The notes under the pieces were generated by a model. The model ran no database searches and was not told where the DNA came from. It saw only the letters and a program-made list of their open reading frames with translations. A stretch of DNA of 64,000 bases from Pyrobaculum islandicum DSM 4184 (GTDB taxonomy: Archaea; Thermoproteota; Thermoprotei; Thermoproteales; Thermoproteaceae), in NCBI RefSeq assembly GCF_000015205.1, contig NC_008701.1, positions 62,001-126,000 of the forward strand. The letters are read 5' to 3'. Shown one piece after another: positions 1 through 64,000 of this stretch. The number at the start of each line of letters is the position of its first letter. Position 1 is the first letter of the stretch. Position numbers and translations under genes: made by a program.

Positions 1-718
1 CATCATTGGCAACGGCGCTGGGCTACGGGCTGTTCACCGAGGAGGCCTTTAGGGACTTCATCAAGTAGCTAGTCAACGATTTGCTCAAGGTTTACCAAAC
101 TAGGCGTTGGACCCACTACGACAGCGAGGGCTTCGGCCGCCCACTTTTGGCCATCGACGTCGACGTTCTCGCTAGAGATAACGAACACGTTCTCGTCGGG
201 TAAGCCCGGCGTCGACCGCGGAGACGTGGCCGAATTATACAGAGAGGGCCTCCTCTACGAGAGAGTTGATAAGGCAATGCCGAGGTTGCTCATTGTAAGC
301 CCCGGCGATTAGGAAGAGGGTTCTCAAGCTGGCTGGAGAACTGGGCGTCGAGGGGGTCTCCAAGTCATATAACACCGCCACCACGTAATGGGTCTCCGAC
401 ATTGTTGTGTCTAACGGCTTAACCAGAGGCTACGTTACCTGGGGCGAGCTACATAAGTTAACGAAAGCGAACCAGCTGGCGCTCCTTGTTGAAGTGAAGA
501 CTGGACTTGAGGCGGTTGGGTGGCACAAGCTGGAGTACGTAATTGACTAGATAAGGGAGTACGTAAATGTGCTAAAGCTCAAGTACGCAGCTTTCAACGA
601 GTTTAAAGACGGGGCGCTTAGGAGCAAGCTTAGAAGAAACGGTATCGAAATCTTCGAAAACTTACTAGGACGCGCCAAGAAATTCCAAGCCTACGTAATC
701 AACGCATTATCCACGTGA
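1..718 (+). pseudogene. Decayed gene, possibly of the DUF3782 / PD-(D/E)XK-like family
   Basis: Coding signal runs from the window edge to a TGA at 716-718 but only if reading frames are joined. Frame 3 reads to a stop at 66-68 and continues past it; near 200 the frame shifts by one base, and it shifts again near 305. Further in-frame stops occur near 386 and 548. The joined product has segments such as AIDVDVLARDNEHVLV and DRGDVAELYREGLLYE, then a Leu/Lys-rich C-terminus. This order resembles archaeal DUF3782-type proteins, where a nuclease-like core follows a coiled coil; that assignment is a guess. With three stops and two shifts the gene cannot be functional. It lies beside a restriction-like locus, so it may be a lost defence or mobile-element gene. 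The 5' end is outside the window. Confidence 0.6.
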
Positions 719-930
719 TAAAAAGCGTAGCTCAGCCTTATGTACAGCGTAACTGCAATGTCTGGGCGTGGGGCTTTATCCATAATTGGGGCGATAAACT
801 CTCGATGTTGATTAGCGATTCCCTAGCTGCTTATCCAATTTTCGTGTTATGTCAAAACGAGAGCTTGTTGTTGGCACTATCACTGAAATAAATACGAGTA
901 TAATGCACAAAATTTTTACCTTTAAAGCCG

Positions 931-1833
931 TTAATATGTCTGGTTCTTTGTTTGTGGCGCGAAGCAATGTTTACACTTTTCGCATGTCGTATTTACGCCT
1001 AGCTCGTTTGGACAGATGTACTGGCTGTATTTCTCCAGGGCTTGTCTCAGCTGTGAAAGCCTTCTGTGTTCTAGGAATATGATGAGTCTCTTGCCGTTTT
1101 TGGCGGCCCACTTAGCCAGGGCTTCTATCGCGGGGATCTGGCTCTTTACGTCTTCGCCAGCGGCTAGATATGTGATGTGGTCGAAGTAGGCGCCGTATTT
1201 TTCATAGGCCTTGTAGTTGGCCCCGTCTAGAGACATGAGGACTACCAAGTTGCGCGGCCGCTCTGGCGACGCCGCCACTATGGGGAACGACCGCGTGTAT
1301 AGGTAGAACGTCACGTGGTGGAAGTCGGACGCCAGCTTCTTGAGGTAGCCCCAGTACCAGTCTGAGAATACGTCTCCGCCTACGTGAAACCTAATTATCT
1401 CCGCCCCCCTAAACTCCACGATGAAGCGGGTCCAGTCTCTAAGCCAGCTGTACCCTTCCCTCACGACGTGGATGAAGTTGATGTACTCCCTCAGGAGGTG
1501 CAGTGGGTTGTACCTGGCGATGTTTATGTCGTAGCACACAAGCCCCCTCCCGCGGTAGAGCCCGGCGGACCCCGGCCTCCCGCAGAAGGTGGCGTAGGGG
1601 CATGTCAGAACCGGCGGGAGGTCGAAGGTCCATATCCTCCCCACCTTCCTATTGCCGGGGACATACGGCATTTTGGGCACCGGCACGCCCCCCGAGATCC
1701 TCCTCTGGATTTGAACCAGCTGGGCGAGCTCCAGCTCGGAGCGCGGCGGCCTGTAGGCCCCACCTCTGTAGAGCTCCCAGGCAAGCTCCCTCAACGTCCA
1801 TCTGCCAATGCGTCTGTCGAACAACGTTAACAT
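931..1833 (-). CDS. Gp88-like protein (phage gene product 88 family)
   Basis: A 300-residue protein. Visible blocks are FDLPPVLTCP (70-79), C84, C100 followed by YDINIARYNP, RFHVGGDVFS (148-157), and a C-terminal cysteine cluster C274-x9-C284-x2-C287-x2-C290. These match the Gp88 family, first named from phage proteins, with a conserved Cys-rich core and a G-G-D-x-F block; its biochemical role is not known. The C-terminal cysteines could bind zinc or an iron-sulfur cluster, which is inference. It is divergent from the McrB-like gene with only 28 bases between the start codons, so the two probably share a promoter region. The context suggests a defence or mobile-element role. The ATG at 1833 is preceded by an AT-rich box near 1845-1852. 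Confidence 0.65.
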   Translation of the reverse strand: MLTLFDRRIGRWTLRELAWELYRGGAYRPPRSELELAQLVQIQRRISGGVPVPKMPYVPGNRKVGRIWTFDLPPVLTCPYATFCGRPGSAGLYRGRGLVCYDINIARYNPLHLLREYINFIHVVREGYSWLRDWTRFIVEFRGAEIIRFHVGGDVFSDWYWGYLKKLASDFHHVTFYLYTRSFPIVAASPERPRNLVVLMSLDGANYKAYEKYGAYFDHITYLAAGEDVKSQIPAIEALAKWAAKNGKRLIIFLEHRRLSQLRQALEKYSQYICPNELGVNTTCEKCKHCFAPQTKNQTY

Positions 1834-1861
1834 ATAATAACAGCGGTTTAATAGCTACTTA

Positions 1862-3289
1862 ATGAGTATTTCTCAGGAGAGATGTTATGTCATATTAGGA
1901 TCTCCGGAAAATTGGCATTATGCAATATCGGAAATATCAAAAGAGAACGAATTAACCCCTAAATACTCTGGTGAATGCGATCCACAATGCCTAATGGTGT
2001 TAAGAGAGAAAAAGAAAAATGGAAAAATTCTATGGGCATTTCCTAATACGAAAGATTATAAAGAATTAGAAAATAATTTTAAGACATATAATGAAATATA
2101 CATACTAGCTGTATCTACTGCCAGGTTTGGTGATACAACACCAGAGGAAGATAAGAAAAACGCGGAGGTATATCTTTCGAAAATTGTGGCTCTCGGTAAG
2201 GTGACGAAAGACGACCTTATAGGTGGATGTAGTTGTCAATACTGGCCCAATAAAGATAATAATTGGTATTATAAGTTTTTTATCGAGGTCTTGGCGTATT
2301 TAGACCCTCAGAACGGGAGAGACGGCTTTATACTGAAAGGCTTTCAGCCTGGGTCGCTTAAAGAGGTAGATTGCAGACTTCTGTTTAATATCCTCGATTT
2401 AGCGGTGAAAAGCGGTATCTATAAGGTTCCGAGATGTAGAGGGGAGAGCGATGTCAAACTTTTTAGAAAAGCTATTGACGAGCTAAAGGGGCAGTTTCAG
2501 GGAATGTCTGAAGTGGTGGAGAAGGTGGGGGCGGCGCTGTACGCCGGCAACGTGTTGCTTATCGGTCCGCCGGGGGTGGGGAAGACGACGTTGGCGGTGG
2601 AGTTCGCCAAGAGGCTGACGGAGGGCGACTATATCTTGGCCACTGCGAACGCGCTGTGGTTTAGACGTGATGTGGTTGGAGGGGAGACCATAAGGGAGGG
2701 CTCCGTCGTCTGGAAGAGCGGCTTGTTGATTAAGGCGTACAACAGGGCCGCCAGAAACTGTGGGAGACCTCTCCTGCTTATAATCGACGAGATAAATAGA
2801 GCAGATGCAGATAAGGCCTTTGGCGAGTTCTTCTCTATCTTCAGATCGCCGAGTCCCGAAGACTGGGAAATACCCAAGACGCTGGTGGAGGAGATTGAAG
2901 GATATGGCGATAAGGCCGACGAAGAGGCGAGGGCCTTCCTGCGAAACTATAGAGAGATGGGAGACACCCCCCTCAAGAGGATCAGGGTGTTAGCTACGAT
3001 GAACACACGCGACGTTAGAAACCTGTTTCTGCTGGGGGAGGCCCTCTTGAGGAGATTCACTATCGTGAGATTCGAGAAGATCGGAGAGGATGTTCTAAAG
3101 GCCGATGGCGAGCTCTACAGCGCATATCAAAACATGAATAGAGGTGGCGACATTCCGCCCAGCGCGTTAATTCACGCCAAGAGGCTTAGAGACGCATACA
3201 AGGCCCTGGGTCTTGCCGAGCCGCGAGCTGAAGAGCTGATCGAGATGTCGTCTGGAGGATTCGCCCTGAGGAAGAGACACAGGACGTAG
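1862..3289 (+). CDS. McrB-like AAA+ ATPase of a type IV restriction-like system
   Basis: 475 residues. The C-terminal half is a McrB/MoxR-type AAA+ module: Walker A GPPGVGKT (about 235-242), Walker B LLLIIDEINRAD (about 302-313), an ATMNTRD sensor block (about 378-384) and LLRRF with a candidate arginine finger (about 397-401). In McrBC systems this subunit recognises modified DNA with an N-terminal domain and drives the McrC nuclease by nucleotide hydrolysis. The N-terminal 200 residues have no catalytic motif and probably recognise DNA; the WPNKDNNWYYKF stretch is vaguely EVE/PUA-like. The first ~600 bases are AT-rich with A/T-ending codons, while the ATPase part is GC-rich like the neighbours, suggesting a swapped recognition module. 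The McrC-like gene follows three bases after the stop. The ATG at 1862 is next to an AT-rich box near 1843-1853. Confidence 0.8.
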   Translation: MSISQERCYVILGSPENWHYAISEISKENELTPKYSGECDPQCLMVLREKKKNGKILWAFPNTKDYKELENNFKTYNEIYILAVSTARFGDTTPEEDKKNAEVYLSKIVALGKVTKDDLIGGCSCQYWPNKDNNWYYKFFIEVLAYLDPQNGRDGFILKGFQPGSLKEVDCRLLFNILDLAVKSGIYKVPRCRGESDVKLFRKAIDELKGQFQGMSEVVEKVGAALYAGNVLLIGPPGVGKTTLAVEFAKRLTEGDYILATANALWFRRDVVGGETIREGSVVWKSGLLIKAYNRAARNCGRPLLLIIDEINRADADKAFGEFFSIFRSPSPEDWEIPKTLVEEIEGYGDKADEEARAFLRNYREMGDTPLKRIRVLATMNTRDVRNLFLLGEALLRRFTIVRFEKIGEDVLKADGELYSAYQNMNRGGDIPPSALIHAKRLRDAYKALGLAEPRAEELIEMSSGGFALRKRHRT

Positions 3290-3292
3290 CCC

Positions 3293-4447
3293 GTGGGGTC
3301 CGCCGAGTGGCGGCGTAGAGATAGACGGTTGTTGGAGCTGGCGGCGCGTTGGTATGTAAAACACTACGTCGGGGGGAGAAATATAATGAAGCTCCTGGGC
3401 TTGTCGGAAGAAGAGAGATATGGGGTGGCCTCTGCGTTGTTGGCCGTGTTTGTAAATGCGATGACGGGAGTGGTGAAGGCCGCACTTAGAGACCTCTTGG
3501 TTTATAGGGAATTTGCTGTCGTATACGGCGACGAGATCTTTGGCGCCCTAGACGTGGGGAGGACAGTGGCTGTTCTGCCTGCGGGAGTATACGCCTCGTT
3601 GACGTACCTCCCCTCGCTTCAAGCGCCTGAGTATGGGATACTGAGGCGCATGGCCTTGAAAGTAGCGAAGTGGGAGAGAGAAGCCGCCGTCGACGAGGAG
3701 ATGAGGAAGGACGCCGAGAGGCTGAGGCGGATTGCCAAGAGGTTGCCTAAGGCATATGGCAGAGCGGCAGTAGACGTAAGAGAGGGGCCGCCTTGGCTGA
3801 GACAGGGCTGGGCTATCTACAGGGCAGCCAAGGCGCTTGTGGAGGGAGAAATATACGTGGGGGAGAGGAGGGGGGTTGGAAAGGCGTTGAAGTTTGTCAA
3901 CTGGCGCCTATACGAGATGTATATAGCTATGCTTGTGTTAGAAGCCCTACGGCGCTTGGGTTGGAGGACGGTGGGGGTAGACGTGGAGAAACGCGCTGTC
4001 TTAGTCGAAAGGGACGGTAAAACCCTGGCGGTGTATCTTAACAGAGCGTTGCCACACCACTCCATAATAGAGGAGGTCGCCGGGGACGAGGTGAGGGGGA
4101 GGCCGGATTTAACTGTCGCAAACGCCGATGTGAAAGCCGTGGTGGAGTGTAAATACTCAGACAGGCCGGGCTATATCGCAAGAGGCCGCTTCCAAGTGAT
4201 GACATATATGTGCGAATACGGTGCAAAAATTGGGATATTGGTATATCCAGCCGTGTCGGAGGAAGAGGCCGAGGATGAAGAAGAGGAGACGGCAGTTAGA
4301 TGGGCAAACAGCGGCAAGCCGATCCGTATGAAAGACGGCCGCGCCATATACCCCCTGAGGATAGATCCGGCTGATGGAGCTACCGCAGATGAGGCCAGGA
4401 AAAAACACCTTGGCGATGTGATGAGACTATTGGAGAGGTCATTATAA
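3293..4447 (+). CDS. McrC-like PD-(D/E)XK endonuclease subunit
   Basis: 384 residues starting at GTG, three bases after the McrB-like stop, so cotranscribed and probably translationally coupled. The C-terminal third has a PD-(D/E)XK nuclease core: GRPDLTV (D near 271), VECKY (E-x-K near 285-287), then FQVMTYM and GILVYP, the helix and strand that follow the active site in McrC proteins. The N-terminal half is helical and arginine/lysine-rich, as in McrC proteins that bind the AAA+ ring. Expected role: cleavage of modified or foreign DNA once the ATPase partner is loaded. An acidic run (EEEAEDEEEE) lies late in the protein. Length is normal for McrC. The cleavage target cannot be read from sequence. 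Confidence 0.75.
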   Translation: MGSAEWRRRDRRLLELAARWYVKHYVGGRNIMKLLGLSEEERYGVASALLAVFVNAMTGVVKAALRDLLVYREFAVVYGDEIFGALDVGRTVAVLPAGVYASLTYLPSLQAPEYGILRRMALKVAKWEREAAVDEEMRKDAERLRRIAKRLPKAYGRAAVDVREGPPWLRQGWAIYRAAKALVEGEIYVGERRGVGKALKFVNWRLYEMYIAMLVLEALRRLGWRTVGVDVEKRAVLVERDGKTLAVYLNRALPHHSIIEEVAGDEVRGRPDLTVANADVKAVVECKYSDRPGYIARGRFQVMTYMCEYGAKIGILVYPAVSEEEAEDEEEETAVRWANSGKPIRMKDGRAIYPLRIDPADGATADEARKKHLGDVMRLLERSL

Positions 4448-4474
4448 GATTTATATATCTACGTAGTGCTTTTT

Positions 4475-4819
4475 ATGGATCTGCTTAGAGTTGGGGTGGC
4501 TCTGGTGGGGGTGGCGCTTCTCATCATCGCGCTGGTGGCTCTGGCCTTCTATCTGGACGTCCGGGGGAGGATGGCGGCTCCGCAGGTGCCTTTTTCGGCC
4601 TTCTGCTATGGGGGGTACGTAGTGGTCTCCGCCTATGTGGATCTGCGTAATGTGACTGTGGCTGATGGGTCGGGGAGGGTGCTCTGCGCCTTCGACTTCT
4701 TGAGGGCTGGGTCGGAGAGGGTGTGTAGGGTGGGCAACGGGACTGTTGCCGTGGTGGAGGCGGGGGGCTACAGTAGGGTGGTGGTGTGCCCCGGGCCGCC
4801 CCGGCCGGTAAGAGATTAA
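4475..4819 (+). CDS. Small membrane-anchored protein of unknown function
   Basis: 114 residues from the ATG at 4475. A GTG nine bases upstream is also in frame, but the TATA-like box TTTATATATC (about 4450-4459) sits better for the ATG. One hydrophobic helix (about residues 4-27) is followed by an outward-looking domain rich in Val and Gly, with four cysteines, which could form two disulfides; disulfides are common in Pyrobaculum proteins. I do not recognise a family. It follows the McrC-like gene by 27 bases but has its own promoter-like box, so it need not belong to that operon. Confidence 0.55.
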   Translation: MDLLRVGVALVGVALLIIALVALAFYLDVRGRMAAPQVPFSAFCYGGYVVVSAYVDLRNVTVADGSGRVLCAFDFLRAGSERVCRVGNGTVAVVEAGGYSRVVVCPGPPRPVRD

Positions 4820-4840
4820 AACTCCTCTCTTTTTCCCACT

Positions 4841-5050
4841 ATGCTTAAGGTAGAAAGACAGGGCCCTGTGGCTAGGCTTGTCTACAAGTCTGGAGATAGA
4901 GAGGCTGTGGCTGTGGGCCCCGTGTCTGACCTCCCTACGCTCCTCGGCCTCTTTGTGGCTCAGATGGCGAGAGAGGGCTTCACTGCTGAAGACATGTGCT
5001 CTGCCTTGAGAAAAGTTTTGGAAGAGCTGGGGCAGTTTTCTCCTTCGTAA
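4841..5050 (+). CDS. Small conserved-looking protein, unknown function
   Basis: 69 residues, ATG start 21 bases after the previous gene. The sequence is soluble and mixed: a beta-like N-terminal half (VARLVYKSGDREAVAVG) then a helical half (LLGLFVAQMAREGFTAEDM). No catalytic motif or membrane helix is visible and no family is recognised. An AT-rich stretch (4811-4821) could serve as its promoter. Codon use matches neighbouring genes, which supports a real gene, but the short length keeps confidence moderate. Confidence 0.5.
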   Translation: MLKVERQGPVARLVYKSGDREAVAVGPVSDLPTLLGLFVAQMAREGFTAEDMCSALRKVLEELGQFSPS

Positions 5051-5156
5051 TCACCGAGAAGAATTCTGTATTTTTGACACAGGCGGAAGGCTAAATATTC
5101 ATGTGTGCATCTACGGCGTCTCACGTGGGGCTCTGTCTCGACAGGGCTTGTCTCTG

Positions 5157-5258
5157 GAGGAGGGCCCCACGACCCCGCGCCTGAGGTAGCCTAGCTACTG
5201 ATGAAGGCGTGGGCGAGGAGAAAGTCTCTAGGCGTAGGGACAGACGGCGTGAGTGAAA
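5157..5258 (+). pseudogene. PaREP1-family C-terminal remnant
   Basis: Reading 5161-5258 gives GPHDPAPEVA, a stop at 5189-5191, then MKAWARRKSLGVGTD. The truncated PaREP1 gene at 58025-58384 (minus strand) ends with GPMPNDPTPEVS and MTAWARRKSLGVGT, so the two loci carry the same terminal piece. The DNA from about 5203 to 5246 is nearly identical to the reverse complement of 58037-58080. It includes a short hairpin, GTCTCTA-GGCG-TAGGGAC (about 5225-5242). No start or upstream coding part is left. Confidence 0.6.
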
Positions 5259-5267
5259 AAAGGGGGG

Positions 5268-7127
5268 TTATTTTTCTCCGTATACCCTGGTTCCGCCGGT
5301 TTCGGCCTTCTTTTTGCCTGTTTTGGCGAGAGCTGCCAGTAGCGCCGCGCCTACTGCGGCGATTATGACAAGTACGACGGCTTCAGTTGGGAAGGGGGCT
5401 GGTGCTGGGGCTACTGTGAGCGTCGGCGTAGGTGTTGGAGACGGCGTGGGAGTAGGCGTTGCCGTTGGTGTGGTTGGCGTTGGTGTTTTACTTGGCGTGG
5501 GGCTTGGGGTTGGCGTGGCTGTGGGCGTTGGGGTGGTTGGAGACGGCGTGGCTTGGCCTATCTGTATTGTTGTGGGTTGGCCTCCTGGGGCTTGTATCTG
5601 TAGTGTGGTTGGCTTGTCGTATTTGAATCTATATTGGTATACCGGTTGTTCGCTTGGGTAGGAGGCGAGTATTTTCTTGCCGTCTACCGTTAGGAAGGGT
5701 ATGCCGACGTTGGGGTCTTCTGCCTTTATTGTCACTGTCACTACGTCGCCGGGAGTGGGGAACCTGGGCATTATCTTTTCTATGGCTACGGCGGGGGCTG
5801 GGGCGTAGTCTCCGATGGCTAGCCAGACGGGCTTGCCTACTATAGAGATGTAGTACCGTGTGTATTTAGCCAGTGGGTGTTTCTTCGCTTCTACTAGCTG
5901 GGCTGTGCCGTTTAGAGTTTTGAGGCCTTGGTACTGGCCTGGGAGGTCTATGGCTATTGTGCCGGGGAGGAGGTCGCTGTCGATGTATATCTGGGCGGCT
6001 TTAGTGCCCCAGGTCACCACGGCGTAGTTTTTGTAGGTGAGGGTTTCTGGGTCTATCTGGACGCGGCCGTCTGGGTAGACGACGTAGGTTCTAAAGCCGT
6101 GGGACTTGTCTATGGAGCCGCCTAATGTCCTCGTGGTGACGAAGTAGGTGCCGTTTATCACTACTGTGGAGTTGCCGGAGTGTACGTGGCCGGCCATCAC
6201 TAGGGCCACCCTGTACCTTATCGTTAGGTTGAGAAATCTCTCGTAGGTGGGCCGGTTGTAGAGGTAGCTGGTGTAGACGATGTAGTAGGGCCTCCTCCCG
6301 GTGGGGTCTCTGTTGAGTCTGTCTATGTCCTGGGGGCCGCGGTAGGTCTCGACTATATACGCATCTCTTAGGTAGAAGGGCGGGTGGTGTATGAGGACTA
6401 TCTTTACCTTGTCTGGGTAGCGCCTCAAGATGTCGCCGTAGAATTTGACCTGCTCTTCTGTTAGATAGCCGTCGTGGCCGCTGTCTAGGCCGATTATTAG
6501 ATAGGGCCCGACGACTCTATACCAATAGGGGGGCCCTACGTACCTCCTGTAGTTGTTCAGTGGGTCGTCGCCAGCGTGGTCGTGGTTCCCCGGTATTGCG
6601 AAGATGGGCTTTGTAATTGTGGAGGCGTATCTGACGAGTAGGGCGTACTGCCAGGGCTGGCCTCCGACGTCTGCGAGGTCGCCGGTGAGGAACACGACGT
6701 CGTAGGGGCCGGAGCTGGCGTAGAGAGCGCCGTGGATTAGGCGGTATACAGAGGCCATGTCTAGCTCAACTCCCACATGTATGTCGGTAAGCTGGATTAT
6801 CCTAAGAGGCCCCGTGACGTTGCCGACCCAGACGGCCTTGGGCTCGTATATCTCACCGCCGTTGATGACTATGTCGTATAGGCCGAGTGGGGCGTCTGCT
6901 GGGACATAGGCCGTGATGACGTTTCCAGAGACGTTAAACCTGAGTTCTAGAGGCTTCTCCATCCCGGGGGCGGCTAGGGCGACGCTTTTCACCACAGTTG
7001 GTGCGTCAAGCGTGATGTTAAAGACGCCGCCTGGAGTTACGTATGTCGGAACCGCCCATCTGGGGTCTGTAATTGATGCGGCAAATACAAGGGCTACTGT
7101 GAGGAGTATTTGAAAAAGTGGTTTCAT
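5268..7127 (-). CDS. Secreted calcineurin-like metallophosphoesterase with Thr-Pro stalk and C-terminal anchor
   Basis: 619 residues. A signal peptide (1-17) leads to a beta domain, then a calcineurin-like phosphoesterase core with all metal ligands: TDIH (113-116), GD (149-150), GNHDH (180-184), HHPP (247-250) and GHVH (313-316). A further beta domain follows, then a Thr-Pro-rich stalk (about 515-580), a membrane helix (about 583-603) and a basic tail. It probably hydrolyses phosphomonoesters or diesters outside the membrane, held on a stalk. Its ATG overlaps the TGA of the upstream gene (7124-7127, ATGA), so the two are coupled. DNA of the stalk (5476-5548) matches the stalk of the divergent binding protein at 8581-8653 in inverted orientation. 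Substrate unknown; uptake of phosphate or organophosphate is possible. Confidence 0.8.
   Translation of the reverse strand: MKPLFQILLTVALVFAASITDPRWAVPTYVTPGGVFNITLDAPTVVKSVALAAPGMEKPLELRFNVSGNVITAYVPADAPLGLYDIVINGGEIYEPKAVWVGNVTGPLRIIQLTDIHVGVELDMASVYRLIHGALYASSGPYDVVFLTGDLADVGGQPWQYALLVRYASTITKPIFAIPGNHDHAGDDPLNNYRRYVGPPYWYRVVGPYLIIGLDSGHDGYLTEEQVKFYGDILRRYPDKVKIVLIHHPPFYLRDAYIVETYRGPQDIDRLNRDPTGRRPYYIVYTSYLYNRPTYERFLNLTIRYRVALVMAGHVHSGNSTVVINGTYFVTTRTLGGSIDKSHGFRTYVVYPDGRVQIDPETLTYKNYAVVTWGTKAAQIYIDSDLLPGTIAIDLPGQYQGLKTLNGTAQLVEAKKHPLAKYTRYYISIVGKPVWLAIGDYAPAPAVAIEKIMPRFPTPGDVVTVTIKAEDPNVGIPFLTVDGKKILASYPSEQPVYQYRFKYDKPTTLQIQAPGGQPTTIQIGQATPSPTTPTPTATPTPSPTPSKTPTPTTPTATPTPTPSPTPTPTLTVAPAPAPFPTEAVVLVIIAAVGAALLAALAKTGKKKAETGGTRVYGEK
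5476..5548 (-). repeat. Thr-Pro stalk DNA, copy 1 of an inverted duplication
   Basis: These 73 bases, read on the minus strand, match 8581-8653 on the plus strand at 72 of 73 positions. Both encode Thr/Pro/Ala/Ser-rich stalks, one in the metallophosphoesterase and one in the binding protein. The identity is at DNA level, beyond what shared composition requires. Confidence 0.85.
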
Positions 7128-8401
7128 TTTCTACGGAGGGCTAGCGCGGCTGCTACTATTGCGAATATCAAGGCGAGGGCTGTGCCGACGAAAGCTGTGG
7201 TTTTGGCGTTGTTAGCCTCAGCCACGGCGGCGTTGAGCTGTTGGGCGAGTTGATCTATCTTCTGGCTTAGAGCCGCCACTTGGCCGCCCACGGCGTCGAC
7301 CTTAGTAGATACCTGCGAAACGGCGTTTTTAACGGCGGAGACTTCGTTTTGTAGCGCGGCGGCTGTGTTTTTAAGCGACGAGACATCAGATGTGATTTGG
7401 GCCATCTGACGGACTTGGTAGACCATCGTCGTGAGCTCTCTATAGTTGCCAGTGGCCCACAGGAGGAGGTTTCTTAGGAATCTAGGCCCGTCTAGTTGGA
7501 CCCTGTAGTAAATGGGGGCGGTCATGGGCTCGTAGCCGCCGTATGGCGTCTCGCCGGAGAGGATGAGCACGCTTCCGCTTGGCATAATCTCGGCAGCCAT
7601 CAGCGCGAAGACGCCGCGGTCGCCTGCCTTGTGGGCCTTTCCATCTCTGCCTTTGCCGTCGGCGGAGGTCCTGTGCTCAACTATAGTGCCCCTCTCGGTG
7701 GTTCTGGCTATCACGTAGATATTGCCGTAGGCCTTCTGCGTCTCTGGGCTTGTGGCGGGGACCCACCTCCCGTCGGGCAACACTACGGCGATTACGCCAG
7801 GGCCGTGGAAGAGGACGCGCTGGGCGAGGAAGCCGAGGAAGGCCAGCTGAGGCGGCGGGTCGACAACGCCTATCACTCTATAGCCAGCTCTTGCGTTATA
7901 CTGTGGATCCTCTACTGAGACGTAGTCGACTCTAATGTGGGCGCCTAGGTATTCAGCTATGTCGTTACAGACGGCTTGCGACTCCTCCGAGCCCTGGGCT
8001 GGGTAGTCGGAGTCGGCGGCGCACCACAACACTTTGCCTCCAGACTCAAACCATTTCTTTAAGGCGGCTAGCTCCGCCTCGCTGAGGGGCTTAGGCGGTT
8101 GTCCGAGGATGATCACATTAAACTTGGACAAGTCGATAGTAGAGAAGTCGCCTCGTATTATCGTGGCCATTTTAGTGGCGTTTAGCTTCGACAGGGTGGG
8201 GTCTAGCTTGGCGTCTGGCGGAACGAGGACGTATAACATTGCGAAGTCTGTAATCGCCAGGGGGTTAGCCGTGGAGTTGACCCAGAAATCCAGCCCTTTT
8301 GTGGCTTCGCCATGTGCTACATCTACTAATACTGGCACATAGAGTTGTTGGGCGGCGGCGAGGGCCGCCGCCAGGAGCACCACCACGAGTTTGGACTTCA
8401 T
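7124..8401 (-). CDS. Exported protein with GATase-like N-terminal domain, coiled coil and C-terminal anchor
   Basis: 425 residues: signal peptide (about 1-17), a globular domain with FNVIILGQPPKPLSEAE and KKWFESGGKVLW, a pattern seen in DUF4350/ThuA-like class I glutaminase-fold domains, then a coiled coil of roughly 75 residues (about 325-400, rich in Ala, Gln, Ser, Val) and a C-terminal membrane helix (about 402-421) ending in basic residues. The coiled coil may hold the globular domain away from the membrane or oligomerise it. It is the first gene of a two-gene operon with the metallophosphoesterase (stop and start overlap by four bases). A TATA-like TTTTAAAA (about 8422-8430) lies 25 bases before the ATG. 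Function unknown. Confidence 0.65.
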   Translation of the reverse strand: MKSKLVVVLLAAALAAAQQLYVPVLVDVAHGEATKGLDFWVNSTANPLAITDFAMLYVLVPPDAKLDPTLSKLNATKMATIIRGDFSTIDLSKFNVIILGQPPKPLSEAELAALKKWFESGGKVLWCAADSDYPAQGSEESQAVCNDIAEYLGAHIRVDYVSVEDPQYNARAGYRVIGVVDPPPQLAFLGFLAQRVLFHGPGVIAVVLPDGRWVPATSPETQKAYGNIYVIARTTERGTIVEHRTSADGKGRDGKAHKAGDRGVFALMAAEIMPSGSVLILSGETPYGGYEPMTAPIYYRVQLDGPRFLRNLLLWATGNYRELTTMVYQVRQMAQITSDVSSLKNTAAALQNEVSAVKNAVSQVSTKVDAVGGQVAALSQKIDQLAQQLNAAVAEANNAKTTAFVGTALALIFAIVAAALALRRK

Positions 8402-8444
8402 ATACCTAGATACGTCTGGTTTTTAAAAGTAGATGCCTATAACT

Positions 8445-8460
8445 GAAAGCCTCGCCCTAG
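8445..8460 (+). mobile_element. Relic of an IS605-type terminal motif
   Basis: GAAAGCCTCGCCCTAG matches the first half of the intact terminal hairpin at 48912-48930 (GAAAGCCTCGCCCTTTAGG). The second arm is missing. It lies just before the TATA box (about 8464-8476) of the binding-protein gene. The match is short, so chance is possible. Confidence 0.35.
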
Positions 8461-8495
8461 GAGTAAATATTTTTAACATAGGCTTCTGAAGACAC

Positions 8496-9992
8496 ATGCG
8501 TATAGGTCTGCTTGTGGGGGCTGTAGCTGTGGTAGTAATTGCGCTTATCGCCGCCCTCCTCGCCACACAACAAGCCCCAGCGCCGTCTCCAACCACCCCG
8601 ACGCCCACAGCCACGCCAACCCCAAGCCCCACGCCAAGTAAAACACCAACGCCCACGCCAACTACCACGCCTACTCCCACGGCGACTACTCCGCAGGTCT
8701 GTACTACGTTGGTTGTTATTACTAGACATCCAACTGACATCCTTGATGTGACAAGGACGCTCTTTTTACAAAGCGATGTGGCTAGGAGGTATGGGATTAG
8801 AGATGTGGTTTTTAGGCCTGTAGCCGCCGCCCAGTGGAGAGCTATAATACAGACGGGCCAGGCAGATGTGGCGTGGGGAGGTGGGCCAACTCTCTTTGAC
8901 TCGCTGTATAAAGACGGCCTTCTGCTCCCGTTGGAGGGAGAGGAGGTGAAGAATGCATTAGCCCAGATTCCCAAGACTATAGCAGGTATGCCTATGACTC
9001 GGACGGGGCCGGATGGCAAAGTCTACTGGGTGGCTTGGGCAGTCTCTAGCTTCGGCATCACCATAAATACGAAGGTTCTCAAAAGCCTCGGCCTGCCCGA
9101 GCCGAAGAGTTGGACAGACCTGGCCTCGTTTGAGTACGGCAAGGCCGTGCTGAGGGGTTCGCCGGCTGCTGGCCTGTCGCAGTTGACTAAGTCTACTAGC
9201 AACACTAGGATTGCTGAGATCATACTACAGGCCTACGGCTGGGACGAGGGGTGGAGGGTGATTACTCTCACCGCGGCCAACGGAAAGATATACGGCGGTA
9301 GCGAAGCCGTGAGAGATGCAGTTATAGCCGGCGACATAGGCGCTGGGTGGACTATAGACTTCTACGGCTATACGGCACAGCTCCAGAACCCAGACACGAA
9401 ATATGTTGTGCCGCCAGATACCTCAGTCAACGGAGACCCCATCGCCGTGGTGAAGGGGACTAAGTGTAGAGAGGCGGCCGAGGCCTTTGTGGCTTGGGTG
9501 ATCACCCAGGGGCAGGTTGTAGTGTTTGACCCCAAGGTGAACAGGATGCCGGTCAACCCCAATGCCTTCAACACGCCGGAGGGGAGGAAGAGGGCGGATC
9601 TCAAGGCCGTGTACGACTACATGCTCAACCTCAAGACTATAAACTTCAACGACACCCTGGCTCTCGCCACTGAGAACGTGGTGATGTATTACTTCGACGC
9701 TGCGATTACTGACAACGCCCAGCTTCTCCAAGACGTTTGGGCTAAATTAGTCAAGGCCTATCTCGCTGGAAAGATAGATAAAGCTACGGCAGAGGCTCTG
9801 GCCAAACGTTTGGGCGAGCTGGTCACCTTTGTAGACCCGGACACTGGCCAGCCTGTTAAATTAACTATGGAGTACGCCATGAAGATTAACGACAGAATTG
9901 CAAACGACGCCGCCTTCCGTGACAAAATATACGCAGCATGGAGAGATGCTGCCAGGAAGAAGTATCAAGAAATTGCTTCACAAATCCCCTAA
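8496..9992 (+). CDS. Membrane-anchored ABC transporter solute-binding protein with Thr-Pro stalk
   Basis: 498 residues. An N-terminal hydrophobic anchor (about 4-24) is followed by a Thr-Pro stalk (28-67) and a periplasmic-binding-protein fold of the iron/thiamine/phosphonate type: GQADVAWGGGPTLFDSL, a glycine-rich hinge block, then WAVSSFGITINT and PKSWTDL, the usual fourth-strand and hinge motifs of this family. It captures a solute outside the membrane for the permease and ATPase encoded next to it. Those genes are on the opposite strand and converge on this one with an 11-base gap, so receptor and transporter are expressed from separate promoters. TATA-like AATATTTTTAAC lies at about 8466-8477. 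Substrate cannot be assigned; iron, thiamine and phosphonates are all seen in the family. Confidence 0.8.
   Translation: MRIGLLVGAVAVVVIALIAALLATQQAPAPSPTTPTPTATPTPSPTPSKTPTPTPTTTPTPTATTPQVCTTLVVITRHPTDILDVTRTLFLQSDVARRYGIRDVVFRPVAAAQWRAIIQTGQADVAWGGGPTLFDSLYKDGLLLPLEGEEVKNALAQIPKTIAGMPMTRTGPDGKVYWVAWAVSSFGITINTKVLKSLGLPEPKSWTDLASFEYGKAVLRGSPAAGLSQLTKSTSNTRIAEIILQAYGWDEGWRVITLTAANGKIYGGSEAVRDAVIAGDIGAGWTIDFYGYTAQLQNPDTKYVVPPDTSVNGDPIAVVKGTKCREAAEAFVAWVITQGQVVVFDPKVNRMPVNPNAFNTPEGRKRADLKAVYDYMLNLKTINFNDTLALATENVVMYYFDAAITDNAQLLQDVWAKLVKAYLAGKIDKATAEALAKRLGELVTFVDPDTGQPVKLTMEYAMKINDRIANDAAFRDKIYAAWRDAARKKYQEIASQIP
8581..8653 (+). repeat. Thr-Pro stalk DNA, copy 2 of an inverted duplication
   Basis: Plus-strand partner of 5476-5548, with a single mismatch over 73 bases. 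The two copies are about 3 kb apart in opposite orientation and flank the 5' parts of two divergent genes. Confidence 0.85.
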
Positions 9993-10003
9993 TCCCCTCT
10001 TTT

Positions 10004-11806
10004 TCAGAGTATAAACCCGTACCTAGTTTTCAACACTCTTGTAGTTAGTGTTATAGCCGCCACCTGTATTAATACCAGAATTAGGCCTAGAGTTGCGGCT
10101 TCTTGCACTCCGTAGAGACCGCTTTCGAACCTCTCCCGCATAAAGGCGGTTATTGGCATGGCTGTGTCTTGGCCAACGCCCTTGAGGACGCCGAGGGTAA
10201 TACTGAGGGAGACTTCGCTGGTGACGTAGACAAAGCCTATCAACGCCCCGCTGAGTATGTTGGTCTTGAGGAGGGGCACTAGTATCTTCCTCAAGACGCC
10301 GAAGTATCCATCGCCGAGGTTCATAGCTACCTCCTCCATAGAGGGGTGGATCTGCTGTAGCCCGGCGTATATGCTACGGACTACGAAGGGGAGCTTCCTG
10401 ACGGAGTAGCCCACGATTAGGTAGAGCTCGGGGTGGCGGAGGGGGTCGAGGGCTTGGGCGAGGGCGGGGGCCGTAGGCTTGAGAAATGTCGACAGTTGGA
10501 GTGAGGTGAGGAAGTAGGCGTAGGCCACGACGAGGCCAGGTATGGCTATGGGCATCGTGGCCAAGGCGTCTAGGGCGTCTGCGGCGGGTCCTCTAGATCT
10601 AGCCGCGGCCAGAGCGATTAACAGCCCTATACCCACCATTATGAGGGTGGCCGTAACTCCGTAGTAGACTGTGTTTATCACGCCTCGGAGGAATAGTGAG
10701 TTTTGGAAAACCTCGGCTATGCGATCCGCGGCGTTTTGTAACGAAGGCGCCTCTGGGAGTGGAGTAGTAGTCCACCTCTCTGCGAAGACTAGCGCTATTG
10801 CGCCTATGAGGGGGGCCGCCGCTGTGAGGACTAGGGGAAAGGCGATTAGATATATCGCGGCCTTGCCCAGGGGGCCTGGCCTGTAGACCCTCGGCCTGAG
10901 CTGTCTAATCAACATGGCGTATTGTCTCAGTCCGACGTATTTCCTCACGGCGAGGAAGGCTGTTATTGAGATTGTGAGGAGGATTAGGGCGAGGAAGGCC
11001 GCAGTTGGGCTTATCTGCCCACGTAGTTGGTCTAGAAACTTAGAGTAGACTTGGTATGAGAGGAGCTTCCGAGCGGCTGGGTCGTCTTGGAATATTATGG
11101 GGGCTGCCACGTCGTCTATGGCGAAGATGAAGACGAGGACGAAGGCGGCGGCGAGGCCCGGCGTGGAGAGGGGGAGCACTACGTCGCGGATTGTCCGCCG
11201 TTCGTCTGCGCCTAGATTCGCAGCCACTTCCTCTAGCGTTGGGTCGACTCGAGTGAGTGCGGCGTAGATATTTAAATACGCTATGGGAAGGAACATTAAG
11301 ATCTGTACGATAGCTACGGCGGCTAAGCCGGAGATCTCTATCCGGAGGGGGAGGAAGGCGCTTAGTATCCAGTTTAGAGTGCCCCAGCGTGGGTCTAAAA
11401 ACTTCCTCACGACGTAGGCTGTGGCAAAGGGCATAACGATTAGGGGGAGGGTGGCTAGGAGGCCTAGGGCTGTTCTGCCGGGGAATACGTATTTGGCGAG
11501 GACGTAGGCGAGGGCGAAACCCAGCGTTGTGTCGACGGCTGCGACGAGGAGGGCGACCCAGAGGCTGTTTATAATCACGCCGAGGTCTGGCCCCCGTATT
11601 ACAAGAGTAGGCGGGTCTGTCGGCCTGATATATATTGCGTTAGAGAAGGCGTCGGGAGAGAGGTTTATGTAAAAGGGGTCTGTTATCGATGTGTATATCT
11701 CGCCTATCCCTGCGAGGACTTGCCAAAAGATAAAGACTATCGGCGCCACTAAGAAGAGCCCTAGGTATGTATACCCCAATGTCGTCGAGAGTTTGATAAA
11801 TCTCAT
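10004..11806 (-). CDS. ABC transporter permease, fused double-domain (FbpB/ThiP type)
   Basis: 600 residues with about twelve membrane helices in two homologous halves. Each half carries the EAA loop that docks the ATPase: EEVAANLGAD (192-201) and EEVAMNLGDG (491-500), both followed by a short helix ending in LP or VPL. Fused permeases of this length are typical of ferric-iron, thiamine and phosphonate importers. The ATG overlaps the end of the ATPase gene by four bases (11803-11806), so the two form an operon read leftward. The binding protein converges from the other side. It sits in the cytoplasmic membrane and provides the translocation path. Confidence 0.88.
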   Translation of the reverse strand: MRFIKLSTTLGYTYLGLFLVAPIVFIFWQVLAGIGEIYTSITDPFYINLSPDAFSNAIYIRPTDPPTLVIRGPDLGVIINSLWVALLVAAVDTTLGFALAYVLAKYVFPGRTALGLLATLPLIVMPFATAYVVRKFLDPRWGTLNWILSAFLPLRIEISGLAAVAIVQILMFLPIAYLNIYAALTRVDPTLEEVAANLGADERRTIRDVVLPLSTPGLAAAFVLVFIFAIDDVAAPIIFQDDPAARKLLSYQVYSKFLDQLRGQISPTAAFLALILLTISITAFLAVRKYVGLRQYAMLIRQLRPRVYRPGPLGKAAIYLIAFPLVLTAAAPLIGAIALVFAERWTTTPLPEAPSLQNAADRIAEVFQNSLFLRGVINTVYYGVTATLIMVGIGLLIALAAARSRGPAADALDALATMPIAIPGLVVAYAYFLTSLQLSTFLKPTAPALAQALDPLRHPELYLIVGYSVRKLPFVVRSIYAGLQQIHPSMEEVAMNLGDGYFGVLRKILVPLLKTNILSGALIGFVYVTSEVSLSITLGVLKGVGQDTAMPITAFMRERFESGLYGVQEAATLGLILVLIQVAAITLTTRVLKTRYGFIL

Positions 11807-12846
11807 GTCTTAAAAGCCCACGCTCTGGCGATTTCTATTTGGATCTCTTCGCCGGGACGCGCTGGCGGCTTCGGCCCCTCGGCTTTGAGCGTCTTGTTGC
11901 TACATCTCAGAGTTGTCTGGTAGAATCTGCCTAAGAACACTACGTCTTCGACAGAGCATCTCACGCCGCCGAATCCCATATATATATCCTCTGGCCTTAT
12001 CACTACATACACCTCGTCTCCTTGCGAAACTTTCTGTGGGGTCTCTGCTGTTATAATAAAGCCGATGTCTATTACGGCAACTTCTCCCCTGGCCTCTACG
12101 ACGCGCCCACGGAAGAGGTTTGACCTGCCTAAAAATGTGGCGACAAAGAAGTTTTGAGGCTTATGGTATATCTCTTCGGGGGTTCCCACTTGTAGTATTC
12201 TCCCGGCGTTCATCACAGCAACGCGGTCGGCTACGGCCATAGCTTCTTCTTGGTCGTGTGTGACATATAGCGTAGTGATAGAGAGTTTTTTTGCTATTTT
12301 CCTAACCTCTTCTCTAAGCTCCACTCTGAGTTTTGCATCCAGATTTGCCAGAGGCTCGTCTAAGAGGAGGACCTCTGGCTGGACTACCAACGCCCTCGCC
12401 AGAGCCACCCTCTGTTGTTGCCCCCCAGACAGTTGGAAAGGCCTTCTATTGCTTAATTCAGCAAGCCCCACTAATTCTAAAACCTCCTCTACCCGTCTCT
12501 TTATCTCCCTCTCTGTAAGGTTAAACTGGTTTTTCTTTAAACGGAGGCCGTAGGCGACATTTTCAAAAACTGTCATGTGAGGCCAGAGGGCCCAGGTCTG
12601 GGGGACTATCGCCGTGTTTCTCTGTTGGGTTGGTATTTTTGTAACATCGCGGTCGTTGAAGTATATTCTGCCGGAGGTGGGCTCCTCTAGCCCGGCCACG
12701 AGACGGAGGAGTGTGGTTTTTCCACAGCCAGACGGCCCCAACACGGCTAGTATCTCCCCGTCGTTTATTACGAGATCTACGTCATCTACAGCCACTACTC
12801 TGTTGTCAAAAACCTTCCGAAGTTTTTCAAGACGTACAATAGTCAC
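11803..12846 (-). CDS. ABC transporter ATP-binding protein (PotA/FbpC type)
   Basis: 347 residues. Walker A GPSGCGKTT (37-45), Q-loop near VPQTW (81-85), signature LSGGQQQR (139-146), Walker B LLLDEP (160-165) and switch histidine in YVTHDQEEA. The remaining ~110 residues match a TOBE-type regulatory domain (VYVVIRPEDIYMG). This layout is that of importer ATPases for iron, sugars, polyamines or phosphonates. First gene of the leftward operon with the fused permease. TATA-like box at 12864-12873 read on the minus strand, about 22 bases from the ATG. Confidence 0.9.
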   Translation of the reverse strand: MTIVRLEKLRKVFDNRVVAVDDVDLVINDGEILAVLGPSGCGKTTLLRLVAGLEEPTSGRIYFNDRDVTKIPTQQRNTAIVPQTWALWPHMTVFENVAYGLRLKKNQFNLTEREIKRRVEEVLELVGLAELSNRRPFQLSGGQQQRVALARALVVQPEVLLLDEPLANLDAKLRVELREEVRKIAKKLSITTLYVTHDQEEAMAVADRVAVMNAGRILQVGTPEEIYHKPQNFFVATFLGRSNLFRGRVVEARGEVAVIDIGFIITAETPQKVSQGDEVYVVIRPEDIYMGFGGVRCSVEDVVFLGRFYQTTLRCSNKTLKAEGPKPPARPGEEIQIEIARAWAFKT

Positions 12847-12863
12847 ATTGTCAATATGGCTAA

Positions 12864-12900
12864 GATATATAAACTATGGTCTGCGAGTTAAGTATATAAA
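12864..12900. promoter_or_regulatory. Back-to-back TATA boxes of the ABC operon and aIF2-gamma
   Basis: GATATATAAA at 12864-12873, read on the minus strand, suits the ABC operon (ATG at 12846). GTATATAAA at 12892-12900 suits aIF2-gamma (ATG at 12920). Both distances fit archaeal transcripts that start at or near the first codon. Confidence 0.65.
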
Positions 12901-12919
12901 CAGTGTCGTAGATGCTGCC

Positions 12920-14155
12920 ATGACATTTGTCTATCCAGACGCCATAATCTCCACGGCGGGTCATGTCGACCATGGGAAGACCCAGACTACATATGCTTTG
13001 TCTGGCGTGTGGGTTATGAAACACAGTGAGGAGATTAAAAAGGCCATGACTATAAAGTTGGGCTATGCCCAAGTCGGTATTTACGACTGCGGCGAGGAGT
13101 ATTACTATACAGACGGCATATTGATAAACAACAAATGTCCAAACGGCTCTGAGCCCAAGCTTGTTAGAAGAATTTCTATATTAGACGTGCCGGGGCATGA
13201 GGTGTTAGTGGCGACTATGGTCTCTGGCGCAGCTGTTGTAGATGGAGCTGTGCTTGTAGTAGACGCCTCCCAGCCCGCCCCCCAGCCTCAGACAGTGGAG
13301 CACTTCGCCGTCCTTGACATTATCGGCGTGAGGAGGCTAGTTGTTGCACAAAATAAGATAGATCTGGTGGTCAAAGAGAAGGCGTTGGAAAACTACGAGC
13401 AGATAAAGAAATTTCTAGCTGGGACGTGGGCAGAGGGGGCTAAGATAGTGCCTATATCTGCTCTACATAGAGTAAATATAGACGTCTTAGCCACCTATAT
13501 CGCCAAGACTGTGCCGCCTCGTGAAGCAGAGCTTGGAAAACCCGCGAGGTTTTCTGTACTCAGGAGTTTTAACGTAAACCCGCCGGGCACTCCCCCCGAG
13601 AAGCTCAGAGGCGGAGTACTCGGAGGCACTCTCCTCCAGGGGGTGTTAAAAGTTGGAGATGAAATCGAGATTAGGCCTGGGCTAAAGGTGGATAAGCCCA
13701 AGCCCGGCTACCAACCGATAATGACAAAAGTCTTGAGCATCGAATACGGCGGTTATAAAGTAGATGAGGCGAGACCCGGGGGGCTTGTCGGCATTATGAC
13801 TGGCCTAGACCCAGCGCTTACTAAGGCAGATGCCCTCGCTGGGGCAGTCGCTGGAAAACCCGGCGCCCTCCCCCCCGTGTGGACTACTGTTGAAATAGAT
13901 ACCAAGCCCATCCCTAGATCTATAGAGGGTAAGACAGAGCCTTTTAGACAGGGAGAAGTTGTATTAATTGCCGTGGGCCCCGCCACAGTGTTTGGCGTAG
14001 TACAAGCTGTCAAGAAGGATTTGGTTACTATAGCTTTGAAAAAAGCTGTATGTGCCGAACAGGGGTCAAAAGTTGTTGTTATTAGACAGGTCAGAAATAG
14101 GTGGATTGTGACAAACTACGGAGTCTTAAAGGGAGGCACAGTAGCACTCGAATAG
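12920..14155 (+). CDS. eif2g: Translation initiation factor aIF2 subunit gamma
   Basis: 411 residues from the ATG at 12920; longer in-frame reading upstream overlaps the divergent ABC gene and its promoter and is not used. GTPase motifs: G1 GHVDHGKT (14-21), G3 DVPGHE (89-94), G4 NKID (145-148). The product is the GTPase subunit of the aIF2 heterotrimer that brings initiator Met-tRNA to the ribosome. The insert that normally binds zinc through four cysteines keeps only two here (C57 and C73). Domains II and III follow in normal order and length. TATA box GTATATAAA lies 20-28 bases before the start. Confidence 0.96.
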   Translation: MTFVYPDAIISTAGHVDHGKTQTTYALSGVWVMKHSEEIKKAMTIKLGYAQVGIYDCGEEYYYTDGILINNKCPNGSEPKLVRRISILDVPGHEVLVATMVSGAAVVDGAVLVVDASQPAPQPQTVEHFAVLDIIGVRRLVVAQNKIDLVVKEKALENYEQIKKFLAGTWAEGAKIVPISALHRVNIDVLATYIAKTVPPREAELGKPARFSVLRSFNVNPPGTPPEKLRGGVLGGTLLQGVLKVGDEIEIRPGLKVDKPKPGYQPIMTKVLSIEYGGYKVDEARPGGLVGIMTGLDPALTKADALAGAVAGKPGALPPVWTTVEIDTKPIPRSIEGKTEPFRQGEVVLIAVGPATVFGVVQAVKKDLVTIALKKAVCAEQGSKVVVIRQVRNRWIVTNYGVLKGGTVALE

Positions 14156-14164
14156 CCGCATAGG

Positions 14165-14218
14165 GCTCAGTCCGCGGAATAGATCTCACCAATCGAGAGG
14201 GGGCAAGTCGTCTTCATT
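14165..14218 (-). ncRNA. Possible C/D box guide sRNA
   Basis: On the minus strand: box C-like ATGAAGA (14217-14211), a degenerate middle with C'-like GTGAGAT (14189-14183), a 12-base guide (14182-14171) and box D CTGA (14170-14167). The 12-base C'-D spacing is the archaeal norm. The D' box is poor and the C' box deviates, so this is only a candidate. An AT-rich stretch (14224-14238) upstream could be its promoter. Confidence 0.3.
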
Positions 14219-14262
14219 GCTATATGGACTTAAATGTATATATTTGAACTTTCATATTCTTA

Positions 14263-14736
14263 GTGTGTCTACTTAGGGTAAACCACGCCGGGGGGCCCGA
14301 CTGGGCGGCTGTGGGAGTGTTGCTAAGGAGTGGAAAAGTGTTGTTAATTAAGCGGGTGGAGAGAGATGGAGACCCCTGGTCTGGCCATGTCGCATTTCCC
14401 GGCGGCAGGTGGAGACCTGGCGAAGATCTTTTGGGGACAGCTGTCAGAGAAATCGAGGAGGAGGTGTCTATACAGGTAACAGACGTCGCAGGGGCCCTCC
14501 CCCCGTTTTCTCCAGGAAACGCACCTTGGCTTAAAGTTGTCCCATTTATATTCACGGGGTGGGTCGGAGAGCCTAGGCCAAATCCGAGGGAGGTTAGAGA
14601 GGCGCGTTGGGTTGGCAGAGATGAGCTTAGAGAAATCACTTGGGGGGGAGAGGCCGCCTTTGAAACAGGCGGGTGGATCATCTGGGGCCTCACCTACAGG
14701 ATTTTGAAAAAACTTATCGACTGCGGCTTGTTTTAA
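14263..14736 (+). CDS. Nudix hydrolase, CoA-diphosphatase-like
   Basis: 157 residues from a GTG at 14263. Nudix box at about 48-70: G-x5-E-x7-REIEEEVSI, with Ser replacing the usual Gly near the end. The preceding WSGHVAFPGG is characteristic of the NudL/CoA-diphosphatase branch, which cleaves CoA to phosphopantetheine and 3',5'-ADP; that substrate is inferred from this motif. C-terminal residues 125-157 form the closing helix. A TATA-like ATGTATATATTT lies at 14234-14245. It faces the MacB-type permease gene, which ends at the very next base. Confidence 0.75.
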   Translation: MCLLRVNHAGGPDWAAVGVLLRSGKVLLIKRVERDGDPWSGHVAFPGGRWRPGEDLLGTAVREIEEEVSIQVTDVAGALPPFSPGNAPWLKVVPFIFTGWVGEPRPNPREVREARWVGRDELREITWGGEAAFETGGWIIWGLTYRILKKLIDCGLF

Positions 14737-15858
14737 CTATTCATAGCGCAGAGCGTCGACAATATTGAGTCTACTGGCTCTATAAGCGGGGACGAGTACG
14801 CCGAGGATATTGGCGCCGATCACCACGGCGGCAGCCGCCCCCACCGCAATAGGCGAGATGGCCAACTTGAGGTATACGCCGGGGCCTAGCGATATTGGGA
14901 TAGCTGAGGCCGCGGCCAATATGGGAAGCGCCGCAAGTACGCCCGCCCCCACCACTATGAAGGTCTCCAGCAGTAGCATAGCCATGACGTGTCTCCTCTT
15001 GAACCCCACTGCACGCATGATGCCTATCTCTTTAGTCCTCTGGAGGATAGATATTGTCACAGTGTCGTAGAGCCACATCGCGGTGACCAACGAGCTGATG
15101 CCCGCCAGCGCCCCAAGGCCGATTTGTGCAACAGAGGCCAGCCGGCCGATTTGCCTAGCCAGAGTTTGAGGCGTAATCACCACGGCGTCTGGGAAGTAGG
15201 GCCTCAGCGCCTGGGCCAGCGCCTCGGCGGCCTGGGGGCTCCTGGCCACTATGTAGAGGATTATATACCTCCTCTCTGGGTACAGGGCGTTGTCTGCCAA
15301 CACGTCTGCGGCCCCGATAAAGCCCGTCGACTCGAAGACGCCCGCCGCCACCACCTCGACGACACTTCCGTCGCTTCTCGTCAACGTCATGGGGGACCCG
15401 GGCGCTACCGGCATATCGCCGGCCGTACGAACGCGGCTGTTTACCATCACCAAGGGCCCTCCGACGTAGAGCTGGCCGCTTCTCAAAGCCTCCTTAGGCA
15501 GGAGGAGCCCTAGGTACTGAGGCGGAATGTAGTACACCGTCACGGCACGCTCCGTCCCGTCTGGCAGCCTGAGTCTTCCAAAGTCCTGTGCTATGGGTAT
15601 CACCACCCCCTCCTTCGCCACAGCCGTAGCTGTGGCCGCGTCTGCCTCCGTGAAATAACCCCTCTGGGCCATAACCCACACCGTGTTTAGGCCCAGCTGC
15701 TGGAAGGCCGACTCCACAGCCGACTTCGCCATCTCCCCCACAGACAGCGCCACGGCCAGCGCCAGAAAGGCCACGAAGACGCCCATAGCCGCAAGTGCCG
15801 ACCTCCCCGCCCTCTCTCTGACAGACTGCCAAGCCAGCCTAGCGAGGTCTGGCAACAC
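14737..15858 (-). CDS. FtsX/MacB-type ABC transporter permease
   Basis: 373 residues: one N-terminal membrane helix (about 19-40), a ~200-residue extracellular domain, then three C-terminal helices with the FtsX signature region (RTKEIGIMRAVGFKRRHV). This is the MacB/LolC architecture, used for mechanotransmission or lipoprotein and peptide export. Its start lies inside the end of the upstream secreted-protein gene (15839-15858 shared), so the pair is cotranscribed. No ATP-binding subunit is encoded next to it in this window, so the ATPase must come from elsewhere. Confidence 0.75.
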   Translation of the reverse strand: MLPDLARLAWQSVRERAGRSALAAMGVFVAFLALAVALSVGEMAKSAVESAFQQLGLNTVWVMAQRGYFTEADAATATAVAKEGVVIPIAQDFGRLRLPDGTERAVTVYYIPPQYLGLLLPKEALRSGQLYVGGPLVMVNSRVRTAGDMPVAPGSPMTLTRSDGSVVEVVAAGVFESTGFIGAADVLADNALYPERRYIILYIVARSPQAAEALAQALRPYFPDAVVITPQTLARQIGRLASVAQIGLGALAGISSLVTAMWLYDTVTISILQRTKEIGIMRAVGFKRRHVMAMLLLETFIVVGAGVLAALPILAAASAIPISLGPGVYLKLAISPIAVGAAAAVVIGANILGVLVPAYRASRLNIVDALRYE

Positions 15859-17830
15859 GCCCCCTCCACAAGCCGACGGCCACCACCGCGGCTCCCAATG
15901 CTGTGAACGCGGCCAAGACGAGCCACGTCTGTTCCGACCCGCCGCTCTGCTGAAGTGGTGTGGCGGCAGACGGCGCGCTGGCGTTGACGTAGAGAGCTAC
16001 GGCGCTTCGCGCCGCGTAGGACCTCCCCAAGACGTCTTTGTAAATAGCCGTGATGGTGATATTGCGCAGCCCCGCCCCGTCGGCTACTAGGGTGAAGACT
16101 GCGTCTTTACTCCCCTGCGGCTGTATTGCCCCCAGCGGGGGCGGAGCTTTTACAACTCTTGCGCCTGTTACATTTACAACGACGTCTCTCGCATCGACTC
16201 CCCCTGCGTTGAAGAGCCTAACCGCCAGGTAGAACGGCTCCCCCGCCGTAGGCGTCTCCGGCACCACCGAGGTCTGTATGTAGAGCTGCGGTCTCTGGAG
16301 CGCCACTAGGTAGAGAGTCCCGCTGTATTCGCCAGAAACCCCCGAGGCCAGGGTGTAGGCGGCTCTGTAGCCAATGGCCACGTTCCCCACCACATCTGCG
16401 GGGATTTGTATGGGGAGCTCCACGGCCCCTCCCCGGGCTCCGAGGCGGAACGTGGTCTGTGGAAACACCGCCCCAGACACTGGGTAGAGGGTGATCACGA
16501 GATGAGATATGTTTACCCTAGGCGTCACTGTCACCTTCACCACATGACTACCGCCGGCCGCCACCTCCCGCGGCTCAACATACACCTCTAGAGGCGCCTT
16601 CTGCGACGCCACAAGCGCCACTGAGCTTCTCGCAGTGTAGCCCCCAGCAGACACGGCCACGTCGATGGTAACGACGCCGGAGGTGGGGATGAGCAAAAGG
16701 TCGACTCTCGTCGTGCCGTTGCCCGAAAATCTGACAGGCGTCCCCGTGAGAGAGGCCGCCCCGGCGACAGACAGCTCCCCCACGTAGGGCCCGGGAGCTG
16801 TGACGTAGATAGACACCTTGTTGACGTCCCCCGCCGTCAAAACGCCTGGTTGCGCGGTGACGTTGAGGGGAAACGGCGAAATTGGGTACACGGGCAACTG
16901 TAGCTCTGCTCTGTCCACTGCCCCCGTGTCCAGCTGGACGGTCACGGGGACAGTGGCGTGACCTCCTGCGGCGCAGACAGTAGTGTACACCACGCCGTGT
17001 CCCCCGGCCAGCGGCGCGGACCCGTCAGGCACATACACCGTGCCGTTGAGGGGAATGGGGTAGGACACCGAGATGCGCACCCTCCCGCACCCCCCGGCCG
17101 GAAGCCACGGGGGGTAAGCCTCTAGCCTAGGGGCGGGCCTCGGCTGTACAGAAAGAGGCACTTGCCTAGAGACGGCGACCTCCCTCCCCAGGGCGTCCCT
17201 AGCCTTGACCGTGACCACAAGCGATGCCGAGTAGTCCAGCGGCGCTACGTCTAAATACGCCGTGAGATTGCCGATGTCGCCATAATACACCGCGGGGCTG
17301 TAGAGCCTTGCGCCAACTGCCGAAACCTCCACAACCCCCAGGTAGCGGTAGCTGTCCCAAACCCTAAGCAGAATCCTCCCCCTGGCCCCCAGATATAGAG
17401 AGCCCACGGCCTCCGCCTTGGGAGACGGGTAGTTGGGCACCTCCACCTCTAGATAGTCTACCCACTCTACGCCGTCTGTTAAAACCCCAGACTTGTACCT
17501 ATACCTCGACTTAAAAACCACGGTGCAACCTTCCCTCTGCCCCAGCCTGTCGGCTCTTACTTTCAGCACGGCCTCAAACACGCCGGGGCCGGCCGAGGCC
17601 GCCCTATAGGGCTCTGCCTTGAGGCCGCACCTAGAGAGCGAGATAGAAACGTCTACGTGCTGGTCGGCGAGGTAGTAAGACAGCTTGAGCAGACCGACGT
17701 CGCCGGGGTATTTCGGCACGTCTACCCACTGGCCCCCGAGAAAAAGCCGCTCCATGGCGGGTTGAAAAGCCACCGCCTGGCCTAGGGCTAGGAAGACGCC
17801 CGCCAGCAGGACCAGAACCGCCCTAGGCAC
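15839..17830 (-). CDS. Large secreted, membrane-anchored beta-domain protein (CARDB/COG1361-like)
   Basis: 663 residues with an N-terminal signal peptide (1-18), a long run of Ig-like beta repeats and a C-terminal membrane helix plus basic tail (about 638-663). The block GEPFYLAVRLFNAGGVDARDV near residue 555 is the typical start of a CARDB/NEW3-like domain. Such proteins often partner MacB-type permeases in archaea and may form or bind the S-layer or help export. The gene overlaps both neighbours (8 bases upstream, 20 bases downstream), so the cluster is tightly coupled. No enzyme motif is visible. Confidence 0.7.
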   Translation of the reverse strand: MPRAVLVLLAGVFLALGQAVAFQPAMERLFLGGQWVDVPKYPGDVGLLKLSYYLADQHVDVSISLSRCGLKAEPYRAASAGPGVFEAVLKVRADRLGQREGCTVVFKSRYRYKSGVLTDGVEWVDYLEVEVPNYPSPKAEAVGSLYLGARGRILLRVWDSYRYLGVVEVSAVGARLYSPAVYYGDIGNLTAYLDVAPLDYSASLVVTVKARDALGREVAVSRQVPLSVQPRPAPRLEAYPPWLPAGGCGRVRISVSYPIPLNGTVYVPDGSAPLAGGHGVVYTTVCAAGGHATVPVTVQLDTGAVDRAELQLPVYPISPFPLNVTAQPGVLTAGDVNKVSIYVTAPGPYVGELSVAGAASLTGTPVRFSGNGTTRVDLLLIPTSGVVTIDVAVSAGGYTARSSVALVASQKAPLEVYVEPREVAAGGSHVVKVTVTPRVNISHLVITLYPVSGAVFPQTTFRLGARGGAVELPIQIPADVVGNVAIGYRAAYTLASGVSGEYSGTLYLVALQRPQLYIQTSVVPETPTAGEPFYLAVRLFNAGGVDARDVVVNVTGARVVKAPPPLGAIQPQGSKDAVFTLVADGAGLRNITITAIYKDVLGRSYAARSAVALYVNASAPSAATPLQQSGGSEQTWLVLAAFTALGAAVVAVGLWRGRVARPR

Positions 17831-18302
17831 GGCTCTTACGCTCCAGCAGCCAAGCTAGGAAGATAGGCCCGGCTAAATCCAGCGCCCACTTTGCGTATAG
17901 ATACGCCACGGGCGGAGTCGGCACACCGGGTGGAGGATGCACTATCAAACTAGGCGCGGCAAATATTAGGAGAAGTACCACGCCGAAGAGAGCGCCCTTT
18001 GCGTACCAAGGCATCTTCAGCCGCTCCCACAAGACGGCCAACACAACGCCGACGATAATGTATATAATTAGGCCGACGATTACTCCGCCTACAATTGTCA
18101 AAAGTGGTAAGATTTCTACAGCCGTTTGTGCCGCCCGACGGGCTATCTCTGGCGAAGCCCCCTGCGCGATCGCCTCGCGGTATATATAGTCGGCCAGCTG
18201 ATTTTTTATAGCGTCGATCCCGAAGTAATCGACAATTCCCGTGGCGAGGCCGACTATGAGCCCCGCCACAAGGCCCCACTTGACGCCTGTAGAGATCTTC
18301 AT
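17823..18302 (-). CDS. Polytopic membrane protein, unknown function
   Basis: 159 residues with about four membrane helices (near 8-27, 66-92, 101-118 and 138-153) and a central amphipathic segment (REAIAQGASPEIARRAAQ). No catalytic motif. It is the second gene of the leftward envelope operon: three bases after the 99-residue protein and overlapping the large secreted protein by eight bases. A role in the same envelope complex is likely from context only. Confidence 0.6.
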   Translation of the reverse strand: MKISTGVKWGLVAGLIVGLATGIVDYFGIDAIKNQLADYIYREAIAQGASPEIARRAAQTAVEILPLLTIVGGVIVGLIIYIIVGVVLAVLWERLKMPWYAKGALFGVVLLLIFAAPSLIVHPPPGVPTPPVAYLYAKWALDLAGPIFLAWLLERKSRA

Positions 18303-18305
18303 ACG

Positions 18306-18605
18306 TCAATAGGCGCCAGTATATATAACCTTTGCCAGTTGCATCACGCCGTTGTAGACGGCGGCGCTGTGCCAGAGGGCTAGGGCGAGGGCGGCGTAGT
18401 CCAGCCAGGGGTAGCGCCTCCTCCTCAGGGCTAGGTACAGCACGCCGGCGTTTTTGCCGGCCGCCACCAGCCATATAGACTCGGGGTGGTGGTTCACGAA
18501 ACGTAGCATCACCTCGTAGGCGCCGAGGTGGCCCACGGCTATGTAGGTAAGGAGGGCGTCGAAATATATGAGGAAGGCTAGCGCGGCGTAGACCAGAAGC
18601 CGCAT
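18306..18605 (-). CDS. Small three-helix membrane protein (DUF5658-like)
   Basis: 99 residues with about three to four hydrophobic segments. FDALLTYIAVGHLGAYE near the N-terminus resembles DUF5658-type membrane proteins, where a D-x-x-x-T helix is followed by a loop with Glu and Asn. First gene of the leftward envelope operon. Its start is 47 bases from the divergent Taw1 start, so the promoters overlap. Function unknown. Confidence 0.6.
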   Translation of the reverse strand: MRLLVYAALAFLIYFDALLTYIAVGHLGAYEVMLRFVNHHPESIWLVAAGKNAGVLYLALRRRRYPWLDYAALALALWHSAAVYNGVMQLAKVIYTGAY

Positions 18606-18652
18606 GTGGCTGTATAGGAGAATGTATATATATTAGTTTCGGGAGTTTTTAC

Positions 18653-19708
18653 GTGTCTTGTGAAACTGAGGCGCTTGGGAGGTACCACATATTGGAGGGG
18701 CCCAAGATCAAGATTAGGGCCTCGGCGGCCCGGGCGCTGATAGAGCGGCACTACGGCGTGGCGGGCCACGCCACAGTAGAACTCTGTAAGTGGACTAAGG
18801 ATGCGCTGGAGACCGGCAGATCTTGCTACAAGGTGAAGTTTTACAACGCCCCCGCCGGCGGATCCCACAGATGTGTTGAGATGAGCCCCGTGGGGCTGGT
18901 CTGTAGCAACCGTTGCGTCTACTGCTGGCGGCCCACCGAGGAGTTCGACACATTCCAGCTAGAGGAGAGGTTCTACATGGAGCCGGAGGAGATCGTGAGG
19001 GAAGTCCTCGAAGAGAGGAGACGGCTTCTCTCCGGCTACTGGGGCCACCCACAGGGGAGGTATAGGATAAAGGAGGCCCTCGAGCCGACCCACTGGGCCA
19101 TCTCCCTTTCGGGGGAGCCCACCATGTACCCCAAGCTCCCCCAGCTGATAAAGCTGGTGAAGTCACTCCCCTCTACGAAGTCGGTCTTCCTCGTCACCAA
19201 CGGCCAGCACCCCGAGATGCTAAGGCGGCTCGTCGAGGAGGACGCCCTCCCCACCCAGCTGTACCTCTCCACGAATGCCCCCAACAGAGAGCTGTACTAC
19301 TTAATAAACGTCCCTGTCTACCGCCGCGAAGACGCCTGGGAGAGGTGGCTGGAGTCGCTGGACCTCCTCGCCAAGATGCCTACCAGGACGGTCCTTAGGA
19401 TTACCCTGATCCGCTCTCTGAACTACGACGAGAGGTACATACCCGAGTTCGCCCAGATAGTCAAGAGGGGCAACCCGCACTTCGTGGAGGTCAAGAGCTA
19501 CATGCACCTCGGCCACTCCACCCAAAGGCTGAAGAGGGAGGACATGCTAAGCCACCAAGAGGTGAGGGAGTGGGCGTTTAAACTTCTGGCGGAGCTCGAG
19601 AAGATAGGCGCCAGGTTTAGATACATGGACGAAGACGAGGCGAGCCGCATCGTCGTGATCCAGAACATGGACCGGTACGTCGACAGGTGGATCGTTCCGC
19701 CTAGGTGA
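18653..19708 (+). CDS. taw1: 4-demethylwyosine synthase (Taw1/TYW1)
   Basis: 351 residues from GTG 18653. Radical SAM cluster CSNRCVYC (C84, C88, C91) followed by W-R-P-T; three further cysteines, C45, C58 and C74, lie where TYW1 proteins bind a second iron-sulfur cluster. The enzyme condenses pyruvate with N1-methylguanosine-37 of tRNA-Phe to make 4-demethylwyosine, the tricyclic base precursor of wybutosine-type nucleosides. HWAISLSGEPTMYP and SYMHLGHS are further conserved blocks. TATA-like GTATATATATTAG (18623-18635) places the transcript start at the GTG. The 3' end overlaps a convergent decayed nuclease gene by eight bases. Confidence 0.9.
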   Translation: MSCETEALGRYHILEGPKIKIRASAARALIERHYGVAGHATVELCKWTKDALETGRSCYKVKFYNAPAGGSHRCVEMSPVGLVCSNRCVYCWRPTEEFDTFQLEERFYMEPEEIVREVLEERRRLLSGYWGHPQGRYRIKEALEPTHWAISLSGEPTMYPKLPQLIKLVKSLPSTKSVFLVTNGQHPEMLRRLVEEDALPTQLYLSTNAPNRELYYLINVPVYRREDAWERWLESLDLLAKMPTRTVLRITLIRSLNYDERYIPEFAQIVKRGNPHFVEVKSYMHLGHSTQRLKREDMLSHQEVREWAFKLLAELEKIGARFRYMDEDEASRIVVIQNMDRYVDRWIVPPR

Positions 19709-20071
19709 CGTCTACCCTGTAGGGCGGCTCCTCCCTTAGGTGAAACACCTCGAACCTCACCCTCTTGGTCTCGACGGCCCTCCTGACCTGACGCTCGGCG
19801 TCGTTCAACGTGGCGGTTTACCCGTCTTCACCTCTATAAACACCGCCTCCTCCACCTGCCCCCGGCTCAGCCCCCTAAATGCCATGTAGTCCACCGGGCT
19901 CCCAATGAAGCAGAGGTCTTTCGGCTCGATCCCATATCTCTCGAATAGGTAGAGCGGCACCAACTGCTCCCCGACTCTGCCCAGGATCGTGAAGGCGCTT
20001 CTCTCGACGGCATTGCGCCTTATCTCCTCCCGCCTCTTCACCTCCAGTTGCTGTCTATACCGCTCCTCCAG
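19701..20071 (-). pseudogene. Truncated and frameshifted Hjr-related endonuclease (COG4741-like)
   Basis: The minus strand encodes KSAFTILGRVGEQ-like (here ERSAFTILGRVGEQ), CFIGSPVDYMAFRG and FIEVKTGK, the PD-(D/E)XK core of predicted endonucleases related to archaeal Holliday junction resolvase. After GK the frame runs into a stop at 19805-19807; restoring one A in an AAA run reopens it to a stop at 19701-19703 (ATLNDAERQVRRAVET...). At the 5' side a TAG at 20072-20074 ends the frame where the family's N-terminal membrane helix should be. So the gene has lost its start and carries a -1 shift. A sequencing error could explain the shift but not the lost 5' end. Confidence 0.65.
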
Positions 20072-20099
20072 CTACCTCCTTGCGGCCTTCGCGGCTGGC

Positions 20100-20540
20100 A
20101 TGGTGGGCGCTGTCTCGGCCGCGACGGCCTTCTTTACAGCCGCTGTCGTCCTCGCCCTCGCGGCGCTGGCTCTGTACCTCAGGCGCGGCTTCGCCGAGCT
20201 TAAAGCCGTTGACTCCAGCTTCGCCCTAAGCCACCTGGGCGTCAAGCTGATGCTCTACAGCTTGGCGGCCATCGGCGCATCGATCGCCATCTCGGGGGCG
20301 TATCGGGGCGATCCGCCGACGTTCCCCAGAGACCTCAACACGCCTAGGGGAGCCGCGGGCTTGGCGGCTCTAGCTCTGCTACTGGCCAGCCTACCCCTTG
20401 GGATAGCCGGCTACGCGCTCGTCTTCATACTGGGGGCGCTGAGACTCTACGACAGATTTAGAGACAAGAGGATGCTGGCGGCCGGCCTCCTCTACGCGGT
20501 GGACATGCCCGCGCTGGCCATAAAGGCGGGCGGGCGCTGA
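20100..20540 (+). CDS. Membrane protein, DUF973-like, probably 5'-truncated
   Basis: 146 residues from the ATG at 20100, with four membrane helices. LYLRRGFAELKAVDSSFAL matches the short motif after the first helix pair in DUF973 proteins, a Thermoproteales/Sulfolobales membrane family of unknown role. The usual N-terminal cytoplasmic part is absent: upstream DNA belongs to the opposed decayed endonuclease. I read this as a 5'-truncated gene; it may still make a short protein. The reading frame is otherwise intact, with normal codon use. Confidence 0.5.
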   Translation: MVGAVSAATAFFTAAVVLALAALALYLRRGFAELKAVDSSFALSHLGVKLMLYSLAAIGASIAISGAYRGDPPTFPRDLNTPRGAAGLAALALLLASLPLGIAGYALVFILGALRLYDRFRDKRMLAAGLLYAVDMPALAIKAGGR

Positions 20541-20589
20541 CGCTCGCCGGCCATGTCCTCATGTATCTAGCGCTACGGCAACGCAAGCC

Positions 20590-20931
20590 ATGAGACCTAA
20601 TCTCGTGGAGACCCTTGCCAAAAGAGTAAGGGAGTATCCCCAGAGGTTTGCCCAGTGCGTGAGGGCGATAGTGAAGAGATACGGCGGCGAGGTCTCCGTC
20701 TTCCTCTTCAGCTCGAGGGCTGCCGGGATGCACGGCGCGGTAAGCGACTTCGACATACTGGTTGTGATTCCCAGCTACGGGGACTACTTCGATACAGCGG
20801 CTGAGCTCAGAAGGCTCTGCCGGGGCGTCCCCGTCGACATTGTGGTAGACGGCGTCTTGGCCCAGATGCTTAGGGGTTGTAAAACTCTACACGACGGCCT
20901 AGGGCTGGGCCTCTGTGTAGAACATAAATAG
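20590..20931 (+). CDS. MNT-type nucleotidyltransferase
   Basis: 113 residues. VFLFSSRAAGMHGAVSDFDILV (residues 37-58) has the minimal nucleotidyltransferase pattern with the metal-binding D-x-D (SDFDI) but Ser-Ser in place of the usual Gly-Ser. A third acidic residue lies in VPVDIVVDG. Small archaeal enzymes of this kind often work with a HEPN partner as a toxin-antitoxin-like pair; no HEPN gene is adjacent, though PaREP1 proteins, which are helical and HEPN-like in size, are encoded nearby. Substrate unknown. Confidence 0.7.
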   Translation: MRPNLVETLAKRVREYPQRFAQCVRAIVKRYGGEVSVFLFSSRAAGMHGAVSDFDILVVIPSYGDYFDTAAELRRLCRGVPVDIVVDGVLAQMLRGCKTLHDGLGLGLCVEHK

Positions 20932-20952
20932 AGATCTCCTTACTAAAGAGTT

Positions 20953-21375
20953 ATGGAATACGACGAGGTGTCGGCGGGCGCCGTGGTATTCTACAGGGGG
21001 GAAGAGGTGGAGTACCTCCTCCTCCACTACCCCGCGGGCCACTGGGACTTCCCCAAGGGCAACGTAGAGCCGGGGGAGACGCCGGAGCAGACAGCGCTGA
21101 GAGAGATCAGGGAGGAGACGGGGCTGGAGGTGGAGCTCATCCCTGGCTTTAGAGAGGAGGTGGAGTACGTCTACACCAGAGGGGGGAGGAGGGTGAGGAA
21201 GAAGGTCATATTCTTCTTGGCGAGGGCTAAGTCTAAGGAGGTCAAGCTGAGTTGGGAGCACACAGGCTACGCTTGGCTCCCCTTCGACAAAGCCTTGGCG
21301 AGAGTGACCTACGAGACGTCCAGGCGCGTCCTTGCCAAGGCGCACCGCCACGTAAAAACACTGGATGGCGTGTAA
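20953..21375 (+). CDS. Nudix hydrolase, diadenosine-tetraphosphatase (Ap4A) type
   Basis: 140 residues. Nudix box at 36-58: GNVEPGETPEQTALREIREETG, with all consensus residues. The lead-in HYPAGHWDFPKG is typical of bis(5'-nucleosyl)-tetraphosphatases. Expected role is asymmetric cleavage of Ap4A and similar dinucleotides to remove side products of aminoacyl-tRNA synthetases. It starts 21 bases after the nucleotidyltransferase gene, so the two may share a transcript. The tail KAHRHVKTLDGV is basic. Confidence 0.82.
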   Translation: MEYDEVSAGAVVFYRGEEVEYLLLHYPAGHWDFPKGNVEPGETPEQTALREIREETGLEVELIPGFREEVEYVYTRGGRRVRKKVIFFLARAKSKEVKLSWEHTGYAWLPFDKALARVTYETSRRVLAKAHRHVKTLDGV

Positions 21376-21472
21376 ATTAGCCGAGACGCCACCTCTCCCA
21401 ATGCCGTGATAGACACTCCTCAAGCAGCCCGCGGTGGCAACGCGGAGACATTTGCAGGTTCCGCTACTTCGG

Positions 21473-21497
21473 TAAGACTAAAAAGTCTTAAATAACT
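21473..21497 (+). promoter_or_regulatory. Palindrome overlapping the promoter of the ABC exporter operon
   Basis: A perfect inverted repeat TAAGACT-AAAA-AGTCTTA lies at 21473-21490, running into TTAAATAACT (21488-21497), which is the TATA-like box 15-24 bases before the GTG at 21512. An 18-base palindrome at this place is what a dimeric repressor site would look like. No candidate regulator gene is adjacent. Confidence 0.5.
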
Positions 21498-21511
21498 TCC
21501 CTTCGAGGTAT

Positions 21512-22225
21512 GTGGGCTGCATCAGGGCTGAGGGGCTTGTCAAGAGGTTCGGCTCAGTTGCGGCCCTTAGCGGAGTGAGCTTCGAGGTGGGGTGCGGTGA
21601 GTCAGTGGCCCTCCTCGGCCCCAACGGCGCTGGCAAGTCCACGACTCTCAGAATCCTCGCCGGTCTCTTGAAGCCAGACGCAGGGAGGGCGGCCGTCTGT
21701 GGCTATGATGTACAGGCGAGGCCTAGGGAGGCCAAGGCGTGCCTCGGCTTTCTGCCCGAGGATGCCGTGCCCTTCCTAAACCTAACTGTCAGAGAGAACC
21801 TCCAGTACATGGCGGTGCTCCGGGGCCTCCCCGACTCGGCGGTGGACGAGGCGCTTAAGCTCCTCGGCATAGAGGAGCTGGCAGACCGGACCGCCGCCTC
21901 GCTCTCAAGGGGCAATAGGCAGAGGCTGGCCATCGCGCTGGCAGTGATGCACAAGCCGAGGGTCCTCCTCCTCGACGAGCCACTGAACTACCTCGACATC
22001 CCGGCGCAACAAGACTCCGTCAAGCTCTTCCAGTCGTTGAAGTCGTCGGGGTCGGCCATATTCGTCTCGACGCATATAATGTCGGTGGCCGAGAGGCTCG
22101 CGGACAAAGCCCTAGTAATAAACAGGGGGAGGATAGTCTGGCAGGGGCCAATGGACGAGCTTAGGGAGAAGGCGGCCGACGCGGGCGAGAGGATAGAGGA
22201 CGTGGTGGCCCGCCTGATGAGATGA
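21512..22225 (+). CDS. ABC exporter ATP-binding protein (ABC-2 / CcmA type)
   Basis: 237 residues from GTG 21512. Walker A GPNGAGKST (36-44), signature LSRGNRQR, Walker B VLLLDEPLNYLD, switch His in VSTHIM. This is the drug/lipid exporter ATPase type that pairs with ABC-2 permeases. The stop overlaps the permease start by four bases (22222-22225). A palindrome in the promoter suggests control by a repressor. Cargo unknown. Confidence 0.88.
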   Translation: MGCIRAEGLVKRFGSVAALSGVSFEVGCGESVALLGPNGAGKSTTLRILAGLLKPDAGRAAVCGYDVQARPREAKACLGFLPEDAVPFLNLTVRENLQYMAVLRGLPDSAVDEALKLLGIEELADRTAASLSRGNRQRLAIALAVMHKPRVLLLDEPLNYLDIPAQQDSVKLFQSLKSSGSAIFVSTHIMSVAERLADKALVINRGRIVWQGPMDELREKAADAGERIEDVVARLMR

Positions 22226-23721
22226 GGTTCCTCAAGCTGGTGTACTACACCATTAAACAGACCCACTCAAAGTGGAGCTTAGCTTTCGAGATAGGCATGT
22301 TCGCCTTAATTTCTGCAAATACGCTGTGGGAGGTATATCACAACCCACAGCAAGGTACAGCTTCCCTGCCCATGAGCGTGCCGTTCGTGCTACTATCGTT
22401 GTACCTGGGTTTCTCTATCGTGGCGATCTTCGGCGGCATAACGGCGAGTAAACAAGACCTCGACTTCGTCTTCGCTACACCTGTAGATCCAAGGGCGGTG
22501 CACCTAGCTAAAGTCCTATCCGCCTCCATAGATTTGGCATTATTTTACTTTATTGTCTCTTTCCCAGTGATGGCGTTGAACTTCTCGCCGGTTGGCCTCC
22601 TTTTCTACTTGGCCACTTGGCTCTCGTTAAGTTTTACATCTGCATTTGCGGTATTAACCGCTTCGTATCTGTCCAGCAGATTAGCACGCGTTTTCTACGT
22701 CGGCATACTGCCCGCTCTCGTCTTGTTGCTATTAGTAGCCCCGGAGATGTCGCCCTTCCGGGGGTTGTACTATCCGTCTCCTCTCCACGCCCTCGAGGCG
22801 ATAATGTTGACCGTGGCGTATCTCGCAACTGCTCCCTATAAGAGGATCGAAGAGGTGGCTACGAACGCATACGGCATATTGGCCAAAGAGCAGGCGCTTA
22901 GGTTGGGCGGGAGGGGAGAGAGACCACAGGCTTTGCCTAAGACCTTCTGGGGGGTCATATGGCACACCTCTGTCAACGCGGTGGTGGACGTATATTATAC
23001 ATCTCCCGAGGGGTCTATAGTTCGGCGTGAGAAGAGTTTTAACGTGCTCAAAACATTTATGCCGATCTCAGCGGCGGCCGCCGCAGTATATGCCTTTCTT
23101 TCCACCGCCCACATTACAAGCGGCGTCGATTTATCAATAGCTGGGTTTATTGTTGTTAACTTTCTGCTGCTTTTCGTTTTTTCAGCTCTACACCAGGCGG
23201 TTGCCCATGAAAGGCTCTGGATTAGTGTTTTGTCCGGCGGCTTGAAGTACCTGCGGTATAGGATGGCGGCTAGGACCATTATCACGGCTTTGCTATTGGT
23301 CCCGTGGATAGCTGTGTTTTTGGCGCAGAGCGCCGTCTTTCCGCCGTCTGCCTTCTTAGCGGTTGTCTTGGCGTCGGCGGCGCTTGTAGCCCCCAGCGCC
23401 ACCTGGCTCATGGCCTCCGTCAAGCCGCCCCCGCAGATTAGGGAGTTGGAAATTCCCATCACAACGCCTAAGCTCTCGCTCTGGAACATCCTCCAGCTCC
23501 TCGCAGCGCTCCTCTATTACTCCTTCTCCCTGTCTCCCTACGCGCTGGCGGTTGTTGCTTACTTCCTCAAGCTGGAGTTCCTCTGGCAGATAGCCCTGAT
23601 AGACGCGGCCGTTGTGCTGTCCCTCTCGGCGGCCTTCTTCTACGTCGTGGTTTTGTCCGAGAGGGGGGCTCCGCTATGGAGCTGGGCTGTGAGCAAGCTG
23701 TCGGAGAACGGCTACGTGTGA
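22222..23721 (+). CDS. ABC-2-like exporter permease
   Basis: 499 residues with about twelve hydrophobic segments in two groups, separated by a cytoplasmic loop (about 205-270) containing ALRLGGRGERPQALP. It starts with FLKLVYYTIKQTHSKW, an amphipathic coupling helix as in ABC-2 permeases. The start is coupled to the ATPase gene. Together they should export a substrate across the cytoplasmic membrane. Family is recognised by architecture only. The 3' end overlaps a convergent PaREP1 gene by ten bases. Confidence 0.7.
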   Translation: MRFLKLVYYTIKQTHSKWSLAFEIGMFALISANTLWEVYHNPQQGTASLPMSVPFVLLSLYLGFSIVAIFGGITASKQDLDFVFATPVDPRAVHLAKVLSASIDLALFYFIVSFPVMALNFSPVGLLFYLATWLSLSFTSAFAVLTASYLSSRLARVFYVGILPALVLLLLVAPEMSPFRGLYYPSPLHALEAIMLTVAYLATAPYKRIEEVATNAYGILAKEQALRLGGRGERPQALPKTFWGVIWHTSVNAVVDVYYTSPEGSIVRREKSFNVLKTFMPISAAAAAVYAFLSTAHITSGVDLSIAGFIVVNFLLLFVFSALHQAVAHERLWISVLSGGLKYLRYRMAARTIITALLLVPWIAVFLAQSAVFPPSAFLAVVLASAALVAPSATWLMASVKPPPQIRELEIPITTPKLSLWNILQLLAALLYYSFSLSPYALAVVAYFLKLEFLWQIALIDAAVVLSLSAAFFYVVVLSERGAPLWSWAVSKLSENGYV

Positions 23722-24221
23722 GAGCTCCGTAGCAAGGCCTTAGTCGTCTCCAAGAGCTTCTCTATCTGCGACGCGGCGGCTTTGACGTGTTCTACAGCCA
23801 ACGTGGCCTCGTGGAAGCCCCATACGTGTAGGTCGTACGCCACGCTCCAGCCGATGTTGATCTGGGGCTGGTTCAACATGGCGCTGAGGGTCTTCGCCGC
23901 TCTGGCCAAGAGCTTAGTCCACCACCTCCCCTCTCTCCTTGCCTCAGCCGCCTCCGGAGTCTTGAACCACGTAGCCAGAGCCTTTATGCACTCCTCAGCG
24001 GCTTTATACAGCTTCCCGCTTGCCTGCACGGGGTTGCCCCTCTCGACGTACTGCATGGCCTCGGCGTAGAACCTCTCTGCCAGCCTAACCCTCTCCGCCG
24101 CCTCCTCAGGCGGATCCAGTTCAGACAACAACCTGTCTAAAACCTCGGCCTCTACGTCAACGCCGCGTCTAGACAGCAGTTCGTAGACCGGCTTCGGGAT
24201 CTTGATTTCTACAAACTCCAC
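23712..24221 (-). CDS. PaREP1-family protein
   Basis: 169 residues. LAERFYAEAMQYVERGNPVQASGKLYKAAEE (about 47-77) is the hallmark helical-hairpin pattern of PaREP1, a multicopy family in Pyrobaculum and other crenarchaea whose helical fold resembles HEPN/TPR-like proteins. N-terminal residues (EIKIPKPVYELLSRRG) form a short strand-helix unit that often precedes the family domain. The function is unknown. The gene converges on the ABC permease (ten-base overlap). TATA-like TTTATAAATAAATAA (24238-24251) lies before the ATG at 24221. Confidence 0.75.
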   Translation of the reverse strand: MEFVEIKIPKPVYELLSRRGVDVEAEVLDRLLSELDPPEEAAERVRLAERFYAEAMQYVERGNPVQASGKLYKAAEECIKALATWFKTPEAAEARREGRWWTKLLARAAKTLSAMLNQPQINIGWSVAYDLHVWGFHEATLAVEHVKAAASQIEKLLETTKALLRSSHT

Positions 24222-24291
24222 GTTTCATGCCACGGGTTTATAAATAAATAACGCCATGACACAACCTCTGCAGGATGCCGGAGTACAACCG

Positions 24292-24309
24292 GAAGCCCCG
24301 CCCTTCAGG
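24292..24309 (+). mobile_element. Relic of an IS605-type terminal motif
   Basis: GAAGCCCCGCCCTTCAGG resembles the intact IS terminal hairpin at 48912-48930 (GAAAGCCTCGCCCTTTAGG), with the second arm lost. It lies just before the promoter-like GTTTTATATTCG (24318-24329) of the next gene. Evidence is a short match only. Confidence 0.4.
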
Positions 24310-24344
24310 TAGGAACTGTTTTATATTCGTGTCCTCCCGCCGCT

Positions 24345-24959
24345 GTGGATTGGGGGAGGATTGCGTTGTGGTTTTACGCCAGGTTTTTCGCTGGCGCGTT
24401 GTCGACGGCTAGTAGAGAGGGCGCTTACGCAAACATCGTCCTCTTTCCTGTATTGATTTTCGCGGGAGAGGACCCCCTCGCCGTGTTGCTTGGCTTCGCC
24501 ATCGCGGCGGCTGTGGCGATAGCGCTGAACCTAGCCGCGTCCCGTAGAGCGATACAAGGGCCGATATTCCGGGTGGGGTCGCTCACGGCGCTAGCCGGCG
24601 TAGTCGCCGGATTCCTAACCTTCCTACTCCTCCCCCTCCCCATCCTCAAATACCTCGTAGCCGCCGCCATGTTCGCCACCGGCGGAAAGCTACTGGCAGA
24701 TGCGGCGTGGGGGAAGAGGGAGTTCTACCTCAAGCACCCGGCGGCCCGAGCCGTGTTAAACTTCGTAGTTGGCGTGCTAGATGTGTTTATTGGAACAGCG
24801 GCTAGTTTTGCCCTCGCGAGGGCGTTTGTTAGAGAGCTTGAGGCCCTCCTCCCGGCGGCTAGGGTTGGGGAGGCGGCCTTAAGCGTAGAGCTTAAGCATC
24901 GGGTCGCGGTGGGGGCTTCGTGGCGGGGTTGGGGATATTCCTTGGCCAACGTCTCGTAA
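24345..24959 (+). CDS. Membrane protein of unknown function
   Basis: 204 residues with about five hydrophobic segments; the first ~145 residues are clearly membrane-like, while the C-terminal 35 residues (ELKHRVAVGASWRGWGYS) are soluble and arginine-rich. No motif identifies a family. Start chosen at the GTG-type codon at 24345, 20 bases after a TATA-like box. The C-terminal part changes character abruptly, and downstream DNA to 25115 holds no gene, so the 3' end may have been altered. Confidence 0.45.
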   Translation: MDWGRIALWFYARFFAGALSTASREGAYANIVLFPVLIFAGEDPLAVLLGFAIAAAVAIALNLAASRRAIQGPIFRVGSLTALAGVVAGFLTFLLLPLPILKYLVAAAMFATGGKLLADAAWGKREFYLKHPAARAVLNFVVGVLDVFIGTAASFALARAFVRELEALLPAARVGEAALSVELKHRVAVGASWRGWGYSLANVS

Positions 24960-25115
24960 ACTGCGCCGGAAACCAGCGGCTTCTAGACGCTGCCATGGGG
25001 CTACTCATCGCCGACCCTCCCCCCGCCGTAGATAACTGCCAGGAGGGGCTTCCTCAGCCGGCTCAGTAGAGTCAGCTCCTCTCTCATACAGATAACGTTT
25101 AATAACGTCGACGAG
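24960..25115. other. Intergenic DNA with a possible gene remnant
   Basis: No convincing gene. On the minus strand, 25005-25087 encodes a 27-residue peptide (MREELTLLSRLRKPLLAVIY and a short Gly/Arg tail) that looks like a piece of a larger protein. No RNA structure or repeat was recognised. Confidence 0.3.
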
Positions 25116-25625
25116 TTAGATTTTGCCGTGTAGATACCACTGAAATATTACGATGTTCTTCTCCACGGTTTCTGGGTGTACTCCAAACTCTTCGGCTGTT
25201 CTAATGGAGTCGTATCTAAGTCCGTGTTTTTTAGCGGCGTAGTATAGGAGGGCGGCGATTACGCCCTCTGGCTTGAGGCCGTCTAACGCGCCTTTAGACT
25301 TGAGGAAGTTGTAGAGGTTTTTTACCTCTTCTGCAATAGCCACGCCGTATTTCCCCCTCACTTGTTCAAGTAGTTGCTCAACGCGGTCTCTGGGATAACG
25401 AACTCCCTCTTGGTAGAGCTTTGCGTACCATTTATATACGCAGAGAAGAGATACGCCGTACTTAACCGCAATCTTATCTATAGAAGTCGCCTCGCCAAGT
25501 CTCTTTTTACATAGATATTCAACAGCCGCAAGAAAACACTTGTCTCCCTCTACGCCTATGTTAAAAACTACATCTTCTATACAACGTGTGAGGGGGTCTT
25601 CTCTCCGTTGCCAATAGGAAAACAT
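25116..25625 (-). CDS. TFIIB-like cyclin-fold protein without zinc ribbon
   Basis: 169 residues. The segment KPEGVIAALLYYAAKKHG (about 119-136) followed by AEEFGVHPETVEKNI matches the core of a TFIIB cyclin repeat, where R/K-P-x-x-I-A-A-A-x-x-Y precedes a DNA-facing helix. The N-terminal half (AAVEYLCKKRLGEATSIDKIAVKYGV) reads as a second, shorter repeat. The N-terminal zinc ribbon and B-reader of normal TFB are absent. It could bind TBP-promoter DNA without recruiting polymerase and so act as a regulator; that is inference. It is divergent from purP with starts 73 bases apart. Weak similarity to other helix-turn-helix proteins cannot be ruled out. Confidence 0.5.
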   Translation of the reverse strand: MFSYWQRREDPLTRCIEDVVFNIGVEGDKCFLAAVEYLCKKRLGEATSIDKIAVKYGVSLLCVYKWYAKLYQEGVRYPRDRVEQLLEQVRGKYGVAIAEEVKNLYNFLKSKGALDGLKPEGVIAALLYYAAKKHGLRYDSIRTAEEFGVHPETVEKNIVIFQWYLHGKI

Positions 25626-25697
25626 ATTGAAATGTTACGTCAGACTTATATCTTTGTCGCCATACAAAAATTCAAAAGTCTTCAACATCTGGAGCAC

Positions 25698-26699
25698 ATG
25701 TCTGTATTAAAGAGATATGACTTAGAAAAACTTGCTGTAGCAACAGTGGCGTCTCATACTGCATTACAAATTCTGAGGGGGGCAAAGAAATATGGTTTTA
25801 GGACTATTGCGATAGCGGGTAGAGCCGACGTCGCCGAATTTTACCAACAGTTTAACTTCATAGACGAAGTGTGGACTGTAGACTTTAGAAATTTTGTAAA
25901 AGCGGCTGAAAAACTGGTAGAAGCCAATGCAGTTTTTATACCACATGGCTCTTACGTAGAATACGTCGGCTGGAGACAGGCGCTGGAGGCGCCGGTTCCC
26001 ACCCTCGGCTGTAGAGAGTTAATCAAGTGGGAGGCAGATCAGTACAAGAAGATGGAGCTCCTCCAGAGAGGCGGCATCCCCACGTCGAGGGTCTACAAAA
26101 CGCCGGAGGAGGTGGATAGGCCCGTCATAGTTAAGCTCTTCGGCGCCAAGGGGGGCAGGGGGTACTTCCTCGCTAGAGATAGAGAGGAGCTGAGGAGGAG
26201 GCTGGCCGGCTTGAGCGACTACATTATCCAGGAGTACGTATTCGGCGTGCCGGCCTACTACCATTACTTCTCCTCGCCGGTCTACGGCAGGGTGGAGGTC
26301 TTTGGCGCAGACATTAGGTACGAGTCTAACGTAGACGGGAGGACCTTCGGCTGGGTAGAGCCCACTTTCGTCGTCGTGGGCAACCTCCCCCTGGTTCTTA
26401 GGGAGTCTTTACTCCCAACGATATGGAAGTACGGCGTCCAGTTTGCCAAAGCCGTCGAGGAGGTGGTCGGCTGCAGACTTGCGGGGCCCTACTGCCTGGA
26501 GTCTATAATAAGAGACGACATGTCAATCTCAGTCTTCGAGTTCTCTGGGCGGATTGTGGCTGGGACGAACATATACATGGGCTACGGCTCGCCCTACTCA
26601 GTCCTCTACTTCGACAGGCCTATGGACATGGGGGAGAGGATAGCCCACGAGATAAGGGAGGCCGCCCGGAGGGGCCGCCTAGAGGATCTCTTCACGTAG
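25698..26699 (+). CDS. purP: FAICAR synthetase PurP, paralogue 1
   Basis: 333 residues from the ATG at 25698; the frame is open further upstream but that part overlaps the divergent gene and promoter. Formate- and ATP-dependent ligase that converts AICAR to FAICAR, replacing folate-dependent PurH formylation in archaea. ATP-grasp features: [18 protein letters not shown] (about 137-154), IIQEYVFGV, and near the C-terminus [15 protein letters not shown] with metal-binding Glu/Asn. N-terminal [18 protein letters not shown] is the family's nucleotide-binding start. TATA-like CTTATATCTTT (25648-25658). Its last eight bases overlap the convergent second paralogue. Confidence 0.88.
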
Positions 26700-27732
26700 T
26701 AATTTCAGGGAGTCTCCCCTGCTCGGCGGCTTCGCGGATCTCCATAGCTATCCTCCTCCCTATCGATATCGGTTTGCCGAAGTAGAGCTTGGAGTACTGC
26801 CCCCCGATCCCAATGTATACGTTAGTGCCGCCGCCTATCCTCGGCGCGACGTCGTAAACCACGAGGTCCAGCTGGGGTGTCACAATGAACTGAAGGGTGA
26901 AAGGCCCGATCACCCCCGGGGGGACGAGACGGCGTGCCGCCTCCACAAATCTGTAGCCGACGTCGAACACCTTCTCGAGGAGGGACTCTCGTATTGTCGC
27001 AGGCTCGTGGCCCACCTCTATATACCTCACCTCAGGGTCTACCTCCAGCTGGTCTCTGGCAGGCAGGCGGAACACCCCATCTAGGTTGCTCTGTATCCTC
27101 CTGTCGAAACTGTGTAACTCAAGCCGTCTCCTCATGACTGAGTAGAAGTAGTTGGCGTTGAAATGGGCCCCGAGGACCAGCTCCTCGATGGAAGACCGCT
27201 CTAAGTCCTCCAGCTTTATCACTCCGGCGTCTGCCAGACGTTTGGCCTTTCTGTATAGGTCGTCGCGGTCGCGGGCGATGAAGAACCCCCTCTCGACCCT
27301 CCTCTCCGCCTCTGGCATTTTGACGATAACTGGGCGGTCCACCTCGTCCGGTCTAAAAGTCCTAGGCCGCCTTATCCCTGCCTCGTCTAGCAAACGGTAG
27401 TAGTTCTGAGGCCCCGTCCTCTCCTCCCACCTTAGTAGGAACCGGTTCCCGAAGATCGGCACTGGGAACTCTCTCTCTATGGCGTCGTAGCCCACATATA
27501 CTGCGAAAGATCTATTTGGGACAAAAACCGCCTCCTCGGCCTTTAATAAGTCTACGATCTTCAATATGTCTCTATAGTCATCTAATACAATTAGCTTGTC
27601 TACCACGGGGAACTCTCTGTAGGCCCTCTCCCTCCCCTTCTTTGCTATAGCCACTGTCTTCAGCCCTTCGTCTCTGGCGCCATCTAACACGTCTAATGCG
27701 CTATGGGACGCCAACACAGCCACAGAAACCAT
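26692..27732 (-). CDS. purP: FAICAR synthetase PurP, paralogue 2
   Basis: 346 residues from the ATG at 27732; sixteen extra codons upstream are in frame but lie on the TATA-like TCTATAAACT (about 27750-27759). Same ATP-grasp family as the neighbour: VASH-type start ([20 protein letters not shown]), [18 protein letters not shown] where the glycine-rich loop is less regular, and [18 protein letters not shown] near the C-terminus. Two PurP copies are known in several hyperthermophiles; the enzyme may act as a hetero-oligomer or one copy may have shifted function. The altered glycine loop favours some divergence. The gene converges on paralogue 1 with overlapping stops and shares a 76-base divergent region with hemA. 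Confidence 0.82.
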
Positions 27733-27793
27733 AGACAGAAGTAAGCAACAGTTTATAGACATTTCTTTGTATAATATCACTTAAATAGCTGTA

Positions 27794-27810
27794 ATCTCTT
27801 AACGAGAGAT
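27794..27810 (+). promoter_or_regulatory. Inverted repeat over the hemA start
   Basis: ATCTCT-TAACG-AGAGAT at 27794-27810 is a perfect six-base inverted repeat that ends in the hemA start codon (ATG at 27809). The TATA-like TTAAATAG lies at 27781-27788. A protein bound here would block transcription start, or the RNA could fold over the start codon. Short enough to be chance. Confidence 0.35.
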
Positions 27811-28990
27811 GGATCTACTCTCTCCCCTCTCCGCCATAGTTTTGACGTATAGAGAGGTTGACACAGATACGCTTGGAAAAATTGGCGAAGAAATGCGTAA
27901 ATGTCTTGAGCAAATGGGGCGGGGCACGCCTATATACGTCTTACATACTTGTGGCAGAGTTGAAGCCTATTTGTACGGCGCCTCGCCAGAGGAGGTACAG
28001 ACTGTGGCAGAGACCTACAGGAAATATGTCAACTCTGTACGTATAATCGCCGGCGTCGAGGCGGCGCGCCACCTCTTCCGTGTGGCGGCTGGGCTGGACT
28101 CTATGTTGATCGGCGAGACCGACGTACTTGGCCAGCTGGAGGAAGCCTTTGACAGACAGGTGAGAGCCGGCTACACCAGAGGCTTGCTGAAGACTATAGT
28201 AGAGAGGGCCGTGCGGGTGGGGAAGCGGGTGAGGACGGAGACCGCGATATCTAGGGGGCCCAGGGGGCTGGGCTCTCTTTCAATAATCTACGTGTCGCGT
28301 CTCCTCGACATGAGACAAGCCAAAGTCGCAGTATTGGGAGCTGGCGCAGTTGGCGCCGGGCTAGCTATGGAGCTGGCGGCCAGGGGTGTGAAAAAGCTCT
28401 ATATATTAAACAGGACTTTAGAAAAAGCTAAGGAGGTTGCGGCTAAGACGGGGGGAGAGGCCAGGCCGCTGACTAAGGAAGAAGTAGAGCGCTGTCTGAG
28501 AGAGTGCGACGTAGTGTTCTCCTCAGTGCACTCCATGGAGTATATAATAGATAAAATACCAGAGGGGGCCTCTGTAAAAGTAGTGGTGGACCTCGGCGTC
28601 CCCCAGACCGTGGCGTCTGGCCTACCTGTGAAAGTTGTACGGATAGAAGACCTCAGGGAGATAGCGGAGCAATACAACGCAGAGAGAGCCTCCGAGATAG
28701 CCAAAGCTGAGGCCATAGTCGAAGAGGAGCTGGCGATACTACCCAAGCTCCTCGCCAGGAGATATATAGAAGAGACAGTCTCCACTTTTATTGAAACGGC
28801 TATGTTGGCCGCAGAAGAGGAGGGGGCTAGAGCCGGTTGTAACACGGCGACTCTAGCCGCGAGAACCACAGTGAAAAGAATTCTCCTACCCCTTGTAGAG
28901 AGGCTAAAAAAGATGGCAGAAGATGGCCAGATAGAAGAGGCTGTAAAACTAGCGCAGATGCTGTCGCAGACCATCGGCAGAAAAATATAA
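27809..28990 (+). CDS. hemA: Glutamyl-tRNA reductase HemA
   Basis: 393 residues. Catalytic cysteine in [10 protein letters not shown] (C48), the family's SCNRTE-like site; substrate loop [19 protein letters not shown](P) fold [14 protein letters not shown]; helical dimerisation tail from about 300. It reduces glutamyl-tRNA(Glu) to glutamate-1-semialdehyde, the first committed step of tetrapyrrole synthesis. Its product is the substrate of HemL, encoded at 45969-47243. Divergent from PurP paralogue 2. The stop is 22 bases before the tRNA-Pro gene. Confidence 0.95.
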
Positions 28991-29012
28991 AAACTGTAGG
29001 AGAGTAACGTAA

Positions 29013-29127
29013 GGGGCCGTAGTCTAGCCTGGTAGGATAGGGCTTAAAGCCCTCTAAAGCGCGGTTCGGGTCCGCGTGATCCCGGGTTCGCGGTAGAGCC
29101 GGCCCACAAATCCCGGCGGCCCCACCA
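29013..29127 (+). tRNA. tRNA-Pro(CGG) with two non-canonical introns
   Basis: Acceptor stem GGGGCCG (29013-29019) pairs with CGGCCCC (29117-29123), discriminator A at 29124, and CCA is encoded (29125-29127). D stem GTCT/GGAT. Anticodon stem CGCGG/CCGCG with loop TTCGGGT; anticodon CGG at 29067-29069. Two insertions break the cloverleaf: about 20 bases at 29040-29059 between positions 26 and 27, containing an AGGGC/GCCCT hairpin, and 18 bases at about 29090-29107 inside the T loop (TTC ... AAAT). Boundaries are uncertain by one base. Spliced length of positions 1-73 is 74 bases. Multiple introns outside the anticodon are a Thermoproteales trait. Confidence 0.88.
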
Positions 29128-29240
29128 CTCACACATCGCTCTACTGTCGCCCAAGCGCGGCCTGGCCTATATAAACGTTGGCCATCTACAACTACGCCAT
29201 AGGCGTGGCAAAACTTTTAACTAGATGCGCCGCCAATTGT

Positions 29241-29708
29241 ATGGCCATAACACTTTCTCCCGCAGTAGCAGAGCTTTTGAAGAGGGCGGCTGGGGACCGG
29301 GATGTAGAGGCTTTTCTCGCAGATCTGTTGGCCGGGAGGCTCGACCCGCCCGAGCGCGTCGAGCTGTATCTCCGCCTACACGAGAAATACCTCAGGGAGG
29401 CCGAGGAGCTGTATAGAGGGGGCGATCTTGTACAAGCCGGCGAGAGGTACTGGGGCGCGGTCACAGCCCTGCTGAACGCGTTGGCCAAGAAAAGGGGAGA
29501 GCCTCACTACAGCCACAGAGACTATGCGGTGCTAATCGACAGACTGTACAGAGAGACAAAAGACAGAGAACTCGTCACGGCGTTCGCCATGGCGGAAAGG
29601 CTACATGCCAACTTCTACCGCAACTTCCTCTCGCCGGAGGGCTTTGAAGTCCACAGGGAGTCCGCGCTGAGGCTCGTGGAGAAGCTAAAAAAGCTGGCCG
29701 AGACCTAG
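29241..29708 (+). CDS. PaREP1-family protein
   Basis: 155 residues from the ATG at 29241; 21 more codons are open upstream, but the TATA-like ACTTTTAACT (29213-29222) favours this start. LRLHEKYLREAEELYRGGDLVQAGERYWGAVTALLNALA (split here: EKYLREAEELYRGGD, then VQAGERYWGAV) is the PaREP1 helical hairpin. The protein is all-helical and soluble. Function unknown. Its stop overlaps the stop of the convergent Tat-exported protein by four bases. Confidence 0.75.
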   Translation: MAITLSPAVAELLKRAAGDRDVEAFLADLLAGRLDPPERVELYLRLHEKYLREAEELYRGGDLVQAGERYWGAVTALLNALAKKRGEPHYSHRDYAVLIDRLYRETKDRELVTAFAMAERLHANFYRNFLSPEGFEVHRESALRLVEKLKKLAET

Positions 29709-31033
29709 GCGTCTACGACCTCGGCTATAGTGACTAGGGGCTTAAAGACGTAGTCCTTGAGATAGTGAACAAACGCGGCTCTGTAAACCCTAAGGGCGTA
29801 CTTGGCGCCCGGGGCGGCGTCTGTTGAAACCTTTGCTATATAGTTGGCAACAGCTCCATACGCCTGGAAGTTGAAGCCTGCGTATAGTTTCTTTATAAGG
29901 GACGCCACCGTGCTGGGGACTTTGTTGGCGATGAGATCGCCAACGGGAAGGCCCACCCCCAGTGTTCCACCGACGTCTAGAAGAGGCTCATTTTTCATAA
30001 TCTCGAGGTACCAAAGTGTGTTATAATCTCCCAATTTGCCGTCTATCCCCGTGTAGGTGCGGGTCTCCGCGGGGCTGATGGAGGTCGGCATCTTTGGGAT
30101 GTAGCCAACTGACCTAAGCGCAATGTTCCCGTTTTCAAAGGCGAGGTTTAGCATGTATAAACTGGCGCGTGTGTCAACCACATTGCATGTGTAGATATCA
30201 TATACGTCGTAGCCGATGACCCTCCATATTGAAGAGTAGAACATCACAGCCGCCGACTGCCCGTCGGCTGGGGCGTAGCCTCCGCTACCTTGCGATATTA
30301 GGTTGCCCGTGCCCCAGCTGTACTCTCCGGTTATTCTAAGCTCTGTGCCCCACTTCAAGCTAAGTGCACCGTAGGCGTTTAACTTTAGAGCGCTACCGTC
30401 TACTTTGTAGCCGAACCAGATATCTTCGCCGAAGGCTTTTGAAGACGAGTCTTTTAGGGCGACTGCCGGCACGTAATCTGGATCCGTGAGATTGACGTCT
30501 GAGATGTAAAACACCTTGGCCTCTGGACAAGTCGCAAATCTATGGCCGGTGCTCCTCCTGGCGGCCCCCCTCACTCTATATACTCTGCTCCTCAACGCCG
30601 GCCTCTCAATTACGTCTGTGTAAAACAGCGGCTCCGCGGGCGCGGTGGGCAGTATGGTAAACAGGGCGTGTTCCGTAGACGTAGGGTTGTCTCTCCTCAG
30701 CTGTTCTTCAACCCAGCTCTCGGCCTGTCTCTTAACTCTCCTCTTGTCTAGCCTAAGGACGCCGTCTTTTACAGCCACCTCCTCCACAACGCCATCTGGC
30801 TCCCACACCAGAAGTGCGTTGAAGTCTACAGGTCTGTCGAACTCGTCTACGAACTTGAGCTCCACCACGTCGTCGTTACTTGCGAATTCAGATACCCGCT
30901 CAAACCAGTAGCTCCTCGTCTGCGGCCTCGCCGCGTTTTTCAAGACGCCTAGGAGTTGCCAGCCGCCAACCGCCGCAACCGCGCCTGCCACGCCCAACGT
31001 GAGGAGTCTTCTCCTGGTGATCCCCCACCCCAT
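29705..31033 (-). CDS. Tat-exported protein of unknown function
   Basis: 442 residues. The N-terminus GITRRRLLTLGVAGAVAAVGG is a twin-arginine signal (Arg 7-9 followed by a hydrophobic stretch), so the protein should be exported folded. The rest is beta-rich with aromatic and Gly-rich stretches (EYSWGTGNLISQGSGG) and a helical C-terminal quarter. No catalytic motif or cofactor site is recognised. It resembles fast-evolving exported proteins restricted to Pyrobaculum. Monocistronic between a convergent PaREP1 gene and purK. Confidence 0.6.
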   Translation of the reverse strand: MGWGITRRRLLTLGVAGAVAAVGGWQLLGVLKNAARPQTRSYWFERVSEFASNDDVVELKFVDEFDRPVDFNALLVWEPDGVVEEVAVKDGVLRLDKRRVKRQAESWVEEQLRRDNPTSTEHALFTILPTAPAEPLFYTDVIERPALRSRVYRVRGAARRSTGHRFATCPEAKVFYISDVNLTDPDYVPAVALKDSSSKAFGEDIWFGYKVDGSALKLNAYGALSLKWGTELRITGEYSWGTGNLISQGSGGYAPADGQSAAVMFYSSIWRVIGYDVYDIYTCNVVDTRASLYMLNLAFENGNIALRSVGYIPKMPTSISPAETRTYTGIDGKLGDYNTLWYLEIMKNEPLLDVGGTLGVGLPVGDLIANKVPSTVASLIKKLYAGFNFQAYGAVANYIAKVSTDAAPGAKYALRVYRAAFVHYLKDYVFKPLVTIAEVVDA

Positions 31034-31080
31034 AGCCGGGAGAATCTACTATTTTTTACGTTCGTTTTTTGTTGTTTTTT

Positions 31081-32157
31081 CTATTGTCTACTGCCGTAGT
31101 TTTTGAGGACGAGTTCTGGGAATTTTCTGCCGTAGATTATCCTCATCGCCTCTCGGGCCTTGGCTATGGCCTCCGCCGTGGTGTCTGCTGTGATGTTTAC
31201 GTGGCCCATCTTGCGCCTGGGCCGCGCCTCCGCCTTGCCGTACCAGTACACCTTGCCGAGCCTCTCCAGCTCCCTAATGGGTGGGCTGGCGACGCCCAGT
31301 AGGTTCACCATGGCGGTGGGCGCTAAGGCGCGTGGCCTCCTGAGGGGGAGGCCGACGGCTGCTCTGACGTGGTTTTCGAACTGGGAGGCGTCTGTCTCTA
31401 GGGTCCAGTGGCCTGTGTTGTGGACGCGGGGCGCGATCTCATTGACGAGAATCCTGCCGCTTCTGTCTTCGAAGAACTCCACGGCGAGGATGCCTACGTA
31501 TCTACGCCACTCCAGGATCTTCTCCACGTATCTATAGGCCTCGGGCGGCGCCTCGGCGGGGGCGTAGTTCCACACCAAGATGCCTTGGACGTAGTAGTTC
31601 TGGGCGGGCGGGTAGAAGTACACGTCGCCGTCTTCAGACCTAGCCGCTATTATTGAGAACTCCCTCGCGATGTTTACGTATTCCTCCACCAGGAGGGGGC
31701 CCTCCGCGGGCGGCCTCTCTCTGGGGAGCAGATACTGGCCCTTGCCGTCGTAGCCGCCGGAGGGCACCTTGGCGATGGCTCTCCCCCACTTGGCCGCCAG
31801 TTCCATAGCCTCTGCGCCATCTCTAGCCACAGCCCAGCGGGGGGTCGGCACCCCCAGCTCGCCGAGCGCCTCCCTCTCCCATATCCTACTCTTCTTCACC
31901 CTAAGGTAGTCCAGATGGGGCCTCAGCTTGCCCAGTTTGTGGGCGTATTCCGCCACCTCCCATTCCACATTTTCAAACTCGAAGGTGACGTAGTCCGCCC
32001 TCTCTACCTCCCGCAGCGGGTCGCTCGCCTTAATAGCATATTTATACGCAGGGGCTCTGGGGTCTGGGTCGTAGACGACAAAGTCCAGCGGCAGTCTGGC
32101 GGCTGCCCAGGACATCATAAGTGCCAGCTGGCCCCCTCCGAGAACCAATAGCCGCAT
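31081..32157 (-). CDS. purK: N5-carboxyaminoimidazole ribonucleotide synthetase PurK
   Basis: 358 residues, ATP-grasp. N-terminal LVLGGGQLALMMSWAA binds substrate; AIAKVPSGGYDGKGQ (about 139-153) is the glycine-rich ATP loop; LLVEEYV; VNEIAPRVHNTGHWT (about 256-270) holds metal ligands. It carboxylates AIR to N5-CAIR with ATP and bicarbonate; PurE then rearranges the product. purE lies just upstream on the same strand, 70 bases away, with a separate TATA-like TTTTTATAAA before purK (32177-32186). Confidence 0.93.
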   Translation of the reverse strand: MRLLVLGGGQLALMMSWAAARLPLDFVVYDPDPRAPAYKYAIKASDPLREVERADYVTFEFENVEWEVAEYAHKLGKLRPHLDYLRVKKSRIWEREALGELGVPTPRWAVARDGAEAMELAAKWGRAIAKVPSGGYDGKGQYLLPRERPPAEGPLLVEEYVNIAREFSIIAARSEDGDVYFYPPAQNYYVQGILVWNYAPAEAPPEAYRYVEKILEWRRYVGILAVEFFEDRSGRILVNEIAPRVHNTGHWTLETDASQFENHVRAAVGLPLRRPRALAPTAMVNLLGVASPPIRELERLGKVYWYGKAEARPRRKMGHVNITADTTAEAIAKAREAMRIIYGRKFPELVLKNYGSRQ

Positions 32158-32176
32158 GGTTTCTATTAACTAGCTG

Positions 32177-32186
32177 TTTTATAAAA
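32177..32186 (-). promoter_or_regulatory. TATA box of purK
   Basis: TTTTTATAAA on the minus strand, centred about 25 bases before the purK ATG (32157). The bases after it (AACAGCTAGTTAATAG) resemble those after the purL TATA box (CAGCCAGTTCCTAT). Confidence 0.55.
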
Positions 32187-32227
32187 ATTCCGCAACCGCC
32201 GAGTTTTACCCCCCCTAGATTTTTATT

Positions 32228-32710
32228 TTATGGCTTAAAATCGCCTAAGAAACTTTTTGAAAGAACTTCATCGCGCATTTGTGCCATGTGTTTTTTCACT
32301 TTCTCTTTCACCTCGGGGTATTTTATGCCTAAGATTCTAGCTGCGAGAAAAGCCGCATTTGCAGCTCCGCCTATTGCCACAGTGGCTACGGGAGTGCCCC
32401 TGGGCATTTGGACGATAGACAGTAGCGAGTCTAAACCGCCGAGGTGTTTTGTCGGTATGGGGACGCCTATGACAGGCAACGGCGTATATGCCGCAGTCAT
32501 GCCTGGCAGATGGGCAGCCCCTCCAGCCCCGGCTATAATTACGTCAAATTCCTGCTCTGCCTTTTTAGCAAATTCTGCCATAAAATCTGGCGTCCTATGG
32601 GCGCTTACTACTCTAGCTTCATATGGTATTTCTAACATCTTTAAAACTTCTAGAGCCTCTTTCATAACCTCTAGGTCGTTTATAGACCCCATTATCACAG
32701 CCACCTTCAT
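32228..32710 (-). CDS. purE: N5-CAIR mutase PurE
   Basis: 160 residues. [14 protein letters not shown] (3-16), [10 protein letters not shown] and [15 protein letters not shown] are the class I PurE motifs; the SAHR histidine is catalytic. It converts N5-CAIR from PurK to CAIR. Size is normal. TATA-like GGTATAAATTGG on the minus strand lies at about 32729-32740. It is divergent from purL with a 142-base AT-rich gap. Confidence 0.95.
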
Positions 32711-32825
32711 GTCCCAGGTGACTTAGACCAATTTATACCTTCCCCGGTAATATTTTAAACATATGCGTAAAATCGCCTACGTCCCTTCAATAAAAATCCG
32801 CAGTATATTTAACCGAGTGATTAAA

Positions 32826-32835
32826 CTTTTATAAC
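32826..32835 (+). promoter_or_regulatory. TATA box of purL
   Basis: CTTTTATAAC, centred about 23 bases before the purL ATG (32853). The downstream bases CAGCCAGTTCCTAT resemble those downstream of the purK TATA box. Confidence 0.55.
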
Positions 32836-32852
32836 AGCCAGTTCCTATACCC

Positions 32853-34934
32853 ATGGGTTTAACACAACGCGAGCTTGAGATAATACGTGAGAGACTGGGG
32901 AGAGAGCCCACAGCCGCCGAGTTGGCCTTTTTCACGTCACATTGGTCTGAGCACTGCTCCTACAAATCCACTAAGATGTGGCTCAGAGAGCTCCCCGGCT
33001 CTGCGCCGTGGGTTGTTAGAGGAAGGGGCACAGACGCCCCGCTTGTAGAGGTGGCGCACGGTCTCTACGTCAGCTTTAAGATAGAATCACATAACCACCC
33101 TAGCGCCGTCGACCCCTACAACGGGGCAGCTACCGGCGTCGGTGGGATAATACGAGATATCCTAACCGTTGGAGCGACACCGATAGCTCTTCTCGTTAAT
33201 CTACACTTCGGCCCTCCCGAGGACCCCCACGCCAAGTGGATATTTTCTAACGTGATTAAGGGTATCTCTGACTATGGCAACCGAGTCGGGGTCCCCGTGG
33301 TGGGCGGCGAGACGTGGTTTGACGAAGATTTTACATACACTCCCATAGTCCTCGCCACTTGCGTCGGGGTGGTTGAGGCAGAGGCTGTGCCGAAGGGTTA
33401 CGTAGAGCCTGGGGATTACATCGTGGTGGCGGGCCTTGGGGCAGACAGAAGCGGGCTAGGCGGCTCGGCCTTCGCCAGCAAGACCTTGGAGGGGGGCGAG
33501 GACCTCGGCGCAATACAAGTGGCAGACCCCCTAATGGGAAAAAAGCTAATCGACGTAGTGAAAGAAGTTAGTAGATGTGTAAAGTTCATAAAAGACCTGG
33601 GAGGCGGGGGCTTGGCCACAGCTCTCGCCGAGCTTTCCCACTGGTTTTCCCTAGGGGTGGAGTTCCACTTAGACAAGCTACATGTACGAGATGCATCGGC
33701 CTTGCCCGAGGAGTTGCTCATAAGCGAGACACAAGAACGTCTGATTTTCGTCATTTCTCCACGAGATTTGCCATGTCTAGAGGAGGCGCTGAGAAAATAC
33801 GAGGTTCCATACTCTATCCCAGGGCGTTTTGTAAAAAGCGATAGAGTATTGGTAATGTGGAAGGGCGTTAAGATAGTCGACATACCTATTTCTCTAGCAG
33901 ATGGAGCGCCGGAAATCCTCTGGCCTCAAGAGCCTTACCAACCATCCGATATTCCCGAAATCCCCGAGCCGCCTATAGACAAAGCGATAGATATTGTCTT
34001 GTCCTCCCCCAATGTAGCTAAGAAAGAGTCTATATACATGCGCTTTGATTTCGATGTAGGAGTTAGGACGGCAGTAAAGCCGGGGGAGGGAGACGCCGCA
34101 GTGTTAAAACTCTATCAACGTGGGCAACTGGGCCTTGTAGTAAAGGGAGACGCCAATCCGAGGTACACCTTCTTAGATCCGAGACTGGGGGCCGCCAACG
34201 CCTTTGTAAAAGCCTATAGAAACGTCGCCGTTGTGGGCGGAGTTCCCCTCGCCGCCGTAGACTCTATAAACGTGGGGAGTCCCGAGAGGCCGCAAGTCTA
34301 CTGGCGGTTTGTACAAGCTGTACAAGGCCTAAAGGAAGCCGCAACTGAACTTGAGGTGCCTATTGTAGGGGGTAAAGTCAGCCTATACAACGAATACATG
34401 GGCCGTCCCATAAAGCCGACAGTTGCCGTGGTCGTGCTTGGCAAAATCGACGACGTGTCTAAGGCAAATAGAGCGCTTTGGCACGACGGCGACAAAATAT
34501 ACATCTGGGGCGTTACAAAAGGTGAAGTAGGGGGGAGCGAGTATTTAAAAAGAGTACATGGGATACTTGCTGGGAGGCCTCCTAGTATAGATTATGCGGC
34601 TGAAAAAGAAATTGTAGCGGTTATACAGAGCTGGCTTGGGAAAATAAGTGGCGCTACTGACGTAGGACTCGGCGGGTTAATTACGGCGTTGGCAAAAATG
34701 GCTATAAACAGCGGCATAGGCGGCGAAATAGATGTATGTAAAGCCCCGGCAGAGACTACAAGACTAGACTATCTATTATTTAGCGAGTCGAATGGCCGTT
34801 TTATAGCAACGGGAGCAGAGGGGCCTGGCGTTGCAATTGGCGAGGCATATGGCGAAGAGTTTGTGGTTAAATGTGGCGGGACGTTGATATATAAGCGGGG
34901 GGTGGAAGAGCTTAAACGTCTAATGTCTCTTTGA
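32853..34934 (+). CDS. purL: FGAM synthetase, small PurL subunit
   Basis: 693 residues, the length of the small PurL that works with separate PurS and PurQ. Motifs: [15 protein letters not shown] (about 27-41), [17 protein letters not shown] with catalytic His, GGIIRDILT, then [13 protein letters not shown]. It converts FGAR to FGAM with ATP and ammonia delivered by PurQ. PurS and PurQ are encoded 5.3 kb downstream (40277-41165). purF starts one base after its stop, so the pair is an operon. GC is slightly lower than in surrounding genes, as in the rest of the purine cluster. Confidence 0.95.
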
Positions 34935-34935
34935 T

Positions 34936-36204
34936 ATGTGTGGCATAGGCGCAGCGTGGGGTAAAGGGGCGGGGGCCGCGGTGGTAAAAATAGGCCTTTG
35001 GCTATCACATAGAGGACACGAGGGCGTTGGATATGCATATTTAGAGAACGGCGCGGTGAAATTGGGGAAACCCCCAGAGGATACGCAAGCCGCGTTAGTA
35101 CACGTTAGATACTCCACCTCGGGGCCCTACGGTGTGTCTTTACAGCCGGTGTATGTAAAATACCGAGATCTAGAAATTGCAGTTGCTTTCAACGGCACAA
35201 TTGTGAATTTTAGACAGCTGGATAACACGGCGTCGTTTGACGGCGAGGCTTTAGCAAAAAGTTTGGCAAGAGAGATGTGGGAGAGGGGGGTTGTAGAAGG
35301 CGTACAAGAGGTGTATAAAAGGATAGTGGGAGCGGCGTCACTTGTGGCGCTTACTCCATGGGGTATACTTGCAGTGAGAGATCCGCATGGGATAAGGCCG
35401 TTGGCCCTAAGCCACGATATAGATGGCGTAAAAATCGCGTCGGAGACTGTAGCGCTTGAAAACGGCATAGAGTTGGCGCCTGGCATCGCTATAATGTATG
35501 GCGATAGAATATCTACTTGGAAGATAGACCCAAAGCCGATGCGACTATGCGCATTAGAATATGTATATTTTGCCCACCCTGCGTCAAAACTTGGGGGGAG
35601 ACTTGTGGCAGACGTTAGAAAAGCCCTAGGCCGCGCCCTGGCGGAAGATGAGACAGAAGAAGGCGATGTAGTTACCTACGTGCCTGAAACCGCACGGCAC
35701 GCTGCGTTAGGTTTTGCCAAGAGGTTAGGCCTAGAGGTTGTAGACGCCGTGGTGAAAAATAGATTTTCTGGCAGATTATTCATAAGGCCTCCGAGCGAGA
35801 GAAAACCAGAAGAGGCTTTTTATGTAGTGAGAGATTTTATAGAAAAGAAAAGAGTATTTCTCATCGACGACTCGCTCATAAGAGGTACAAATATAAAGGC
35901 CATTATATGGATGTTGAAAAAAGCCGGCGCGACTAAAGTACATGTGAGAATAGCGTCTCCGCCAATTAGATGGCCTTGTTTCTATGGAATGGATTTTCAA
36001 AAAAGAACAGAGCTTGTAGCATGGGGAAGAGATGTGGAAGAGGTGAGAGAGATAATAGGCGCGGATACCCTTCGTTATATCTCCATGGAGAAGTTTAGAG
36101 CTATCCTCGGCGATGTCGTATGCTACAGCTGTTTCACCGGCGTATATCCCCATGGAATAGATATAGATTGGGCTGAGAGAGAGCTTTCTAGGAATTTTAA
36201 ATGA
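34936..36204 (+). CDS. purF: Amidophosphoribosyltransferase PurF
   Basis: 422 residues. Cys2 after the start Met is the N-terminal nucleophile of the glutaminase domain (MCGIGAAWG), and HRGHEGVGYAY holds the second glutaminase motif. The phosphoribosyltransferase half has VFLIDDSLIRGTN (about 306-318), the PRPP loop. VVCYSCFTG near the end has the cysteine pair used for an iron-sulfur cluster in many PurF proteins. It makes phosphoribosylamine from PRPP and glutamine. No propeptide precedes Cys2, so only Met removal is required. Cotranscribed with purL. A second, Cys-less PurF-like gene lies at 41167-42285. Confidence 0.93.
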   Translation: MCGIGAAWGKGAGAAVVKIGLWLSHRGHEGVGYAYLENGAVKLGKPPEDTQAALVHVRYSTSGPYGVSLQPVYVKYRDLEIAVAFNGTIVNFRQLDNTASFDGEALAKSLAREMWERGVVEGVQEVYKRIVGAASLVALTPWGILAVRDPHGIRPLALSHDIDGVKIASETVALENGIELAPGIAIMYGDRISTWKIDPKPMRLCALEYVYFAHPASKLGGRLVADVRKALGRALAEDETEEGDVVTYVPETARHAALGFAKRLGLEVVDAVVKNRFSGRLFIRPPSERKPEEAFYVVRDFIEKKRVFLIDDSLIRGTNIKAIIWMLKKAGATKVHVRIASPPIRWPCFYGMDFQKRTELVAWGRDVEEVREIIGADTLRYISMEKFRAILGDVVCYSCFTGVYPHGIDIDWAERELSRNFK

Positions 36205-36271
36205 GTAGTTAAAATACATTAGGAAAAACCGTGGAAATTAACGCAATAGTTTATATATCTGTTTAAATTTT

Positions 36272-37111
36272 GTGATTGTGAAAATAGGAATTCTGGCGTC
36301 TTGGAGGGGTACAAATGCAAAAGCTATATTTGACCATGTAAAACTAGGCGTCTTAAGAGGGGTAGAGCCTGTGTTGTTGATATATACAGACGAAAATGCG
36401 CCAGTGAGAAAGATAGCGGAGGCCTACGGCGTAGAGGCTGTGTATATACAACACAGGGGGGTCGCCAGGGCGAGGAGAGAACAAGAACTAGCAGACCTTT
36501 TGAGACAATATGGCGTAGACTTAGTAATACTGGCTGGCTACGACTACATATTGGGGTCTTCCTTTATTGAACAATTTAGGTGGAGGATATTAAACATCCA
36601 CCCCTCTCTTCTGCCATTTGCCGGAGGTAAGGGGATGTATGGTTTGAGAGTCCATATGGAAGTGTACAGGGCTGGCGTAAAAATCTCCGGCCCCACTGTA
36701 CATCTAGTAGATGAGTCTGTAGATGGAGGCCCCATTCTAGATCAATGGCCTGTATACATAGGGGATATATACGGGCTTGACCTCCCATATGAAGAAAAAC
36801 TAGCTATACTAGCCGATAGAGTTTTGATATATGAACATAGGCTCTACTCAAGAGTAATACAGGCTGTGGCAGACGGCTTGCTGGAGGTAATTAGCGAACG
36901 TGTAAAATATCCCAAGGTGATAGAGGAGGGGGGCAGGATTAAGTATGAAGAAGAGGAAGTTGAGGTGGCTAGAGCTGTGTTAAAAACTGGCGAAGGCTGG
37001 CTTAGAGAGTGGCGTGAGAGACAAAGAGTCTATGTAGAGCATCAGCTTAGAGAGTGGCGTGAGTCTGGAAAGCCCATGCATTTGATATGTCCCCATGGTT
37101 GTTTGGATTAA
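36272..37111 (+). CDS. purN: Phosphoribosylglycinamide formyltransferase PurN with C-terminal extension
   Basis: 279 residues from GTG 36272 (a GTG two codons later is equally possible). ILASWRGTNAKAIFD binds the ribotide; NIHPSLLPFAGG holds the catalytic Asn and His; VDGGPI the catalytic Asp. It formylates GAR with 10-formyl-tetrahydrofolate. PurN is usually about 200 residues; here ~70 extra follow, charged and helical, with LREWRE twice and a CPHGC near the end. The role of the tail is unknown. TATA-like GTTTATATATCTG (36248-36260). The end overlaps folD by 17 bases, which fits since FolD supplies the cofactor. Confidence 0.9.
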   Translation: MIVKIGILASWRGTNAKAIFDHVKLGVLRGVEPVLLIYTDENAPVRKIAEAYGVEAVYIQHRGVARARREQELADLLRQYGVDLVILAGYDYILGSSFIEQFRWRILNIHPSLLPFAGGKGMYGLRVHMEVYRAGVKISGPTVHLVDESVDGGPILDQWPVYIGDIYGLDLPYEEKLAILADRVLIYEHRLYSRVIQAVADGLLEVISERVKYPKVIEEGGRIKYEEEEVEVARAVLKTGEGWLREWRERQRVYVEHQLREWRESGKPMHLICPHGCLD

Positions 37112-38030
37112 AGGCGACAGACTACATACAGAAACTCTGGAGTGGGCTAGACGCCACGTGAAGGAGTTAGAGCGCTATGGAGTTACTCCAAAGCTAGCCG
37201 TACTCCTTCTAAACGACGACCCAATAGAGTTGGAGACGCAACATAAATACGTATCTCTAAAGGCAAGAGATATTAAGTCTATAGGAGGTGAGGTTGAGCT
37301 TTTCGAGCTATATAAAGAGCCGCCGGAGAAAAGAGAAGTCGCGGCGTTGAAATTAATAGAGAGGTTGAATAACGCAGATGATGTAACTGGCATATTAGTC
37401 CAAAAGCCTCTGCCGCCGTATGTAGACGAGACAAAGATTTTTGAGAGACTCTCCCCTCTAAAAGACGTAGATGGCCTTACCCCCGAAAATAAAAAACGGC
37501 TAGTGACAGGCTTCGACTTAGATAGAGATATCTTGCCTTGTACACCCGCCGGTATACTGGAGTTATTTAGACAATATAAAATCGACGTCAGAGGCAAGGA
37601 TGTCGTTGTAGTTGGCAAGGGGACTTTGGTGGGGTTTCCACTCTCTATAATGTTAATGCAACTAGATGCAACAGTCACAGTTCTCCACGCCCTGAGTAAA
37701 GACAGAAAATATTACGTAAGAAACGCAGATATTATAATTTCCGCAGTGGGGAGGCCGCCGGAGCTATACAGCGACAACCCCTGGAAGCTCACTGGAGATT
37801 TTATAAAAGAGGGCGCCGTAGTAGTCGGCGTAGGCGGCAAGGTTGACCCAGTTACAAAAAAGTGGTATTTCGACGTTGATGAAAAAAGCGTAGCTGAGAA
37901 AGCGTCTTATCTAACGCCAAATATCGGCGGCGTGGGACTTGCCACTAGAGCCCGCCTTGTGAAAAACCTCATAATTACGAGTTATATGGTTGCAACACGC
38001 GTCGCCTCGCCTAGACTTCTCGCTCTTTAA
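37095..38030 (+). CDS. folD: Methylene-THF dehydrogenase / methenyl-THF cyclohydrolase FolD
   Basis: 311 residues. HKYVSLKARDI has the catalytic Tyr-x3-Lys; GILVQKPLP and DVDGLTPEN the folate site; GKGTLVGFPLSIML the NADP loop with the first glycine motif altered from G-R-S to G-K-G; PNIGGVGLATRA near the end. It makes 10-formyl-THF for PurN. Its start lies inside the end of purN, so expression is coupled. The last 20 bases overlap the convergent purC gene. It supports real tetrahydrofolate use rather than methanopterin in this organism. Confidence 0.92.
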   Translation: MVVWIKGDRLHTETLEWARRHVKELERYGVTPKLAVLLLNDDPIELETQHKYVSLKARDIKSIGGEVELFELYKEPPEKREVAALKLIERLNNADDVTGILVQKPLPPYVDETKIFERLSPLKDVDGLTPENKKRLVTGFDLDRDILPCTPAGILELFRQYKIDVRGKDVVVVGKGTLVGFPLSIMLMQLDATVTVLHALSKDRKYYVRNADIIISAVGRPPELYSDNPWKLTGDFIKEGAVVVGVGGKVDPVTKKWYFDVDEKSVAEKASYLTPNIGGVGLATRARLVKNLIITSYMVATRVASPRLLAL

Positions 38031-38730
38031 TGCCTAGGAGCTCTCTAGTGAGTATAAGTAGTTGTTCGTACCTCTGTAAAAGCCCTTTTACATCGCCTGT
38101 CTTCCTATAGTACTCTTTGTCTAGGTGTTCGCCATTACACAAAAGTCTAAAGGTGTCGCCGCTTATCTCATCAATAAGTAAAAACTTTCCACTACGTCTA
38201 CCAAATTCAAACTTTATATCTATAAAATCGCAATTAGCTTTACTATAAAGCTTTCTTAACGTCTCTGCCGCTTTTGTTGCAATTTCGGCGATTTCATAGA
38301 TTTCGCTTTCTTTTAATATGCCGGCTTCTACAGCGTCTTGAGGCAATATGAGAGGGTCGTGGAGTCTGTCGTCCTTTAGGTGGAGTTCTACAAGCGGTTT
38401 TCTAAACTCTTGCAGGGGGGCTACAAGCGGCATTCTCCTCAAGTAGCTACCATATGCCTTAAATCTAACAATAACCTCCAGTGGTATTACATCTGTCTTA
38501 TAGACTTCTAACGCATTTAAATCCACCATTTGTATGAAATGATTTTCCACGCCTTCTCTACTTAGGTATTTAAATAAGATGGCGGAGAGAGCTGCAGAAA
38601 GCGCGCCTTTGTTAGGCGCTGTGTCTCTCCTAGCTCCATCAAAAGCCGTAACTTCGTCTTTAAATACCAACACCAACGTGTCTCCCCTAGAGTAAACTCT
38701 CTTGGCTTTCCCCTCATAGACCAACTCCAT
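38011..38730 (-). CDS. purC: SAICAR synthetase PurC
   Basis: 239 residues. YEGKAKRVY at the N-terminus binds ATP; RFKAYGSYLRR, CDFIDIKFEFG and LLIDEISGDTFRL (about 180-192) are the family's substrate and metal sites. It joins CAIR and aspartate. Length is normal. TATA-like GAATATTTAAAA on the minus strand (about 38751-38762) precedes the ATG at 38730. Its stop overlaps folD on the other strand by 20 bases. Confidence 0.95.
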   Translation of the reverse strand: MELVYEGKAKRVYSRGDTLVLVFKDEVTAFDGARRDTAPNKGALSAALSAILFKYLSREGVENHFIQMVDLNALEVYKTDVIPLEVIVRFKAYGSYLRRMPLVAPLQEFRKPLVELHLKDDRLHDPLILPQDAVEAGILKESEIYEIAEIATKAAETLRKLYSKANCDFIDIKFEFGRRSGKFLLIDEISGDTFRLLCNGEHLDKEYYRKTGDVKGLLQRYEQLLILTRELLGIKEREV

Positions 38731-38843
38731 ATGTACTACTGCGCTACGTCTTTTAAATATTCACTTTTAATGAAGATGAGATTTCCCGCGTCGCCCCCAG
38801 ATATTTTTTCAATAAACTTTTAAATAGACACATTCGTCTCGCC

Positions 38844-40280
38844 ATGGACAAAGTGTTAGTCGTAGGCGACGGCGCGCGAGAACACGCCATTGCCTGGTCA
38901 TTAGAAAAGTCGGGGGTTGCCGTTGGCGCCGTGATTTCACATCTAAACCCCGGGCTTGTAGACATTATAAAACGTACCGGGGGGAGGGTCTTCTTAGGAA
39001 GCCCCGTGGACCCCCATTTTGTGGTTAAGGCCGCTGAGGAGTTCTCTCCTGACTTAGTTATCATAGGCCCAGAAGAGCCGCTTTTTGCAGGGGTGTCTGA
39101 TGCCCTACGTGAAAAAGGGTTTAGAACTTTAGGCGCCTCTAAGAGACTTGCGATTATTGAAATGCGGAAAGACGTCGCCAGAGCTCTACAGTGGAAGTAT
39201 GGAATACCCGGGAGGTTGATATACGGCGTATTTAAAAACATAGAGGAGGCGTATAGCTTTAGTAAAGCTCTTGGCGCTGTGGCGATAAAGCCCATTAGAC
39301 AAGCCGGTGGCAAGGGGGTGAGAGTGATCTATGGAGATGCCAAATATCTGGAATTTGACGAAGCGTATAGAAAAAGCGCTGAAGACATAATGAAACAACT
39401 TTCTAATTTTAGGGATGTTGACGCCGCAGTGCTTGTAGAAGAGGCTGTATGGGGTATCGAGTTTACAATACAAGCGTTAACAGACGGCGAGACGCTATTC
39501 TTCTTCCCGCCTGTACAAGACAATCCACATGCATATGAATATGGCGTAGGGCCTGAATGCGGCGGCATGGGGACAATCTCGCCATTGCCATTCTTGGAGG
39601 AGGGAGAGGTAGAAGAAGCTAAGAAGGCTGTAGAGTTCACTGTAAAAGCCTTGCGTGAGGAATTCGGCGAGAGATATGTGGGCGTAATCAGTGGACAAAT
39701 GATGTTGACAACGCGCGGCCCCGTCATAATTGAGTACTACAGCAGGCTGGGAGACCCAGAGGCACTTAACGCCCTCTATCTCTACGAGGGAGACGCCTAC
39801 TCTCTGTTTAGTCTTGCCGCCGATGGTAAACTTCACAAAGCGGAGAGGAGGTTTAAGGAGGAATACACAGTGGTTAAAGCTCTTGCCCCCCTGGGCTATC
39901 CGCATAAAAGAGATATAGCCAAGGGGAGGAGGGTATATATCGATTGGGACGTGATCAAGAGAGAGGGGTGTCTCGTCTTCTTCTCGTCCGTTGAAGAGAG
40001 AGACGGCGCCTATGTCACACTTGGCTCTAGGGCACTTGAAATCCTCGCCCCGGGGAAGACGGCAGAAGAGGCTTATCTTAAGTCGGAGAGGTGTATGTCT
40101 GCGGTGAGGGGAGACGGCGTCTACTACCGCCGCGACATTGGCTCGCCTGAGTATATGTCCTACATGGCAACTAAGGCGGGCAAAGTAAGAGCTGTCTACA
40201 AGTGGAGAAGAGAGAGAGGCTTAGACGGCAAAATTGCGATATGGGAGCCGGGGGTGGGGCTGAGAGAGTATAAGCTATGA
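38844..40280 (+). CDS. purD: Phosphoribosylamine-glycine ligase PurD
   Basis: 478 residues, about 50 longer than most PurD proteins. VLVVGDGAREHAIAW (4-18); IIGPEEPLFAGVSDALRE; KPIRQAGGKGVRVI is the ATP-grasp loop; FTIQALTDGE and GTISPLPF complete the site. It ligates glycine to phosphoribosylamine. The extra length is a C-terminal tail with KWRRERGLDGKIAIWEPG and a lengthened central domain. TATA-like ACTTTTAAATAG (38816-38827). Its stop overlaps the purS start by four bases, so purD-purS-purQ-purF2-purM form one operon. Confidence 0.93.
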   Translation: MDKVLVVGDGAREHAIAWSLEKSGVAVGAVISHLNPGLVDIIKRTGGRVFLGSPVDPHFVVKAAEEFSPDLVIIGPEEPLFAGVSDALREKGFRTLGASKRLAIIEMRKDVARALQWKYGIPGRLIYGVFKNIEEAYSFSKALGAVAIKPIRQAGGKGVRVIYGDAKYLEFDEAYRKSAEDIMKQLSNFRDVDAAVLVEEAVWGIEFTIQALTDGETLFFFPPVQDNPHAYEYGVGPECGGMGTISPLPFLEEGEVEEAKKAVEFTVKALREEFGERYVGVISGQMMLTTRGPVIIEYYSRLGDPEALNALYLYEGDAYSLFSLAADGKLHKAERRFKEEYTVVKALAPLGYPHKRDIAKGRRVYIDWDVIKREGCLVFFSSVEERDGAYVTLGSRALEILAPGKTAEEAYLKSERCMSAVRGDGVYYRRDIGSPEYMSYMATKAGKVRAVYKWRRERGLDGKIAIWEPGVGLREYKL

Positions 40281-40531
40281 GGTACCTCGTTTACTTAAAC
40301 ATAGCCTACAAGCGGGGGATTAGGGATCCCGAAGGCGAGACTATCCAGAGGGAGATCTTCGAACGCCGTGGCGTTAGTATAGAGGTGAGGGCGGGGAAGT
40401 GTCTAGTATTAACTATCGAGGCCTCAAGCCCGGAGGAGGCCAGAGAGAAGGCGTTGAAGCTGGCGTGGGATATGCGCCTGGGCAATCCAAACGTCCACAT
40501 GGTAGAGGTGGTGAGAGTGGAATATGTATAG
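40277..40531 (+). CDS. purS: FGAM synthetase subunit PurS
   Basis: 84 residues. NIAYKRGIRDPEGETI and FERRGVSIEVRAGKCLVLTI fit the short beta-alpha-beta-beta-alpha-beta PurS fold, and the C-terminus LGNPNVHMVEVVRVEYV is typical. PurS is a structural subunit that bridges PurL and PurQ. The gene overlaps purD by four and purQ by eight bases. Confidence 0.92.
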   Translation: MRYLVYLNIAYKRGIRDPEGETIQREIFERRGVSIEVRAGKCLVLTIEASSPEEAREKALKLAWDMRLGNPNVHMVEVVRVEYV

Positions 40532-41165
40532 AGTGGCTGTTTTAAAATTTCCCGGTACCAACGGCGACTATGATGTGTTGAGGGCGCTGAATTTAGTAGG
40601 TCTCCAGGGGGAGATTGTGTGGTATAGAGACTACGCCGCGGGGAAATATGACGCGGTTGTGTTAGCCGGCGGCTTCAGCTACGGAGATCGCCTCAGGGCT
40701 GGGGCAATAGCGGCACAGACAGAGGCCATAGAACAGCTAAGGAGAGACGTAGAGAGAGAGATCCCCGTGTTGGGCATATGCAACGGGTTCCAGATACTAG
40801 TCGAGGCAGGCTTCCTCCCAGGTGCGCTGGCCCCCAACGAGCCCCCCGGCTTTATATCGAAGTGGATTCAGGTGGCCGTAGTAGATGTGAAAACTCCCTT
40901 CACCCATCTATACGAGCCGGGAGAGGTGGTGTATATGCCTATTGCCCACGGCGAAGGTAGGTACATACCGTCGGGGCCCTATACCCAAGCCTTTAGATAT
41001 GTGGAAAACCCTAACGGGTCTCACAACGCCACCGCTGGGGTGAGTAACGGAAACGTCCTCGGCCTCATGCCTCATCCAGAGAGGGCAGTGGATAGAGATA
41101 TCTCCAGAGGCGGCGTCGGCGGCTTAAAGCTGTGGCTAAGCCTAAAGAGCTGGCTCAAGGGGTGA
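40524..41165 (+). CDS. purQ: FGAM synthetase glutaminase subunit PurQ
   Basis: 213 residues, class I glutaminase. LKFPGTNGDYD near the N-terminus, LAGGFSYGDRLRAGAIA, nucleophile Cys86 in GICNGFQIL, and MPHPERAVD with the triad His and Glu. It supplies ammonia to PurL. The start lies inside purS. The next gene, a PurF paralogue, starts after one base. Confidence 0.95.
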   Translation: MYRVAVLKFPGTNGDYDVLRALNLVGLQGEIVWYRDYAAGKYDAVVLAGGFSYGDRLRAGAIAAQTEAIEQLRRDVEREIPVLGICNGFQILVEAGFLPGALAPNEPPGFISKWIQVAVVDVKTPFTHLYEPGEVVYMPIAHGEGRYIPSGPYTQAFRYVENPNGSHNATAGVSNGNVLGLMPHPERAVDRDISRGGVGGLKLWLSLKSWLKG

Positions 41166-41166
41166 C

Positions 41167-42285
41167 ATGTCGGTGGGTCTCTTCGCGATATATAGCTTCG
41201 GGGGCCCCGTAGAGCTTTGGTCTATGGTATACTACGGCCTTAAGGCTTTGACAAACCGCGGCGACTTCGCCGAGGCGTATGTATACAACGGCGGGGTGGA
41301 GAGGGTCGAAGTGGACCTCTCTAGAGAGGTGGAAAGATCTCTCCGCGGCTCGGCGGCGGTCGGTTGCGTCTCGCCTAACGGCGGCTGTTGTAGAGAGGTA
41401 GAGGGCGGCGTGAGGTGTTCAACCAACGACGGGGGGACATACGTCGAGTTGCGGAGAGACGGGGTTGTGGCAGCTAGACGTGGCGAGTCTCTATGGCATC
41501 TAACCCTCGGCGCACATGGGTTTGACTACGCCATAATCTCCACAGAGAGCGCGGCAATTGAGATCCTAGGCGGTGAGATCAGAAGGTCGCTACGGCCGGG
41601 GGAAATCATAGAGGTCAGCGAGTTGTATCTAAGGTCAAGAGGCGGCGGAGCCAGCGGCCCGCTCTGCGCCCTTGAGTTTATATATATGGCAAGACCCGAC
41701 AGCAGAATAGACGGCGTTGAGGTGGCTTCTGTCAGAGAGAAAATTGCTAAGAAGCTTGTAGAGAAGATAAGCTACACACCAGACGTAGTTGTGGGCATCC
41801 CAGAGACGGGTTCATATTACGCCGCCCATATAGCTGCTGCCCTTGGGAGGCCCTATCTGCCTGCCTTTGTCGCAACGGCGAGGGGGAGAAGCGCCTTGTT
41901 AGACGAAGTGAGAGATAGGATGGCCGTCATACAGCTGAAGGCTAACGTCATAGAGTCAGCAGTGAGGGGGAAGAGGGTGCTCCTAGTAGACGACAGTATG
42001 ATAAGTGGCATCACCATAAGGCTTGTGGCGCAGATGCTACGTCAGAAAGCCGGCGCCCTTGAGATATATGTGGCGGTAGTGGCGCCTCCGCTGAGGAGAA
42101 CGTGTCCCCACGGCGTGAAAATGCCGCCGGAGAGCCACATGATCTATAACGCCGTGCCGCCTGACGAAGTTAAATACGCCTTGGAGGTAGACGGCATATT
42201 CTACCTATCAGCCGACGAGCTAGAAGAGACCTTGAAAGAGGCCGGGGTCTCGGTCTGCACCCTCTGTATGAGGCCGAGACGATGA
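41167..42285 (+). CDS. PurF-like protein lacking the glutaminase nucleophile
   Basis: 372 residues. It starts MSVGLFAIYSFGG where PurF has MCGI..., so Ser2 replaces the catalytic Cys and the glutaminase domain is short and divergent, with a Cys-rich insert (GCVSPNGGCC). The phosphoribosyltransferase half is kept: ALEFIYMARPDSRIDG, VVVGIPETG, and the PRPP loop VLLVDDSMISGIT (about 271-283, where PurF has R-G-T-T). The usual flexible-loop motif G-R-T-F-I is replaced by GRSALL. CPHG and VCTLCM near the end could bind an iron-sulfur cluster. It may be an ammonia-dependent enzyme, a partner of PurF, or a regulator. Its position between purQ and purM (four-base overlap) ties it to purine synthesis. 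Confidence 0.8.
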   Translation: MSVGLFAIYSFGGPVELWSMVYYGLKALTNRGDFAEAYVYNGGVERVEVDLSREVERSLRGSAAVGCVSPNGGCCREVEGGVRCSTNDGGTYVELRRDGVVAARRGESLWHLTLGAHGFDYAIISTESAAIEILGGEIRRSLRPGEIIEVSELYLRSRGGGASGPLCALEFIYMARPDSRIDGVEVASVREKIAKKLVEKISYTPDVVVGIPETGSYYAAHIAAALGRPYLPAFVATARGRSALLDEVRDRMAVIQLKANVIESAVRGKRVLLVDDSMISGITIRLVAQMLRQKAGALEIYVAVVAPPLRRTCPHGVKMPPESHMIYNAVPPDEVKYALEVDGIFYLSADELEETLKEAGVSVCTLCMRPRR

Positions 42286-43205
42286 GGTATAGAGACGCCG
42301 GCGTAGACCTAGACAAACACTGGGCGGTACACAAAGCGGTGTCTCAATACCTCGGAGGCGCCAGGGGGATTTACACAAGCTCTCTAGAGGTAGGCGGCGC
42401 CAGACTTACGCTCCATGTAGACGGCGTGGGAACAAAGGCAGTGTTGGCGCTAGAGTTAGACAGACTTGAGGTAGCTGGGAGAGACTGCGTCACAGTAAAT
42501 GTAAATGATATAGTCTGCGACGGCTTTAAGCCGCTGGCCGTTGTGGACTATGTAGCTGTAGAGCCCCAACACCTAGACAAGGTGCCCAGGGTCGTAGCCG
42601 GCGTTGCTTCCAAAGCTGGCGAAGTCGGCGCTCAGCTCTTGGGCGGCGAAACGGCAGTTCTGCCGGGAGTGATCTACGGCATAGACGTAGTCTGCACAGT
42701 CCTTGGGATAAAAGCCGCGTACACAAGGCCGCCGGCCCCAGGCGACGTCTTGATAGGTCTCCCATCCACAGGTCCCCACGCCAATGGCTACAGCCTACTA
42801 CGCCGACTGTTTAAGCCAGAGGAGGAAGTCTGCGGCAGGCCAGCGGCAGAGCTGCTGCTGGCAGAAGTCGCCGACTATAGCCCCGTGTTGAAGGCCATGG
42901 AGGAGGACACAGTCGCCGGAGCGGTTCATATCACGGGGGGTGGGTATAGGAAGTTGAAAAAGGCGCTCGGCGGCCTGGGGGCAGAGGTGGCCTTCGACGT
43001 TCCATGTCTCTTCAGAGAGATCGTCAAGAGGGGGGTTGAGCCACACGAGGCTTACCAAGTCTTTAACATGGGCATAGGCATGGTTGTCTACACGACTAAA
43101 GACCGGCTTGGAGAGGCGCTGAGAGCTCTAGAGCCCCTAAACCCGAGACCCATCGGCGAGGTTAAACAAGGCGGTGGCCTATTGGTAAATTCCATAATAA
43201 TATAG
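42282..43205 (+). CDS. purM: AIR synthetase PurM
   Basis: 307 residues. MRYRDAGVDLDK start, HVDGVGTKAVLA (ATP/substrate), NVNDIVCDGFKPL, GGETAVLPG, STGPHANGYSL and HITGGGYRKL are the AIRS family blocks. It closes the imidazole ring of FGAM to give AIR. Start overlaps the upstream PurF-like gene. Slightly short of bacterial PurM (about 345). Last gene of the purD operon. Confidence 0.94.
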   Translation: MRYRDAGVDLDKHWAVHKAVSQYLGGARGIYTSSLEVGGARLTLHVDGVGTKAVLALELDRLEVAGRDCVTVNVNDIVCDGFKPLAVVDYVAVEPQHLDKVPRVVAGVASKAGEVGAQLLGGETAVLPGVIYGIDVVCTVLGIKAAYTRPPAPGDVLIGLPSTGPHANGYSLLRRLFKPEEEVCGRPAAELLLAEVADYSPVLKAMEEDTVAGAVHITGGGYRKLKKALGGLGAEVAFDVPCLFREIVKRGVEPHEAYQVFNMGIGMVVYTTKDRLGEALRALEPLNPRPIGEVKQGGGLLVNSIII

Positions 43206-43403
43206 TTGAGGGGGTTGAAGCTGAGAATGTCCTTTTGGGAAAAATGTTTAACTGTGTTGTGGAGTCAGAAGAGGCGCGGAGACGAGTGTAGGGGTGGTTG
43301 TGGAAGTTAGCTTGTTGTACAACTTCTTGGCCTATATCAGCGGCACGTTGTCCCGGTTGTTGTTGAAGCCGCAAGTGGGGCGCCGCAAAGGGGGCTATTG
43401 GTA
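43205..43403 (+). pseudogene. Small gene remnant after purM
   Basis: Coding-like sequence in two frames: VEGVEAENVLLGKMFNCVV and a short tail to a stop near 43291, then, after a frame change, VVVEVSLLYNFLAYISGT and a basic tail to a TAA at 43401-43403. Joined, about 65 residues. No start codon fits, and no family is recognised. It fills the 190 bases between purM and the convergent CbiX-like gene. Confidence 0.3.
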
Positions 43404-43982
43404 AACGGTATAGAGATCTAAGACAACGGGCAAAGCCCTTCTTAGATACTCGATAAAGCCTGGTTGCTCTGCGAGAGGCGGGAGTAGCTGTGTCTTACAT
43501 CTGCTGTATCTCCTAGCGATTTCGTTGTATATAACGCCCCGCGTCAGAACCACCGGCGCCGCCGTGGTGACGCAAGGCGCCGAGTCTATGTTTGGCTCGC
43601 CGTAGAGAAAGACAACAGGCAGGCCGGTGTGGCGGATCTGCTCCCCGGCGTCTGGCCCGTGGAAGATGTAGAGGTCGGCTCCCAGCCCCCTTAGATAATC
43701 CACAAACCCCGGCCAACCGAGGAGGGGGGGCGCTTTGACAGCCGCCACCTCTAGCGCCTTCCGGTAGTCGTTACCCTCTGTGATAAATATAGGCACGCCC
43801 AGCCCGCCGCCTCTGTATCTCGGTTCCGCCGCTTCCAGAAAGGCGTAGGAGACACCCAGGGCCTTAGCTATCTCTGCAACTTGTGTATTGTGTATAGAGT
43901 CTCTAGAGCCGTGGAAGATCAACACTACGGCGGCTTGGTGCTCTCCGGCCAACTTTATGATCTCGCGCGTTGCGTCTACCAC
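43395..43982 (-). CDS. CbiX-like sirohydrochlorin chelatase with TnpB-derived N-terminus
   Basis: The family part begins VVLIFHGSRDSIHNTQ, the HGSRD motif of CbiX/SirB chelatases, with LEAAEPR and VPIFITEGNDYRKA further on; the enzyme would insert iron or cobalt into sirohydrochlorin. From the GTG at 43982 the product is 195 residues. The first ~19 (VVDATREIIKLAGEHQAA) are identical to the TnpB fragment encoded at 44309-44360, so they come from a transposon gene. The native start may be the GTG at 43925 (MLIFHGSRD). AT-rich ATTTAATATATATAAT (about 43997-44012, minus) is a plausible TATA box for GTG 43982. The second half of the protein is less typical, so chelatase activity is likely but not certain. 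Confidence 0.55.
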   Translation of the reverse strand: MVDATREIIKLAGEHQAAVVLIFHGSRDSIHNTQVAEIAKALGVSYAFLEAAEPRYRGGGLGVPIFITEGNDYRKALEVAAVKAPPLLGWPGFVDYLRGLGADLYIFHGPDAGEQIRHTGLPVVFLYGEPNIDSAPCVTTAAPVVLTRGVIYNEIARRYSRCKTQLLPPLAEQPGFIEYLRRALPVVLDLYTVYQ

Positions 43983-43984
43983 GA
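43924..43984 (-). repeat. Inverted repeat arm 1 (TnpB segment at CbiX start)
   Basis: 61 bases, matching 44305-44365 in inverted orientation at 60 of 61 positions. It encodes the TnpB segment before the second RuvC motif and is fused in frame to the CbiX-like gene. Weaker similarity extends about 15 bases further outward. Confidence 0.85.
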
Positions 43985-44002
43985 CTTCGCGGATTATATA
44001 TA

Positions 44003-44218
44003 TTAAATAAATTTCCACAACTGCCTCTGGAGATCCAACGCTCTAAGCGGGTCTCTGTCCTCGTCCACATGCGCGAGGGCTCTACTCAGCCGGCTTATGT
44101 GGGCATGAATCCTCTCAAGCTTCTGAATCCGCCTCCTCTCGGGGAACTTCAGTAGCTCCACGGTTTTACCATCAACAACCAGCCCAACCTTTATGTAGTG
44201 GTCTAGGCGGCTCCGTTA
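44003..44218 (-). pseudogene. tnpB: Decayed TnpB fragment (central part)
   Basis: Minus strand reads RLDHYIKVGLVVDGKTVELL, KFPERRRIQKLERIHAHISR and LSRALAHVDEDRDPLRALDL, then LWKFI and a stop at 44003-44005. The basic, amphipathic helix with RRRIQKLERI is the helical region before RuvC-II in TnpB. One base out of frame it continues into the VDATREIIKLAGEHQ segment at the CbiX-like start. The 5' end is blocked by a stop just upstream. Confidence 0.5.
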
Positions 44219-44261
44219 AACGTCCAACTTAGAGTTGGGAACGAGAAAGATAAAGTAAGGC

Positions 44262-44704
44262 CGTCTTCGTCGACTTAAAGAAGGGCGTAGTCTAATCCGA
44301 GACATCGTGGTAGACGCAACGCGCGAGATCATAAAGTTGGCCGGAGAGCACCAAGCCGCCATAGTCGTCGATACGATGGAAGACGAGAGTTACCGGGAGC
44401 CGAAGGAGGGGGACAGTAGTGGAGTGAAGAAACACTTTCTAGACGGGTTGGGCCAGCTGAGGAGGCGCCTACAACACTTGGCGCAGTGGTATGGACTGCC
44501 GTATCTAGAGGAGCGGCTGTACTCAACTGTATGCCCCGCTGTGGCGCGAAGATGAAAGAGCTGAATAACAGGCGGATGCGTTGTCCTTCTTGCGGCTTCA
44601 ACGACAACCGAGACAACGTGCCACTGCTCTGGGCCAAAAAGAGGTACTTAGAGCTCCTCCAGAAACAATCCGTTTTTTCGCCCATCACACTTTTAAGTTC
44701 GTAA
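44262..44704 (+). pseudogene. tnpB: Decayed TnpB fragment (C-terminal part with zinc ribbon)
   Basis: Reads RLRRLKEGRSLIRDIVVDA, then REIIKLAGEHQAAIVVDTM (RuvC-II region, where E-D-L is normal and D-T-M is found here), then QLRRRLQHLAQWYGLPYLEE and, after a one-base frameshift near 44530, CPRCGAK ... RMRCPSCGF, the CxxC-CxxC zinc ribbon. RuvC-III is not complete: DNRDNVPLLWAKK stands where D-x-N-A-A is expected. No N-terminal half is attached. TnpB is the RNA-guided nuclease of IS605-type elements; this copy is dead. Confidence 0.75.
44305..44365 (+). repeat. Inverted repeat arm 2 (TnpB segment)
   Basis: Plus-strand partner of 43924-43984; one mismatch in 61 bases. The arms enclose about 320 bases that hold the opposed TnpB fragment. 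Confidence 0.85.
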
Positions 44705-44866
44705 GTTTCCTCATTTCATGAGCCACGCCCCCGGCCCTGGGGCCCGGCGACCAAGGGGGGCAAAGCCAGCCCCCTATGACCCGAGCCCCCTCGTCTGGGG
44801 TTGCCGAAAGGCGGCCCCGGACGGGCCCCGAGCCCCCCGGGGAGGGCCGGGCGCTACAAAGGGGGG
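44690..44866 (+). ncRNA. GC-rich structured right end resembling an omega-RNA scaffold, copy A
   Basis: After the TnpB stop comes a shared block TTTTAAGTTCGTAAG ... ATTTCATGAGCCACGCC, then a long GC-rich stretch that can fold into several hairpins, with TATGACCCG in the middle and CTACAAAGGGGGG at the end (44854-44866). Copies B (50018-50164) and C (51368-51566) have the same order. In IS605-type elements the right end encodes the guide RNA of TnpB, with the guide being the flanking DNA. Whether this is transcribed is not known. The end overlaps the last codons of the convergent radical SAM gene. Confidence 0.55.
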
Positions 44867-45966
44867 CTGTAGATGCATGCTGGATCCTCTGCTAGTGGGT
44901 CTTTGAAATAGGCGAAGGCCCTTGCCCTTGAGCCCCCACATATGTCTTTGTATTTGCAGACGCCGCATCTCCCGCCGAATTCGCCGCGTCTCATCTTTTG
45001 GAGGAGTGGGTGCTCTCTATATATCTCCACCAGGCTCCGTCTTCTGACGTTTCCCAGGGGGTAGGGCAAGAAGCCGCTTGGATATACAGTGCCGTCGTAA
45101 GCGACGAAGATTATGCCAAAGCCGTCACGTGTGGGGACTATGGTAGGGTCGATCCCCCTTCTGGGCGGGCCCATCAGCTCCCTGAGACGCCCTACCAGCT
45201 TTCTATATAGCGGGCTGTCGTAGGTCTTGCCCTCTAGTCTCTCCAACTTTGCCCTTCTATAAAACGGCGCTTCCACAGTCCTCACTTGTAGGCCGTATGT
45301 AGAGACGTCTACGAGAAACTGCACAGCCGCTTCGTACTCCTCCGGCGTGATGTCGAGCTCCTCTTTTGCCCTGCCGGCGACTATTAAGAAGAAGACCTCC
45401 CACGTCCTCACTCCCAAGTCTGTAATTAACTTGGCAACTTCTGGAAGCTCGGTTAGAGACTTTCTCCAAACGACAGTATTTACCTGGACTTGTATCCCCA
45501 TGTCAACTGCCGTTTTTATAACTGCCACAGTGTCGCGAAAACTTCCAGCGACCCCCCGCAGCTCGTCATGTGTCTCCTCTCTGGCGCCGTCTAAACTGAT
45601 AGAAATAGACTTGACGCCGTGTTCTCTAACGGCTTTAAGCGCCTCTTGGTTTAAGTTAGGCGAGACGGCTGGGGCAAGCGACGTGGGGACACCCAGCTGG
45701 TTTGCGTAGTCAATGAGGTCAAACAAGTCGTTTCTCATAAGGGGGTCTCCCCCTGTGATCACTAGTAGCGGCTTGGGGTCGCCAAAAGACGCCACTTGTT
45801 CAATAAGCCTCTTCCCCTCCTCTGTGTTTAACTCCCCGGGCAACGGCTTCAGTATCGCGTCTGCCCTACAGTGTTTACAGGCAAGGGGGCAGGCCTTGGT
45901 AGATTCCCAAAACACGATGAGGGGAGCGCTGTGAAACCTCTCAATGAGCTTCTTAACCTCTCTCAC
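44854..45966 (-). CDS. Ahb-type radical SAM heme synthesis enzyme (AhbD- or AhbC-like)
   Basis: 370 residues. Radical SAM cluster CPLACKHC (C26, C30, C33); ITGGDPLMRNDL and ISISLDGAREETHDELR follow; the C-terminal SPASM-like part has CGVCKYKDICGGSRARAFAY and DPACIY, i.e. a second iron-sulfur site. GGSRARA followed by EDPAC is typical of the enzymes that decarboxylate siroheme-derived intermediates (AhbC makes Fe-coproporphyrin, AhbD makes heme). Which of the two is unclear; I favour AhbD. It lies three bases after hemL on the same strand. The last three codons and stop lie in an IS right end, so the C-terminus was reshaped by insertion. Confidence 0.8.
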   Translation of the reverse strand: MREVKKLIERFHSAPLIVFWESTKACPLACKHCRADAILKPLPGELNTEEGKRLIEQVASFGDPKPLLVITGGDPLMRNDLFDLIDYANQLGVPTSLAPAVSPNLNQEALKAVREHGVKSISISLDGAREETHDELRGVAGSFRDTVAVIKTAVDMGIQVQVNTVVWRKSLTELPEVAKLITDLGVRTWEVFFLIVAGRAKEELDITPEEYEAAVQFLVDVSTYGLQVRTVEAPFYRRAKLERLEGKTYDSPLYRKLVGRLRELMGPPRRGIDPTIVPTRDGFGIIFVAYDGTVYPSGFLPYPLGNVRRRSLVEIYREHPLLQKMRRGEFGGRCGVCKYKDICGGSRARAFAYFKDPLAEDPACIYSPPL

Positions 45967-45968
45967 GT

Positions 45969-47243
45969 CTACTTCCCGACTTGGCTTTTTAACTCTGTAA
46001 AAGCTTTTTCAAGAGCTGCCAAAGTGGTCTCCACGACGTCTTGGGTGTGTGCCGCAGAGGTGAAATTTGTCTCGTACTGCGACGGCGCTAGATATACGCC
46101 GTGTTTAATGGCTAGCTCGTGTAGCTTGAGGTAGAGCTTTTCGTCGCTTTCTCTCACGTCCTGTGGCGTTTTCACATCCCCCCTCTTGAAGTAGAGCTGG
46201 AACATGGAGGCGATTTGTTTAACCACTACGTCGAAACCGGCCCTCCCGGCGATATCTTCTATGCCCTTTGCCAGTCTCTCTGCGGCCTCGTTGGCGATTT
46301 TATACGGCTCTCCCTTTTCCAATTCCTCTATAACTGCGAGCCCTGCCGCCACGGAGACCGGGTGGGCGTTGTAGGTGCCCGCGTTATAGACTGGGCCGCT
46401 TGGCGCCACCATATCCATGACGTCCGCCCTTCCCCCGAATATACCTATGGGGAAGCCGCCCCCGACGACCTTCCCCAGCGTGGTCAAATCTGGCCTTACG
46501 CCGAAGTGGCCCTGGGCCCCGGAAAGCCCAACTCTAAACCCAGTCACCACCTCGTCAAAGATGAGGAGAGCCCCCACCCTCTCCGTCTCTTCCTTCAGCG
46601 CCTTTATGAACTCGCGGTCGGGGATTATTAGGCCGTAGTTTGCCGCTATCGGCTCGACGATGACGGCCGCAAGCCTCCCGCCTATTTCCCTAACTGTCTT
46701 CACAAAGGCATCGACGTCGTTGTAGGGCACAACGGCGGTGAGCTTTATGACGTCCTGCGGCACCCCCGCGCTCGTGGGGATTCCCCAGGTGGCTGCCCCA
46801 GAGCCTGCTTTTACAAGGACGTAATCGTGAGAGCCGTGGAAGTTGCCGTCGAACTTGATGATGACATCCCGCCTCGTGTAGCCTCTGGCAAGTCTCACGG
46901 CGTTCATCGTGGCTTCAGTGCCGCTGTTTACGATACGCATTTTCTCGATGGAAGGCACGTGGGCTTTTATCCTCTCGGCGTAGGCGACTTCCTCCTCTGT
47001 GAGGAGAGCGTAGATCCACCCCCTCTCCAGCTGTTGCGTCACCGCGTTTTTTACGCGGGGGTGGGCGTGGCCTAGTATAATCGCGCCGAAGGCCATGCAG
47101 TAGTCCACGAGCCTCCCCCTGTCTGTGTACAAGTAGGGCCCCGAGGCCCCCTTGGCCACGAGGGGGGCGGCGAGGTGTTTAAGAGCTCTAGCTGGGGAGT
47201 TTACACCGCCTGGGAAAACGCCCCTAGCCCTTTCAAATAGCAT
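45969..47243 (-). CDS. hemL: Glutamate-1-semialdehyde aminomutase HemL
   Basis: 424 residues, class III aminotransferase fold. VFPGGVNSPARAL start, NSGTEATMNAVRLARGYT (PMP binding), FDEVVTGFRVG, and the PLP lysine in TTLGKVVGGGFPIG. It converts glutamate-1-semialdehyde from HemA to 5-aminolevulinate. First gene of a leftward pair with the Ahb-type enzyme. Divergent from cobA with 35 bases between starts, including an inverted repeat (47256-47275). Confidence 0.96.
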   Translation of the reverse strand: MLFERARGVFPGGVNSPARALKHLAAPLVAKGASGPYLYTDRGRLVDYCMAFGAIILGHAHPRVKNAVTQQLERGWIYALLTEEEVAYAERIKAHVPSIEKMRIVNSGTEATMNAVRLARGYTRRDVIIKFDGNFHGSHDYVLVKAGSGAATWGIPTSAGVPQDVIKLTAVVPYNDVDAFVKTVREIGGRLAAVIVEPIAANYGLIIPDREFIKALKEETERVGALLIFDEVVTGFRVGLSGAQGHFGVRPDLTTLGKVVGGGFPIGIFGGRADVMDMVAPSGPVYNAGTYNAHPVSVAAGLAVIEELEKGEPYKIANEAAERLAKGIEDIAGRAGFDVVVKQIASMFQLYFKRGDVKTPQDVRESDEKLYLKLHELAIKHGVYLAPSQYETNFTSAAHTQDVVETTLAALEKAFTELKSQVGK

Positions 47244-47255
47244 ACGACATATTCC

Positions 47256-47275
47256 AAATAGTTTTTAATCTATTT
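47256..47275. promoter_or_regulatory. Inverted repeat in the hemL-cobA divergent promoter
   Basis: AAATAG-TTTTTAAT-CTATTT, a perfect six-base inverted repeat around an AT-rich box that could serve as TATA in either direction. It is placed to affect both divergent genes. AT-rich DNA makes chance palindromes likely, so confidence is low. Confidence 0.35.
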
Positions 47276-47278
47276 ACA

Positions 47279-48022
47279 GTGAGTTTTGTGGGGAGGGTCT
47301 ACGTCGTGGGGGCGGGGCCAGGCGACCCCGAGCTCATCACGGTCAAGGGCCTCAGGCTATTGGAAAATGCAGACGTCGTACTCCACGATAGACTTGTGGC
47401 GCCTGAGTTATTAAAACGCGTAAAGCCCGGGGCCGTAGTGATTGACGTGGGCAAGAGACCAGGCGGCGCCGGCCCCACGCAAGCGGAGATAAACGAGATA
47501 CTCTTCAAATATGCACAGCTATATAACACTGTGGTGAGACTCCACGGGGGGGATCCCTTGGTGTTTGGAAGGGGGTTTGAAGAGTGTGAATACCTTGTGG
47601 CAAGGGGGGTTCCCTGTGAGTTTGTCCCCGGGGTTACCAGCGGTTTTGCTGCTCCCGCACGTTATTACATACCTCCGGTAGTTAGAGGCACTGCGAGCTC
47701 TGTTGCGTTAGTCACAGGGAGAGAAGACCCCTCAAAGGGCTTGCGTCAAGTAAATTTCAGACGATTAGCCAACGCCGTAGACACTATAGTCATATATATG
47801 GGCGCCTCTTCTGCTGGCGAAATAGCTATAGAGCTCATAGAGGGCGGCTTGTCTGGAGAAACTCCCGTCGCCGTGATAAAATCCGCATATTTTAAAGATG
47901 AAGAGTTCTATACTACTACACTAAGCCGTCTCGGCCCTGTGCCAAATCCAAGTATAATAGTCGTGGGAAGGGTCGTAGAGAGGGGGGCTAGGCTATGGGA
48001 GGCGGCACGGAGATTGTTGTAG
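47279..48022 (+). CDS. cobA: Uroporphyrinogen-III C-methyltransferase
   Basis: 247 residues from GTG 47279. VYVVGAGPGDPELITVKG (about 8-25), DVVLHDRLV, RLHGGDPLVFGRG and EFVPGVTSGFAAPAR are the SUMT blocks. With SAM it methylates uroporphyrinogen III twice to precorrin-2, the entry to siroheme and Ahb heme. Its 3' end overlaps hemD by 28 bases. Confidence 0.95.
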   Translation: MSFVGRVYVVGAGPGDPELITVKGLRLLENADVVLHDRLVAPELLKRVKPGAVVIDVGKRPGGAGPTQAEINEILFKYAQLYNTVVRLHGGDPLVFGRGFEECEYLVARGVPCEFVPGVTSGFAAPARYYIPPVVRGTASSVALVTGREDPSKGLRQVNFRRLANAVDTIVIYMGASSAGEIAIELIEGGLSGETPVAVIKSAYFKDEEFYTTTLSRLGPVPNPSIIVVGRVVERGARLWEAARRLL

Positions 48023-48642
48023 TTAGAATTAAAGAGGGACGTTGCCCCAGCGGCGCATACTGTATATCTATAGGTAGGATAATTCCACGCCCTGATGTTG
48101 TTATTCCAGACGGCGACTACTTAGTCATCATGAGCCCCTCTGTGGCTTATTCGATAAATTTAAGCAACGTTGTAAAGAAGTTCAAATGTGTTATATGTGT
48201 AGGCCCTTCTACAGCAGAGGCCGTCGGCAACTGTATAGTGCCAAGAGAGTATACGAGCTATGGCGTAGCGCGGTTATTGAAGGAGCTCGCCCCTGGCAGA
48301 GTCGTCGTCTTGAGGTCAAGCGCTGGCAACGAGGTGTTAAAGACGTTGGTGCCAAATGTGATAGAAGTTCCTGTCTACGACATTGTATTAGATAGAGACA
48401 GGATAGAGGAGGCGGCAAAAGCCATAGTCATGGCAAAAGCTGTGGTATTTACAAGCTCAACCGCCGTAGAGGCGGTAGCTAAAGCTGTAGACCTCACAGG
48501 AAAGACCGTAGTTGCAATCGGCGCCGTGACGTCACAAAAATTGACGCAACTGGGAATACCACATATAACGGCGGGTGAAGCTACAATAGAGGAGGCTGTA
48601 AAAACGGCGAAAAAAGAGTTAGAATTATTTAAGCCCAAGTAG
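47995..48642 (+). CDS. hemD: Uroporphyrinogen-III synthase HemD
   Basis: 215 residues. Family similarity is loose, as is normal for HemD: VIMSPSVAYSI, VICVGPSTAEAV, VVLRSSAGNE, VPVYDIVLD, VVFTSSTAVEAVAKAV and TVVAIGAVTSQKL appear in the usual order of the two-domain fold. It cyclises hydroxymethylbilane with inversion of ring D. The start ATG lies inside cobA, so the two are coupled: HemD makes the CobA substrate. The 3' end overlaps the convergent pilin-like gene by 18 bases. Confidence 0.88.
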   Translation: MGGGTEIVVVRIKEGRCPSGAYCISIGRIIPRPDVVIPDGDYLVIMSPSVAYSINLSNVVKKFKCVICVGPSTAEAVGNCIVPREYTSYGVARLLKELAPGRVVVLRSSAGNEVLKTLVPNVIEVPVYDIVLDRDRIEEAAKAIVMAKAVVFTSSTAVEAVAKAVDLTGKTVVAIGAVTSQKLTQLGIPHITAGEATIEEAVKTAKKELELFKPK

Positions 48643-48816
48643 TTGTCTAACCGCGTCTATAAGTTGGCTAGTGATACTGCTCGTAGCATTTTTAAAGCCG
48701 AGTATTTGATTTACGGCGTTTTGAACTACGCCGGTTACCGTAAGTGCAAATGCACTCACAAGCGCCACCGCTACCAACAGTAGTAACACCTCCTCAACAA
48801 GTATTGAACCTCTCAC
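48625..48816 (-). CDS. Very short type IV pilin-like protein
   Basis: 63 residues from GTG 48816. MRG then SILVEEVLLLLVAVALVS: a short basic leader ending in Gly, Glu at +5 of the mature part, and a long hydrophobic helix. This is the archaeal class III (PibD) signal of pilins and archaellins. The mature protein would have only ~35 residues after the helix, very small for a pilin, so it may be a minor subunit or a peptide. TATA-like TTATAAAC on the minus strand (48831-48840). It overlaps hemD at the 3' end. Confidence 0.55.
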   Translation of the reverse strand: MRGSILVEEVLLLLVAVALVSAFALTVTGVVQNAVNQILGFKNATSSITSQLIDAVRQLLGLK

Positions 48817-48901
48817 ATCAATATACTACAGTTTATAACCAACTTTGTCGACAACATAGCGATGTCGTTCTGTCCAGTCAAATTTCTCCAATAATCGCAA
48901 A

Positions 48902-48937
<36 letters not shown>

Positions 48938-49030
48938 TAGATTTAAGCTATATTTTTCCATGGCTGAACTGGTGAAGACAGCGGAAGAGAGGGGGGCGGG
49001 CGCCGCGCGGGGGGTAAATCCAAGCGTGGG

Positions 49031-49897
49031 ATGGCCCTGGCGGGGGGACTCCCCGCCACAATGCCCTCCGCCCGGACTGTCCGCCTGAGGCTCCTCCCCA
49101 CGACGGCGCAGGAGCGCAAGTTGCATAAGCTGGCAGACGCCGCGGCTAGGGCCTGGAACGAGGTGAACTATCTGAGGAGGCGGCAGTTCTTTGCGAAGCA
49201 GGGCGTAGACCTAAGGGGCACGTATAACGAAATATACAACAGGTATAAGCGTATTCTTGCGCCGGCCGCCCTCCAACAGATCCTCAACAAGAACGACGAG
49301 GCGTGGCGGAGTTTCTTCGCCCTCCTGGCGAGGCTGAAGGCCGGGGAGCTCCACATGAAGAAGGTCTCTCCCCCCAGCTACTGGAAGGACCGCCTCCTTG
49401 GGAAGAGGGTCAAGCGCCTTATCGTCAGAAGCGACCAGTACTACGTAGAGCCTATCAACGACGGAGAGGGCTACATAGTCCTCAAGGACTTCGGCATGAG
49501 GATACGCTGGGAGGATAAAGTGGTCTGGGAGGCAGGGCAGGCTGGAGATTGTATACGAGCGGGGGAGGTGGCTCGCCTACCTCCCCATAGAGGTCGGCGT
49601 CTGGTCGCCTGCCAGCAACCCCAGAGAGATGTGCAGCCTAGATAAAGCGGCTAAATCCACAAGAACGGCGGAGTCCACCGCGGCCTCTGCAAGAAGTTCA
49701 ACATCGTGCTAAACGCCGACGTAAACGCCGCGAGAAACATAGCCGCGAAGCTCGGCCACAAGACGCCAACGCCGAGGAAGATAGAAACATATTATCCCAC
49801 GTCAAACAGATTAACCCCGGACAACGGCCGAGACCCCCACAGTGCGGACCCCGCCCTAAAGGGCGGGGAGGGGGTCATATTTTCAACCCCTAGTTGA
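49031..49897 (+). pseudogene. tnpB: TnpB with internal deletion and frameshifts
   Basis: The N-terminus is intact (RTVRLRLLPTTAQERKLHKL, the usual TnpB start, then a helical recognition region) up to about 49520. A frameshift follows, then VYERGRWLAYLPIEVGV, the strand before RuvC-I. Then a large deletion: next comes, in yet another frame, HKNGGVHRGLCKKFNIVLNA with DVNAARNIA (about 49710-49740), the RuvC-III site. RuvC-I, RuvC-II and most of the zinc ribbon are missing. The nuclease is dead. The ATG at 49061 is an alternative start. Confidence 0.8.
49849..49868 (+). repeat. Right-end hairpin of the IS605-type element
   Basis: Nine-base stem CCCCGCCCT/AGGGCGGGG with an AA loop, just before the end of the tnpB reading frame, as in IS605-type right ends where the hairpin is part of the guide-RNA scaffold. 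Confidence 0.7.
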
Positions 49898-50017
49898 GTG
49901 TCCAATAAGATAGTCCTAAAAAATACGATTAACCACGGCGACATTTCAAAACTGCAAACGCCATTTAGAACTAGGGCCAAACAACAACTCATTCCCCAGT
50001 CCATCGACCATTTAACT

Positions 50018-50164
50018 TTTCTTCTCAGAAAACTCTCTCTTACATGAACCACACCTCCAGCCCTGGGGGTGGCCGGGCCTTGCGGCTATCCCAACCAGCC
50101 CCGCGGTCGTCTACTATGCGGTTGCGGGCCCAAGCCCCCTGGAGACTCGGGCACCACAAAGGGG
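50018..50164 (+). ncRNA. GC-rich structured right end resembling an omega-RNA scaffold, copy B
   Basis: Begins ATTTAACTTTTCTTCTCAG, then ACATGAACCACACCTCC, a GC-rich hairpin region and CACCACAAAGGGG at 50152-50164. It aligns with copies A and C but is shorter in the middle, so part has been deleted. No TnpB zinc-ribbon fragment of the matching kind is attached. It ends directly before the promoter region of the precorrin-2 dehydrogenase gene. Confidence 0.5.
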
Positions 50165-50238
50165 TTACTTATTTTATAAAGCTTGGCGACGTATGTAAAG
50201 GCGCCCAAAGATATAAAAACAAAGTAGATGTGAGGGAT

Positions 50239-50895
50239 GTGCGTATACCTCTCTGGGTCGAGGCTTCACGTCTAAAAGTTCTAATACTTGGCGGAGGCTC
50301 TGTGGGGACGCGTAGAGCTAAATATTTTCACACGGCGGGCGCCAAGGTGAGAGTTATTGCAAGAGACGTCACGCCGGAGTTAAAATCCATGGGAGTAGAG
50401 ATAAAATATGCGGATCTCAACGTCTACGAACCCGCCGAGGATATAAAATGGGCAGACATAGTGGTAATCGCAGTTGATGATCAAAGACTTGCAGAGAAAC
50501 TCTTTAGACAGGCTGAGGCGTTGGGCAAATTGATAAACGACGCCACAGATGCCACACGTACACACGTGGTAGTGCCCTACGAGAGAGAAATCGCAGGACT
50601 AAGAGTAGCAGTCACTAGCGAAGGCGCGGCGGGCACGCCGGCTAGACTTTCACTAGACATAATAGAGGGCTGTATTAAAGAAAGCTGGATTCCAGTATTC
50701 TATAGTGTATATAGAGAGCTAAAGAACGAGGCAAAAACATTGATAAAAAACACAAAAACAAGACTACACTTCTACCAAAAGTTAGTTGAAGATGAAAAAT
50801 TTATGAAATATGTAAAAGAAAAAGACGAAAAAGCTGCAATTAAACGGGGAAGAGAACTGCTACACTCTATCCTAAATGAGGAAAAGGCCGCCTAG
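50239..50895 (+). CDS. Precorrin-2 dehydrogenase (siroheme synthase N-terminal type)
   Basis: 218 residues from GTG 50239; the frame is open further upstream into the IS end, but TATA-like GATATAAAAAC (50208-50218) lies about 26 bases before this GTG. RIPLWVEASRLKVLILGGGS is the family start with the NAD glycine motif; VTSEGAAGTPARLSLDIIE is the catalytic-site block of Met8p/CysG-N proteins. It oxidises precorrin-2 to sirohydrochlorin and may also chelate iron. The C-terminal 60 residues are Lys-rich and helical. AT-rich codon use compared with neighbours. Confidence 0.88.
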   Translation: MRIPLWVEASRLKVLILGGGSVGTRRAKYFHTAGAKVRVIARDVTPELKSMGVEIKYADLNVYEPAEDIKWADIVVIAVDDQRLAEKLFRQAEALGKLINDATDATRTHVVVPYEREIAGLRVAVTSEGAAGTPARLSLDIIEGCIKESWIPVFYSVYRELKNEAKTLIKNTKTRLHFYQKLVEDEKFMKYVKEKDEKAAIKRGRELLHSILNEEKAA

Positions 50896-50926
50896 CCCTA
50901 GGGCGCCTAGGGACTCACTCGCACCG

Positions 50927-51163
50927 TCACTTGTAGTCTCTGGCGGCAACGAAAGTAGTTAACAACGTGGCCAACACGTGCTTCTCAACGCTCAAGACAA
51001 GCACCACTACGGCCATGGCCACCACGGCAAACCAAAGAGCAGAACGGATTCGCAGTGGCGAAGCCCCTGTGATGGCAGTCGTCGCGGCGTCGGCGAGCCC
51101 ACCGTCGCTGTGAGACAGACGTATAAGGTAGTTGAAAGGGAGGTGTGGACGGGTTTGCGCCAA
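50927..51163 (-). CDS. Possible small membrane protein, 5' end uncertain
   Basis: 78 codons open on the minus strand. Residues 40-70 (SALWFAVVAMAVVVLVLSVE) form one good membrane helix, with a short C-terminal tail. The first ~20 codons lie over a decayed TnpB fragment on the other strand, so the true start, if any, is probably lost or downstream. No family recognised. It may be a chance open frame. Confidence 0.25.
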   Translation of the reverse strand: MAQTRPHLPFNYLIRLSHSDGGLADAATTAITGASPLRIRSALWFAVVAMAVVVLVLSVEKHVLATLLTTFVAARDYK

Positions 51164-51404
51164 CTTTTTTATGACTGTGGAGGTATGGGCTCAGTACTGT
51201 TCTGTCCAAAGTGTGGAGCCAAGATGGCAGAGGAGAGAAGGCGCGTTATGCATTGCCCCGCCTGCGGCTTCAAGGCGCATAGAGACAATGTGTCCGTGAT
51301 TTAGACAGAGAAGAGGTACTGGGAGCTACTCCAGAAACAACCCGCTCTCCCCACTCCGGCGACTACCACATTTTTAACCTCGTAACTCTCTCTATTTCAT
51401 GAAC
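51130..51404 (+). pseudogene. tnpB: Decayed TnpB fragment (zinc ribbon only)
   Basis: Reads GLRQLFYDCGGMGSVLFCPK, CGAKMAEERRRVMHCPACGF and KAHRDNV with the CxxC-CxxC zinc ribbon, then a stop at 51302-51304, and continues TEKRYWELLQKQPA. The copy at 44262-44704 has KKRYLELLQKQS at the same place, so they are relatives. No RuvC part remains. Confidence 0.7.
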
Positions 51405-51566
51405 GGCGCCTGGCCCTCTGGGCGGTTGACGGGGGCGCGCAGAAGGCGAAAATCGACCGTTAGACGCCACGTCCCCCGTATGACCCGCCCTCTCGCCCCG
51501 GCACACCCGAGGCGGGCCCCCAAGTCCCCCAGGGAGGGGCCAAGAGAAAGATAGGGGGACAAAGCC
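51368..51566 (+). ncRNA. GC-rich structured right end resembling an omega-RNA scaffold, copy C
   Basis: TTTTTAACCTCGTAAC, ATTTCATGAACGGCGCC, GTATGACCCGCCCTC and GGGGGACAAAGCCC (about 51554-51567) occur in the same order as in copy A. Long inverted segments (CCCGCCCTC ... GAGGCGGG) suggest stable hairpins. The last block differs from A and B (CAAAGCCC instead of CAAAGGGG). It follows the TnpB zinc-ribbon remnant. Confidence 0.5.
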
Positions 51567-51714
51567 CATAGACTGTCGTTATAACAACGTTACTCTCTTC
51601 ATTTCAGATGGTGTAAAAAACACATTTTAAAACTTTATTATCAGGGTAAAACGTTTTGACATTTGATGGGGAGAAGACCCGGTCTGATATATGAAGAGGG
51701 CATTCTGCACCGAC

Positions 51715-51771
51715 GTGAAGTGATGATCCGCCAGTGGCCTAACGGTGAAGACCTCACCCTTTGCTGATTTT
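51715..51771 (+). ncRNA. C/D box guide sRNA
   Basis: Box C GTGATGA (51720-51726); 12-base guide TCCGCCAGTGGC (51727-51738); D' box CTAA (51739-51742); C' box GTGAAGA (51745-51751); 12-base guide CCTCACCCTTTG (51752-51763); box D CTGA (51764-51767). Both guides have exactly 12 bases, the archaeal norm, and the order is complete. By the N+5 rule the D guide would direct 2'-O-methylation at the G in CAAAG of target CAAAGGGTGAGG; the D' guide at the last C of GCCAC in GCCACTGGCGGA. Targets were not searched. GATATATGA (51685-51693) is a possible TATA box. Confidence 0.72.
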
Positions 51772-51865
51772 AAGTTCCCACAACATATAGATTTTAGATG
51801 ATGTACAGAGGTGGCCCCCTCAGCGATTTTATGAGCGAGGGTTGGGGGTGCTGAAAATATTTTGA

Positions 51866-52330
51866 TTACTTCGCCAGTTTATACAATAGCTCTCTAAGTA
51901 CTATATGTTTGTTAAAGTTGCCTGTCTTTATCCACCTCCCACATGCTCTATATGGCGCGAGGATGTATACGCCGTGGCTACACACTGCCTCCTCCACCGC
52001 TATGTAATATGGTTTCGACACCACGAGTATAACTGTGGAGTTTTCAATAAGCTCAGCTATAGCGTTTAGAAGGCCAACAGATCTAGCCCACTTCTTTATT
52101 TCCTCAGGCGACCTCCCGCTTAGAGTCACATCATACGGCTCTAATACTTGATTCTCATGTACCAACCCATATCTAGCAGATATTATATACAAAGCGGCGG
52201 GAACCCCAGCAGATCTAACCTCGTCCAACACTTTTACAATTCTTCTCACAGAAGGCCCTCTGTATAGCTCTCTAGCTGGCGCGGCAACTCTAAGCTTTTC
52301 GGCAGTACAGTTGGTAACAATTGAAAACAC
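51866..52330 (-). CDS. DUF6884-like protein
   Basis: 154 residues from GTG 52330. APARELYRGPSVRRIVKVLD, YIISARYGLVHEN and LEPYDVTLSGRS follow the pattern of DUF6884-type proteins (A-R-x-L-Y, S-A-x-Y-G-L, P-Y-D), a small-domain family related to the tRNA-guanine transglycosylase accessory region and of unclear function. The C-terminal third is helical. Divergent from the BacA-like gene with 35 bases between starts. Confidence 0.6.
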   Translation of the reverse strand: MFSIVTNCTAEKLRVAAPARELYRGPSVRRIVKVLDEVRSAGVPAALYIISARYGLVHENQVLEPYDVTLSGRSPEEIKKWARSVGLLNAIAELIENSTVILVVSKPYYIAVEEAVCSHGVYILAPYRACGRWIKTGNFNKHIVLRELLYKLAK

Positions 52331-52365
52331 ATAATTATATTAATACCAAAATTAAAGATGACGCC

Positions 52366-53172
52366 ATGGATTTCTTGACGGCGATTGTATTGGGGGTAGT
52401 TCAGGGAGTGTCCGAGTGGTTGCCCATAAGTAGCAAGACGCAGGTTATGTTTGTCTCACAACTACTACTGAGCGCAACGCCTGAGCTCGCCTATTCGCTG
52501 GGACTCTTTCTCGAGGCCGCGTCGGTATTAGCCGCATTGATATATTTCAGACTGGTGTATCTAAAAATTTTGAGGGGGTTTCTTGGAGACGCCGAGGGAA
52601 GAAAATGGCTGACTTACGTAATAGTAACCACCGCCGCAACAGGCGCCGTGGGAATACCGCTTTATATGGCGGCAAAACGCTACCTACTCTTAGGCGCAAG
52701 CGCCGGCTGGCTTATGGTTGTACTTGGCGTCGCAGTCATATTTAACGCAGTACTTCTTCAGAGAGCCCGCTCGGTGGCGGGGCTTAAAACCTTTGACGAC
52801 ATGACTCTTGGCCACATGGCGTTGGTAGGCCTAGCCCAAGCCCTATCGGTGTTGCCTGGCATAAGCCGCTCTGGCATAACCACAACAACATTGTTACTAC
52901 TCGGCTACCGGCCAGACGAAGCTTTTAAATCTTCTTTCGTCTTAGTGCCAATTGCAGGACTCGGCGCCACAGCCTTGGCCTACCTCTCAGAAGGGGGCGC
53001 AGTGGCCACTCCCGAAGTTATTACAGCTATGTTGATAGGGCTTGTAGTTAGTCTTGTAACTATAAAGGCTCTGCTAGAATTTGCAAAAAGTAAACATGTC
53101 ACACTTGTGAATATAGTAGTAGGCACTTTGGCAATAGCCGGAGGAATTACGAGAATTCTACTTAGTTCTTAA
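52366..53172 (+). CDS. uppP: Polyprenyl-diphosphate phosphatase, BacA/UppP family
   Basis: 268 residues from the ATG at 52366. GVVQGVSEWLPISSKTQ (10-26) holds the catalytic Glu and the E-x-x-P-x-S-S motif; PGISRSGITTTT (about 164-175) is the second conserved block. About eight membrane helices. It should dephosphorylate polyprenyl diphosphate for recycling of glycan lipid carriers; in crenarchaea the lipid is dolichyl rather than undecaprenyl. TATA-like AATTATATTAATA (52332-52344). The 3' end overlaps a convergent transporter gene by 15 bases. Confidence 0.9.
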   Translation: MDFLTAIVLGVVQGVSEWLPISSKTQVMFVSQLLLSATPELAYSLGLFLEAASVLAALIYFRLVYLKILRGFLGDAEGRKWLTYVIVTTAATGAVGIPLYMAAKRYLLLGASAGWLMVVLGVAVIFNAVLLQRARSVAGLKTFDDMTLGHMALVGLAQALSVLPGISRSGITTTTLLLLGYRPDEAFKSSFVLVPIAGLGATALAYLSEGGAVATPEVITAMLIGLVVSLVTIKALLEFAKSKHVTLVNIVVGTLAIAGGITRILLSS

Positions 53173-53823
53173 CGTAGATACATACCTCCTAACGCCGTAT
53201 ATCAACAACGCTTCAAGCGGTATCTGGGCCCACTTGACGAGTATCTGGCCGAGAATTATCTGAGCTTCTGGGCCAAAGGCCAGCGATATAAACACTGCCG
53301 TGTCTACCACTTGCGAAATAAGAGAAGAGCTATAAACCCTAGCCAGTATGTGGAGACGGGGCCACTTAGTCACAATGTAGACGTCTACCGTAGAGGATAT
53401 GAGGTAGGCGGCGAGGGAGGCAAGCGCAATCCTGGCGGAGGGGGCGATTACCGAGTCCACCACGGCGGCTCTCTCGGCGAACCACGCCGGCGGGGGTAGC
53501 TGAGCGGCGGCCCAAGCGGCGAAGGCCACCGCCGCCTGGAAGAAGAAGCCGAGCCTCACGGCCCTCATGGCGAACTGCCTCCCGTAGAAAATCGCCATGG
53601 CGTCTAACACGGCGACGTTAGTCATAAATATGACAGTACCCGCAGGCGCAACGCCAATGCCATAGTCCACAAGTTTGTTAGCAATAAACTGCGCCGCTGT
53701 GAGCGTGCCGAAGAAAAGGCCTACAAGTACCGTGTCTATCTTCTCTTTCCATAGCCAAATTAAAAGTAGGTAGATTAAGTATAGAATAACTCCGTAAGCC
53801 CAAGCTTGAAATACTGCTAGCAT
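53158..53823 (-). CDS. VUT/YhhQ-family transporter, probably for a queuosine/archaeosine precursor
   Basis: 221 residues, about six membrane helices. AQFIANKLVDYG near the N-terminus, YLISSTVDVYIVTKWPRL and YSSSLISQVVDTAVFISLAF (about 168-187) are VUT-family blocks, including the S-x-x-x-D-T core of helix 5. Relatives import preQ0 or related 7-deazaguanines for tRNA modification. Start at ATG 53823. Confidence 0.8.
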   Translation of the reverse strand: MLAVFQAWAYGVILYLIYLLLIWLWKEKIDTVLVGLFFGTLTAAQFIANKLVDYGIGVAPAGTVIFMTNVAVLDAMAIFYGRQFAMRAVRLGFFFQAAVAFAAWAAAQLPPPAWFAERAAVVDSVIAPSARIALASLAAYLISSTVDVYIVTKWPRLHILARVYSSSLISQVVDTAVFISLAFGPEAQIILGQILVKWAQIPLEALLIYGVRRYVSTLRTK

Positions 53824-53877
53824 AAACGGCGGGCTTTACCTCAGCTTAAAAATTTAAAGCAGGCATTTGTCGAACAT

Positions 53878-54627
53878 GTGGATTTTCTCACCGCAGTTAG
53901 AAAAACTGTCGAACTCCGGCTGGCCACAGAGCCGCCGCCCCCCACGAGAACAACTCCATTGCTAGACTTTACAAAAGCCCTCGGAGACTTCGGCATTATT
54001 GCAGAGTATAAACGTGCGTCGCCCCGCGGCGTAGTTAGACTAGACCTCCCGCCCTGGGCTTACTTCGCAGAGCTATACAGCTACGCCTCGGCCTTCTCCG
54101 TCCTCACAGAGCCCTTTTGGTTCCTCGGAGACTATCGCTTCATACCCATAGCCAAAACCTTCAAGCCCGTCCTCATGAAAGACTTTGTAATAGACAAGAG
54201 ACAGATAGAGATGGCGTATGGCTATGGCGCAGATGCCGTCTTAATAATATACCGGCTTGTAGATAGAGAAAAGGCCATGGAGCTCGCCGAATACGCCCAG
54301 AGACTGGGTCTCACCCCCCTGGTAGAGGTGGACAACGTACAAGACGCCAAAGAGGTCGCCACGTGGGGCGGAAGGGTGGTAATCGGGATAAACGCCAGGG
54401 ACCTCCGCACTTTAGAAACAAACCTCATAAGGGCCTTTGAGATAGCCAAGTCGCTAAGAGGAGATGTAGATTACATAATTGAGAGCGGCATTTCCAAGCC
54501 GGAGGAAGTGGAGAAGGCTTGTCTCCTATACGCCAGGGGGGTGTTAATTGGCACAGCTCTTATGAAAAACCCCGCCTTGGCAAAAGAGTTAAAGACGGTA
54601 GCTGAAAACTGTGTTGCAAGACGCTAA
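53878..54627 (+). CDS. trpC: Indole-3-glycerol phosphate synthase TrpC
   Basis: 249 residues from GTG 53878. GIIAEYKRASPRGVV (catalytic Lys), VLMKDFVIDKRQIEMAYGYG, ADAVLII, LVEVDN, VVIGINARDL and IIESGIS are the beta-barrel motifs in order. It forms indole-3-glycerol phosphate for tryptophan. No other trp gene is close, so the pathway is scattered. The next gene starts at the base after its stop. Confidence 0.95.
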   Translation: MDFLTAVRKTVELRLATEPPPPTRTTPLLDFTKALGDFGIIAEYKRASPRGVVRLDLPPWAYFAELYSYASAFSVLTEPFWFLGDYRFIPIAKTFKPVLMKDFVIDKRQIEMAYGYGADAVLIIYRLVDREKAMELAEYAQRLGLTPLVEVDNVQDAKEVATWGGRVVIGINARDLRTLETNLIRAFEIAKSLRGDVDYIIESGISKPEEVEKACLLYARGVLIGTALMKNPALAKELKTVAENCVARR

Positions 54628-55581
54628 ATGGATAAGCTAAAGGCCGCGTTAACCTCACTTATTGCAGGCATTGCAGTAACTGCACTTAAGATAACGGCGT
54701 GGCTACAGAGTTTTTCTGTGGCGGTGCTTGCAGACGCAGTCCACTCCGCAGTTGATTTACTAGCGGTTGCTATTACATATCTAGCAGTTAAAACTAGCGT
54801 AAAACCTCCAGACGAAGAACACCCATACGGCCACTACAAAGCGGAGACATTAGGCGGAATAGGTGGATCTCTAGCAGTAATGGCGTCTGCAACTTTTATC
54901 GCATATGAGGCATTTACAAGACTAGTGCGGTGGGAGCCATATACGCCCAGCTTAGCTGGCGTTGTTACAATGGCTATAGCCATAGCGGTAGATTTCAATA
55001 GAGTAGTTGTCCTCCGCAAATTTAGAGGAGTTTCAAGAGCTCTCGAAGCAGACGCCCTCCACTTCTCCACAGACCTTGCCTCATCTTCTGCCATACTTGC
55101 ACTACTTATCTTCGGCGTAATTTCTGAAAAGTATGCGCCAGAAGTTTTCACACGTTGGAGCCCGGCGATAGATATCGCCTTAGCCACCGCCATAACTATA
55201 TACTTCATAAAGCTAAGTCTTGCACTACTTAAATCATCTATAATTGAGCTATTAGACTACGCCCCACCTGATGTTGTTATAAAAACACGTCAACTTGTAC
55301 AAAGAGTCGCCGGAGTACAAGCTGTAAAGACTGTAAAAGTAAGAAAGGCCGGCGGAGTATACCACGCCGATGTAACAATAGCAGTAGATGAAAATCTCAC
55401 AGTTAAGGAAGCTCACGAAATTGCAGACCAGGTAGAGAAGACTCTAAAAGAAGAGCTAGGTGGAGACATCGCCGTACACGTAGAGCCGCACAAGCCTAGC
55501 CAGAGGCCTGAGGAGACTCCTTCAGCTGCTTCTCGATCTCCTCAAGAGCCTTCTGGACCTCCTTCTCGATCTCCTCGATAG
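54628..55581 (+). CDS. Cation diffusion facilitator (CDF) family exporter
   Basis: 317 residues. Six membrane helices; VLADAVHSAVDLLAVAITY (about 31-49) and EADALHFSTDLASS (about 142-155) give the two pairs of metal-binding Asp/His in helices II and V. Cytoplasmic domain from about 205 with HADVTIAVDENLTV. It should export Zn, Fe, Mn or Co by proton antiport. The last 25 residues are Ser/Pro/Arg/Glu-rich and low in complexity; they overlap the convergent gene 55496-55777 by 86 bases. The first half is AT-rich compared with neighbours. Confidence 0.9.
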   Translation: MDKLKAALTSLIAGIAVTALKITAWLQSFSVAVLADAVHSAVDLLAVAITYLAVKTSVKPPDEEHPYGHYKAETLGGIGGSLAVMASATFIAYEAFTRLVRWEPYTPSLAGVVTMAIAIAVDFNRVVVLRKFRGVSRALEADALHFSTDLASSSAILALLIFGVISEKYAPEVFTRWSPAIDIALATAITIYFIKLSLALLKSSIIELLDYAPPDVVIKTRQLVQRVAGVQAVKTVKVRKAGGVYHADVTIAVDENLTVKEAHEIADQVEKTLKEELGGDIAVHVEPHKPSQRPEETPSAASRSPQEPSGPPSRSPR

Positions 55582-55777
55582 GCTTCGGCGGCGGGGTGGT
55601 GGCGAGGGCGTAGCCGACCCACGCCAGTATCCCCAAGACGGCGGCCACAGCCGCGAAGGCAGTCAGCTGGAGGATAAACAACTGCCAGGGCGAGAAGAAG
55701 ACAAGCCAGCCGTACAACACAATGCCAACAACCCCAGCCACAACAAGCCCCAAGCCGATAGCCTTATCTCTATGCAT
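55496..55777 (-). CDS. Small two-helix membrane protein with charged coiled-coil tail
   Basis: 93 residues from the ATG at 55777; the frame is open further upstream but a TATA-like TATATATAAA (minus strand, about 55796-55806) supports this start. Two membrane helices (about 9-29 and 34-56), then EEIEKEVQKALEEIEKQLKE, a strongly predicted coiled coil. Function unknown. The region encoding the coiled coil is antisense to the end of the CDF gene. Confidence 0.6.
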   Translation of the reverse strand: MHRDKAIGLGLVVAGVVGIVLYGWLVFFSPWQLFILQLTAFAAVAAVLGILAWVGYALATTPPPKPIEEIEKEVQKALEEIEKQLKESPQASG

Positions 55778-55815
55778 GACTACAAAAAACCCCGGGTTTA
55801 TATATGTTAAATCAT

Positions 55816-56796
55816 CTAAAGCGGACAGCTCTGATGAAGCGTATAACACAGGACGTAATAGAGGTAGCCAGCAAGCCCTATGGGAGCTGTGAGGCCGAAG
55901 TAGCCGAACCAAATAGCCACCACCTCAAAAATAGACACCAAAACCGCCAAGATGAGAGCTGTCGCCGCCGCCTCCTCAAGGGTATAGACCCCAAGAGCCA
56001 TGGCGAGACCGGGGTAGAAGGTGCTGTAGAGCGCTTTCTCCCCAACAATAACGCTGACCCCCTCATCGTCCTTCCCCTTAGCTATGAAGATAAGCCCCAC
56101 GATAGACTCGGGAATCACTGTGGCTATGGGGACGAGGATTATGGAGAGGGCGAGCTTGTCAAGTCCGGCGGCCGCCCCCAGATCCTTGATCCCGCCTACG
56201 AGCCACTCGGCGCCAAACGCCATTGCCAAAAGAGCCGCCGCAGTCTGCACCGCCGGGTTCCTAAGCCAGAGGGAAACGCCGGCCTTCTCCACCTCCTCCT
56301 CTCTAAGCATAAACTTGGCATATAGGAAGTAGAGGACGAGGAGGAAGACTCCATACAGCTGGCCGAAGACGCCGTAGCGCTCCGGGTGGAGAAACAAGAT
56401 GGGCAAGAGGGGAATGGTAAACACAAGCAGGGGAACGGCCACAATGCGGTGGACATGCGGAAGCTTGTACCTCCTCCTCCCTAGAGCCCACGCCGTTATG
56501 CTTGTCAAAATGACGACGGGGTAGATCACAGTAGCCGCCATAAACGGCTGAGCCACTATAGACCCCCAAGCGATCTCTATCTGCCCCCGCAGAAGCGCCA
56601 CGGTAAAGACGGCCAGCTCTGGGCTTGAGGTTATGATGGGGGCGAAGATAGCGGCAACCCCCACCGCCGCGCGCCTATATCTCCAAGATATGTAGTGAAC
56701 TAATTGCTCAATTAACACACCAGCGAGGATAGTCAGTAAAATACCAACTACCACTCCAAAAGGCCCAATTGAGGGGACTAGAGACACCTCTGCCAT
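55816..56796 (-). CDS. Sodium/calcium exchanger family protein
   Basis: 326 residues, about ten to eleven membrane helices in two halves. AIFAPIITSSPELAVFTVAL is the alpha-1 repeat and ILVPIATVIPESIVGLIF the alpha-2 repeat, with the ion-binding Glu in each. It probably exchanges Ca2+ for Na+ or H+. Start at ATG 56796, 34 bases from the 3' end of tRNA-Ala on the same strand. Confidence 0.85.
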   Translation of the reverse strand: MAEVSLVPSIGPFGVVVGILLTILAGVLIEQLVHYISWRYRRAAVGVAAIFAPIITSSPELAVFTVALLRGQIEIAWGSIVAQPFMAATVIYPVVILTSITAWALGRRRYKLPHVHRIVAVPLLVFTIPLLPILFLHPERYGVFGQLYGVFLLVLYFLYAKFMLREEEVEKAGVSLWLRNPAVQTAAALLAMAFGAEWLVGGIKDLGAAAGLDKLALSIILVPIATVIPESIVGLIFIAKGKDDEGVSVIVGEKALYSTFYPGLAMALGVYTLEEAAATALILAVLVSIFEVVAIWFGYFGLTAPIGLAGYLYYVLCYTLHQSCPL

Positions 56797-56829
56797 AGGG
56801 CCTGGAGAAGAGACGCTTTTTAAAATTAG

Positions 56830-56901
56830 TGGACCGGCCGGGATTCGAACCCGGGATCACCCGCGCGCGAGGCGGGCATCCTTCCGCTAGACTACCGGCC
56901 C
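56830..56901 (-). tRNA. tRNA-Ala(CGC)
   Basis: Complete cloverleaf of 72 bases: acceptor GGGCCGG/CCGGTCC including the G3-U70 pair that marks tRNA-Ala, D arm GTCT/GGAT, anticodon arm CCCGC-CTCGCGC-GCGGG with anticodon CGC, T arm CCGGG-TTCGAAT-CCCGG, discriminator A. No intron and no encoded CCA. TATA-like AGTTTTTAAG on the minus strand at about 56924-56933. Confidence 0.95.
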
Positions 56902-57031
56902 TGTTTTGCAACACATGTAGCTTAAAAACTTTATCCATGATTCACTCTCTGTGCACAGAGCCGTGAAGAAAACGGAGGATGTAAACCGATGCCGTGCACA
57001 AGGCTTAAATATCCCACACGATCCTACTGCC

Positions 57032-58018
57032 ATGGCGACGAAAACTCTCTACCTTGCGGCCGCCCTGCTGGCCATCGCGGCGGCCGCCCAGACGACGCCA
57101 AAAATTGTGGTGTCGTTCCCCGCCTATAACGTCGTGCTCAGCGAGGCTTTTCCAAATGCAGACGTGATCCTCATCACAAAGGGGGCGTCGGACCCACATG
57201 AGTACCAGCTGACGGCTGAAGATCTGCAGATGCTCGCAAGCCTTACTCCACGCGACGTCGTCGTCCTCTCCATGCACGCGCCCTTTGAGCAGAAGATCGC
57301 CGAAATGGCTAGAGACAGCCAGATAAAGGCCAAGGTCATAGACCTCACAAAAATCCAGCAGTATCTAACGTACGACAACGGTGCAGTGAACCCCCACGAC
57401 CACGGCATATACCCGCCCAACGTCCTCAAGCTGGTAGCCGCCGTGGCAAACGCCACCGGGCTAAAGCCAGACCCCACCTTCCTACAGAAGCTACGGGAGC
57501 TCAACTCGACGTACTGCTGTAGATTCAGTGGAAAAGCCGTGGCGCTGACCCCAGCCGCGCAATATATACTCCACTGGCTTGGATACAGAGACATAGCCGT
57601 CCTCATCAAAGAGCCGGGTGTACCACCCACCCCCCAAGACCTCCAAAAGGCCCTCCAATACGCAAAAGAGGGCGCCCCAGTCCTAGCCGCCGTGGTGCGC
57701 GGAGAGGCTCTACGTATAGTAGACCAGTTTAGACAGAAAGCCCAGGAAGCCGGAGTAAACCCCCACATAATCACGGCAGACTTCTCCAAAAACTACATCC
57801 AGACCCTAGAAGCTACAGTTAGACAAATAGCGGCGGTTGCCCAAATGTCCTCAGCCGCCGAAACCACAGCCAAACAAGCAACACAACAGAACACGGCGGC
57901 TACCCAGACGACGCACCCAGCCGCTGGCCCAGAACTGACCATCCCAATCGCAGTAGCCGCCACAGCCATCGTGCTATTTGCCGCAGCTCTACTCCTCCTC
58001 AGGAGGAAAAAACAATAG
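57032..58018 (+). CDS. Metal-binding receptor of ABC transporter (ZnuA-like), C-terminally anchored
   Basis: 328 residues from the ATG at 57032; 27 upstream codons are open, but TATA-like GGCTTAAATAT (57002-57012) favours this start. Signal peptide (1-19); KGASDPHEYQL (H56) and VNPHDHGIYPPN (about 124-135) match the metal-ligand motifs of the SBP_9 family; a Thr/Gln-rich spacer and a C-terminal membrane helix (about 300-320) follow. It should bind Zn or Mn outside the membrane. No permease or ATPase is adjacent. Confidence 0.82.
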   Translation: MATKTLYLAAALLAIAAAAQTTPKIVVSFPAYNVVLSEAFPNADVILITKGASDPHEYQLTAEDLQMLASLTPRDVVVLSMHAPFEQKIAEMARDSQIKAKVIDLTKIQQYLTYDNGAVNPHDHGIYPPNVLKLVAAVANATGLKPDPTFLQKLRELNSTYCCRFSGKAVALTPAAQYILHWLGYRDIAVLIKEPGVPPTPQDLQKALQYAKEGAPVLAAVVRGEALRIVDQFRQKAQEAGVNPHIITADFSKNYIQTLEATVRQIAAVAQMSSAAETTAKQATQQNTAATQTTHPAAGPELTIPIAVAATAIVLFAAALLLLRRKKQ

Positions 58019-58024
58019 GTTTTT

Positions 58025-58384
58025 TCACCGTCTGCCGCCTGTCCCTACGCCTAGGGACTTTCTCCTCGCCCACGCCGTCATGGGTATCCATGATACCTCT
58101 GGCGTGGGGTCATTGGGCATGGGGCCGGGCGGCACGCGGCCCTCCGCGAGCGCCCTCCTCTCGATGTTTATCACGGCTGCTATATACGCCTTCCACACCT
58201 GAAAGGCCTTCCCCGCCGCGTTTCTCACTAGGCCGCGCCGTAGGAAGTCAAGAGCCGGCCTAGCCTCGACAAGGGTCTCCAGAAGACGCGCCGTAGCGTA
58301 ATCTTCATTTGTGGACTTCGGCAGAGACCTTTCTAAAACTCGGCAGACGCCACAGTATATTTCGCAATTCGAAGTATTTGGCAA
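58025..58384 (-). pseudogene. PaREP1-family gene, truncated at the 3' end
   Basis: 119 residues. LPKSTNEDYATARLLETL, ALDFLRRGLVRNAAGKAFQV and WKAYIAAV are classic PaREP1. The C-terminal half of the family domain is missing; instead it ends DPTPEVSWIPMTAWARRKSL, the segment also found at 5161-5258. So the shortened end is shared by two loci. A short active protein remains possible. Confidence 0.65.
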
Positions 58385-58606
58385 GAGATGAGGCAGCGAG
58401 AGATGTCGTTATGCTAATAGGCGAGTGGAGGTTTTAAAGCTACGTGTTGGATGGACGTACGAGTTTGACGAAGCTCTACTAGAGCTTAGAAAGGCGTTGA
58501 CCCTCGGCAAGTGAGGAGCTGGTCTCGTGGGTCTGGAGACTGGGTACTGGTCGGTCGGCGTTTACTGTGGGCGAAAAGTTTAATAAGGTGTTAGAACTTT
58601 GGAGTT
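58385..58606. other. Intergenic region without clear genes
   Basis: A 30-codon open frame from GTG 58423 (VEVLKLRVGWTYEFDEALLE, then LRKALTLGK) ends at 58515; it may be a piece of a lost gene. TTTAATAAGG (58579-58588) is a likely promoter element for the DsrE-like gene. Confidence 0.3.
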
Positions 58607-58942
58607 ATGTATAAGCTGTTGCTTCATGTAGATAGCGACGATCCTGCGCCGATGTCTATCGCGTTGTCTAATGCGGAGAACTTTCTTGCGGCTGTTGGGC
58701 AGGGCGAGGTGGCTCTGGTGGCTAACGGGCCTGGGGTGAGACACTTCGTCAAGGGGTCCCAGTTTGGGAGTAGAATCGCGTCACTTGCTAGGAGGGGGGT
58801 CAAGTTCTACGTCTGTAACAACGCGCTTAGGAACTTGGGGATCGACCCCACGTCTCTTGTGGCTGAGGCAGAGGTTGTGCCTGCGGGTATTGTAAAAATC
58901 GTGGAGTTAGTCCAGCAGGGCTATATATACGTCAAGCCTTAG
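58607..58942 (+). CDS. DsrE/DsrF-like protein
   Basis: 111 residues. [20 protein letters not shown] at the N-terminus, [17 protein letters not shown], and [16 protein letters not shown] with the conserved Cys (near 75) are DsrE-family features. These small proteins carry or relay sulfur or act in oligomers of unknown role. The stop overlaps the convergent hyuB gene by four bases. Confidence 0.82.
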
Positions 58943-60492
58943 TCGCAGAGCTGGCCGGCGGAGCCGTAGCCCCCTCCGCCTGGCGTTTCTATTATGACTT
59001 CGTCGCCTTCGTCGAGCTCCACGGTGTCTGACCTTATGGCGACTTCTCCGCCCCTCCTCCTCTTGACTACGACTCTTGCCGGTTTTCCGGGGCAGCCGCC
59101 CTCTAGCCCCCATGGCCGCGTGTCGAAGCGGCTAGCTATTATCGAGAGGGTGGCCGGCGCCAGCGTCTTGAAGGCCCGCACTATTCCGTCTCCACCTCTG
59201 TATCTGCCGGAGCCTCCGCTCCCCTCGCGTATCCTATAGGCGGTGAATTTGATGGGATATGTCCTCTCTGCGATTTCTATGGGGGTGTTTAGAGTGTTTG
59301 TCATGTTGACGTGGACGCCGGAGACGCCGGGGCTGTTGGGACGCCCGCCTGTCCCGCCGCCTATTGTCTCGTAGTAAGACCAGTATCTGCCTCTCCAGAC
59401 GCCCCCGATCATTACGTTCATCATTGTGCCAGAGCCCGCCGCGGGGATCCTCCCTGGGAGGGCCTTGGAGAGGGCCATGAAGACGGCGTCCGCCACCCTC
59501 TGGCTGGTCTCTAGGTTGCCGGCGCCTACCGCGGCGGGTTTCACTGGATTAACTATAGTGCCCAAGGGGGCCTCCACCTTTATAACGCTATAGAAGCCGT
59601 GGTTTGTCGGCACGTCGGCAGCCAACGCCGCTCTAACTGCGAAAGACACCGCGGAGTAGGTCACCCCGAAGACGGCGTTTATGGGGGCGTCTACCTGTCT
59701 CGCCGTGCCTGTGAAATCTGTCCTCACTCCGCCATCTCCGACCTCAAGCGTGACTCTCATGGGTAATAGCTCCCCCCTCCAGTCTAGGTAGTCCACTGCG
59801 TCGAATCTGCCGCGGGGCCACTTGGAGATTTCGCCTAGGGTCAGCCTCCTCCCGTATTCGACGGCCTCTCTCCAAGCGTCTAGCACCTTCTCGCCGTAGC
59901 GTTCAAATAGCTCCCTCACTCTAGCCGCGCCGACGCGTGAAGCCGCCAACTGAGCCTCTAGGTCGCCTTTTGCGACTTCTGGCGTTTTGAAGTTCTCCAA
60001 GATGAAAGATAGGGCCTCTCTATTTAGCTGTCCTCTCTTCAGTATTTTTACGGGCGGTATGACGACCCCCTCTTCGTATATAGTCTTCGCACGTGGATTA
60101 AGCGACGCAGGGAGGGGCCCTCCTACATCTACATAGTGTGCTTTCGAGGCTATGTAGGCGACGAGTCTCTCCCGCCAGTAGACTGGATACAATACGAGCA
60201 CGTCGTTGAGATGAGTCCCGGCGATGTACGGGTCGTTGGTTAAAACAGCGTCGCCCTCTTCCAGCCCCTCTCCCTCCAAGGCCTTTAGTAAGTTTATAAT
60301 TCCGATATGGAAAGAGCCTAGGTGGACCGGTATGTGCTCGGCCTGCGCCACGATGCGGCCTTCTGCGTCTACCACCGCGACGCTGTGGTCCATACGCTCT
60401 CTGATGTTGGGCGAGAATGCGGAGTTCCTCAGCGCGATCCCAGCCTCTTCGGCGATGTACTCAGTGGCTTTGTATATGATCTCCCACCTCAT
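58939..60492 (-). CDS. hyuB: Hydantoinase B / oxoprolinase B family protein
   Basis: 517 residues from the ATG at 60492. The start overlaps the hyuA stop as ATGA (60489-60492). [61 protein letters not shown] and [14 protein letters not shown] are the family blocks; the C-terminus ends [15 protein letters not shown]. With HyuA it forms ATP-dependent hydantoinase, 5-oxoprolinase or acetone/acetophenone carboxylase; the substrate cannot be told. The upstream open frame to 60864 is antisense shadow of hyuA coding and is not used. Confidence 0.9.
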
Positions 60493-62432
60493 AGTCTCAG
60501 CTCTAGGCCGTATCTCTTTACTTCCGCCTCCCACCTCGGCGGCACCACTGTGGTGGAATAGTCTTCGACGATTAACGCGGGGCCTCTCACCCGGTAACCC
60601 AGCGGTAGCTCCGCCCTGTTGTAAACTGCGGCTTTCGTCCAGCCGTCGAAATACGCCTCCTTTTCCCACGGCGCTGGACTCCCCCTCTCCGGCGGCTGTG
60701 GGAGCTTCGGCTTTTGTCTCTTCACGATGGCGAACACGCGTATTGTCACAACCTCTATCGGCTTGTCTAACACAAATCCGTAAGTCGCCTTGTGTTTCTC
60801 CTCGAAGGCCCGTCTGACGGCCTCGGGCGTGAGATCTTGGCCTAGTGGGATCGTGAGCTCCCAACCCTGCCCCACATATCTAACGTCGGCATATCTCACG
60901 TAATAGTCAGGGCTGTATCTGGCCAGCTCCTCCTCCAGCCGTCTAAACCCGCCCTCTAGGTCTCTGGGGTAGGCCATCCTAGCCTCGAATCTAAAGTCCG
61001 CCATGAGCATGCCAAGAGAGGTGAACACCCCAGGCAGAGGGGGCACCACCACGCGACTTATGCCGACCTCCTCGGCAAGCTCAGCTGCGTGTTGTGGCCC
61101 CGCCCCGCCAAAGGCCATGAGCACAAAGTCTTCCGGGTTTAGACCTCGCTCCACCGTGACTAGCCTTATGGCTCTCGCCATCTCTACATTTACCAGTTTT
61201 ATTGCGTCTGCAGCTACGTCGACGGGGTCGCCCAGTTTGCCTAACGCCTCTACGGCGGCTTTTGTATTAAGCTTCAGCGCGCCCCCGGCCAACACCTCCG
61301 GAATTCTGCCAAGGGCTAGGTTTGCATCTGTGACCGTGGGCTGGGTGCCTCCCCTGCCATAAGAGACGGGCCCTGGGTCCGCCCCGGCGCTTATGGGCCC
61401 CACCCTGAGGGCGCCTCCCGCGTCTCTCCAAATGATCGTCCCCCCGCCTGCGGAAACTTCAGCGAGGTCTACAAAGGGGAACCTCACAGGGTAGCCCGAG
61501 CCTTTGACAAGCCTCCCTCTGTGGCTCTCCCCGCCCACCTCATACTCTGTAGTTATAGAGGGCTGGAAGTCCACCACCGTGCCGGCCTTCGCCGTCGTTC
61601 CTCCCATGTCGAAGGAAATGACTCTGGCCTCGCCCGCCAGCTTGGCCAGCTCAGCCGCGGCGACGACCCCAGCCGCGGGGCCCGATTCGACAAGCTGTAC
61701 AGGCCTTCTGGCGGCTTCCTCTACCGTTACAAGCCCGCCGGAGCTAGACATAACGTAGAGCGCCCCGCCCCTACCCTCTACGAACTCCCTCAGACGCGAC
61801 AGGTAGCGGCTTACCAGCGGCATTAACGCTGCATTTACCACCGCAGTGGAGAAGCGCTCGTACTCCCTAGGCTCGTGCGCCACCTCATATGACGCAGTGA
61901 CGTAGCTAAACCACCTCTGGAGCACCTCCTTGGCGGCCTTCTCGTTGCTGGGGTTTACGTAGGAGTGGAGGAAGGCCACTGCGGCGCTCACGGCGCCCAT
62001 GGCCTTAGCCCTGGCAGCCAGCGTCTCTACCTCTGCGGGGTTTACAGCCTTCTCTATTGTGCCGTCTGCAAGTGTTCTCTCGTCGACTTCAAATCTAAGC
62101 TCTCTCGGCACAAGCTGACGTGGCTTGGCAAAGTAGAGGTCGTACAGCCTAGGCCTGTTCTGCCGCCCTATCTCTATGACGTCGCGGAAGCCCCTCGTAG
62201 TAAACAGCGCCACCTTGGGAAGCTCAAGCCCCACTTGGCCAAGGAGGGCGTTTGTACCAATGGTAGATGCGTGTAGAACTTCGTTGAAGCCCATCTGCGA
62301 GAGCCCCATAATCACGGCCTTCTCTGGCTCTCTGGGGGTGGAGAGTATTTTCAAAGTGATTATGTCTCCTCTCTCGTCTACTGCGACGAAGTCTGTAAAG
62401 GTCCCTCCGACGTCCACAGCGACTATTTTCAT
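60489..62432 (-). CDS. hyuA: Hydantoinase A / oxoprolinase A family protein
   Basis: 647 residues. [17 protein letters not shown] (3-19) is the actin-like phosphate-1 motif; [14 protein letters not shown] (about 256-269) the second; [16 protein letters not shown] and [15 protein letters not shown] follow. This subunit binds ATP and works with HyuB. Its start overlaps the end of the upstream transporter gene by four bases (62429-62432). The trio would import and open a cyclic amide, but the transporter is incomplete. Confidence 0.92.
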
Positions 62433-63214
62433 TTCTTTACACGGAGGGCGTATGTTAAAACTCCTACGAGGCCTAGAGTTGCCAATATGGCTAGGTAGAC
62501 ACCAGCTAGAAGTCTATCGACGCCCATGATTACAGTCATCACATATGGCGCTGTCCCTGCAAATACTGTGTTGCCAATTTGATAAGCAGAGGAGACGTCG
62601 GTGGTTCTAACTAGAGTGGGAAAGAGCTCGGCTAAGAAGGCGGCTTCTGGTGTATACACTATCCCATGGGCGAGACCGGTGAGTATTGCCACAGCAAAAA
62701 ACATAGGCACGTTGGAAAGAGCTTGGTTTATAAGTAGCGCTCCGATGATAAATAAAATGATTCCCAGGGTAATAGGCACTACGTTTCCCACTTTTTCTGC
62801 AACAAAGCCGCTGGCTATTATTCCCAGTAGGTCAAAAACTGCGAATAGTACAATTGCTAAAAACCTCGTCGGAGCGTCAACGAGCTTAAGCGCGCTTGCT
62901 ATATTGGGAAGGAAGGTGTTCCCGTAGTAAAATACTGCCCCAGCTGCGCCGGCGAGTAGGATACCGACCAATAACTCCTTCCAGTATTTTGTAAACACCG
63001 CCGCCACAGGATTTTCAATTTGCATAACGGTTTTTCTAGCCTCTATATATTCTAGTGTTTCGCCAAATTTAAACCTGAAGAACAAGCCTATAACTACTAA
63101 CACCAGAGATAGGAGAAACGCAACTCTCCAACCCCACGCCGAGACTGCGGCGTCTCCAAGCACGTAAGTTAATATCAACATTACGCCTGCCGCCAGGAGG
63201 AGACCTAGGGGCAC
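62429..63214 (-). pseudogene. MFS (MHS-type) transporter, N-terminal half missing
   Basis: 261 residues with about seven to eight membrane helices, starting in the middle of a transporter: LGLLLAAGVMLILTYVLGD then WGWRVAFLLSLVLVVIGLFF (helices 5-6 of MHS symporters), FGETLEYIEARK and the full C-terminal half (ELFPTLVRTTDVSSAYQIGN). MHS proteins have about 430 residues and twelve helices. Upstream DNA past 63214 has no transporter sequence, so the 5' half was lost by deletion or rearrangement. The reading frame left is clean, so the loss may be recent. Confidence 0.7.
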
Positions 63215-63619
63215 CCCGCTTTACGCCGCTTCCGACGGGGTTATGGGCAGGTATCTCGGCGGGGGCGTCTCCGAAGTGGCTTAGGCTTGAGTCTCGTGAT
63301 TGTTACTGTCGGTAATTAAAGGAGGTTATCCAAACTGGTAGTTGAAGATTTTACACACTTTTTACTGACTGCGCCTGACGTGTTGCATATTTTTCAACGG
63401 GGTCTATATCCTCCCGTTTGTACGTTGTACGTGGAGTCTATATGTGTTTCACTTGCCTGGCTTGTGAGACGCGGATTTGCGGGGTAAGGCTGTGGGATTA
63501 TGTAGCCGGTCTCCATTAGGTAAAGCGTGACGCGGACTGAAGTTCAAACTTTTGGAGAACTCCCCCTCCATATATCTTGTTATAAGGTGTTGTTTAAAAA
63601 GGTAGAGGATTGCAACGGC
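63215..63619. other. Intergenic region next to a rearrangement point
   Basis: No intact gene. One coding-like stretch on the plus strand (about 63323-63486) reads VVEDFTHFLLTAPDVLHIFQ, then LYPPVCTLYVESICVSLAWL, with no start codon and a stop at 63486; it may be a remnant. Before the next gene, TATCTTGTTATAAGG (63575-63589) could be a promoter. No repeat or RNA was recognised. Confidence 0.3.
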
Positions 63620-63621
63620 TT

Positions 63622-64000
63622 ATGATTTGTCCGTACTGTAGCTCTGGCAAAATAGTGTTGCAGAGCGGCGAGTATGTGTGTAGAGAGTGCGGCACGGTTG
63701 TGGGGTGGCGCCGCCCAGAGTTACGCCGCCGCGTTGCTGCCCTCTTAAGGGGGGCAGACAGACGAAGTTGACAGCGACGTGGTAAAGTTCTACTCGAACA
63801 GGAGTTTTCCTGAAAAACGCAGTGCGGCGAACCATATCTTATTATGGAAGACAGACAGTATAGAAGAGGGGAGCGGACGGAAGAAGCGTAGCCGGAGACG
63901 CAAGAAGAACAGTGCAGAGAGGAAAGACGTGAAGAAGGTGTATGTTGTAACACACACCGTCGCCGTCCCCAGCCCGCGGCTGAGTTGGAGGAAGTTCAAT
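63622..64000 (+). pseudogene. TFIIB-type zinc-ribbon protein with frameshift, runs to window edge
   Basis: The first 49 codons (63622-63771) give MICPYCSSGKIVLQSGEYVC and RECGTVVGWRRPELRRRV: a CxxC-x15-CxxC ribbon as in the TFB N-terminus, followed by a basic helix. The frame stops at 63769-63771. Just after a run of six G (about 63749-63754) another frame opens and stays open to the edge (TDEVDSDVVKFYSNR, then a very basic KKRSRRRKKNSAER). A one-base slip in the G run would join them. TFB-type cyclin repeats are not seen in what is visible. It may be a broken TFB paralogue or a small ribbon protein. Confidence 0.45.

What the first reader, a model, noticed from the sequence alone, without database searches (positions are those of the whole stretch)
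25116..25625. Ribbon-less TFIIB-like protein facing a purine gene
The protein has TFIIB-type cyclin-repeat features but no zinc ribbon or B-reader, so it could compete with TFB at promoters rather than recruit polymerase. It shares a 73-base divergent region with purP at the edge of the purine cluster. A cyclin-only TFB paralogue as a regulator would be unusual.
Basis: inference. Interest (0 to 1): 0.55.

Follow-up and report, generated by a model that had tools for sequence, protein, structure and literature searches.

The report
Ribbon-less TFB relative in Pyrobaculum
A small archaeal protein is built like the DNA- and TBP-binding half of the general transcription factor TFB but lacks the part that recruits RNA polymerase, so it is probably a stripped-down TFB turned into a regulator; its place beside a purine gene looks like an accident of later gene loss.

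Summary
The ORF is real: 169 aa, with full-length relatives in 6 of 11 genomes of its genus (itself included), which is Pyrobaculum by a named relative. The fold claim holds. AlphaFold models of the whole protein and of its N-terminal half both match the archaeal TFB core best. The C-terminal half is a five-helix cyclin repeat. The N-terminal half is a four-helix one without the first helix. There is no zinc ribbon and no room for a B-reader.

The purine link does not hold up well. In three relatives a 2-hydroxyacid dehydrogenase and a TPP enzyme stand between the gene and purP. A fourth relative keeps a deletion scar of that pair. Direct contact with purP is therefore most likely secondary.

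Simple competition with TFB at BREs is also weakened. The recognition-helix Arg, kept in 47 of 47 TFB1/2/3 rows, is lost in 6 of 6 here.

Best reading: a ribbon-less, TFB-core-derived regulator with altered DNA recognition, unable to recruit polymerase by itself. Function is inferred only. All six carry exactly four cysteines, all in the N-terminal repeat. New variant of a known kind.

The parts
25116..25625 (-). ribbon-less TFB-like gene (called TFBL here), 169 aa
25401..25601 (-). N-terminal repeat (residues 9-75): four helices matching helices 2-5 of a TFB cyclin repeat
25410..25481 (-). helix-turn-helix pair of the N-terminal repeat (residues 49-72); also matched weakly by Pfam HTH_28
25440..25583 (-). 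stretch with the only four cysteines (C15, C30, C39, C62), invariant in 6 of 6 relatives
25119..25397 (-). C-terminal repeat (residues 77-169): five-helix cyclin fold, Pfam TFIIB match at residues 96-156
25128..25175 (-). last (recognition) helix, residues 151-166; Glu152 and Glu155 stand where TFB1 has Val and Arg
25645..25652 (-). TATA-like box about 25 bases before the TFBL start; a TATA-like sequence stands 25-28 bases before the start in 6 of 6 relatives
   Evidence: read by eye from the sequences printed
25671..25678 (+). weak TATA-like sequence about 27 bases before the purP start
   Evidence: read by eye from the sequence printed; inference
25626..25697 (.). 72-base divergent region between TFBL and purP
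25698..26699 (+). purP paralogue 1 (true start by homology; the ORF list begins it at 25608)
26692..27780 (-). purP paralogue 2, convergent with paralogue 1

Best explanation
TFBL is a TFB core that has lost its zinc ribbon, B-reader and the first helix of its first cyclin repeat. Without the ribbon it should not dock RNA polymerase, so it cannot act as an initiation factor alone. Most likely it binds DNA, perhaps next to TBP, through the helix-turn-helix units that end its two repeats, with a specificity that differs from the normal BRE, and so changes initiation at particular promoters, more likely by blocking than by activating. Shown here: real, constrained gene; predicted cyclin folds; no ribbon; altered recognition helix; full-length relatives only in Pyrobaculum among the genomes searched; own TATA-like box; position behind a dehydrogenase/TPP-enzyme pair in three genomes and behind its scar in a fourth. 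Inferred: DNA binding, repression, targets. The pairing with purP is probably not its function.
For: Fold: the two-sequence AF2 model (pLDDT 81.3, pTM 0.53) has the archaeal TFB core as best PDB match (1d3u_B: Foldseek E 3.4e-5; VIA Z 14.6, 157 residues, rmsd 6.9 over both domains). The N-terminal half alone (pLDDT 80.9) again has TFB first (1ais_B: Z 9.5, rmsd 2.0, 69 residues). Profile comparison with Thermoproteales TFB1 runs through both repeats in register (124 columns); 0 of 60 column shuffles reach the score. No ribbon in 6 of 6. Altered recognition: the helix Arg is present in 19 of 19 TFB1, 14 of 14 TFB2 and 14 of 14 TFB3 rows and replaced by Glu/Ala/Val in 6 of 6 TFBL. Net basic, pI 8.6-8.9. 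A TATA-like box 25-28 bases before the start in 6 of 6 (by eye). Distribution: 6 full-length hits in 398 phylum genomes.
Against: The Pfam match is below the curated cut-off. hhalign probability for TFB1 is only 62-71%. The models rest on two sequences. The TFBL stem in the tree is very long (2.44 changes per column), so descent from TFB is likely rather than proven. Acid residues at recognition-helix positions could mean that DNA binding was lost. No conserved operator was seen in the upstream regions beyond TATA-like sequences (by eye). The best profile match is TFB3's single repeat, not TFB1.
Confidence: 0.45

Rival explanations
1. One reading: TFBL binds TBP-promoter complexes like the TFB core and blocks TFB, acting as a natural dominant negative at TATA promoters, purP among them.
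For: Fold of both TFB repeats; no ribbon; 72-base divergent region with purP in this genome. That a core without ribbon can bind TBP-DNA but not polymerase is recalled from TFIIB work.
Against: BRE-reading Arg and Val replaced in 6 of 6; helix 1 of repeat 1 apparently missing; purP is not the direct neighbour in 3 of 6 genomes and only by deletion in a fourth; purP is present in 19 of 19 family genomes but TFBL in 6 of those 19.
Confidence: 0.25
2. TFBL is a partner factor that works through TFB1 or TBP without reading DNA, in the manner of Sulfolobus TFB3, or acts as a protein-binding cyclin-like scaffold.
For: Best profile match is the single repeat of the Thermoproteaceae TFB3 (probability 92-95%); acid residues in the recognition helix; TFB3 activates in trans with TFB1-TBP-DNA (PMC3189178 and PMC7289017, passages read).
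Against: TFB3 has a ribbon (14 of 14 rows) and TFBL does not, so the architectures are opposite.
Confidence: 0.15
3. TFBL was the regulator of the dehydrogenase/TPP-enzyme operon and is now a relic, or reassigned, in the genomes that lost the operon, including this one.
For: Order dehydrogenase-TPP enzyme-TFBL in 3 genomes with a gap of 19-25 bases; scar in a fourth; dN five times that of purP between window and G004 (0.162 against 0.031).
Against: The ORF is intact in the three genomes without the pair; TFBL is absent in two genus genomes that keep the pair (G002, G005) and in G011 and G014, which also keep it; own TATA-like box in 6 of 6.
Confidence: 0.12

Closest known systems
Archaeal TFB / TFIIB core (PDB 1d3u, 1ais)
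   Same: Two cyclin-like repeats ending in helix-turn-helix units; best structural match for the whole and for the N-terminal half
   Different: No zinc ribbon, no B-reader or linker, helix 1 of repeat 1 apparently absent, BRE-reading Arg and Val replaced
TFB3 of Thermoproteaceae and Sulfolobus
   Same: Short TFB paralogue (about 152-175 aa in Thermoproteaceae); its repeat is the closest by profile
   Different: TFB3 of Thermoproteaceae keeps the ribbon and one cyclin repeat; TFBL keeps two repeats and no ribbon
Arabidopsis AtBRF5 (PMC7865254, passages read)
   Same: TFIIB-like protein without zinc domain
   Different: Has the linker and one cyclin repeat only; eukaryotic; presumably a separate loss
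Ribbon-bearing short TFB paralogues of another Thermoproteota family (f26, 271-274 aa)
   Same: The only other proteins in 398 phylum genomes that the TFBL profile finds at E <= 1e-5, across both repeats
   Different: N-terminal zinc ribbon present, recognition-helix Arg present

Membership tests
TFB/TFIIB general transcription factor | N-terminal zinc ribbon | tested here: not met
   No CxxC in the stop-to-stop frames of 6 of 6 relatives
TFB/TFIIB general transcription factor | B-reader/B-linker between ribbon and core | tested here: not met
   First predicted helix starts at residue 11 of 169; the stop-to-stop frame of the window gene starts three codons before the ATG
TFB/TFIIB general transcription factor | Two five-helix cyclin repeats | tested here: inconclusive
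   C-terminal repeat five helices, N-terminal four (helices 2-5), in predicted models only
TFB/TFIIB general transcription factor | BRE-reading Val and Arg of the last helix (human V283, R286; recalled) | tested here: not met
   Glu at the first and Glu/Ala/Val at the second in 6 of 6; the Arg is kept in 47 of 47 TFB1-3 rows
TFB/TFIIB general transcription factor | Binding to TBP-TATA | not testable with these tools
   needs purified protein
Thermoproteaceae TFB3 | Zinc ribbon followed by a single cyclin repeat | tested here: not met
   TFBL has no ribbon and two predicted repeats
Homeodomain-like/transposase HTH (Pfam HTH_28) | Match over the curated cut-off | tested here: not met
   19.4 bits against 25; TFIIB rows come first when the half is modelled alone
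Cyclins (CDK partners) | CDK-binding surface | not tested
   Cyclins appear below TFB in the structural lists

The most novel reading that the evidence does not exclude
A TFB core has been turned into a dedicated, redox- or metal-switched promoter regulator in Pyrobaculum: two TFB repeats without ribbon, a rewritten recognition helix, and four invariant cysteines in the N-terminal repeat that open or lock the fold. This would be a regulator made out of the general initiation factor itself.
Probability: 0.15. Interest if true: 0.65.

Novelty: new variant of a known kind. Interest (0 to 1): 0.42.

Why it matters
Archaea often carry several TFBs, thought to act somewhat like sigma factors, and shortened ones such as TFB3 are known. 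A two-repeat core without the polymerase-docking ribbon is the complementary reduction. If it binds promoters it would show how a general factor can become a specific regulator or anti-factor, and it is small enough to test in a purified system.

Tried and rejected
Rejected: chance ORF (five further full-length relatives at 57-76% identity). Rejected: N-terminal half as a plain transposase-type HTH; Pfam HTH_28 is under its cut-off and the half modelled alone gives TFIIB/TFB rows first, although no Foldseek row reached E 0.001 there (best 0.065). No support for a viral, phage or plasmid origin: no relative in viral contigs or phages, only two weak plasmid hits, E 0.4 and 0.9. Rejected: relatives in the sister genus; the weak hits in G012 and G013 are ribbon-bearing TFB3 genes.

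Led nowhere: remnants of the dehydrogenase or TPP gene between purP and TFBL in the window and in G004 (only chance-level pieces); dN/dS of window against G004 (dS saturated); a text search on the BRE residues (nothing usable), so V283/R286 rest on recall; papers describing this protein: none seen in the listings (open-licence PMC library only). The tree shows TFBL as one clade on a long stem and does not place it reliably among the TFBs.

Full report
What is there. The window lies in a 1,826,402-base genome. The ORF at 25116-25625 (-) encodes 169 aa. I call it TFBL.

Relatives. In 19 genomes of the family, 8 match at E <= 0.001. Six of these, all in the genus (6 of 11 genus genomes, the window's own included), are full-length at E <= 1e-59. 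The other two, G012 and G013, are ribbon-bearing TFB3 genes. The six-row profile, searched in 398 genomes of the phylum at E <= 1e-5, gives 9 hits: the same six plus three in family f26. The f26 proteins are 271-274 aa TFB paralogues; all three begin with a CxxC...CxxC pattern, and the one that I scanned has the Pfam TFIIB ribbon. Nothing was found in viral contigs or phages.

Fold. Two sequences (window and WP30) gave an AF2 model with pLDDT 81.3 and pTM 0.53; mean pLDDT of the five models ran from 65 to 81. Helices: 11-23, 29-42, 49-56, 60-72, then 81-93, 95-110, 119-133, 140-146, 151-166. Foldseek ranks the Pyrococcus woesei TFB core first (E 3.4e-5); VIA gives Z 14.6 over 157 residues with rmsd 6.9, the large rmsd being probably due to uncertain domain orientation. 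The tool warns that helical models can reach such Z by chance, but TFB, TFIIB and Brf chains fill the top of the list. Within the whole model, the C-terminal half fits Brf1 at rmsd 2.4 over 89 residues (row 8ffz_H). The N-terminal half modelled alone gives 1ais_B at Z 9.5, rmsd 2.0, 69 residues; against human TFIIB repeat 1 it aligns from residue 131 to about 205 in several rows, which is why I read it as helices 2-5 of a cyclin repeat without helix 1 (the helix numbering of TFIIB is recalled). Foldseek for this half found TFB first but at E 0.065.

Sequence support for TFB descent. Single-sequence and profile searches of PDB sequences rank the P. woesei TFB core first, but only at E about 0.05. 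Profile comparison with 19 TFB1 sequences aligns residues 32-155 with TFB1 190-316 through both repeats. Score 39.2 against a shuffled maximum of 22.4, 0 of 60; TFB2 39.1, 0 of 60; TFB3 47.2, 0 of 60. The N-terminal repeat alone is weaker: 0 of 60 shuffles reach it for TFB1 repeat 1, TFB1 repeat 2 and TFB2 repeat 1 (the last over 12 columns only), 1 of 60 for TFB3 and 8 of 60 for TFB2 repeat 2. Column shuffling is a lenient control. The tree puts all TFBL on one stem of 2.44 changes per column.

Missing and altered parts. No CxxC pair in 6 of 6 stop-to-stop frames; ribbon patterns were found in 18 of 19 TFB1 rows (one TFB1 row, L036, is only 276 aa long and is the likely exception), 14 of 14 TFB2 and 14 of 14 TFB3. 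In the last helix, TFB1 reads V-T-V-R; TFBL reads E-T-V-(E/A/V). The Arg is present in every TFB1, TFB2 and TFB3 row printed (19, 14, 14) and in none of six TFBL rows; the Val is a TFB1 feature and is not kept in all TFB2 and TFB3 rows. In human TFIIB these positions (V283, R286) read the BRE; that is recalled and my paper search did not confirm it.

Cysteines. Each of the six proteins has exactly four, at corresponding places, all in the N-terminal repeat. P. aerophilum proteins are rich in disulfides (PMC3177088, passages read), so stabilising disulfides are the simple explanation; a switch is speculation.

Genome context. In G003, G006 and G009 (L045, L044, L046) the order is purP, then divergently a D-2-hydroxyacid dehydrogenase, a TPP enzyme of the acetolactate-synthase type (below the cut-off of every NCBIfam model listed) and TFBL 19-25 bases behind, then a convergent serpin (the Pfam serpin match was made on the L044 protein). 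In G009 the TPP gene is split into two ORFs. In G001 (L047) the space between purP and TFBL holds dehydrogenase residues 4-64 and TPP residues 530-547 in broken frames: a deletion scar. In G004 and the window no remnant is detectable and TFBL directly faces purP. In G002 and G005 the pair lies beside purP without TFBL; in G005 a DUF488 match begins 17 bases after the TPP gene, as expected if TFBL and serpin were deleted together. In the window genome the serpin is 0.59 Mb away, so a rearrangement breakpoint probably lies just past TFBL. TFBL thus stays on the purP side in 6 of 6 but touches purP only where the pair is gone. The pair itself (close relatives of about 75% identity or more) occurs in 5 of 11 genus genomes and 2 of 8 others in the family.

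Promoters. From the sequences, read by eye, a TATA-like sequence stands 25-28 bases before the TFBL start in 6 of 6, as expected for leaderless transcripts. In the window the two divergent TATA-like boxes (25645-25652 and 25671-25678) are about 20 bases apart, so the two initiation complexes could hardly sit there together; this could give mutual interference without any regulator (inference). I saw no operator shared between the window and G004 upstream regions.

Selection. Between window and G004 TFBL dN is 0.162 and dS is saturated; purP has dN 0.031, dS 0.645. G003 against G009: dN/dS 0.088 by NG86. Window against G001 gives 0.167 by NG86 and 0.448 by YN00, so the methods disagree at this distance; many other pairs could not be computed. 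The gene is constrained but evolves fast.

Interpretation. The purP idea is most likely a by-product of gene loss. The competitor idea remains possible but two features expected for classical TFB-like binding are altered. I favour a TFB-derived DNA-binding regulator with its own specificity.

Relation to known systems. T. tenax TFB3 is described as lacking one cyclin fold (PMC3189178, passages), and Sulfolobus TFB3 activates with TFB1 (same passages and PMC7289017). In plants AtBRF5 has linker and one repeat but no zinc domain (PMC7865254, passages). I found no description of a ribbon-less two-repeat archaeal TFB in the listings.

Noticed in passing
G000:C1:848634-849101 (L061:1635-2102), outside the window: Short TFB3-type gene (zinc ribbon plus one cyclin repeat), overlapping by about 20 bases a T2SSE-type secretion ATPase gene; the same pair is visible in 10 of 14 Thermoproteaceae TFB3 loci, the other four loci not showing a complete ATPase ORF.
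   Followed up: partly
L047:7640-7831: Scar of a deleted dehydrogenase/TPP-enzyme pair: N-terminal piece of one joined to the C-terminal end of the other.
   Followed up: yes
L120:3516-3533: In G005 a DUF488 gene starts 17 bases after the TPP gene, suggesting one deletion took TFBL and the serpin.
   Followed up: partly
G000:C1:674688-675884 (L148): The serpin that neighbours TFBL in four relatives lies 0.59 Mb away in the window genome.
   Followed up: no
window 25440-25583: Exactly four cysteines, all invariant and all in the N-terminal repeat, in six of six TFBL proteins.
   Followed up: partly
window 25698-27780: Two purP paralogues about 37% identical stand convergent with an 8-base overlap; two purP-like matches occur in 19 of 19 family genomes searched.
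   Followed up: no
window 23712-24221 and 29178-29708: Two PaREP1-family genes flank the region.
   Followed up: no
window 22222-23721 and 29705-31033: Two long proteins (499 and 442 aa) without any Pfam match at E 0.001.
   Followed up: no

Follow-up and report, generated by a model that had tools for sequence, protein, structure and literature searches.

PurF′, a PurF paralogue without a glutaminase site in the purine operon of Pyrobaculum islandicum, is a candidate partner of a tailed PurD

A 64,000-nucleotide stretch of the genome of Pyrobaculum islandicum DSM 4184 (contig NC_008701.1, positions 62,001 to 126,000; hereafter the window, to whose coordinates all positions refer) encodes, in addition to a canonical PurF, a PurF paralogue in the purD operon, in which the glutaminase residues are gone and the type I phosphoribosyltransferase (PRTase) site is intact. 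As judged from sequence, this protein, PurF′, appears to be tied to PurD, a link that is new with this analysis. We put at slightly under one in two (about 0.48) the probability that PurF′ serves as a partner subunit dedicated to the first two steps of purine synthesis, where it would couple the formation of phosphoribosylamine (PRA) to PurD. The reading draws on the loss of the glutaminase, the retained PRPP residues and Fe–S ligands, the selection acting on the gene, its occurrence, within the order, in purine prototrophs only, and its co-inheritance with a PurD bearing a C-terminal tail.

Relation to earlier work

PurF′ itself is already published, probably with the window gene included. 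Brown, Hoopes, White and Sarisky (Brown et al. 2011, PMC3261824) gave this name to such proteins of Crenarchaeota and proposed, as a hypothesis only, an NH3-dependent aminotransferase; P. islandicum was covered, and its two purP genes, found here close together near the pur cluster at about 25.6–27.8 kb, were described. The family is the same in the part of that article available to us, namely a second PurF-like copy that lacks the N-terminal Cys, of which each crenarchaeon has one in addition to PurF, and which is clustered with purine genes, and the window protein likewise has no N-terminal Cys, is the second copy beside a Cys-bearing PurF, and lies near purF and other pur genes. That part of the article contains no function, no analysis of PRTase or Fe–S residues, no link to PurD and no shrunken four-Cys N-domain, and outside Crenarchaeota mentions only an unrelated recent duplicate in Methanocorpusculum. 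The view of the earlier note that no function had been described therefore holds for a tested function, as far as this source goes, but not for the protein and its NH3-dependent hypothesis. Our literature search found neither a follow-up on PurF′ nor a report of its wide spread, the residue-level contrast with PurF, the four-Cys variant, or the PurD tail and its co-inheritance.

The purF′ gene and its operon

The purF′ gene (41167–42285, + strand) starts with ATG and is an intact open reading frame of 372 residues that matches PurF profiles and lies, as first noticed from the letters alone, between purQ (40524–41165, +) and purM (42282–43205, +). It begins one base past the purQ stop at 41165 and shares its last 4 bases with purM, which starts at 42282. 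The operon purD–purS–purQ–purF′–purM, headed by purD (38844–40280, +; GAR synthetase, 478 residues) and purS (40277–40531, +; 4-base overlap with purD), is tightly packed throughout, with junctions that are 4 to 8 base overlaps or a 1-base gap. Divergent from purD is purC (38011–38730, − strand), which was named from sequence and served as a query when gene neighbourhoods were searched. The purF′ strand has a further purine operon, containing purL (32853–34934, +), canonical purF (34936–36204, +) directly downstream of it, purN (36272–37111, +; GAR formyltransferase), and folD; canonical purF is about 5 kb away from purF′. The product of canonical purF is the normal PurF that had been reported for the window, with Cys2, the GATase domains, all glutaminase and PRTase residues, and five cysteines that correspond to the nucleophile and four Fe–S ligands. 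A protein search of the genome (1,826,402 bp, one contig) found just these two PurF-like proteins. A miscalled purF′ start concealing a Cys was considered and rejected, with no in-frame Cys near the start and relatives beginning M-S-A-G-L.

Downstream of purM there are two pairs of inverted repeats (43924–43996/44293–44365, 73 nt, 95%; 43317–43387/44577–44647, 71 nt, 80%) and a fragment (44486–44704) with a weak, below-cut-off match to a TnpB/Cas12f-type zinc finger (PF07282); together they resemble what is left of an IS605/IS607-type element carrying an inverted duplication.

Loss of the glutaminase site

In profile searches, the window PurF′ matched TIGR01134 (2.1e-42, residues 91–368) and the PRTase domain PF00156 (1.8e-13), and no glutaminase model. 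Its TIGR01134 score of 146 bits is below the curated whole-protein cut-off of 350; this is a weak criterion by itself, because the canonical PurF of the window (280.8 bits) also falls short. Residues were compared in alignments with E. coli PurF and more than 100 archaeal PurF-like proteins. The pseudo-glutaminase (Ntn-like) part, about residues 1–160 (41167–41646), is shrunken, as had been noted; such shortening of the N-domain is found in the Thermoproteaceae PurF′. Although residue 2 is indeed Ser, it is Val3, not Ser2 as supposed earlier, that occupies the column of the catalytic Cys1 (Ala in congeners, MSAGL), and the glutamine-site residues Arg73, Tyr74, Asn101–Gly102, and Asp127 have no equivalents. 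Across 125 PurFs, Cys1, Arg73, Tyr74, Asn101, Gly102, and Asp127 are conserved, apart from a single undetermined letter at Cys1; the 120 PurF′ have for the most part lost them, most sharply Arg73 (125/125 against 0/120). At the level of the alignments, PurF′ is thus shown to be incapable of acting as a glutaminase. In Asgard-type loci labelled Jordarchaeia, Freyarchaeota, and Sigynarchaeota (L192, L193, L202, L203, L211, L214, and L222), PurF′ has Cys1 without Arg73/Tyr74, so that the most parsimonious order may be loss of the glutamine loop first and of the nucleophile later; these proteins are apparent intermediates in the loss of the glutaminase.

The shortened N-domain contains the motif C67-x6-C74-C75-x8-C84 (41365–41418). 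The cysteines of the "Cys-rich insert" of the earlier note are real, recurring as C-x(5,6)-C-C-x(7,8)-C in each of the 12 PurF′ compared from Thermoproteaceae and being absent from the PurFs of that family, but they lie in a replaced stretch and not in an insertion. Together with the four Fe–S ligands they are the sole cysteines of 10 of the 12, whose PurFs mostly have five. A second metal site or disulfides are possible roles for the motif.

Conserved PRPP and Fe–S positions

The PRTase site of PurF′ is well preserved. In the window protein, the PPi loop G210-I-P-E-T-G-S216 (41794–41814) places Thr214 at the Mg ligand position (E. coli Thr304, Cys1 numbering), the flexible-loop core R241...K258 (41887–41940) corresponds to E. 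coli Arg332 to Lys349, and the PRPP loop reads D275-D-S-M-I-S-G-I-T283 (41989–42015). Residues equivalent to all those checked for the Mg–PRPP site (Thr304, Asp366–Asp367–Ser368, Gly372, Arg332, and Lys349) are present, and the claim that the PRPP loop is kept is borne out by D275–D276–S277, G281, and T283, with Ser at the position of a PurF-specific Arg. Loss of PRPP-binding residues, which had been named as one of two observations that would count against the earlier reading, was looked for, and instead Pro302, Thr304, Arg332, Arg342 (Arg/Lys), Lys349, Asp366, Asp367, Ser368, Gly372, and Thr374 were found in 119–120 of the 120 PurF′ (Ser and Thr being scored alike at 374, where three PurF′ have Ser). 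Mutations equivalent to changes in the Asp-Asp-Ser triplet cripple the plant PurF (PMC7056826), so that the kept triplet argues for a PRPP/PRA site in use.

The C-terminal cysteines that had attracted attention are also real: Cys364-x-x-Cys367 (42256–42267), Cys167 (41665–41667), and Cys313 (42103–42105) align with B. subtilis Cys437/440, Cys236, and Cys382, respectively, the usual 4Fe–4S ligand positions of the B. subtilis-type PurF, and only one of the PurF′ aligned does not have all four. The same ligands are found in the canonical PurF of the window, and the Fe–S positions were dismissed as a special feature of PurF′. An AlphaFold2 monomer model of the window PurF′ (pLDDT, 91.7) has PurF structures as its best PDB matches, at a TM-score of about 0.80 over the whole of PurF. 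With the PurFs of E. coli (1ECC) and B. subtilis (1GPH/1AO0) it thus shares the fold, the Mg–PRPP site, and the 4Fe–4S ligands, whereas it differs from them in having no nucleophile or glutamine loop, in the shrunken N-domain of the Thermoproteaceae forms, and in an altered entry to the flexible loop, where A-T-A-R stands in place of the K-N-R-Y of PurF. The PurF′ family has a signature of its own, with Thr at 327 (108/120), usually Gly at 328, and Ala or Met at the position of Phe334. A decaying pseudogene is excluded by the conserved motifs and a dN/dS of 0.09–0.14.

Such a site would suit a free-standing, NH3-dependent PRA synthase (PRPP + NH3 → PRA + PPi), a second and glutamine-free entry to purines as in the hypothesis of Brown et al. 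All Mg–PRPP contact residues are kept, including the flexible-loop set Arg332/Arg342/Lys349, NH3 is still a substrate of E. coli PurF after replacement of Cys1 (cited in the part of PMC3261824 available to us), and the PRA-using purD lies in the same operon. We nevertheless regard this role as unlikely. Phe334, invariant in PurF, is never kept in PurF′ (Ala/Met in 116/120), and the segment beginning at Lys326 (K-N-R-Y) is gone; moreover, PurF′ occurs only alongside PurF in the order searched, and neither the matching tail on PurD nor the correspondence with PurD type would be explained by an enzyme that worked alone.

Distribution and phylogeny

PurF′ forms one clade (SH-aLRT, 100). In the order to which the window belongs, PurF and PurF′ are both present in 18 good genomes, both absent from 7, and never found one without the other; six of the 7 also have no full purD, and the seventh (G004) has a partial purD that lies at the end of a contig. 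This co-presence, the operon position, and the low dN/dS lend good support to the suggested role in purine synthesis, and the gene, far from being absent or broken in all relatives, is intact in the purine-prototrophic ones. A scan of named genomes with a single peptide pattern, of which the best 80 matches were kept, gave at least 80 loci, all PurF′ by profile and most with PurF directly upstream. They are distributed over Thermoproteales, Sulfolobales, Desulfurococcales, Bathyarchaeota, Brockarchaeota, Nezhaarchaeota, Methanomethylicota, some Nitrososphaeria, Asgard-type metagenome-assembled genomes (Jord-, Njord-, Sigyn-, Frey-, and Baldrarchaeota labels), Theionarchaea, and Methanofastidiosia, a spread that is a lower bound and in which labels of metagenome-assembled genomes may err. 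PurF without PurF′ is found in Nitrosopumilaceae and several other families (f11, f17, f22, f26, f27, f34, and f37). PurF′ is ancient.

We also considered PurF′ as the answer to the missing crenarchaeal IMP cyclohydrolase. PurO (PF07826) was found in none of 60 genomes, and the PurH domain (PF01808) in 7 of 26 PurF′-less and 0 of 34 PurF′-bearing genomes; the idea was rejected, as most PurF′-less genomes also have neither PurO nor PurH.

A same-class relative (G045, locus L129) has a PurF above the family cut-off and PurH in the same cluster, no PurF′, and versions of PurF and PurH that look unlike those of its relatives. The pur clusters of Euryarchaeota archaeon CPBay (L199) and Vulcanisaeta sp. 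JCM 14467 (L207) have the Sulfolobales gene order, and PurF, PurF′, and PurD of the former and PurD of the latter group with Sulfolobaceae; these clusters reflect either transfer of whole cassettes or mis-assembly or contamination.

Association with PurD

PurD is the operon neighbour of purF′ in the window, and its substrate PRA is the product of PurF. The usual order elsewhere is purF–purF′–purD, with PurF directly upstream in 88/122 and purD directly downstream in 90/122 loci (some genomes being counted twice); 52 of 71 PurF/PurF′ pairs lie within 60 bp, often as overlapping genes. Part of this order is ancestral, since purF adjoins purD also in genomes without PurF′. After a split of PurF and PurF′, the latter is with purD in four or five cases, namely Pyrobaculum/Thermoproteus, a group with divergent purF and purF′–purD, L132/L181/L197, and L213. 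In Vulcanisaeta/Caldivirga, PurF′ is beside PurF and purM and not purD, and in family f21 it stands alone, away from both purF and purD. In family f32 (G126 and G153; L102–L105, L265, and L279), PurF′ is unlinked to purF and purD and PurD has no tail, which makes this family a natural test case for the link between PurF′ and the tail.

Partial correlations of distance matrices over 56 genomes, which are descriptive as the pairs are not independent, gave PurF′ values of 0.54 with PurD, 0.40 with PurF, and about zero or negative with PurC, PurL, and PurQ; when Thermoproteales were left out the first two were 0.62 and 0.37, and PurD ranked first in 90% of random halves.

The PurDs of PurF′ carriers have an additional C-terminal part. 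Past the YRxDIG motif, 113 of 118 carrier PurDs have a tail of 39–63 residues against 6–25 residues in 44/44 non-carriers, E. coli included; the exceptions are family f32 and two carrier loci in which the tail is shortened (L160/L162). The tail has near-invariant Arg, Tyr, and Arg residues and a W-x-P motif, the latter in 111/112 tails and 0/45 non-carrier PurDs. In the window PurD it spans residues 435–478 (40146–40277), outside TIGR00877 and the matched stretches of solved PurDs, and is predicted to be ordered, as a 23-residue helix (435–457) and a β-hairpin (463–477) with W467-x-P469. This helix-hairpin tail distinguishes the carrier PurDs from canonical PurDs (1GSO, 2YRW) and from archaeal PurDs of PurF′-less genomes, and a crude length check found no similar carrier-specific tail on other pur proteins.

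In quick maximum-likelihood trees, carriers form one clade on the PurD tree (SH-aLRT, 100), indicating a single origin of the tail, with the non-carrier PurDs in distant lineages and one on a long branch (L268). On the PurF tree, the carrier state requires 8 changes, at least 5 of them forced by supported branches, and a single carrier clade is rejected (AU test, p=2.6e-5). On these trees, then, it is the subtype of PurD, and not the lineage of PurF, that is shown to go with the presence of PurF′. In 5/5 independent, well-supported contrasts, a change in PurF′ is accompanied by one in PurD type (p=0.0625, the minimum possible with 5); given the one tail origin, the association rests on few independent events.

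The closeness of purF and purF′ and the correlation of their products would also be expected if PurF′ were a regulatory pseudo-subunit, whose PRTase pocket would detect PRPP or purine nucleotides and which would adjust the activity of PurF. This seems improbable to us, since the equivalents of Lys326 and Arg328, which from work on B. subtilis we take to be nucleotide-site residues in bacterial PurF, are lost in PurF′, and both the covariation, which is strongest with PurD, and the pattern of inheritance point to PurD and away from PurF. A precedent exists in human NUDT5, which binds PPAT with AMP as a glue (PMC12853130, PMC13421311) and resembles such a regulator as a partner protein that changes the output of a PurF-family enzyme, although NUDT5 is an unrelated Nudix protein and PurF′ a PurF paralogue tied to PurD. 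It is very unlikely that the PurD link is a historical by-product of a purF–purF′–purD cassette moved whole, with the tail marking a PurD clade and PurF′ acting elsewhere in the pathway (in another phosphoribosyl transfer, for example, or as a PurQ/PurS/PurM scaffold): the single tail origin, the seemingly joint mobility of whole pur clusters (L199, L207), and the tail-less PurD of family f32 would fit, but the PurFs carried on these cassettes do not form a single clade, covariation with PurQ, PurL, and PurC is nil, and PurF′ remains beside purD in most rearrangements.

Proposed role of PurF′

The roles offered at the outset, an NH3-dependent synthase, a modulator of PurF, or a PRPP/nucleotide sensor, remain as the alternatives weighed above, yet none of them names PurD, the partner most indicated. 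As a partner subunit coupling PurF to PurD, PurF′ would join its paralogue PurF in an oligomer like that of PurF, and PurD would dock on PurF′ through its helix-hairpin tail. With no need of glutamine, PurF′ may hold PRPP or PRA in its kept site, so that PRA held or made beside PurD would be converted to GAR before it hydrolyses; PurF′ might either only hold and hand over PRA or also synthesize it from PRPP and free NH3. The half-life of PRA is about 5 s under physiological conditions (PMC6287904) and presumably much shorter at Pyrobaculum temperatures. Transfer between E. coli PurF and PurD has kinetic support, and no stable complex was found (reviewed in PMC10912719); coupling of the Aquifex enzymes was too weak, and a missing further component was suggested (cited in the available part of PMC3261824). 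We propose that in carriers PurF′ could be such a component.

In its more specific form, the proposal is that PurF′ and the W-x-P tail of PurD constitute a dedicated device for handing over PRA across TACK, Asgard-type, and some euryarchaeal lineages, with a former PurF as the docking and transfer subunit or as an NH3-dependent synthesis subunit; this we hold as a tentative reading, possible rather than probable. The co-occurrence of PurF′ with a tailed PurD is what a hand-over complex predicts. Against it stand the PurF′-less genomes that make purines, the tail-less PurD of f32, the short tails of L160/L162, the gene order of Vulcanisaeta/Caldivirga, and the single origin of the tail.

The route by which PRA, a compound that survives for seconds only, passes from PurF to PurD has been an open question for decades, and an ancient extra subunit inherited with a tailed PurD makes this transfer directly testable in archaea. 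The link between PurF′ and PurD would also account for the duplication that was noted in 2011 and had been hard to understand, and it corrects annotations in which purF′ genes may be called amidophosphoribosyltransferase.
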